DNA of 39,971 nucleotides from NCBI GenBank assembly GCA_034696485.1, contig JAQIWT010000069.1:1-39971 (forward strand). The letters are read 5' to 3'. This document shows, piece by piece, positions 1-39,971 of this stretch; the first letter of the stretch is position 1; each line of letters begins with the position of its first letter. The translations under genes and the position numbers were made by a program. The notes below the pieces were generated by a model that did no database searches, was not told where the DNA came from, and was given only the letters and a program-made list of their open reading frames with translations. This DNA comes from Isohypsibius dastychi. Its lineage: Eukaryota; Tardigrada; Eutardigrada; Parachela; Isohypsibiidae.

Positions 1-632
1 GAGAATTATCATACTGAGAGACAGAGCTTCAGTAATTACAACTATGAAGTCAAGCTTCGATTATCAGCCTATATGGCACGAGCTGATACCACTCCGCTCC
101 GCTGACGCTTCGCTATGTGGCAAATCGACCGCACTCAACGAAATTCGAACAGCGGTAACGCAACTTTCCCAGAAACACGTGATGTTCGGGAAAGACAATG
201 ACAGATCGGAAGAGGGGATTTCAGCAAGGCTGTATCTGCAGCCTTGGATTTCAGTCTCACCCATTGTTCTTAAGTGTCTTAGCCAAACAAAGACGCAAAA
301 GCCTGTATAGCTAAGCTGAAATTAATTAAATGTTGCCTATCTGGAAAGTATCTCTTTCTATCCTATATCGAGCTGGGACTCTTTTCAGAGACTTCGATTA
401 CGTTCGTTTTGATAAAGTAGCGATCACAAAATTATTTCTTCGTTGGACAGCATACAGAATATTCTAAGTGAAAGTTAAGTGTCGGTCTAAAAATGATGAA
501 AGAAAACGTGTGTTGCTGTTTACAATGGTACAAATAGCTGGAATTCTCGTATCCAAATTCAGCTAACGTCAACAAAATAACATTCACATCATTACAAAAA
601 GATGTTCTTACGATAACAAAGATTCCATGGCC
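1..632. other. No gene recognised; 3' flank of HDAC3
   Basis: I see no convincing coding exon here. An open frame at 44-310 (+) matches nothing I know and has an overlapping open frame on the other strand. The right end should contain the 3' UTR of the leftward HDAC3 gene, whose stop is at 633. I found no canonical AATAAA for it. Confidence 0.4.
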
Positions 633-2341
633 TCAAGCCATATCTTCCATCATATTATCATCATCAAAATCCTCTGACATGGGCGAGTTATTTTCAGCGT
701 TGTCCGCATCCTCATTCACCAACGCATCGACATTCAGGAGTTCAGGTGGAACATCGTGCCTGTAAGAAATAATTCTTAAACGTATTTTGAACAACGAAGA
801 AAATGAAAAGGTTGCACAGGAGAATTAAACTGAGCGGTTCACTTAATCTTACATATGGACACTGGGAGCATAATTCAGATTTCGGAGATTCTCATGAACG
901 TGACGAACAATAGACTCCAAATACTGACGGTTATTCTGATTTTCAGACATCTGAAGTTCGGGATGAAGATTGAAATCCGGTCGGAAAGCTTCCCAGTATT
1001 CAATAATGGGCAGTTCGTTGTTCAGTTCGGTATCAACCAGAAGGGATGTTTCGTATGTCCAGCAGCGCGCTACATTCCTTACAGTGTACCCTCCGCCTCC
1101 TGTCAAGAACAAAATTATAACAAAACAGAAGGAAAAAGTATAACAAAACACCTAGCACTAAAATTGGCATATTAAATTTCTTCATATATTCCACGCATTT
1201 CCCATGTCCTTTGATCGTCAGCGAGAAGCTACCAAGTCGATCCCCAGCCAATGAATCCGCTCCACATTGCAAGACAATCGCAGAGGGTTGGAAAAAATGC
1301 ATGACTTTATCCATGACCGGCTTGAAAACCTGATCAAAATAGGAATCGTCGTCGATCCCCTGTTTCAGCGGAACGTTGACGGAATAGTATTTTCCGGCGT
1401 CACTTCCGGTTTCGTACATGTCGCCCGTTCCGGGAAAGAATCTCTCACCATAACGGTGGAAACTGACCGTCATAACGCGATCGCATAGATAAAATGCCTC
1501 CTGCACTCCATCGCCGTGGTGGATGTCGATATCAATATAAATAACTCGCTGATGATACCTAAAAGAAAGTAATGGCGTCTGATATCTTGCGAAAGATTTC
1601 AACAGCCCGAGCAGTTGTCGTCTCAGAAGCGCCACACACCATAAACATATCATAAGTTACGCTGTACCTTAAAAGCTCAAGTATGGCCAAAACGATATCG
1701 TTGACATAACAAAATCCGGAAGCTTCCACCTTTTTGGCATGATGAAGTCCCCCAGCCCAGTTTACAGCAATATCGTGTGCTCCAGTATTCAACGTCCTCG
1801 CTCCATCTAGCGATCCTCCCGTGTATATAGAGCAATAATCAAACAATCCAGGAAAGACAGGACAATCGTCGCCAACCATGAAGTTTGCCAGCACTCCAAC
1901 CTTGGCGAATTCCTGCACCGTCGATGGAGTCACAGTGCTCAAGAATTTTATGTATTCCCGGGAATGGAACTTCTCCATATCGATCTGAGACGCTCGATGT
2001 GGTTTGTAAACGTCCATCTTTTCATCCAGCTTGTAGCTGACGACTAAGGAATGCGTCAAAGCGAGCCGATGTGGTTTCATGGGATGATTTGGTCCATAAT
2101 GGAAGTTACCAACCATCGGATCGTGAAAGTATGCAACCCGCTTCGATCCCTTGTTTCGACGGCTGAACTGCTGAAGTCGCTCAGTACGCACCGGTTCCCG
2201 ATCGGATTCCGGTTCTAAAATTGCAAGTTTGAATTTTCTGGACAAATACGAGGTTTCTTCGAAGAGATTACCTGAACCTGAGACTTTCGCTCCAACTCCG
2301 CTACTTTCACCCCGATCAGATCCAGTTGCGCTCGGCATCAT
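633..2341 (-). CDS. HDAC3: Histone deacetylase 3-like (class I HDAC), four exons
   Basis: This is a zinc-dependent class I lysine deacetylase, the catalytic subunit of NCoR/SMRT-type nuclear corepressors. Exons on the minus strand are 2341-1668, 1558-1152, 1099-853 and 759-633, and all phases join to give 484 aa. The His-His dyad is in AGGLHHAKK near residue 200. Zinc ligands are in [11 protein letters not shown] near 236-238 and in CGADSL near 324. The catalytic Tyr is in [18 protein letters not shown]3-specific text includes [12 protein letters not shown] and ENQNNRQYL, and the acidic tail ends EDM-A. The family normally starts just before VAYFxDP, but here about 68 residues precede it, Ser/Gly-rich and then basic (RRNKGSKR). 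Bases 2271-2215 (57 nt) inside this extension have GT-AG ends and no in-frame stop, so a 465-aa form is possible. The class I catalytic core is certain; HDAC3 rather than HDAC1/2 is very likely. Confidence 0.95.
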
Positions 2342-2832
2342 CGAGCCCGAATAGGAAATAATATCACGAATATTGTGCAGTCGTCGACAACGAAAATGGT
2401 GCGAAGTTCTTTGTTTTCAAAACAGCATCGAATATCTTGTCGCCAAATCAATCCGCTCACTTTTCGAGGGGACACGTACTTCGTTAAGTAGGGGGCACAC
2501 TCCGGCAGGGGGTACTACGTGGCCACTGTCCAGCCGACTTATCCTATGTTCGGTGATGATATTCGGGATTGATCACCGAGCTCGTTCGAAGTGCTCAAAA
2601 ATAAAGTAATCACTACTATGTTGTTCATTTTCACTGTTTTCAGGTGAGATTATGAAGTTCAACACAAAAACGTTCTTCATTGACTAAAATTTACCATGCC
2701 ATTGGCTTTTATGCTCCACAAACAATATCATGGGTACGAAAGAAATTCCCATCTTTCAAAAAACAAAAGACGAGTTTCCGTCTTACGGACAACAATAACA
2801 ACAACACTGTATATACAGTGACCACGAGTATA
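2342..2832. other. Intergenic, HDAC3 promoter side and GIN-gene 3' side
   Basis: No gene recognised. The left part should hold the HDAC3 promoter and 5' UTR, and the right part the 3' UTR of the GIN-domain gene. The only structure I see is the 16-base palindrome at 2805-2820, listed separately. Confidence 0.4.
2805..2820. repeat. 16-base perfect palindrome
   Basis: CACTGT-ATAT-ACAGTG is a perfect inverted repeat lying 13 bases beyond the stop codon of the GIN-domain gene. In that gene's transcript it could form a short 3' UTR stem-loop. A chance occurrence is also possible. Confidence 0.5.
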
Positions 2833-3561
2833 TTATGGTGTCCATTGTGTATCGATCTCAAACTCGTTTCTGGAAACCGTTCCTGACCCGGTGATTTGTT
2901 GCGAAACTTGTGGATTTCCTCCATACTGCACATTTCCGGATCCAGCAATCCACACTGTCAAATCATTTTCGCAGTAAATCTGGACATCTCCCGAAGAATA
3001 TATGGCAACATTCACTTGTTGAGCCCTTAGTTTCTGTCCGAAAAACGAGCCCGACCCGCTGATAGCGATGTTGACATTCTTCGCCTTTCCATTAATATTC
3101 AAATCACCCGATCCGCTCAACACCGCATTGATATTATTCACAAGAACCGGCAGAAAGACACCTCCTGAACCGCTGATTGTCACTTGCAAATCGTTCCCAG
3201 TCAATGAAGGCTCCACACTGAATGTTCCAGACGCGCTGTTGACAATATTTGCTAGAATCTTCGCCGTGACAAAGACTCGAATGGGGCTGGAAACTGATAC
3301 GGAGACGCCTTCCTTGAAGGAGATCCCCAGTTTGCTGCTCTGAACTGTTGTTTCGATCAAAGGTACCACAGAAGCATCAGCTTCGATTCGTACTTTCTGG
3401 TCCTTCCAGTCTTTTCCAAAGGTGACGGAAACAATGAAAGGTCCGTCATTTGAAATGCTGCTAAAGAGTCTCTGGACGTCACGGTTTTCGATAATTTGTT
3501 CAGAGTTCACTCCAAAAACGACCAGAGCCAAAAAAAAACAGAACCGTAATGTCATTGTCAC
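2833..3561 (-). CDS. Secreted GIN/DUF2807 (auto-transporter adhesin head-like) repeat protein, intronless
   Basis: A 242-aa single-exon protein. The N-terminus is a clear signal peptide (MTMTLRFCFFLALVVFGVNS), so it is exported. The body is a beta-solenoid-like repeat in which a (hydrophobic)-x-GSG turn recurs about every 18-20 residues: TISGSGGV, VLSGSGDL, AISGSGSF, YSSGDV, WIAGSGNV, QITGSGTV. This spacing, with the N-terminal beta strands (SVTFGKDWKDQKVRIEAD), is what I know as the DUF2807 or 'auto-transporter adhesin head GIN domain' family, common in Bacteroidetes. There is no transmembrane segment or GPI tail. The lack of introns contrasts with all the large neighbouring genes. Function is unknown; an extracellular binding or matrix role is inference. 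The start is supported by the signal peptide directly after it. Confidence 0.8.
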   Translation of the reverse strand: MTMTLRFCFFLALVVFGVNSEQIIENRDVQRLFSSISNDGPFIVSVTFGKDWKDQKVRIEADASVVPLIETTVQSSKLGISFKEGVSVSVSSPIRVFVTAKILANIVNSASGTFSVEPSLTGNDLQVTISGSGGVFLPVLVNNINAVLSGSGDLNINGKAKNVNIAISGSGSFFGQKLRAQQVNVAIYSSGDVQIYCENDLTVWIAGSGNVQYGGNPQVSQQITGSGTVSRNEFEIDTQWTP

Positions 3562-3677
3562 AAAAAGTGGCCTTCACTCTTGCAAACATATACAAACCCG
3601 CCACAGACCTTCTCCGCGGTATTCCGAACCAGAGGTGTTGGACAACGCAATTAAACTGGTTTTCTTTTCACCGAATG

Positions 3678-3683
3678 TTTATT
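3678..3683 (-). terminator. Polyadenylation signal (AATAAA, minus strand)
   Basis: TTTATT on the plus strand reads AATAAA on the minus strand, about 110 bases beyond the stop of the small secreted-peptide gene at 3792. It supports that gene being transcribed leftwards. Confidence 0.5.
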
Positions 3684-3791
3684 TACTTTGCTCAAAGTGT
3701 CAAAGGAAATTATTTCGCTAAATCAACCTGACATCAAGATTTAAAGAGAATACAGAAGTCGCGTTATGCCCAAAGGGTTAATGAAATACAG

Positions 3792-4034
3792 TCAACCGAC
3801 GGCAACAAGGACAGATAACAAGCTAGCAGCGCCACCTTTTCCGAGAAGTTCCGGCACAGATTGGAGCAGAGTTTGATTAGCTGGACTCAATGTTCCCGCG
3901 GTAGTTGAATCTGAAGTTGAGATAGAAGTCACATCTTGCTCAATCTCTGAAATCACAGAAGTAAACACCATAGCAATAAATAACAACATGAGCCACATTA
4001 TTCGGACGCTCGTGGTTGGTGCACCGGTGATCAT
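3792..4034 (-). CDS. Small secreted or GPI-anchored peptide, unknown function
   Basis: An 80-aa frame from 4034, or 68 aa if translation starts at the Met at 3998 just before the signal peptide core (MWLMLLFIAMVFTSVIS). The mature part is only about 45 residues, rich in Ser and Thr (SISTSDSTTAG), with one N-glycosylation sequon (NQT). It ends in a hydrophobic stretch (ASLLSVLVAVG) preceded by small residues, which resembles a GPI-attachment tail. A minus-strand AATAAA lies about 110 bases downstream. It sits just upstream of the GIN-domain gene in the same direction, so the two secreted products may share expression. I do not recognise a family. An upstream exon cannot be excluded. Confidence 0.5.
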   Translation of the reverse strand: MITGAPTTSVRIMWLMLLFIAMVFTSVISEIEQDVTSISTSDSTTAGTLSPANQTLLQSVPELLGKGGAASLLSVLVAVG

Positions 4035-4757
4035 GTTTTACTTGAAGAAAAACATCTTGGAAAAAGACTTTCGAAAGCATGCGTGCTCTTCAAATTTACG
4101 ATGACACAGGTAAAATTTTCTTCCCACTCGTTTGATATGGAAATAACCAATAACTTAGGTTACGTATTGCGTAAGGATGTTTTGGCCTGTGCCGCCTCGG
4201 TGTCCAGCGCTAAAATAATTGCGATGGCCAAGTCACTGCGACTTCGTGACCTTGCTCGCGTAATAATCCACACATTCGTAAAATCATGAATTTTGACAGA
4301 ATTTATTGTGTAATTAGTCATCAGAAAGAAAAATCTGGTCGTTGTCGTTGGCGACTAGCGAGATTATCTTTCCATCCAACCAGTACAACAAGGTTGATAT
4401 CCGGCTCTGATTGCAACCAACAACCGCGCAATTCATAGTAACTGCTCTTCTTACCTCAAGGTCTGACCGTATCATAGTAATCTTACCTACAGAATAGATG
4501 CAACATGCACAGCGCAATAGATCTCAACGAACAAACCCCCTCAAATAATTAAAGTAAAGACGAGCACCTCCTCATCTGTTTCATCCAAACGTGTGTATCG
4601 TTGGTTCAGTTACCAGTTGGGTGCGCTGAAAACCGGACTATCTTTTTCCGGTCGGTTGTTCATTTTGCGTGATTCTCCCTCAGTTCTGCGGAAATAATAT
4701 TTCATCAACCAAATGACGGATTCTAAATGTTAGAAACGTCTTGATCAAGGAACTGAA
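4035..4757. other. Intergenic, with one doubtful short minus-strand exon
   Basis: This lies between the small-peptide gene (leftward) and the chitin-binding gene (rightward), so it should contain both promoters. A minus-strand frame ends at 4314 with AATAAA seven bases beyond it (4307-4302). It could be a short 3' exon, but I see no family and no supporting upstream exon. Nothing else is recognised. Confidence 0.35.
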
Positions 4758-7700
4758 ATGATGCTGTGTTTTGTGTTCAACATTCCGTGGACGCCGGTAT
4801 CATTGTTGTTATTTCTGGATGTTATCCTTTCCGTAAGTCGTATACTCCTCGTAAATAATAAATGGTAATGATAAATACTTTGGTCAAAAACCGTTACCGG
4901 CATTCCCATCGACGCATTTTCATTCAGTTTGAAGCTACATGACCTTTCAGAACGTTTAGGTGTCAACGGTTACTCTACGTATTCATATACATACTTACCA
5001 GTAGACATAGGTAGATAAAAGAAAAATGATTGTTGAATGGCACAGCTTAACTGCAGACCACACTACTGTATAAAATACCGAATAATAAGTACAGCATCAT
5101 ACTGAATTACTAAAGAATACTGTGTATGTTGCCTAATAACTCCCGCTAGAAAATTCATTCGAACCATCGTTTTATATAGGCTGAAGTAATTCAATATTCA
5201 AAGCTTCTTCTATCCAACTGAATATGTTTCCAGATAGAATAAGTTTTCCTATGATAAGTGTCAGCTGTCGGACAATGCGTTGACATTCTGTTTGAACGGG
5301 CAGTATGTTTTGCAAAATTCAGGATATTGGTATCGCAGTATTGTGTTGCAGCAACAAAAAACTTACAACATTCCACAACCAGAAGGATTACAACCAGAAG
5401 GATTATCAAATCTAGACGTCCCGTATCAACGTGAGTTCTCTGTTGCCCTGGACTCATCACACCAAAGCCAACAAAATCAACAGCAGCCACATCATGCCAG
5501 CTTTTCCAGACCTGATTCCTCAAATTCTCTGCCAAACCCCGGCTCAAGCAAGGTGGATCCAAATGCACCCTCTTGCAGCGGGAAAGGTGGCTTTTTTGCA
5601 GATTACGCACAAAACTGCCGGGTATATTATCGATGCAGTCCAAGTGGACGAATGTCCCGCTTCGAATGTCCCACGAACTACATTTTCTCTGAAAACGCAA
5701 AGCGTTGTGATCCAGCGGACCGAGTAACATGTGGATCCAAAGGTAATCAAGAACAAGGACAATCAAACGTAAAGACTACACTCCGTTAAGAAATTTACTG
5801 GAAAACTCCCATGTTAAGTCTACGAGAGTTTTCCAGTAAATTACTGAACGAAGTGTATCCTGCCTGCATCTGGGTACCCAAATCTGGCGGATATCCCAAA
5901 CGCTTGGGCAAGACCTGTTGTGGAGGAAACTGCACCACCACTTCTGAGTGCCTATGAACCCTTGATTGGGTTAGTTAGTGAACAACCCGAACTACTACAA
6001 GCGGCGAACATCAGAATCATGGTAAGTAAAGCACATCGTTGCTGAAAACAGTATGTTTAAACCTCATACAGTATCGGACGTCCGAACCAAAGGAACCCAC
6101 GTAAGAACCCAAAAATACAGAACTGAATGCTTTCAGGGTGAGCCCAGAACAGTGCCGCTTGATATTGATCCTGATATTTGTATCGGACGACCCAACCAGT
6201 ATGTTGCTGACGCTGACACGGGATGCAAAGGTGAGCCTCATTTGTTATTTTTACTTAGTATAGCAGATGCCGAATGTTCGTATTATTTCCTTGGCTTTCC
6301 CATAGGATACATTCAGTGTGGGATAAAAACAGGAGCCCCCTTCGTTTCTTACATGTGCCCCGAACTGATGCGTTTCGACACGAAAACCAACCAGTGTCTT
6401 CCGCGGAGTCACGTCCGCTGTATAGAGGCTGAGTTTCTCTTTCCTGTAAGACTTCCTGGAAGTGGTCATCCAGAAGCTAACTTTCTAGCGAACAAGTTAT
6501 TTCTAGCGAACCTTTGGCCCAACGTTGACCACTCAAGCCGGGCAGAACATGGGATTCAATATGGTGTCAAGAACCGGATCGTTCGTCACAGAGATGCCTC
6601 TGTCTATCAGCAACCCCTCCACCAGCAAAATGACCAACGTTTCCCCGTGTGCAGGAAAAGTTGGTATCTTCGTTCCAGATTATTCACTGAAATGTCGAGT
6701 AAGAGAAGAATGCTCAAAAAGAATCATGAATGATTCGTGCATTACGTAGGTCTATTACTACTGCAACAATGACAACACGTTCATCAATCTGACATGTCCA
6801 TCTGAAGTAAGACGGTCCCCGTGAAGTTTACTCGTATTAACCACGTTATTCTCTACTATACAGATGATATTCAATTCTGCTTTGCAAAGTTGTGACTTCT
6901 ACCAAACTGCCCCAGAATGCAGGTCGCCGATTCCTACGCCTCAAAAAATGAGCGAGCCAGCACCTGCAAAGTCAGCTGAATCCCGACATCAAGCTTCTCC
7001 CTGGACTAATCCATTACCGCGTTTTCGCTCATTGATACCTCAAATTACCGCAGTTCGTTCATCACCTGGATTACCTACGCTAGAAATGCCAACTGGATTC
7101 CAGAAACCCGCATCACAACCACGCCCAAGTCCGCTCAAGAGCTCAGTGGTGAACTACGGTCAGATGGCTAAATCGGCGCCACAGATAAATCAGCCAAATC
7201 CGGCGTTCTTTGAGGGATTTAAAGGATATGATGCGGTCGGAGTCGCTGATAGTTTCTTGAACCGGGTTCACACTGGCAATCCATTTGTTAAGCCTGCTCA
7301 CGGCATTGCACCTCCGGTGGTCTATCAAACTGCGAGAAAACACGGAAATACAGTCCCCGGAGCGCCGGTGACTGTATATGAGGCAGAATGTGGCCAGGAG
7401 CCGGGAACCATTGCTTATTACATAGAACCAGAGTCGGGATGCCGGTAAGAACAACAAAGCTTGAGTTTTTTGTCAGACCTCATCAGACCCGGTGAATTCT
7501 TGTTTTAATTTTGACAATTGTGATCTCATGGTTTCGGTTTCAGCATCTGGCATCTTTGTCACCCGAACATGACGATGGAAACATATTCTTGCCCTCCGGG
7601 AGAAGTTTTCGTACACGAGGCAAGAGCATGCATTTCTAATCAACTAGCGTTCTGCATGGATCCCATCTCAAGTGACGCGAAAGATATTCTGCACCGAAAC

Positions 7701-8077
7701 TGGGAAGGAACCACTTTAGCGCCGGTAGACACGAACAAGATCGTACATGACTTGTTAGAATTTTACCGTGTTGATTGTAACAACGCTCTTGATTGTAGCC
7801 CCCAACTCATCTGCCGACAACAATTGCATCCGCTCCGCTCCAGGAAACCAGCACCATGTCCCCAAACAGCGTTACTGTAAAACCGAAATGCGCACCGGGA
7901 GTAACGGGCTTGTATGGGGATGTATCGGCACAGTGCCAGAAATATTATGAATGCCATATCGACGGAACTCAATTTAATCATGCATGTCCAGGAAATTTGA
8001 AATTTAATTCACACCTAAAAGCCTGCGATTGGGCAGAATATGTTGATGCTAGCTGTAATGAATTCAAAGGTGGGTGA
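4758..8077 (+). CDS. Secreted protein with five chitin-binding type-2 (peritrophin-A, CBM14) domains, ten exons
   Basis: Probably a chitin-binding protein of cuticle or gut matrix. Exon model: 4758-4832, 5265-5768, 5854-6021, 6137-6230, 6306-6445, 6507-6698, 6750-6806, 6864-7444, 7544-7724, 7799-8077, giving 756 aa with all phases matching. Exon 1 encodes a 25-residue hydrophobic signal peptide (SLLLFLDVILS). Five six-Cys domains follow, separated by Pro/Gln/Ser/Thr-rich linkers; examples are CRVYYRCSPSGRMSRFEC, CGIKTGAPFVSYMC, VYYYCNNDNTFINLTC, CHPNMTMETYSC and CQKYYECHIDGTQ. Several domains are split by introns inside the Cys pattern. The joins of exons 1-2 and 9-10 are the least certain; an alternative exon 9 donor is at 7743. 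The last exon may also use a donor at 8072 and continue. Intron 2 is a hairpin and intron 5 has a duplicated acceptor, listed separately. Confidence 0.85.
5777..5857. repeat. 32-base inverted repeat forming intron 2 of the chitin-binding gene
   Basis: Arms 5777-5808 and 5826-5857 are inverted copies, 29 of 32 bases matching, with the inner 17 bases perfect (core TTTACTGGAAAACTC). The loop is 17 bases. The inferred intron is 5769-5853 (85 nt), so the hairpin fills it. The right arm contains the acceptor AG and the first four bases of exon 3. Confidence 0.85.
6482..6511 (+). repeat. Tandem duplicated splice acceptor
   Basis: TTTCTAGCGAAC occurs at 6482-6493 and again at 6500-6511, 18 bases apart, at the end of intron 5 of the chitin-binding gene. 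Only the second copy gives an open frame. Use of the first would add 18 bases including an in-frame TAG. Confidence 0.7.
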
Positions 8078-10468
8078 TTAAAGATTGTACTGTTATTGCT
8101 CGTTTACCCTATAGTGCCCATTAAAAATTTAATAAGACATCCCCGACATCTCGACTGGTGGAGGAAATCATAAAACGTTTCACAGTCCACATCAACCATA
8201 TTACAGTACATATTTTCCACAAATCCAACGAATTAGTTTGAAATTAGAAATGCAATGATTTTACAATCGAGATATTCTTCTTCACCAAAGCGGGATAAAA
8301 ATGTTCTGATTTTCCACCCGGTCTGTTTTTTTGTCAACTGATAAAATTGCTGCAACATTTTAACAACGAGCACTATGGTAGGTTTCCTCTTTCGTCTTAT
8401 TTCACCAGACTCCCATTTCTAGAAAATCATAAAACCAAGAGAGCTGTTGTTGGCTGTTAGCAGAGGAAAGTGCGAAGTTCTGTAATTGGTTCCATTGATG
8501 GACTGCGCTCGCGACCCATGAAGTTTACCAGGAAGCATGAACCATTGAATTAACTAGCACAGGGAGAGTGTGATCATTAAGAATAACATTGGGTAAATGA
8601 TTTTCAGACGTCTGAACTTTTTTTCAACATCCGAAGAGAATGACGGAAATCGATTGAAAAAACAAAAGCCCGTTAAAACCTAATTTCCTTCTCAACGAAA
8701 GACAACACACGCTCTGGAAATCATTGAATTTACCAAAGCATAGTTCTCTAATTGGGGTAACACACGGTATATTCGTCTGAATTCGCGGTATTCAATCAGC
8801 GTAGAGATTTTCTGGGGAGCTGATTCTTACACATTTTTTTCATGTGAAAAATCTAGATTTCTAATAAACATGTCAACTGATCCGGACGAGATAGAAGGGC
8901 CGCTTTTGAGAAGGATAAACAAACGTGGCATGTTACCAAAAAACTTTAGTCCTTTTAATGGTGTTTCAAGTTGCATAATAATCGGCCTTCATTCATTTCA
9001 AAGAAGCGACGTCGTATCAGGATTTCAGAAGACTTATTTTTGAATAGGGTCAGCCATACATCATGCCAAAGGACGGAGAATTTATCCATATTCTCGGGAT
9101 AATCATGATGAATAGCGTTGCGTGACATTCTTCATTGCACCATAGGGGCGTTGGTTTTTTTCCCTTCAGCAGATAAGAGACTGATGCTCAGAATATGTCA
9201 CAAAAGAAAGATACAAACACATGAAAAAACAGAATTGGCTCATAAAATGTCATTTTTTCGTAATCAAGATCAAAGCTGCCATGAAATCTCACATTGTTGT
9301 CCATCTTATTGATTCAAGTAAAGAAGTAAAGAAGCTCATGTATAGATCTAGAATCAGATCTTACAAAGGCCTAGGATGTTTATTTTTACTGCAGAACAAA
9401 AAAATTCACTGCGAAAATATCCCTCTTACAATAATTTATTGCGACTTCCCCCAGAATCTCTGACAACAATGATTGATGAAAGTTGATTTCCAAATTCTTG
9501 AAGCTCAATTACATCTTTTTGAGCACGCAATAAATTAGCCTTCCAACGACGCGATGCGAGTTATTTATGACAGAGATTTCCTGTGTTTTTCCAAAGCAAC
9601 ACATCGGGAACTGCAGATTGCAGTCAAGGCCGATCCCGAGAAGCGTAACACGAAAGAGAGGGGTGAAGAGTCTCAAAAGGCGGTGGTCGAATGCGCGTTT
9701 CCGGTTGTCTCTAATGTTCCTCAACATGGCTGAATGGTATAATTGCGTGCAAAAGCCATAGGGGACTCCATTAATTACGGGTTGGAAAACGGGTCTCTTG
9801 TCGGTATCGGCGGGTAAACTGTTAATTTAGCCAATCATCAGGGTCTCGGGAGGCTGCGGCAGTTAGCGAGCTAGCATTGCCCAAAAATCACTCTCGGCGC
9901 TGGTAATCTCCATTAAGACGTGCCCCAGTCAGATCCGTCAACATTTTCTTTTCCTCATTCTCGTCAACGCAGCCAGAACGTCAAGTATTGAATTCTGGTC
10001 AACCCCTAAAGTAGATTGGGCCGGATCCACATTGTCTGCCCCTTCTAGAGAAGCTGTTGATTTGTTTTTTCGTGTCAACACGAACCTTGACCTCTCTGGG
10101 GGCAGCGCTATTTTCAAAAAGATTGTCGCTATACAGTTTTGGATTTCTGGAGCCCCAAAAGGAGGTTAATCCCGATTTGTTGTTGATTGGCAATTCGGTT
10201 ATTTTCAACACTGTCAGCTCGTTTTTTCGAACGGAAACGCTAAACCCGACAATTGTAAGAGACTACCAGCAACGGTACGGTAAACATTATATATTCACAT
10301 TATTTTATTATACTTATTATGTGATTGTTTCTTATAATACTTCCGACCGCGAGTCTGTTCGTTAGGGAATAGCTGCCTACAGTAGAATAAAGTAGTGGTT
10401 GGTGACCTTTTGTTTGTTACTAACACTACTATGGATTTTTACCAAACCCATTCTAGACAATGAATCGG

Positions 10469-10476
10469 TATAAAAG
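10469..10476 (+). promoter_or_regulatory. TATA box-like element
   Basis: TATAAAAG lies about 50-80 bases upstream of two overlapping ATGs at 10520 and 10548. It is a perfect TATA consensus inside the gene-poor tract, so a short transcript could begin near 10500. One element is weak evidence on its own. Confidence 0.3.
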
Positions 10477-10547
10477 TTGTTATATTGAATGAAAGTTAAG
10501 AAGCACTGTATTACTAACCATGCAGTGGCTGACAATCATCATTCACA

Positions 10548-10682
10548 ATGAAGCAGAACAATTTTGTTCCATCGCTGGAGGAAGTCCAGTTGCTCAATTT
10601 CAGATCACATAAACCGGAGCTCTGTAGTCTTGACGACATTCGTCGTAATGCAACTAATCCTCCGAAATACCATTTTACATAA
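10548..10682 (+). CDS. Possible 44-aa small protein, not recognised
   Basis: The frame opens with MKQNNFVPSLEEVQLLNF and ends KYHFT-stop. Its composition is that of an ordinary soluble, charged protein and unlike the surrounding AT-rich frames. It sits about 75 bases downstream of a perfect TATAAAAG. A different frame starting at ATG 10520 overlaps it, so which one is used, if either, is unclear. No family, signal peptide or membrane segment is visible. Confidence 0.25.
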   Translation: MKQNNFVPSLEEVQLLNFRSHKPELCSLDDIRRNATNPPKYHFT

Positions 10683-13600
10683 TTTCAGAACTGTAGTCCA
10701 TTTTGTTCAAGATATATCGACGAAGCACAGTGAAGCTCCTAGATCTGATGAAGTCCTGCTGCCCTGGCGTCTATTTAAATTAGACCAGCTGGTCGATGTC
10801 ACACCTTATTTACGATTTGTTGGTTCGTACTTTAATAACCGTACTTTATTAAATACTGCTCACGTGGGACCTGTAATATTTTCTGTGTCGAAAACTAGAC
10901 TTTGAATATGATAAACATGATTCATTTATATATGCAGCGGAGCCTAATGATCAGTAAGTGGCTACTTTGATCGATAATAGGTTCTTTCCCGCAATTTCAT
11001 TAAAAGAAAGGAGCGCTCGTCGCTCTTCCCAAAATATGAAGCGATTTTTATTATGCAGTTAATGAACTGTGAAGCGTGACTGTCTTCCATCTTTGATGGT
11101 CTTTCTTAGTTATTTTAATGGATGCTGCCAAGTTTTTTGCCATAGTCCTTTTTATTGTAACACAAGTGAAGCGTTTTCAACAGGAACAACTCTAATGGTT
11201 TCCTTGAGCCGTTGATGTTATTTGGACTAAGGAAGCCGTTTCATAACGGATATTGTTCTTATGTGAGCATCAACAATGTCATGACTGGATTAACTATTAT
11301 ATCGAGTCAGGTGTTCCATCGATTAAAACTAATAGACTTTCCTATTAGTTAAATTTTCAAAGAATACAATCAAGAATCCCGCAGTTTTTGATGAGGCTAA
11401 CTGCGCCAATCAAACTGCGAGACTCTAACCTTCAATGTGGTAACCCATTAACGCTTCAATTAAGTAAATGCATTATCGACTTTTTGTCCTCATAAAGAAG
11501 ACTGATGAAAAAAACATGAGCATATTTTGTATCGCACAATTTCGGTCATCCAAATTATCGAATCTGCGAGGAACCGGCTTCGAAGAAATCGCTGGAGACA
11601 ACGCACTCCCTCAATTATTTTTCTTATTGGGGTTTGTCTGAAATGAAAGAAAGTGTAGCGAAATCACAGCCGTATGCTTAATTGTGAAGTTCATCCTGAT
11701 GTAATCCCATGCTGGCCTGGCTATGGTCGGAAGCTATCTTCCGCCACAGAAGAGCAAGCGCAGAGGTTCACGGGGGATGATCGGATTTGCGAGCTGAAGC
11801 GACGTGCCCAGCGCCAGTGCCAGGATCAGACCTCTAGTTGATTCAGTTCTGATGTAGCAATCCCTGGTAAATCTCACCACTACTTCGCCGCTAATCCCAA
11901 CTTTTTTTCTCCGGGCTTATTTGCCAATCACAATTTATTCACTGCCTTGAGATTCTTTTCCCGATTTTTTCCGGAAAAGAAAGGTCCCTTGGAATATATT
12001 TGGTGAATATTTGACCCAAAATTTGTTTGATTCTAATGGAGACCAGGAGGATGAAAACACAGGTGAGCAGGTTTTAAAACTGTCCTAAAAATCAACTTCT
12101 AAAATCCAGAGGACCCTCCAATTCATTGTGGCATTCACTCAGTTTTAATGGTTAAGGTTAGTTTTAAGGTAGATGGTGCTGTATATTTCAAAGTTTATGT
12201 AGCGCTAAGTTAAATGGATTTGAATTCAAATTCAAAACTCGAAATCTACTCGACAAAACGGTGCATTAAATGTATTGATTTCTAAAATCGTTGAAGGTAG
12301 AATTGTAAAAGCAGCTTCGGGAAATCGTTAACACAGTAAGACAAACGTTTATACAGGCTAAGATGGATCATGCATGATTTCATCTAAAAGGATGAAAAAT
12401 GGTCACGGTGACAGTGGCGATTAGCATTGTGCAGCGGAACCAGAGTGTATGTAAATCCATTCTGAATTTAAAATGTTCATCACGACATTATTCCAGGCCA
12501 ATGGAAAAACGCAGCATCAGCTAATTATATTACCGAAGCGTCAGTTTTCAGCTTGCCGTAATTATTTGCCACCGCTCCCAAAAATCATACAGATGCCGGC
12601 GCAGGAAAAACCGATCGATGAATTGCAATTTTGAAAAATGCCTATCTTGCTTATCTCGTTGGGATCGCATATCCCGCAAAATTGTTTGTTGGTGATTTGT
12701 TTCCCAAATGCGCGGTTATCAGATACAGAGATCCTTTCAATTGACATCGAGCCGAAATTCATTTACTTTCTTCAAAATCAACAAACAACTGTTCAAATGA
12801 TCTTAACAGACATTTACAAAACAAAATTCAGATTTTAGGCAGTCCTACCAAGTGTCAGTCTCCGGGACTGAGTATGTTTTTTTCGATCAGGTGAATCGTC
12901 CATTCCACTTGAATTTCCATAATCGAAGGATAAGCTTGAAATGACAGTTATTCAGAGTTGAAGTTCTGAATAGCACGGTGGCTTTGAACGTTACATAACG
13001 AACGTGTTCAAAAGGAGAAAAGGGCCCTGAAAAAAGGAAAGGTTACGCGGTTGGAATCTTTTTGTTAAAGAGACCCCATGGGAGCAACATTTTTGATTTT
13101 CCATCCACACTTCAATGCGACATTTTCACACTTGAATTCCACTGAAAGATCCTGCGCACCAAATTTGCTTTCGATTTGTGGATTCAAAAACGATTTAGAC
13201 CAGAGACCGCAGTCTCTTCGAAACACATGCAACAATTTGGAAAATACACTGGTAGCTCATAAAAAAGTTTCATTAATGGCCCTGTCATAATCATTTCTAT
13301 TTTAATTACGTCTCTAACCATCCGTTTATCTTGGCTGAGAGATCAGTATTTGTATTTTTGAAAGTCTTGATTGATGATATCTTGTGTACTGCAAGTGGAG
13401 AAAGTCAGAAAGATTAGAGACCAGGAAATTTGATGAGCAGCTCGCTGCACTACATCCCAGCCTGTTGTCGTCTGCAAATCCATTTGGAGATTTATTATGC
13501 AAATCTGACATGATTCTGTCAGTTTTCCTGTATGTTTGTGCGAATCTGGACAAAATCAATCGTGACCTCTATTTAGCATTTTGCTCAGAAAAGAGACGCC

Positions 13601-15117
13601 GTCTCCATCCTCTGGGAACAATACTCTGAAATTGAAGGTCGGACTGTTATGAATTGATTTTGCAAACAGATAGATGTGTACACATCTGGTAGGAAATCCA
13701 AGTTCTAAAAGACGGGGCCTGGAAAATCGCGTTTTTTGGAACATCGTGAACGTGACCACCAAATTTCAAAAAACAATCTTCTCTCGACGAATCCCTTTTT
13801 TCCCGATAATAAGATCAGACGTTCCCCTGAACTCTAAGAAAAAAAAACGGAGACAGGATTTCACTGGTGATTGCTCAATTGAAAGTGACATCAGCAGCAC
13901 TGAAAATCCTCATTTAATTCAGGAAAAAAATGACTCTCCATGCGCATTTTTTCTTTTCTTTACTTTATAATCAAAAGCCATTTCTGAATGGACCGCAGCA
14001 GTGAAGACTGTCATGGATAATAAAAGGATGTCTTCTTGCCTGTCAGCCTTATTATCCTTTACAAAATTACAGAAAAAAATCCAGAAAACGGCAATCTCGT
14101 ATAATTAGATAAAATAACAATGCCAAATCATGGTGCCGATTGCCCTTCTGGTTAACCAGATAAAAACCCACCAGCGGGGTTAGATCGAACACAAATATAT
14201 TGATTACAGAAAATAACTGAAAATAGAAGCGTGCATTTTTATATCGATCGAGCCACATCGATATTTAACGAATTTTCTATCATTCTGAAGGCGTGAAGCA
14301 AATAAAGAAGGGGAGGACAATAACAGAGCCTTTTATTCAGTTGTTTGCTCCGTGAATGGCGCTAAAAACTCCCACATGAAAAGAGCAGATCAATTCTGTA
14401 CATTACTTTACGCTTGATAATCACAGCGACACTTCTCAGTCCTAAAATCAACATGCGCTACAAAAAAGCCATGTTATCTGACTTAAAACACTCGTTCCCT
14501 TCATTCAAGCGGAAAGTGGTATCCGCCGGGTCGCAAAATAATTCCTGGTATACATGAGACGAGCATTTGATAGACTCTGTAATTCCGACAGAAAAGCGAC
14601 ACCGACTGTCGTGATCGTCTGCGGAAGATATGTTTAAACCATTTTCCAAGAGCTACAACTGTCATCAATGTTCGTCAGGACAACTCGTTTCTTTCAAAAG
14701 TTTATTTACGCAACCACGTTTATTTCGATTCCTCAACAAATTCAAGCATATGCTGTGCAAATAGTGATAAATATCATTCCCGTTTAACCTCCATAGACCT
14801 CCTTCTGCGCCAAACAAAATCTTTTTCTTCAAGCATCATTTGACAACATTCAAGATCATGCTACGGTGATGAAAGGTTCAGTGACCTTTCAAACACATTA
14901 AGCAAGACCTCTTTCAAAACTTGATAAATATTTAATACGACAACATAGAAGAACGTATCCTCACAATAAACTCAGGGCTATGTTTTTGTACTCGAATGCC
15001 ACTAACTCCAATCTAACGCAATTTTATCATATTTACAGAAAATGATCAAATCGGACAGCGAACTGCGAAGACACTAGAGCATCAATCGCGCGAAATTTTC
15101 CGAGACAATATCCTGAG

Positions 15118-16624
15118 ATGCTTTCTGATGATATGGACCAGCCGACTTCCGCGTACAGCACCAACCTCACAGATTACCACGATGACAACTGTTTGACCTT
15201 TCCCGAGTGGCTCAATAAATCACCAGATTCCCGACTGGAGTGGGCCGGTTTCAATTCCACAATAAATTTCACTCAGCTGAGAAACGTTCACTTTAGCGTT
15301 CCCGTCTATGGTTACGGTACGGCAAGCATTCAAAACAAATCCCGGTCAGTCAACATCGATCAAATTTCGGTTTTTCAGTAACCCCCATACTGCTCGTGAT
15401 CACGCTCTTGACCAACACTCTTGTGGTCTGCGTATTATCAAGACCCCACATGCGTTCTCCTTCGAATTTCATACTTTGCGCGATTGCAATCTCAGACCTG
15501 CTCACTCTTGGGTAAAACAATTTCTGTCACTCCTTCTTCTCCTGCAGAATTTTACGATCTTCTTGCAGGTTACCCGTACCCATGTTCATATACCAGTATA
15601 CACTGGGAATGCATACGGCACCGGTCAGCTGCTCCCTGGCGCATCTGGACGTAATAACCACAGATATTCTTCCGACAATTTGTCATTCCGCCAGCATCTG
15701 GCTGACCCTTCAACTCGCCATCCAGCGGTACATATACGTCTGCCATCCCAATGTAGCGAGGACCTGGTGCACAATTCCTCGAGTGACCTACGGAACCATC
15801 GCAATCTACGTTGCGGCATCCCTGTACAATTTCCCCAGATTTTTCGACAGAAACTTCACACCCCGATTCTTTCCCTGGAACTGCCAAGTAACCGAATTTT
15901 GTGTTTCATTCGACGCGGAATGGCAGGGCCTTTTTCTACCAGTATTTTTCTGGTTCAGAGTGAGACAGCATTCCCGGAATCGATAAGTATTTTACTGACA
16001 TTTATTCACCTTTAGGTAATATTCGTCAACGTGATGCCCTGCGCTTTATTGATCATCCTGAATGCTTGCCTCGTTGCTTTTCTCAATAAAGCCCAGGCCG
16101 CCCGGAAGCGGCTTTTCCGCGAACGAAAACCCGAGTCGGCCAAGCAGCGGGACTCAAATGGAACAACAATGATGCTGGTGGCCATCGTCTTTGTCTTCCT
16201 GGCCGTCGAACTCCCACTCGCTATCATTGTACTAATATTCATCATTAATAACACCTGGAATGTGGAAATAGTACCATTCGACCGAATCACTACCCTCATA
16301 ACCTTTTCCAACCTGTGCATCGCGCTGAGCTATAGTATTTATTTTCCGATCTACTGCTCCATGTCGCGCCAATTTCGGGATACTTTCAAAGAGCTCTTCG
16401 TCAAGGCGAAGCAGCTCAGCATGGATGCCCGCAATGGCAGGCGTGTTTCACATCAGCAGCAGCGGCGTCTCACAATTCAACATCATAATGGGGCTCCTAA
16501 CGAGTGCACTGCCTTCGTTTCCGTTGCTGATAATGACGACTACCACAGGAGTGTCACGGCCCACACATCGACTATCCCCACTAACTCTGCTCTCGATCCC
16601 CAGGAAACGGAAACGCTACTGTGA
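15118..16624 (+). CDS. Rhodopsin-family neuropeptide GPCR, sex-peptide/myoinhibitory-peptide receptor type
   Basis: A seven-helix peptide receptor of 443 aa. Exons are 15118-15316, 15379-15511, 15569-15959 and 16016-16624, with all phases joining. The extracellular N-terminus carries sequons (NLT, NKS, NST, NFT). Helix 1 begins at VYGYG-VTPILLVITLL, followed by RPHMRSPSNFILCAIAISD in helix 2. Helix 3 ends in LTLQLAIQRYIYVCHPNVAR; Gln-Arg-Tyr replaces the usual DRY, which is normal for the sex-peptide receptor group. TWCTIPRV and PRFFDRN are also hallmarks of that group. Later text is LVAIVFVFLAVELPLAI (helix 6), SNLCIALSYSIYFPIYCS (helix 7) and MSRQFRDTFKELF (helix 8). The C-tail is long and Ser/Thr-rich. 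The ligand is inferred as a W-type or FMRFamide-like peptide; the exact subtype is uncertain. Confidence 0.92.
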
Positions 16625-17234
16625 AGTACATTAACTCACTCATGCTCCCTTTGAACCCAAACCAACTAAATATCTCAGCTTCCCCGAAACTCTCCCTAAA
16701 CAGTGAAGTACCACAGAAATTCTTCTAAATACCAGTCGTCTCATTGAAAATGCATGTACATGCAAGAAATTCCCTGAAAGTCAAAACAAACATTTTACTT
16801 TTCAACGTAGAATAATTCTGCATTTCTACACTCAACCAGATGGTTCATGCAAGTAGCACTGATGAAAAATCCGTACTTTTGTTCACTACTGTGATGACTC
16901 TAACTCCTCGAATACGTAATTTCTTGCAAGCTCGAGCAGAAAAGATAGCCAAATTAGATCTTGCTATGTTTCAGGACCTTGCAAGCGGTGTGGAGCACGT
17001 GGGATTTACTTCCATTCGGAAAACTGTCTATTTTCGTCATGACCTTTGCTCAACAGTGTTCATTTTTGAAGGTTTTACCAATCAGCTTTACAGAGTATGA
17101 ATATGAATTAAACTATGCATGTCTCATTCGTTCAGATTTGTTGGCATTCAAAAGCCACGATTTCGGATAAAAAAAGCAGTATTCTCAAATGGTTCACTGA
17201 CCGATGATCCTGTGATCCTTTCAAACATCCGGCT
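16625..17234. other. Convergent intergenic region, GPCR and kanadaptin 3' ends
   Basis: This should contain the 3' UTRs of the rightward GPCR and the leftward kanadaptin gene. A frame at 16840-17100 (+) has no recognisable domain. No clear poly(A) consensus is seen on either strand. Confidence 0.4.
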
Positions 17235-19603
17235 TCAGTAGCCTAATCGTTTGTTCAAATCCGTCAATCCATCTCCAGCTTGATCTGAAATGAATACGAT
17301 TGCGAAAAACAGCGGGCAGACCGCTTAATTAAACCGAAAACGCAAACAAGACGTATGGAAAAACACCATTCTCCCACAAACGTTTACCTTCCGGTGGTAT
17401 CCACATCGCATAATCAGGATCACTAGCATTGTATTCTACATCGGTTTCCTTCCTTTTACTGGGTTTAGGCTTCTTCACCTATGAAAGAAAGTCATTAGAA
17501 CAAATATCGGAAAAAGAGGTGCTGTCGAAAAACAAGGCAAGGAAAATTCACATAAAGTAAAGTTGACAACCAGGCGACACACTGAAAACTTACCACTGGA
17601 ATATATGGTTTAGATTCTGAAGATTGAGTCGGTATATCCTCCTGTGTGGTCATTGAAACTGACCCAGAAGATGAATCTGGAATCACATCTTTTTCGAGGG
17701 GCCGCTTAGAAGTGCTCGACGTTCTAGCGTCATTTGGTACAAGATCCGTGAAAGACGATAATTCTAGTAAAGTCGATGTGGTTGCTTCAGCGCTGGGTTC
17801 CGTTTCCGGTTTTTCTTCATCCACCTCCTCTTCAAAGACTTGGTTCTTCGAGTGATCGAAGATCCTGGCCGGCAACAGAGGTACCGTTTTCAAACGCCCC
17901 AGTGAAACTGTGGCTTGACCGGAAGTTTCTTTCGTCAGGTTACCAGATTCATCTGGGCCAACAAGCTTAGACACCGCTGATATGGGGTCAAGCGGAAGCA
18001 GCGCTGGTTTGGCGATTTCGATTAGCCGTTTAAGTTTCACCTCGTCATGATTAAGTTCTGTGAGACGCTGTTTCAGTTTGATTTTCGTCTTTGGGTCCAT
18101 AATTAATCCAGATTTGATGGCGTCCATAAACGTATCCAGCGCATCCAATCCGCCATCTCCCATACTTTCCGATTTCGCTTTCTCGGCTTTGCGAAGCTTT
18201 TCGGAAATCTCAGCAATTTCCTTCCTTTGATTATCTAATTTCAAAACCAGAGTATCGTAAGTCTCCAGGACGGCATCTTTCTTTCCGGAACGCTGAATTC
18301 TTTTTTGACGCTTCCTCTCAACGGTCCCTGTCCTGCAAATTGAAAACCATTCTATAAAACAAACTACCGACGGCTAAGCTGAAATTAGATACATATATAT
18401 TCGCAGTACCGCTAACAGGATGAAACTGGACAGCTTAATCGTAAACTTAACGTACCTGTCAAGGAAAGTGTCTTCATCGGAATCATAGAAGTCCTCATCG
18501 GCCCAGTTTTTTCCTTTACTTCGTTTTCCTATGCTCGTTGTTCCTTTCAAAACTCCTTTTGAATGCAGAATCCGACAAGCTTCAACAATAGCTGCAGCGA
18601 GAGCCTCCTTCTTTTTGCCAGAAACAGTAGCTTCAGCAACAATCTGTCGGCCATTGGGCGTCTCCAGCGGGAGTGGTAAGCGACATAAATACTGCTTTTT
18701 GTGGCCATGCCCAACCTCTTCAACATCATACTCCATATCCAATCCTGCAACGAGATTAGAACATTGAACATTCGAAAATCAACATCAAATGCTGATGTCA
18801 GCACAGTTGTAAGGACAAATACCTTCACGTAGAAAGAATGCATTCAGGGCCTTCTTCGGATCTTCCTTGTAATATTCGTCAAGTCCAGCAGGTAAGGTTT
18901 CCAGGAATCCAATTTCTTTCTCCTCATCCACAGCATCTTCACCGAATCCCCAGCTAACACCATCCTCCTCCTTTTTCTCCGGTTTCCTATCCTCAGTCGC
19001 GACTTTGTTCGGCATAGTGCCTGGTAGATCACTTTCCATATCTACGTCGTCGTCTGGCCCTTGGAGAATGTAAAGGCGAGTACTGGCTCCAAATTTCATG
19101 ACATAACCCGGTCGAATATTGACAAACGAAAATGGAACAACGCGGAACTTGTTGACAACAGTGCCATGAGTACTTTCCAGATCATACAAATAAAAACCAT
19201 CTTGTGTATCGGGAGATTTACAGCCAAACTGAAGAACTGCGTGAATCCTGGAGCAACTGGGGTGTTCACAACAGATATCACATTGTTCGGGCAATCTTCC
19301 AATGAGGAACTTGGATTTCCCACCAGATAGAGCAATCTTGTCAACGACGACTCCGTTTTTCAATACTTCCAGAGAGAAAATTCCATCAGGGACTGGTTTT
19401 GCCCACAGAGGCTCCTCAAATTCCGTGCTCGTAACTTGCTGTTCTCCGTTTTTGCTAATCTCAGCTCCAGGCTTGTGAGAACTTTCAGCCGAGGGTTCCG
19501 AAGCAGATGCCTTGCGCGCAGGTACCTTAAATGAACTGGATAATTCGTCATTGCTCGAAGGCACAGAAAATGTGGTCGAAGTCGACTGTAGAGGTTCGTC
19601 CAT
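17235..19603 (-). CDS. SLC4A1AP: Kanadaptin-like FHA/dsRBD protein (SLC4A1AP), five exons
   Basis: Exons on the minus strand are 19603-18823, 18744-18456, 18332-17594, 17478-17388 and 17284-17235, giving 649 aa. An FHA domain spans about residues 75-170, with phosphopeptide-loop residues in FLIGRLPEQCD, PSCSRIHAVLQF and DLESTHGTVVNKF. A double-stranded-RNA-binding-like fold follows (EYDVEEVGHGHKKQYLCRL to AAAIVEACRILHSKGVL). Next come a KRKRQKR-type basic stretch, a coiled coil (DNQRKEIAEISEKLRKAEK) and a Ser/Glu-rich region. The conserved tail is MWIPPE-DQAGDGLTDLNKRLGY. The family is nuclear and linked to RNA processing; the old anion-exchanger trafficking role is doubtful. The start at 19603 has a good Kozak context (AGCCATGG). 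It is divergent from the heat-shock gene. Confidence 0.92.
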
Positions 19604-20190
19604 GGCTACACTAATCCGAGAACGATATTTGAAGAACAGGGAAACAGAAATAAAACACAAACAGTGAACGAATCTTCACGAAGCCGCACAAATTCGAAGT
19701 CCACCACGTTAACGTAGTTGCGACGCGAATTTCCTAACCAAAATGGCGAATAACTCTCGAAAAACCGGTCAACGCATCAGCGAAGAAGCAGGACTCCAAA
19801 TTGAAAATTTCCCTAACATCTGATCCTCAACCGTGAAACTTCATGAATGAATCATGATTGAGGAAAACCAATGTTTACGATGTGCAGCGACGTATGGGTA
19901 GGGTTGCCTGTACCCCTTGATCGAGTAAGCCGGATGCGAGTACAGCATCCGAATTCCGAATCCAGATCACATGGGCTTTATGGCCACCAGTTTGTTTTAC
20001 AAAATCATCTTCCCAAAAAGTTTTGAAGTTTTCTATCAAATCAGGTTGAAACTAGGTTACATTGCATACTGTGACTTGACGTACTTGGAAAGTGTTATTT
20101 GTGTGGCCAGTGGCCAGTGGTCACTGCGTGAACCGCTTCGCTTTCTTGGGCAAGCAGCAAAACGTGGACATCTGCTTCAGATAGAAAGCA

Positions 20191-20205
20191 CCCCCTCCCC
20201 CCCCC
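20191..20205. repeat. C-rich tract (one T) in the heat-shock promoter region
   Basis: Fourteen of 15 bases are C, interrupted by a T at 20196. It lies about 190 bases upstream of the heat-shock element and is G-rich on the minus strand. Confidence 0.7.
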
Positions 20206-20278
20206 ACTTTCCGCTTGCTACGTACGTGATCGGACAAAGCAAGGTCAAGCACCGCGTTGTCTGTCTAGCGTCTAGCTA

Positions 20279-20291
20279 GAACATTCCAGGA
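20279..20291 (+). promoter_or_regulatory. Imperfect heat-shock element
   Basis: GAAcaTTCcaGGA has two perfect alternating units and a third with one mismatch (GGA for GAA), at the correct 5-base spacing. It lies about 110 bases upstream of the perfect element. Confidence 0.4.
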
Positions 20292-20387
20292 AGACGGGGG
20301 CCGGCGCTTCAGCGTAAAACCTTCATAGCCGACCAATCCAAATCAGTCTATGGGCCTTTCTCGGATTATTCCCAACTTTATCGATGA

Positions 20388-20400
20388 TTCGCGAATTTTC
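20388..20400 (+). promoter_or_regulatory. Heat-shock element (three perfect units)
   Basis: TTCgcGAAttTTC gives TTC at 20388, GAA at 20393 and TTC at 20398. This is the alternating 5-base-spaced pattern bound by an HSF trimer. It is about 18 bases upstream of the TATA box. Confidence 0.8.
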
Positions 20401-20417
20401 TCATACGCCTTGGTTGC

Positions 20418-20425
20418 TATATAAG
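20418..20425 (+). promoter_or_regulatory. TATA box of the small heat-shock gene
   Basis: TATATAAG lies about 100 bases upstream of the ATG at 20527, predicting a start of transcription near 20450 and a 5' leader of about 75-80 bases. Confidence 0.75.
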
Positions 20426-20526
20426 GCGAACGTAAAGATTTGCCGCAAACCAGTTTCTTCCGCATTCTAAATCAGATTTGTACAGAGCTCATATTCTTCC
20501 TTATTTGCGATCCTACCCTCGCAGAC

Positions 20527-21370
20527 ATGGCTTTGTGGCTTGGACATACTGGACGACCGCGAAACACTTGGGAGATGGAAGCTGTTGGTCCAGTTGGATT
20601 CGGTGACATCCTCGGTGATTTTGACCGCGAATTCCGCCGGATGAATCGTGAACTGGTAAGATCAAAGCTCGATTTGTTTGATGCCAGTGTTTTGGAGAGT
20701 GGTTGTTTTTAGAATCGCTTGGAGCGTGACTTCACTCGTGGTGGAAATCAACAAGGAAATCAGCTTGCTTCCTTGGTAAGTAATGAGCTGAGTTATCTAT
20801 CTGGTACAACATACTGACCGGTGTTTATAGGTTGATCGCAACATCCCGATTTTGCCAAACATTGTGGTCGACAACAACGGTCAGCGTCAAGCCCAGTTCC
20901 AGTTTGACACTCGTGGATTTGCCCCGGAAGACATCACCATCAAGACGGAAAATGGCAACAAGCTGATTGTTTCCGCCAAGCATGAAGACAAAAGTGAGGA
21001 CCATCATCACTTCCGCGAATTCCGTCGAATGATCGGTAACGGCAAATTATACCGTTTCTGATCTTAATTGGTTTTAACCTCGTTGGATTTTGTAGCTATC
21101 CCCGAGGGAGCCCATTTGGAACAGATGCAATCTCGTTTGAGCCCACAGGGGGTCTTGACCATCCAGGCACCATACAATCCACCGGCGCTGAAGGATAGTG
21201 GGGATCGGGTAAGTTACCCTGTTTTTTATCATATGTATCTTGTCGTTGATATATGTTTCCTGCTGCAGATGCTCCCGATCCAGCATGAAAAGGGTGGAGC
21301 CAAACAGGGACAGCAAGGTCAAAATGGACAGCAGCAGCAGATTCAAGGTCAAGCTGGACAGCAAAAGTGA
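20527..21370 (+). CDS. Small heat-shock protein (HSP20/alpha-crystallin), five exons
   Basis: An ATP-independent holdase chaperone of 203 aa. Exons are 20527-20655, 20713-20775, 20831-21035, 21096-21208 and 21269-21370, with phases joining. After an N-terminal arm (MALWLGHTGRPRN), the alpha-crystallin domain runs from about residue 65 to 145: FDTRGFAPEDITIKTENG, LIVSAKHED, FREFRRMIAIPEGAHLEQ, LSPQGVLTIQAP. An LPI sequence near 173 stands where the family has its I-x-I tail motif. The last 25 residues are almost only Gly and Gln with a few Ala and Lys, which is unusual. The start is the first ATG after the TATA box, in context GACATGG. A perfect HSE upstream suggests heat or stress induction. 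Four introns in a stress-induced sHSP are notable. AATAAA is at 21583. Confidence 0.95.
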
Positions 21371-22011
21371 ACATCCTGATAATACCATTGTGGAGAGTTT
21401 CGCATTTTGTTTCAGATCTTCAGTGTGAATTTTGTAGATGAGTTAGATTCGGCTGTCTTGATGCATTATTGAGTGGCTGCTTAGTGTTTTTCCAGTTCCT
21501 TCAGATTACGAAAATGTATTTGTCTGCAGTAAAGCTTTCGTCTTGTAAGCAAGTGAATGACTTCCGTGGAAAATAATTGAAAAATAAACGCTCAGTCGTA
21601 TCGTCTAGATGTGTTTCAAGGAGATTATTGTGCTTCTTGATGTTTGAAAGAAATTACCTTTTTCACGATGAAACGCAGATATCACATTGTAGCCCAAGAA
21701 CAAGGTCGTTACCTTTCGTTGACGCCGCTCGGGTCGGCACGAAAAAGTGATTTCTGAAAAACCATACTGCCCTTCCTTGTAGGTTGGTGTAGTGTAGTAA
21801 GTTAGAGCCTTGATTGATAACGCATTCGGTAAGCAGAAACCTGCTTGTGAGTGGTTCTACGTCTACCGCGAACAAAAGAAAACTTAATTACCATAATTTA
21901 TCTCACACCTAATTCTCATTTCATAGACATGAACAGTAATGCGTAGTTTCACTACTTTATCACAGAACACAAAACGTCAATAGTAGTAATAACATCCAGT
22001 GCAGGAACTAG
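21371..22011. other. Convergent intergenic region, sHSP and ZIP transporter 3' ends
   Basis: The left part is the sHSP 3' UTR up to its AATAAA at 21583. The remainder should contain the 3' UTR of the leftward ZIP gene. A minus-strand frame at 21663-21875 is not recognised. Confidence 0.45.
21583..21588 (+). terminator. Polyadenylation signal of the small heat-shock gene
   Basis: AATAAA within GAAAAATAAACG, 213 bases beyond the sHSP stop codon. No competing gene lies between them. Confidence 0.65.
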
Positions 22012-25000
22012 TTAGATCTTGATTGCGTGCTCATACACTCCCATCAAAATCATAATCCCTGGAAACAACAACCACGTTATAATACCGGAAACGATGAAGC
22101 CCTAGTGTTTATATTACCGACTCCGGCCAACATGCCGATATTTTGCACGATAAACGTCGTGACGTTCTTTTTTCCGTTCTTCAATTCGGGCAGCTATGAC
22201 AGAAAAAACTTCATCAAATCGGATCAACTTCCCAGCAGAACCTCAGGTTACTCACCATATCAGCCAACGCAACATACAGAAACATTCCGGCGGCAACGAT
22301 GAAAATCCATTGACGAGCAGACTCTTGTTTTGCAATCGGAACCCCAATGTAGAACCCGAGGAGACAGGTTAATGCAGTGACGAAGTTTAACACCATAGCT
22401 TTCCTGAATGACATTCCCGTTCCGAGAAGGATGGCAAAATCTCCTAAAACAAAACAGCAAAGTCATCTCCATTTATTGTTGTATAAGGAGTAGCAAGTTT
22501 GTCAAAGATTTACAGTCCAAATACTTTCATGAATAAGCAGATTCTCCGTGCAAGTCATCAAACCGCTACACGAAAAAACAGAAGACCGGCGACCTACCTA
22601 GTTCATGAGGAACTTCATGACAAAAAATCGCAATGCTTGTGGAGATCCCGGTGTTGACATCAAGAGAAAAGGCCGCTGCTATGGTCAACCCATCTCCGAA
22701 ATTGTGCAGCGAATCCCCCAGTAAGATCATCCAGGCTAGAGGCGACAATCCTACAAACAATTCCAGCTGGTGCATTGCAACTTTACGAGCTCATGAAGGT
22801 CATCTAGTTAACATACCCCACAAAGTATCGGTTTTAGGTTTCTGCACGACATCCTTATCGCTGCCATCTTTCTCGACTTCTTTCGACATTTCGATAACAG
22901 CATCCTCCGGTTTTGAACGAGCTTGAAGAAATGCAGCTGGATCAGGAATGTGCGAATGATCGTGGTCATGATCAGTGTGTTGATGACCACGAGAATCTTT
23001 CTTCCCATGTCGATTCCGATGATGGATAAAAGAATGAAGACATATTTCCCATAAGAAAAAACCGTATATTGCTGCACAGCAAGCAAGCGCCCGCCACAGA
23101 ATGGTGCGATCTTCTGGTTCCTCACCGGCATGTCCGTGGCCATCGTCATGGTCGTCATGTTTGTGCACACCGAAGCCCTGCAAAGTTAATAACGTGCAAA
23201 AAACAAATATTTTCAAAATGTTTGAGAAACAAAATATTTAAACTAAACAATTATTACACAAAATATTTTCCGTCAGGACTCATGCAGACATATGCGGGAT
23301 TGGGCAAGATTCTGCACCACGGGAGTAAAATATAATACCTCGGGAATTAGATGCAATAGTGCGTCACCGGTCAAAGTTCCGACTCCCAAAGCGATGAAGC
23401 CTTGTAGGGCATACTCATAAATCTCTCTTTTAAGTAACGGAAAGAAGAATATCCCGAGGATAGAAAGCAAACTGATGACGATAACAGAGACCGTTCCGTA
23501 TCCATAAACTAGAAGAAAAAAAGATATGATACAAAAAACTTCCCGGACACCAGTCACTCCTCTTAAAAACGAGTAGTAGCAAAAATTCTCGCTTACTATG
23601 GGAATTTGGTGGATGCTCCGAACGGATTGGAGCCAGATCAACAACTTCACAAACCCCAGAAAACGCTTGTTGAATCAGCGCCGGACAAAGACGTTCAAAC
23701 TCCTGCTGATTCAAACGGTCTTTGTCGACCAGGTAAGCTTTTTTGAGGGCGTCCAAGGACCAACAAGTTTCGTTTGCAGGTTTTTCTGCTGATAAAACAT
23801 CACGTTTTATCCGGGAATCTGACGAGTTTTGGTTATCAGTGTGGTTCGCAAGGCTGTGTTGCTTGTGGTCAGCGTGGTCGTCATCGTGATCATCTCCATG
23901 GTGGTGATTATGATGACCGTTCACAGAAAAGTTACCGATCTTCAGCTTCATGGCAATGTCTTCCAGTTCTGCGATGAAACAATACTTCAACTTAATTAGA
24001 TCTAGAATCTGATAAACCTTACTGTGAGACGATAGGAACAGATCAGAACCTTTAAGGTCAAATAAAGATTCTATAAAAACTGAAGGAGACGGAGGATCCA
24101 CATGTTTTTTCTCCTCTATACGACCTGCAACAACAAAGAATACTTCGTTTAATGAAACAGAGACAAATCCATGGAGAATTTGCTCCGATCAAACTTGACC
24201 TTTAACTCTTACCTTCAAGGATTCGAGATAGTATGAATGTTGTGAGCAGAGGCACTTGGTCTGGAGGAATATCAGCAGATTGCGGGATCAGCAAAAATTC
24301 GTAGATGGCATGAATCAACGTCTCCTGCAAATTCAAGTTATACTAAAGGAAGAAACAGACACAATGCCAAAACCCTCACCTTTTCCGTGTGCCGTTCAGA
24401 TCTCTGAGTTTTCGGGTCGGAATCAAGCTTCTCAACGAGATTCAGCAAATCAGTTCGGGACATGTTCGTACCGTTCGATATCAATGTTTCCACCCAACAT
24501 GAAAACGAAGATTTAGGAGGGTTGACGTTATGGCAGGGTGCTTGATTCTTGATAGAGGTCTCAGAGCAGTAAACTTCGAGGTTGGCAGCATAACTGATGA
24601 TAGGAACAGAAATGCGAGAGAATGACATCGGGGAAAGGACTTCCATTCCAGGTAAGTAACCGGCTTGCTTGAAAAGCTCTTCGGGTTCCAGACACCGCTG
24701 AAAATACAGACAGGTTCACCAACCCTCAATAGCAATTTAAAGCTAGCTTCTCAATGGATAGAAAGAGACCAGAACAAAAACATGCTGGAAATCTAATATC
24801 CAGCACTCACGTTTTTGTTCGAACAGCGAGGAAAAACTGATGTTTCATTCACAGGATTTCGGCATGGCCGTTTCCGGAGCATTGTGTCAATGATATTCTG
24901 CAAATCCGGAAACGTCCTTATGGGCCCACCGCCAAATTGTTTCGCAACGCTGTCATACAGCGCATTTTCACGGCGATAAATCACCGGTGACACCGGTGTG

Positions 25001-25149
25001 ACGGCGGCAACTACCGGCATGATGTGGCAGATGCAGCAGCAACAGATGATGCAAGTTTCCAGAATTCCATGGGTGTGGCTCGACTTTTTTCCCGACTTGT
25101 GTTCGTGCATTTTTTCCATGTTGCGAAACAATTGAGAATTCTCCGACAT
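22012..25149 (-). CDS. ZIP zinc transporter, LIV-1 subfamily (ZIP4/ZIP12-like), nine exons
   Basis: A zinc importer. Minus-strand exons are 25149-24811, 24697-24380, 24324-24213, 24124-23597, 23508-23339, 23177-22817, 22780-22598, 22443-22256 and 22193 onward, about 780 aa. Exon 1 carries a Cys-rich hydrophobic segment, probably the signal sequence. The long extracellular part includes [16 protein letters not shown] and a His/Asp cluster ([14 protein letters not shown]). Helix 1 starts [15 protein letters not shown]. Helix 2 ends [12 protein letters not shown], followed by more His repeats ([18 protein letters not shown]). The helix 4-5 metal site is [17 protein letters not shown] and [30 protein letters not shown] fits ZIP4/12. 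The last exon has a frame problem at 22118-22103: the LPELK frame stops at 22077, while the helix 8 continuation ([18 protein letters not shown]) is in another frame ending at 22012. One intron is only 36 nt. An acceptor directly before the start ATG suggests a 5' UTR intron. Confidence 0.88.
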
Positions 25150-27236
25150 CTGTAAGGAAGCAAACGTCAGCTGATTTACAGGCACAAGAAAATTGAACCT
25201 GAACCAATCACGCTGATCATGCAAAAGAAGCTAGACCACCTTTTATCAATAAGGCTAAGATGATTAGCGAAAGTGTAAACGCCGATAAACCGATTAACGA
25301 AATAACTATCTAAATCGGACACTCCGCCTCATAAATGACAGACAGATACGATCGCCAAAATATGAAATTTGTCATTCATCAATAATCAGTGCAAATTCCA
25401 TCTAGTTGTATACTCTTGGAAAGTCCCTGCCTGACCTACGCATCACGGCTCTTGTGTAACATAAATAGGTGCACCTTCGGTAATAAAGTAATTTGGCGTC
25501 GAAGGTACAAAATAAACGAGCGGGGATTCCGGATTTGTGATGCCTCAAGGATCACAGAGATGGCTTCACTTACCAGTGATTTCCGTCAACGCGGTCAGCA
25601 ATGTTCAATATTTGGGAACAAATCAATAAGTCAATTTTCAGCATCAGTAGAAGAAAACAGATATGAGGATGCAAAGTTTGCGTCCAACTGCTTCCTGAAA
25701 ATAAAAAGAAAGTCAAACTCAGGTTCCGCTCGAGGCACTTCAGCGCTCAACAACAAAGCATTCCGCGTGGATTACTATTTTGCAGAGGGGACAACCTAAT
25801 AGGCATGCGGTTTTGTCAGATATCAGCGAACCGTTGTATCGAACAAGTCGAACAAAAAAACCGGATCGAAGAATGGAGCAGACAACATTACCGTCAAATC
25901 AGCGAATCAACAATCACCTGAACTTGTCTACAAAATAAACGGACAACTTGTCATAAATATAAGCCGCGACCTACCTGAGTGAGCAGGGAAGTAGTTTTTG
26001 AAGCTAACTCCGCTCAGTCTACGCTGATATTTGCTCAAGCTCGTCCAGATTTCCAACCGTCAGCAAAGACCTGAGTGTGAAGCAGCTTGAAGCAGGAAGA
26101 CGATGAAAAGCAATCACAACAACTTTCTTTCCCCAAACATGTATGATTTACAGTCCATGCAATCTGTCGGAGAGCAAGGCTACTCTAAATAAAGACAACG
26201 ACAAAAATGCTTGCAAGGGTTTTTGGATGGCTTGCGAAATTCGGAGCGCACCTGTTGTGGCCAGCGGAGGACAAGAGGAGCCCCACCATGACGTCACTTT
26301 ATCCCCCTTATTATGATTCGTCTTCCGGATTCATGCATATTGGTGTCCGCCATATACAGGATTTTTTTATTCCAGTTTTTCTAGAAATTTGTTGTGCTTC
26401 ATTTTTTTCCGTGGTAATTTTTATTGGGCGTACCCCCTTGGAAGAAACTATTGGTCCTGAACAGCGGTTGATTGACAAGAAAGGGGTCGTTTCTCAAAAA
26501 CTAAAACTGTTCTGAATTTGAGTGCTTGAGCTCGCAGTTGCGACCACTGCTGGCGACCCAAAGAAATAAATGAGAAATTTCGTAAATATGTTCCAAGCCA
26601 ATATTGACGGCTTTTGGGTCTCGGCGAGCAAAAACTATTAATCGTTGTCTGCTAACAACTTTCTGCGTTGTCGTAGGTAAATTTGTCAACTTCTATAAAT
26701 GAAACACACATGAGCATCTGTAAACTAGACCCTCAAATGATTCGAACCATATTTTAGTGACTGGCGGCTCACAAGCTCAGGAAATCAATTCAAATCTTTG
26801 AATCCGCTTCCACAGGTAGAGAGATAGGACAGTAACTTCACAGCTGTACTCAGAGCTGCCGACAATTTACGAAGTCCACCCCGTTCTCTGGGGGGTACAG
26901 TCTTCAAAAATGACCCACATCCGTTACTTCTACTACCTACCGTACGTCGCATTAGCTTATTTATTTGTTGTGATTTTGCTCCTGCGGATTGGATTTAATT
27001 TGACCATGAATTTCAGAATGGTCGCTGCTCGCTGTGTTGCTGTTCCTACGTTATAAGGTAGTTGTCGCATCAAGCCGTCTTTCCATCAGCCATGTCATAC
27101 ATTGCAAGGAATCGCTCCTTCCGATAGCGCAATTACAGTCGGCACTTCTGGTCACCTCAGGCACAGCAAAACATACGTTGTGATCTTCCTGGATTTCGAT
27201 CAGCACGCAGCACCTCTTAGTTTTCTCGCCCAAGGG
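25150..27236. other. Divergent intergenic region, ZIP and WDTC1
   Basis: About 2.1 kb that should contain the two promoters and 5' UTRs. Frames at 25389-25799 and 26207-26515 (+) show no domain, and I do not accept them as genes. No tRNA or mobile element was seen. Confidence 0.4.
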
Positions 27237-29719
27237 ATGGATTATCAACCGAATTTTTCCGCCTTCACTCGGAGAGCACCAGCTGGAACTTTCGGCCCCA
27301 CAGATTTTTATTCTGCCAATTTAGAACGAGAACTAGGACTGCGATCTGGACGGAATTTTCAATTTCAGCAGCAATTTTCGGAGAATCTGATCCATCGACT
27401 GGGACTGTCGTTCCAGCTGACGGGTCATGAAGGTTGCGTGAACTGTACGTATTTCATTATAATTTGAAGTTTTGAGCACAAGGGTTGGCAATCAAAACGA
27501 CATTTTTAGGTATCGAGTGGAATGCAACGGGGACATTATTGGCCAGCGGAAGTGACGATGTGACCATCCGAATTTGGAATCCTTTCTCCAATCAAAAGCA
27601 GCGAAATGTGATATCCACCGGACACACCGGAAACATTTTCGGGTAAAAGTTCAAATTCTTTGTTCTCGCGAAAATTGAGCACCTGTGCAGTGCGTCTAGA
27701 GTGAAGTTTCTTCCGGAATCAAATGACAACATTCTGATTTCCTGCGCCGCTGATGGAACCGTTCGGTTGCATGACGTAAACTACGGAGAAACAACGAGAA
27801 GTTTTTCTTGTCATCTTTCGCGTGCGAAAAGAATTGCAACAGCTGTTGACAGCCCTTTTTTGTTCTGGAGTGGCGGCGAAGACGGGCTGGTCCTGCAGTA
27901 CGATTATGTTATTATTTTCTCGGTTATATGATCTTTACCGTCAAAATTTACAGGTACGATCTTCGTGCCCCTTCAGTATGCGGCGACCGAACATGTGGAC
28001 ATGTTCTGATTAATCTCAATCCCTACCTGAACTCAGCAGAAGTTAAGAGCATAGCTTGTAATCCCGTCCGTACAGAATATTTAGCCGTTGGAGCCACCGA
28101 TTGTTTTTCTCGGTTATATGATCGGCGCATGTTAACCGTCAAGACTTACATGTAGGATCCTCTCATCAGTAATTCTGAAAGTGTGTTGATTTAGACCATC
28201 TTGTTTTTCCAGTTATCCTGTGACAAATGTCGAAGGGAGAGCAGTTCACCAGCGATATACTTGGTTAGCCAATTCAGTGGATGCAGCCGAACAGTTCAAG
28301 CTTCCTCCTGGTTGTGTTCGATATTTTACTCCTGGACATCTCCCGCAACGAAATGCTGAAATGAAAAATGGTTGGAAATCATTTGCTATAACCGATATTC
28401 GCTTCAGCGCTGATGGGTCGGAAATCCTGTCGAACATCGGTGGCGAACAAATTTATTTATTCAACATCAACGCTGCTGACCCCATCATCAAGGTGTTCTC
28501 TGTCAACCCGAGTCTTCAGCATAACATCAAAAACGCCCCGGAATTGACTGGAGTTGCAAAGAAGTTAAAAGAACAAGCCAACGAGCATTACCACAAAAAC
28601 GACTTCCATGATGCAATTCAGGCGTACGATCGTGCTCTGCTGTATTGCCCTAATTCCAGTATCCTGTATTCCAACCGAGCTGTTGCGCTTCTGAAACGAA
28701 ATTGGGATGGTGGTGAGTGAATCGAAGTGACGGGAAATTTACCGCAATTTCGATTACCGTTTTGACCTTTGCTGTTTTTTACAGATGGGTATCAGTCCCT
28801 TTTGGATGCATACAAAGCGTTCCTGTTAGACCCTACTAACGACAAAGCACAATTTCGTGTGATAAAAGGACTTCACCATGTACACCGTCTTGATGAAGCC
28901 AAGACATGGCTTGAGTTTTTCCGACAGAATCATGCTTACAATACTCGGTAAGGTTAGGCGGTATTATCCGGTCGAGAATGAACTTAAGTTTCTTCTGATT
29001 AATTCACAGAGATTTACTCAGTTCAGAGTCATTTCTCAGACTGGAACAAGACATATTGAAAGCGCTTGACCCAAAGAAAAACGGTCGGAATCGCCCGCAG
29101 AAAGCAAGACCTCAGCTGCACCAACAGGAGCAGCAGTGGCGTGATTCGGCTGTAGATTACGAGAAACGCTTTGTTGGACACTGCAATACAACGACTGATA
29201 TAAAAGAGGCCAATTTCGTCGGACAGTCTTCACAATTTATTATGGCTGGTTCGGATGATGGGTCGTTTTTTATTTGGGATCGCGATTCGACAAACCTGTT
29301 AAAGGTCATCCGTGGTGATAGAAGTATGATTTCTTTGACCAAGCTTGGATGTTTCAGAAATTATGTGTGCCTTCATATTTACAGGTATAGTGAACTGTCT
29401 ACAAGCTCATCCTACAACCTGCATGATAGCCACCAGTGGAATCGACTCTGAGATTCGGATCTGGAGTCCCTTAGCGGAAGTGTATTCTTCAGATGAATGC
29501 TCGGATGCGATGGCGGGACCGGCTGAAAACGAAGATGCGAGTGCTGTGGGTATGGAGGTCGAAAACGTTGCACAGGCTACTAATGCAAACCAGCGTCGTA
29601 TGCACGCTGATCCATGGAGCATAATATTTGCAAATTGGGTTCATGGAATCAACCCGAGAGTTGCCGTAGGAGTTCCGGATAATGATGAGCCGGATCTTGA
29701 GCGATGCGCTCAACAATAG
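27237..29719 (+). CDS. WDTC1: WD and tetratricopeptide repeat protein 1 (WDTC1/adipose), eight exons
   Basis: A substrate-receptor-like protein for CUL4-DDB1 ubiquitin ligases, known as adipose in flies. Exons are 27237-27444, 27510-27642, 27700-27897, 27954-28151, 28213-28712, 28785-28947, 29010-29323 and 29385-29719, giving 682 aa (human is of similar size). N-terminal WD repeats include LTGHEGCVNCIEWNATGTLL, SGSDDVTIRIW, GHTGNIFGVKFLPES and AVGATDCFSRLYDRRM. The middle has the conserved YFTPGHLP and NIGGEQIYLF. A TPR block runs from KKLKEQANEHYHKNDF to SNRAVALLKRNWDGDGYQSL. The C-terminal WD repeats hold GHCNTTTDIKEANFVGQSSQ, GSDDGSFFIWDRDSTNLL, SIVNCLQAHPTTCMIATSGI and ANQRRMHADP. Intron 3 (27898-27953) has the marks of a recent gain; see the repeat entry. 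Confidence 0.97.
27898..27960 (+). repeat. WDTC1 intron 3 with flanking 7-base direct repeat and filler copied from exon 4
   Basis: GTACGAT occurs at 27898-27904 (first bases of the intron) and 27954-27960 (first bases of exon 4). Inside the intron, 27915-27933 is identical to 28105-28123 in exon 4 (TTTTCTCGGTTATATGATC). The next 19 bases match exon 4 bases 28133-28151 at about 16 of 19 positions after a 9-base gap. Removing one repeat and the interior restores an uninterrupted WD-repeat codon frame (LQ-YDLR). Confidence 0.85.
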
Positions 29720-30288
29720 CAGTGCGCAAATATGTTGTTGTCGCCCGGTCACAAATATAAAACTGAATGCTAGACGTAGTTATTTGTTGTTATAATGAGA
29801 GTTCAGATGTGTGATGTACAGTTTGTAATGTTGGACATGAAGAGCACTGAACTGACCGTATAAAGTTCTTCGCTGCCATCTCTCTGTCTTCAGTCTGAAT
29901 ATCGCGATGGGACGAACTTGAGCGGTGGTGGATTAGTACTGCGAATGCTGGGATTAACAAAAATCGGTGAATCATTCGGGAAATATTCAGGTACATATCA
30001 GGTCCAGCCCCATTGTCCGGTTGAAAAAGGCTGGGCTCGAGTTCCTCTGTTCCTGAACAATTTACGTGTCCTGTTACAGAGTGTACGAAGCGTCGATGAA
30101 GAATATTCGTAATACATCATTTGGTCAACGAGAAGAACTCCGCAGCGTGAACTCACTTCAGTTATTGTTATTGGTGACCTTTGAACCTTGATATGATGCT
30201 CGTTTTCATCGATAACGGCCTTGGGCATGGTCCAGAAAGGTCTGTTTTTGAGATTCCGATCGATGTGGGGATCTTCAAGCACGTTCGA
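29720..30288. other. Intergenic, WDTC1 3' side; no gene recognised
   Basis: The left part is the WDTC1 3' UTR, with a TATAAA-type weak poly(A) motif near 29756. A minus-strand frame at 30282-29998 starts MLEDPHIDRNLKNRPFWTMP and looks protein-like, but has no recognised family or splice support. Confidence 0.35.
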
Positions 30289-30383
30289 GTCTGCGTGGTG
30301 TAGTGGTTATCAAAAAAATTCGGCAAATAATGTACGCCTGTCTCACACACAGGAGGTCCCCGGTTCGATCCCGGGCGCAGACA
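30289..30383 (+). tRNA. tRNA-Val(CAC) interrupted by a 22-base insertion in the D-stem
   Basis: The acceptor arms GTCTGCG (30289-30295) and CGCAGAC (30376-30382) pair 7 of 7, with discriminator A at 30383. The anticodon arm is CCTGT-CTCACAC-ACAGG, giving anticodon CAC. The variable loop is AGGTC. The T arm is CCCGG-TTCGATC-CCGGG. The 5' D-arm text GTGTAGTGGTTATCA is typical of valine tRNA. Between positions 24 and 25 lie 22 extra bases (30313-30334, A-rich). Removing exactly these leaves a perfect 73-base tRNA. Both internal promoter boxes are intact and a T5 terminator follows at once. Normal animal tRNA introns sit at 37/38. It may be a pseudogene or carry a non-canonical intron. Confidence 0.85.
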
Positions 30384-30388
30384 TTTTT
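30384..30388 (+). terminator. RNA polymerase III terminator of the tRNA-Val locus
   Basis: Five T residues directly follow the discriminator base of the tRNA, the usual Pol III stop signal. Confidence 0.7.
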
Positions 30389-30404
30389 AGTTCAGAGATA
30401 TCCA

Positions 30405-30716
30405 ATGGACACTGGAGCAAGCACTACATCCATATGGTCGCGCGTCATACCAGGCGACATTGTGGAGCCATCCAAACGTCCAGAGAATTTACCGAAATTC
30501 ATCTCACCACTTCCAGGTAACAAAACGTGATACGGCAAGAAACGTCACCCGATATCCAGAATTTCATTTCAGGAATCATGAACTACGTTGCAAGTTTTGG
30601 TATACTCGACTTTCGCGGTAATAGATTGATCATCTATTTGTTCAGCTTCTTCAGAAATTCGAGTACATATGTGTAGTAAGTCAGGTGGTGAGCAGGCAGA
30701 TACAACGAAGATTTGA
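30405..30716 (+). CDS. Possible small three-exon gene, 69 aa, not recognised
   Basis: Exons 30405-30516, 30573-30599 and 30646-30716 join in phase. The first intron has strong signals (CCAG/GTAACA and ATTTCATTTCAG/G). The product begins MDTGASTTSIWSRVIPGD and contains SKRPENLPKFISPLP. No domain, signal peptide or membrane segment is seen. The start lies only 16 bases after the tRNA terminator, which leaves little room for a promoter, so the first exon could be internal to something longer. Other frames in 30620-30790 are open on both strands, so the 3' end is insecure. It could also be the 3' UTR of the leftward RUNDC3 gene. Confidence 0.3.
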
Positions 30717-30917
30717 GCAGATCATACAGCATGAATGTCTTGCTCAATTTGCGTCTTCGGCCGAAAAAGGCAACAAAAGCCAATAGACGAATTTTAAATC
30801 ACATGCATTCTAAAACAGAAAAAAACAAGGATCCAGGTCCAGCCCGGCTAGAAATACAAGTTAGAGCAAGTTATGCAGTCAAAAATACGATGAAGCCGTA
30901 ATTGGAGACCCATCGGT

Positions 30918-32524
30918 TCAAGCTGGTGCAATATGCTCAAAGGATTCGTAGTGGTCAGTTCCCGAAGCGCCATCGACTGGAACCACAGGCGGATCAATAT
31001 CCCGAAGAGCAATCGCCTCATGGAATTTCCCATTCTTTGAAAGACCTGTCAGAAATATTTCCAAACGTCGGCGATCATCGAGATTCTTGACAATTCCAAA
31101 AGACGCTCTATTTCGAAATTACAACAGGTACAGCTATAGCAGCATTCCCAAACCAAAGTTACACATTTACTCACAAGTCTTCCCGCAGATCCATGATGAC
31201 ACCCTGCAGATGACGACTCTCATTCAGATGAGATGCTTTCAGATCAGCCATCATCTGATGCTCTCTCCGTAAATCCAGTTCGAGTTTCTCGATTCGAGAT
31301 TGTTTCAACGAGAGCATTTCGTCGCCGTACGTCTAAAAGCGTACAAAAATTAAATTCCGTCCGCCAAATGAACCGAATCTAGGCTTGCTGAAAGGTCATG
31401 TGTAAGACACACCTTTTGTTGGCTCAGTTCTCGGTACTTAATGTAAAGAGTCTGATATTTCTCCTTCCAGTCATCCTGGTCCGAAGGTACGCTATCACAA
31501 CTTTTCCGTATCGTTTTACCGCTGAGCACAGCTTGCTCATGCTCGTCATCCAAAGCGGCTTCTGCGCTGTAAGAATCGAGATTATCAGATTTCGAATCGC
31601 ACCGGAAATGACGCCATCGAAACCAACCATGGCGTGAAATCCAAATACGGCGTAAAATCAATGCAGGGAACATATGGATAATCGAGATTTTCTCCTTTTG
31701 GGCAAAAACTGCGAACAACAATAATGTCTGTCAAATAATAAACCAGCTAGCGCTGTAGCTGCTTACCTGAAGTCGATAACATTCAGGCCAAGGCAAACAT
31801 GCGCAAATGCCGCACCTTCGTCCTTCATGAGAAAAGCGTCTGGTTCATAGAATTTGAGCATTGTTTTCCTGGATTCGGGTAGCAAAAGTTTCGAAATGTA
31901 TTCCGACAAACGCCGTTCCATAAGAGCCATCTGGATAAAAATTCGACCCTGTAAAAGTTAAGAACTTTATGATCATGTAACATACTGTCACTGTCACACA
32001 CACGTTACAGAATTAAGCAATTCGGCTGAACTAAAAGTGTAACTCAACTCACGCGCGATAAATCAGACAGCCGAGAATCCATCTGAGCAATCGAATTAGT
32101 GCAACTACGCTGAAGGTTCGCGCACAATGATATAATACACGGCCAAAATGAAATTGGTGGCCTATCATCAAACCATTTCGAAATTCCTGAAAAAACAATA
32201 TCAGAATTAGAGACTTTAGACGGTATTATCAATTTAGGCTATCAGCAGCAGCACCACATCTCGCATCTTCACCTTTAAATCGATGCATGAAGATATTCTC
32301 AATAACACTCAACAGATTCCTGACATCTGGGTTTGTGTCATCCAGAGTCCCGTGAAAACAGTGCTTGTCCACAACGCTTTTCAGAACCATTCTGTAACCA
32401 AACGAGTGTTAACGAAATGCCCGCTCAGAAGACATTCTCGTCTGACAACTCACCCAGATATACGCAGAAGGTTGTTCCGCTGCTTGCTTATTTCACATGG
32501 AGGTAAACATTTTCTCGATGCCAT
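30918..32524 (-). CDS. RUNDC3: RUN domain protein of the RUNDC3 type, eight exons
   Basis: A cytosolic effector-type protein; the family binds small GTPases of the Rap/Rab kind in neurons and secretory cells. Minus-strand exons are 32524-32454, 32391-32273, 32186-32053, 31948-31767, 31708-31628, 31566-31413, 31332-31175 and 31107-30918, giving 362 aa with every phase matching. The RUN domain (about residues 15-185) reads RNNLLRISG, DVRNLLSVIENIFMHRFKG, FWPCIISLCANLQRSCTNSI, GRIFIQMALMERRLSEYISK, KFYEPDAFLMKDEGAAF, CLGLNVIDFSFCPKGENLD and CIDFTPYLDFT. A coiled coil follows (DWKEKYQTLYIKYRELSQQK, LSLKQSRIEKLELDLRREHQ, LQGVIMDLRED), as in RUNDC3A/B. The donor at 31627 (TG/GTTGGT) is weak, so the end of exon 5 is the least certain join. 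Human RUNDC3A is longer at the C-terminus. Confidence 0.9.
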
Positions 32525-32995
32525 TTCACACAACGAGGAGATCGAACTAAAGCTGTTTTATAGTTCCACAAATAGCTTCCCAGTTGCGAGTCTCCATCAA
32601 CAGCACAAGTGATTGTTGTGATAATTTCGGAACGCAGGAAAATAGCACTCCCAAATGCTCACATTCGCATCATGATGCAAAGAGAACTCGCAGAAAACAA
32701 AACAACAACACCGTATCAACTAAACAAATCCACAGCCAGCCACAAGTGCATAGCAGATTGAGTGCTTGCTTATTACAGCGATATGTGGTTACCATGAGTT
32801 CGAACTTGGTAATCACCTACGGTAAACTTTTTACTGTTTTTAATTGCCCCCTCACTGTAAGCTCAAGATATCAGCTGATCGATATCCGCAAGCGATTGAT
32901 TTCCCAAACTTTTTGATCGGCTTCGTATTGATCACCGTTTGCTTTGAAACTCATTTGCGAGCTTTATTTATCACCAGCACATTCTGTTTGAAGCC
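32525..32995. other. Divergent intergenic region, RUNDC3 and PBLD
   Basis: The start codons of two divergent genes are about 470 bases apart, so this is probably a shared promoter region. I see no strong TATA box or other element. Confidence 0.45.
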
Positions 32996-34364
32996 ATGGC
33001 TGCCAAGGAAGGCGTAAGAACTCCTCAGGAATTCGGTATTTCAATAGGTATGATCGGTGTATGGTATGATATAGTTATGTATTTCCATATTTCGATGCTT
33101 TCTTCGAGAATTGCTGATAGAATTGCTCATTTAGTCGATGCCTTTACAAAAGACCCGTTTGCCGGAAATCCCGCCGCCGTATGTTTGCTTCCAAAAGACA
33201 CGGTAATGCAGTATAATTACACCACTGAATTTTGCATGTTGGTTGTTTTAGGATATCGACGATGAGACTAAACGAAAAATAGCCGCGGAAATGAACTTGT
33301 CAGAGACCGCCTTTGTCTCTTGTCAAAATCCGTCCGACACGTTCGAGAAATGTGATGAGTTTTCTCGGTACAGTAGCTTCATTTTTTAGTATTATAGTAT
33401 TACATTTTTGCAGCTCAAACATTCGGATTACGGTGGTTTACGCCGACCCATGAAGTGGATCTCTGCGGGCATGCAACCCTGGCTTCCGCTAAAATTTTAT
33501 TCCAGCTGTGTGGTAACCGGCTTCTCATGTAATTTCTTTGGTTCGTATTCGAACTCATCTTTCCAGGAAATCAACGCGGGGAGCTGCGATTTGAAACTCG
33601 AAGTGGCACTTTGATCGCCATTTCCAGAGGAGACTCAATCGCGCTGGATTTTCCACAAAATCCACCATCAATACTCCTTCCGGACGATCTAAAAATACTG
33701 CAGCCCTTAATCGATCTAAGCTGTGGATCAATCGGTCCCGATAAAATTGAGGATATCGCCCTGTCGCACACTTCGCGCAAACTTTTAATTCGTCTAACGG
33801 ACACTGTCACAATGGGCGAACTGATCAACTGCGTAGTGTTGCCGGATCACCTCATTAACGCTTATGCGGATGGGAAAGTTATGGGCGTCATTTTAACACT
33901 CAAAGGGTCCCGGGAAAACGGATGTGTCGACCAAGATGGAACCGTATACGATTTTGTCTCGCGTTATTTCGCTCCTTGGTAATCTGCAGTTTTGGGGTAC
34001 AAGTGCCACTGAAGCATCTGATTTGGTGTATTTAGGTGGGGCGTCGGAGAAGACCCAGTAACTGGGAGCGCACACACAGTGTTGGGACCGTATTGGGCCG
34101 ACAAACTGGGCAAAAGCACGTTTTATGGTAGGTTTTTTTCAAAGTCGTTTGCAAATGTTGACCTGTTCTCTCGCAAATTCATGTGAAAAAGCCTATCAAC
34201 CCCCACAGCTTCGATTTATGGTTTCTAAAACTCACGGATGTTCTGTTCTAGCTCGTCAATGCAGCAAAAGAGGAGGTGACCTTTTGGTTGTAATTCAACC
34301 CAACGATCGGATTGAGCTGATTGGAAACAGCCGTATAGTTGTCCAAGGAAAGATTATGGTGTGA
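32996..34364 (+). CDS. PBLD: Phenazine-biosynthesis-like (PhzF/PBLD family) protein, six exons
   Basis: A PhzF-fold isomerase-like protein, probably cytosolic; the animal substrate is not settled. Exons are 32996-33202, 33252-33351, 33414-33512, 33567-33978, 34036-34127 and 34252-34364, giving 340 aa. Family landmarks are [31 protein letters not shown] (with the conserved catalytic Glu), [54 protein letters not shown] and [10 protein letters not shown]. Human PBLD is 288 aa and starts almost at the DAFT motif. The roughly 45 residues before it here may be partly 5' UTR; Met at 33092 is an alternative start. It is followed closely by the integrin-like gene on the same strand. Confidence 0.93.
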
Positions 34365-34685
34365 ACCACGTTTCACGAGTGACTTTAATTTGTGTGTATC
34401 TGATTTTCGTTCTTATCATTCCCGTTTGTTTCTTCAGTTTTTCGAGGCTTTCAACAGACTATGATTAGCCAGATCGTGTTTAGTTTTAGTTTAGAAGCGT
34501 GAATGTGTGAATATTCGTCATATAAGTATCTGTGTTTATGGTTATCTCGATGAAAATGTCACATATCTGCTAGTATTCTGGCTTGAGTTTAAACAACCGA
34601 TTAGAATGTCTTCTGTTCGACGTTATCATGTTCAGACAAATTATAGACTTTCCGGTAGCTCGGCACAACCAGATACATGTAAGCC
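34365..34685 (+). other. Short intergenic, PBLD 3' UTR and integrin-like 5' side
   Basis: Only about 320 bases separate the PBLD stop from the integrin-like start. A frame at 34586-34678 (ending in SSAQPDTC) followed by a good donor at 34679 (GTAAGC) could be an extra upstream exon, but no acceptor AG exists between 34693 and 34766 to join it. Confidence 0.35.
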
Positions 34686-35829
34686 ATGTGGAGCCTGGTT
34701 TTATTTTTTTGTGGTCATATCGGATGGTCGAATTCTGATTTGATTGTCACCGGATCCTCGAACCCGGTAGAACTGGTCGTAGAAAAAGGACAGTTTTACA
34801 AGACCGCGGTCAGTCGAGTAGATCAAGTTGGAGCTCGTTTTATTCACAGTTACAAAGTACGGATATCGTTTTCAGCCACATATAGAATCCCAAAAGTATG
34901 TTTGTCGCAGATTTTGAACAGCTATGATGAAGCCATTGCCGTGAGGGAGCTTGTTATCAACTGGCCAACAGCAGTTTCCAACCCAAAAGGCAAGCTGAAA
35001 TGGCTCACATATCCAACTGAAAATCCCCAAGTTTGTAATGGAAATACTGTAATGGCAAAGATCAGGTTGTGACGAATCTTTGATAATATGTGCAGGTGTC
35101 CGGAAGCATAAAGTGTTACAACAGCCCTAGATTTGTCAATCCGCTAAATCTTACGGTATCAATCTATCTATTTGAACACCAAAACTTTATTTTTAGCTAA
35201 GATCATTTAATTTTAGGAAGATAAAGCCGATATCTCTGGAGCACTAGCTGCAGATATCACACAGCTTTCAAGAGCGTTACGGAGACAATTCATAAAATTG
35301 GTGAACAAGAATTCAGGCACGAAATAATTTTCCAGCTTTTTCTGTATGGTTTTCTGTGCTTTTATAGGATTGCCACAGTTCCAGGGTAGAATGCGTCCAG
35401 CTATATTGTGACGGACAAATATCACCTCACTCCGAAATAACAATCGCCTTGGAAGCCAGGATATGGAATGTGACCTTTGCGAGAGATCTATCGGGATTCC
35501 ATGAGGTGTATTTAGGATCTCATATCGAAATTCGATACGTTCTTGACTCTGGGGAAAACGTGGTGGGAGCAGCTGCCGAGACGGTAATAGTTCCCGAAGC
35601 ACCGGCGGTCCCAAAGAATTCAAAATGGGTGGCTGTTCTCCTTGGAATAATTGTCGCAGTTTTGATCGTTCTGGGACTCATAATATTCTATAGTTTTCGA
35701 AAGGGCGTTTTTCAAAGTGATCACACTGGGAAATCGAAGAAGCTGACACGCAAACAAGCAATTCGGAGAAATATCAGGAAAGATGCTCCCGAACAAGAAA
35801 CGTCATTTATTGCAAAGGCTGAAAAGTAA
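34686..35829 (+). CDS. Integrin-alpha-like protein lacking the propeller (membrane-proximal stalk, TM, tail only)
   Basis: Exons 34686-34856, 34911-35030, 35096-35155, 35217-35300 and 35368-35829 join, all in phase 0, to a 298-aa product. It begins with a signal-peptide-like stretch (MWSLVLFFCGHIGWSNS). The body matches the last calf domain of integrin alpha: GSSNPVELVVEKG, ARFIHSYK, AVRELVINWPTAVSNPKGKL, DCHSSRVECVQLYC, EARIWNVTFA. A single helix (WVAVLLGIIVAVLIVLGLII) follows. The tail FYSFRKGVFQSD replaces the usual GFFKR membrane-proximal motif, and a basic tail follows. The beta-propeller, thigh and calf-1 are absent, and the PBLD gene lies about 320 bases upstream on the same strand. 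It may be a real short paralogue, a decayed copy, or the 3' end of a gene with distant 5' exons. AATAAA is at 35915. Confidence 0.75.
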
Positions 35830-35914
35830 ATTGCTCACTCGACCAGCAACACCCATTCACTGCACGAATAGATCAAATTTAGACAACCGATTTCTGATGT
35901 GCTCATAAATATGA

Positions 35915-35920
35915 AATAAA
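35915..35920 (+). terminator. Polyadenylation signal of the integrin-like gene
   Basis: AATAAA in ATGAAATAAAAC, 86 bases beyond the stop codon. The convergent CLASP stop is at 36078. Confidence 0.65.
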
Positions 35921-36077
35921 ACTGAAAACACACTGCTGCTGTGGGGAAGAGCGGCAAGAAAAAGCTTTTTTTGTTGATCGTTCGGCAATCCACAGTTGTT
36001 ATTGTTTCCGCTGTAGATAGAGATTGAGAAGTTTGATCTAAAAAAGAATGTGGGATTATTATTTCATGTGGAACTAA

Positions 36078-39000
36078 TCACACTTGTGTTCGGTCTCCTA
36101 CTTTATTGCTGGTCAGGTCTTTAATATACGGCGTGATTCGATCGGAGCCGAGCTTACTATGTACCGCCACAACGGACAGCATACATTCTTTTCGGACATT
36201 AGGCTCGTGTGATAAGTTGAAGCCCTGTAAAGTTTGTTCAGTTCATGCAGATCGGCGAGCCGAAGTACAGGCTTACCTCAACTACGGTGGGCATGACTTT
36301 TGGCAATGAAACCTCCAGCTCAGCGGGCTTCGAACCTTCAATACAGCCCCTCAAAAATCCCGCCGCAATCATGTTCTTCGGAGAATCCTCCGATAGGATG
36401 GTATCTTGAAGAACACACGCACACTCGTTCAAAGATACCGCGGACCTAACTTTTCCCAAAGTTTCTCCTGCCTGCCGACTTATCTACAATTCGTAAAAAA
36501 TGTTTACTTCAACGGTCAACAAACAGGTAAAAAATTGGTAATACATACAGCTTTGTTTTCGCCATTCTGAAGTTCAATGAGCAGGAGCAGGGTCTGCTCG
36601 CTTCCAGGCACTTTGGATTGTAATAAATATGACGCTAGTCGAAAGCCACTCTGAACCACATCTGGATCTCCATTGCTGAATAATTTAGCAATAGACGGCA
36701 GAACTTCGCAGACATCGTCTTTGGTCCATGATGTTGTATCTCGAAGCCTTTCTTCCATCTGAGCGCATCCACTGAGCACAATACTACAAAGCCAGTTTTT
36801 ATATTTTCCGACAAACTGAAAGCGTGTTTTCGATTACCTTCTTTCATTATCACAAATTTGGCTACAAATCATTTGAATCAGTTTCCGGTGATCGTGTGAA
36901 TCAGCTTGATTTTTCACAAGTTTAGCCGGCGTATTAAGGCTGTGCCGGCTGAACCCGCTGTCTTCACTCGGATTCCGCTTTCCTTCATCACCAGAGCTAT
37001 AGTCCAGATTCGAATATAAACTAAACTTTTCAATGGCATCCGTTGTCTGCTTCAACGTGGCGTAAAAATCGTCCGGGTTCACGTTTTCGTCATTTGATGA
37101 CTGGACAGAAGGCGATGACGTTTTTGGTGAAACCGGTGTTGACAGGTTTGGACAAGACCCCTGGCCACTTCTAGGGGTCCCTGGAATTTCTCGTTGTTTC
37201 CCACCGATAATTCGAAGAGCCGTGTCACGGAGAAAGTCGTCCATCAGAGCGAGCATACTGGTGAATTCTCCGGCATTCAATTCATGTAAAGAAATGATGA
37301 CCTTTTGAGCTTGTTTTTTCAGTTCGGCGGTTTTTCCTTCCTGTGTCCAGTTGACAATTTTGGTCACACCGAGTCGTACGGCGCTTGTGTTTTTGAAATC
37401 ACTGGGCGCCATATTCTTTGATATCAGAGTGTTGAGATAATTTAAATAAGCTGATTTGACTTTCAGGTTGGGTGTCTGGAGATTATCGTTGACGAATTTC
37501 AGCAACTGTTGGAACTGACTTTCTGCGGCGAAAGAGTTTCTGATCAGCTCGAAACAGCGGTCAAGTTTTGATTGTACGCTTGGAAGGAGATCAACACTCA
37601 TTTTGCCGAGTAGCCTTGTCATGAGAACGTACAACCAGCTACCAAGGTCCAGTTTGTGAACATTGAGGAAGTCATAGAGGGTATCGAGAAATAGTGTGAA
37701 GACTTTTGTTGTCGGATCGCTCATCATGCGAGTCAGAAGTAGCCGGACATTATCCACATCTGCTGGACTGTAAAATGCAAAGACAAATGAGTGACCACTT
37801 GACCAACTGAGATGATTTTCTTTTTCATTTCGAAAACATGTTCAGGAAACCACGTACTATAATTTCTCGGTTCGAAGGTGTTTCTGAAGTCCTAAAAGAC
37901 CTTCCTTTCGCGATGACCAGTTTGGACTGGAAAGAAGGGCAATAATATCCGGTACGTTCTAAAAAATAAAAATGCGTAAGAAAATTTAATGTATTTACAG
38001 CGTGAGATTTGGTGAATACATAATTAAAACGCGAGCCGCTGAGCGAGTTTTGGGAGCCAAATTCACTTCCATCGTTATCCGACTGATATCCTCGATTGTC
38101 AGGTTTTTTGCCGCCGCCTCTGATAGCCGACGCTGTTCTTGCTGGAAGACCGGAAAATGATCGCTTTTCTGGGCTGTTATCCCGGCTCGCAGCGTTCGAC
38201 CTTGAAACGAACTTCTTTGGAGTTAGATTAGTTCGAGGTCCGCTCGGTGATGCATCTCGGGAAGTACCTTTGAAAATCGATTGATGAGTTTTTTACGAGC
38301 ATAATATTATTATCTAATAAATGAGTCAAGCAGTAAAGATGATTTACATGTTGATTGTGTGCCGATCTGCCTCCTGCTCCTCAATGGCGTAGTCAGAGCT
38401 GATCCACCGGATTTTGACGCAACTGGAATTCCACTCTTGGCTCGCGCGCGACGCGCTGCATCCGCATCAATGGAGCTTGAAGAGCGAAGAATGGGCTGAC
38501 AATCCGTTTCGCCTTCTGTAAAAATTTTCTTTGTTATCCGCCTCATTGTCTGATTCATCGGATTCGCTATGAACAACGAAAAATAACAGATGCAAAAAGG
38601 TCACCGGCAACTGTTTTTTTTTGTTATGAATTTGGAATTCAGAACGAAAATCATCTTTTTTGATAACGTTGTTCCGTTTTCGTAATTTACCCGACGGCTT
38701 TCTCGCTTTGATATCTGTCCTTGAAGAACTTCTTGTGGCTGCACCGCGTTGAAAGCTGATCCCAGAAGGAGCTTGACGTCCATCTTCAAGCATTCTTCGA
38801 TTTGGTGCGTCGAGCTGATTGACAAGAAGGTCGGCTTGTTCGGGAAATATGTCACAGAAATGCCAGTATGCTCTATTGAAAAACGAAAGAAATTTGCATC
38901 AGGTCAGTGTTCCGTTAGATCAACAAGATTATGTGGCCGCATCTGTTAAGCATGGTAATCTTCAAGACCGACAGACAAGCGCAAAAAACTCAAATTGAAA

Positions 39001-39552
39001 AGACTCACTGTCGCGAAAGTGAGCGTGCTTCTGAATCGGCGTCGATGATGCCTTTTTTGATGGCCTCTTGCAGGAGACTGGCATGCTTTTCAAGAGACTC
39101 TCGTGGCCACACAAACAGTATGTGTTTTATAAATTCGCAGCAATACCTGAAAATCAACAGAAAGATAAGTGGGAGTACGAACAAGTATCTCTTTATTAGT
39201 CAACGCTCTTCACACCTTTTAAACCCCATTATAAAACAAACACATCCTCACTCATTGTGTGAAAGAGAATTCCAAATTACCATTTATTTTTAGAATTTTG
39301 CGAAACGAAAATTTTTGTTTATTGAATTTTTGATCTGGTCAAAATGCCGTTCCATTTCTGTCACTTGCAGGACATCTTGAATGTCACTCACGCGTAACCT
39401 TTTGTTTCACTCTTGTACGATTAGTATGGATTTATGTCAAGATTGCAGGTTAGAAAACCGAATAAAAATAATACCTACCGGCGAATTTCTTTCGATCGCG
39501 ATGTTTGCAGATGATTCACTATGATGGGGACCAATTTGATCGAATAAGTGTT
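36078..39552 (-). CDS. CLASP: CLASP microtubule plus-end stabiliser (Orbit/MAST), 3' part, ten exons
   Basis: CLASP binds plus-end tracking proteins and promotes microtubule rescue at kinetochores and the cell cortex. Minus-strand exons seen are 39552-39479, 39146-39009, 38872-38691, 38515-38348, 38267-38020, 37958-37858, 37767-36838, 36783-36549, 36483-36277 and 36224-36078, giving 809 residues. The 5' part lies beyond the window. A TOG domain ends in AIKKGIIDADSEARSLSR and AYWHFCDIFPEQADLL. A Ser/Arg-rich linker follows with SSSSIDADAARRARAKSG. The next TOG starts NVPDIIALLSSPNWSSRKEG and continues with VFTLFLDTLYDFLNVHKLDL. After another linker, the C-terminal CLASP-interacting domain includes EPNVRKECMLSVVAVHSKLG and PYIKDLTSNK. 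I see no clear SxIP-type motif; the linker is basic and serine-rich. Stop at 36078. Long upstream introns fill the right end. Confidence 0.95.
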
Positions 39553-39971
39553 CTGCAAAGATAAAAAAGTCGCGTATTAATTATATTCTCAATTTCTTTC
39601 GGCGCCACTTTGACATGCTTGCTTGTTCACGTCGCAGTCATACCGAACGGTATTAATTCAATTCGTTTATCTTTTTCTCAGCAATAAATGGGCTCATGAA
39701 ATCTTTCACGCATCAGTGAATGAGAAGATCAATAGCTTCAATAAAAGAATTGTTTATGATTAAATGCTGTTGTAACAGAACAATAAAATATCTGGTTCAA
39801 AGATTCATTACGTCATAAAAATTATTGCTCTACAGGAAAACAAAAACGTCTTATAGACTCGCTCTCTGTGATCGCGGGTTTCCGGTAGGGTGGAAAATCA
39901 TTTTAATATTTTTGAATTTTGACCTCCGCTATGGCTACATCTGATTTGATTCAACTTCACGAAATGCAATA
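39553..39971. other. CLASP intron, no exon recognised
   Basis: Upstream of the first visible CLASP exon in the direction of transcription. The next 5' exon should encode more of the first visible TOG domain, but I cannot identify it here. Confidence 0.4.

Follow-up and report, generated by a model that had tools for sequence, protein, structure and literature searches.

A short WDTC1 intron of the tardigrade Isohypsibius dastychi as a candidate for intron gain by local copying from the following exon

Intron births with a visible source are known but uncommon. Two conditions for strong evidence of intron gain are attributed to Logsdon et al. in the part of PMC4974935 used here, namely absence of the intron in near relatives and an identified source, and most new introns, even recent gains, are described as having no known source in the passages drawn from PMC4202315 and PMC2809761. 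Of 100 conserved and 77 gained introns in Drosophila, 26 and 19, respectively, have flanking repeats of at least 5 bp (PMC3296678, in excerpt), and new Caenorhabditis introns are reported to be enriched for repeats of 3-5 bp but not of 6-8 bp (PMC9169325, in excerpt). Because repeats of at least 5 bp are no rarer at conserved than at gained Drosophila introns, a 7-nt repeat alone would not carry a case for gain. Related literature, likewise represented by excerpts, includes PMC7854359, PMC12357937 and PMC8469720. Among the matches listed, no title in the tardigrade intron literature concerned intron gain in tardigrades, and the exact combination of features described below was not found in the intron-gain and templated-insertion literature (titles and beginnings of abstracts, among the matches listed). 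Here we describe intron 3 of the WDTC1 gene of Isohypsibius dastychi, which, judged from its sequence, is probably a candidate for a fairly recent intron gain by local copying error; the probability that it was born by copying from exon 4, by whatever route, is put at roughly 0.78.

The window (the whole stretch of DNA analysed, 39,971 nt of contig JAQIWT010000069.1) belongs to an assembly of 30.4 Mb in 1648 contigs (GCA_034696485.1). The spliced WDTC1 model starts at 27237, ends near 29716 and encodes a 682-aa WD-repeat protein in eight exons separated by seven introns of 56-72 nt each. The model is 59%, 57% and 56% identical to proteins of Paramacrobiotus metropolitanus, Hypsibius exemplaris and Ramazzottius varieornatus, respectively, which are the top matches among the matches listed (best 120 of 1004) and each carry the name WD and tetratricopeptide repeats protein 1 in one or more sources. 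Near-identical matches to the WDTC1 protein in the assembly are its own exons at this locus only, and the intron 3 site has a single match in the 30.4 Mb. Exons 3 and 4 (27700-28151) are each exactly 198 nt long and introns 2, 3 and 4 all lie in phase 2. Intron 2 (27643-27699) has an unusually weak acceptor, GTGCAGTGCGTCTAG, without a pyrimidine tract (1st percentile of the 192 introns sampled below), and its splice is backed by NIFGVKFLP, common to all three tardigrade homologues. The other genes predicted in the window are given in Table 1; an ARAGORN tRNA with a four-base anticodon at 30289-30383 is probably a false positive. A scan of viral contigs with a pattern from the WDTC1 alignment matched 19 stretches, none of which encodes a relative.

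Table 1. Features of the window, in order of position.
Feature	Positions	Strand	Remarks
Histone deacetylase	636-2338	-	Pfam match, simple gene-finder model
FHA-domain protein	17238-19603	-	Pfam match, simple gene-finder model
Small heat shock protein	20527-21367	+	Pfam match, simple gene-finder model
ZIP zinc transporter	22015-25020	-	Pfam match, simple gene-finder model
WDTC1 exon 3	27700-27897	+	198 nt, ends ...CTGCA; spliced model
Intron 3 (predicted)	27898-27953	+	56 nt, GT...AG, phase 2, 71% A+T
GTACGAT copy 1	27898-27904	+	Supplies the GT of the 5' splice site
TATGTTATTA	27905-27914	+	No clear source; 7 nt longer than donor equivalent TGT in the alignment
Copy block A	27915-27933	+	19/19 identical to 28105-28123
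Copy block B	27934-27953	+	16/20 identical to 28132-28151; holds the acceptor AG
GTACGATCTTC, exon 4 start	27954-27964	+	GTACGAT copy 2 (27954-27960); proposed return microhomology
WDTC1 exon 4, putative source exon	27954-28151	+	198 nt
CGAT in exon 4	28098-28101	+	Proposed entry microhomology (recipient GTACGAT); putative role
Proposed donor segment	28102-28151	+	Last 50 nt of exon 4
GTAGGATCCTC, intron 4 start	28152-28162	+	Match runs on over the splice junction
PhzF-like protein	32996-34361	+	Pfam match, simple gene-finder model
Sixth predicted gene	36081-38793	-	No Pfam match, simple gene-finder model

Left unspliced, intron 3 brings an in-frame TGA and a frameshift into the reading frame; spliced out, it leaves LVLQ/YDLRAP, which aligns without gaps to 10 homologues and bears out the statement of the initial annotation that splicing restores the WD-repeat peptide. 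Residues Q180, D182 and R184 are invariant in that alignment and the adjacent residues vary. Intronization of old coding sequence would make the protein shorter than its homologues by the length of the intron; no gap is seen at the site relative to the 10 homologues. The annotation had also proposed that intron 3 and exon 4 start with the same GTACGAT, that the first of these copies provides the 5' GT, and that 19 consecutive intron bases are identical to a stretch of exon 4, all of which was found (Table 1). Its second match is likewise present at 16 of 19 bases (27934-27952 against 28132-28150), with the correction that the intervening gap is of 8 donor bases (28124-28131), not 9; these are missing from the copy, and the donor segment is otherwise matched over 28105-28123 and 28132-28151. 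The two collinear blocks make up 39 of the 56 intron bases and, with GTACGAT added, leave about 10 bases without a source.

Divergence between the copies is low (4 of 39 aligned bases and two indels), with four substitutions in block B (A to T, G to A, C to T, T to G) and none in block A. Since the peptide encoded by the exon, CFSRLYDRRML, is kept in other tardigrades (Hypsibius, CFTRLYDRRKL), exon 4 is the source and the copy ran from exon to intron. The low divergence of a non-coding copy, set against protein identities of 56-59%, suggests that the copying happened after this lineage had separated from the three tardigrades named above. On C1066, a distant WD paralogue (four matched pieces, 33-40% identity) is without an intron at the equivalent place, as a single stop-free stretch matches residues 144-245, and is too distant to polarise the gain. 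The donor site of intron 3 scores at the 6th percentile and the acceptor at the 21st among the 192 introns; weak donor sites are also reported for novel Drosophila introns in the part of PMC2809761 consulted. Weak sites do not single out intron 3, because other WDTC1 introns are weak too (the intron 2 acceptor).

The match of block B extends past the end of intron 3 into exon 4 and, on the donor side, passes from exon 4 into intron 4, a read-through that the initial annotation overlooked. At the junction, TTTACAG/GTACGATCTTC aligns with CTTACAT/GTAGGATCCTC, 9 of the 11 bases past it being identical (27954-27964 against 28152-28162), and block B and the junction match both lie 198 nt from their donor counterparts, exactly one exon 4 length. 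Agreement with this sequence at 9 of 11 bases or better occurs in 7 of the 39,960 11-mers of the window, itself included; when GTA is set aside as expected at a 5' splice site, 6 of the remaining 8 bases agree (chance about 0.004, simple binomial). On the left side, CGATT at the intron start aligns with the CGATT just 5' of the donor block (28098-28102), after a 7-nt length difference. Short matches to the recipient thus mark both ends of the copied tract.

Local alignment gave intron 3 a score of 23 against its flanks (+/-500 nt), where the best of 20,000 dinucleotide shuffles of the intron reached 18 (Gumbel p about 3e-8). For comparison, introns were taken from predicted genes whose coding sequence reached 450 nt or more; dropping 43 longer than 150 nt from 235 left 192, made up of 185 predicted introns (window plus 200 kb of the same genome) and the seven WDTC1 introns, which were entered by hand, the gene finder having missed intron 3 and put the gene start at 27928. 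Intron 3 ranks first of the 192 for similarity to its own flanks (next 18.5, T-rich, then 15) and first for forward terminal repeat (7 nt, next longest 4), with two other introns also totalling 7 if matching bases 5' of the junctions are counted in. Against the flanks of intron 3, none of the 185 predicted introns from outside WDTC1 scored above 14, the WDTC1 introns being left out of this control because the neighbours lie inside those flanks; against intron 3 itself, no score above 13.5 came from 232 other 1-kb pieces (sampled 240 kb, forward strand). At one mismatch or fewer, the 19-mer occurs at exactly 2 places in the 30.4-Mb assembly (reversed-pattern control 0). Block B alone is not distinctive, with 7 other places in the assembly at 17/20 (reversed control 5), and it is its collinear position that counts.

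The other raised scorers, all predicted introns, were judged unconvincing by eye: one on C1 (18.5, T-rich), one on C5 (13.0), and those at window positions 20994-21095 (15.0) and 6022-6136 (14.0). Across 240 kb there are 15 pairs of exact repeats of at least 19 nt whose members lie within 1 kb, low-complexity sequence excluded: C2 has 12, in or near tandem arrays, C5 has 2, and the remaining pair is that of intron 3. Local duplication by itself therefore does not set intron 3 apart. Within L021, a tandem array of TTCGATGCTTCGTTGG-like units occupies 744-1126 and a separate duplication, with offsets of 134-146 nt, lies at 2119-2225. Within L024, two predicted short introns about 430 bases apart (2509-2566 and 2937-2986) have 15 of 17 T-rich bases in common, possibly by chance. 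Introners are multicopy and yield new introns, sometimes with short duplications. Similar copies of the kind expected of an introner or transposed intron were not seen here, the 19-mer being found elsewhere in the 30.4-Mb assembly only in exon 4.

Within the reading of birth from exon 4, copying in one step between microhomologies is put forward tentatively as the best explanation, at somewhat short of even odds. A break or replication stall at CTGCAGTACGAT would leave a growing end that pairs with the CGAT at 28098-28101, which is 141 nt downstream in the intron-free gene. The donor segment and the first intron 4 bases (GTA) would next be copied, the copy being what is seen in the sequence, after which the end would rejoin the recipient at the GTA with which the same block begins, and GTACGAT would be made twice. 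Exit after GTACGAT with return at GTA (donor GTAGGATCCTC, recipient GTACGATCTTC) would duplicate GTACGAT automatically, and duplication and filler would therefore be one event without a staggered break. The earlier suggestion of break repair that copied a nearby template holds in so far as exon 4 is the local template of the filler; the 7-base repeat needs no staggered break. Either alternative end joining of the polymerase-theta type or template switching during replication could carry out these steps. Both microhomologies are short (CGAT, 4-5 nt; GTA, exact, 9/11 when extended) and were picked after the fact.

Computed from this model, the product would read GTACGAT, 50 nt and GTACGAT, a 57-nt insertion. 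The modelled insert is in frame and free of stops, keeps the donor's own frame and adds 19 WD-repeat residues (LQYD-CFSRLYDRRMLTVKTYMYD-LRAP); a joint fit of entry frame and length has a chance of about 1/9. Intron 3 differs from it by +7 and -8 nt, a few ambiguous left-end bases and the four substitutions. Of these, T to G would have turned TTACAT/GTAC into TTACAG/GTAC and so given the acceptor, with the donor GT coming from the duplicated GTACGAT; G to A would have removed a competing AG eight bases upstream of the acceptor; and A to T and C to T would have enriched block B in T, favouring the acceptor. After splicing, the indels and the stop would have been tolerated, the direction of these changes being read from the conserved exon. 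The changes in block B fit selection for the acceptor, 0/19 in block A against 4/20 being too few for a contrast. A history in which an in-frame coding insert with 19 extra WD-repeat residues was first tolerated, and point mutations later made it a spliced intron, is doubtful but conceivable; if true, it would be a route of intron birth without immediate splicing or nonsense-mediated decay as shelter.

The same donor could have been copied by other routes. A tandem duplication of exon 4 (198 nt, in frame) might have occurred with the imperfect repeats GTACGATCTTC and GTAGGATCCTC as its end points; a 141-nt internal deletion between the two CGATs would then have left 57 nt of the first copy as the future intron. 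Such a history would explain why block B and the junction match are offset by exactly the exon length and why the start of exon 4 resembles that of intron 4 (9/11), the peptide would be restored automatically once one copy was spliced out, and tandem duplication with intron creation is documented (PMC4974935, in the part used); it is nevertheless rather unlikely, as it needs two events where one is enough, and neither inspection by eye nor the best local alignment revealed an obvious trace of exon 4's first 140 nt other than GTACGAT. The full duplicated unit is absent, only the last ~50 nt of exon 4 and GTACGAT being represented, and there is no AGGT in the recipient, CTGCAGTACGAT, the donor end reading ACATGTAG. 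The route favoured in the initial annotation, read as a staggered break whose 7-nt overhangs were filled, followed by untemplated TATGTTATTA and then the exon 4 filler, accounts for the exact 7-nt repeat at both ends and for the 10 bases without a clear source, and flanking repeats of 4-12 bp are reported at new Daphnia introns in the excerpt of PMC4202315. We consider it improbable, since it predicts neither the match running from exon 4 into intron 4 (9/11) nor the CGATT just 5' of the donor block; a left end templated throughout would instead read GTACGATTGTTTTTC.

Two further explanations were weighed. An old intron could have had its interior overwritten by a patch of exon 4 through gene conversion or slippage, and local copying into introns is possible in general, but only about 10 of the 56 bases would be left for the older intron, which makes overwriting less likely; the copied tract also passes the 3' splice junction, the 5' end repeats the exon, and the 7-nt forward terminal repeat is the longest of the 192, so that this explanation is regarded as more improbable again. 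Chance similarity is opposed by the shuffles (p about 3e-8) and by the uniqueness of the 19-mer pair in the assembly. An assembly or amplification artefact might be entertained in a fragmented assembly (1648 contigs), but the copies have diverged by substitutions and indels, unlike those of a fresh artefact, and the reading frame requires splicing; chance and artefact together are extremely improbable.

Set beside the known routes of intron gain, birth by copying from exon 4 comes with an identified source (the 19-mer pair and the collinear blocks), and its source, the proposed points of entry and return and the later splice-site changes are all legible in the sequence, which would make intron 3 useful for testing mechanisms; the case comes from a group with few reports in the literature searched. 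The short direct repeat over both splice junctions looked for in double-strand break repair is present (7 nt), as are a nearby template and junction microhomology, CGAT and GTA/GTANGATCNTC, chosen post hoc. Any animal should carry a PF00476 protein, yet profile searches with PF00476 and PF02735 gave no match in this assembly, whose completeness is unknown and whose genes are split into exons, so the search for repair genes is uninformative. Insertions described for polymerase theta are small, and the intron 3 insert is longer. The link to this polymerase is made by resemblance, polymerase theta templated insertions sharing with intron 3 a nearby template, short microhomologies and a direct repeat motif (PMC7407515, in the portion used).

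Like the Daphnia neointrons of the review PMC3443670, as far as the excerpt describes them, intron 3 has short terminal direct repeats, canonical GT...AG ends and a stop or frameshift if unspliced, and it is a short AT-rich insert (71%, against a mean of 78% in 90 Daphnia neointrons). Most Daphnia neointrons are without a known source, whereas the source of intron 3 is the next exon; the Daphnia cases are backed by intron-free alleles or outgroups and cDNA, and intron 3 is known from genomic sequence alone. With the tandem genomic duplications described for the potato RdRp gene (PMC4974935, in the part used) and, as cited there, vertebrate ATP2A1, intron 3 shares a source in its own gene, direct orientation and a preserved peptide, and the duplicated segment of potato RdRp likewise crosses an exon/intron boundary. 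It differs from these cases in representing about the last 50 nt of an exon, without the AGGT of the Rogers form, in an acceptor AG that would have needed a new mutation, and in being known here from one genome.
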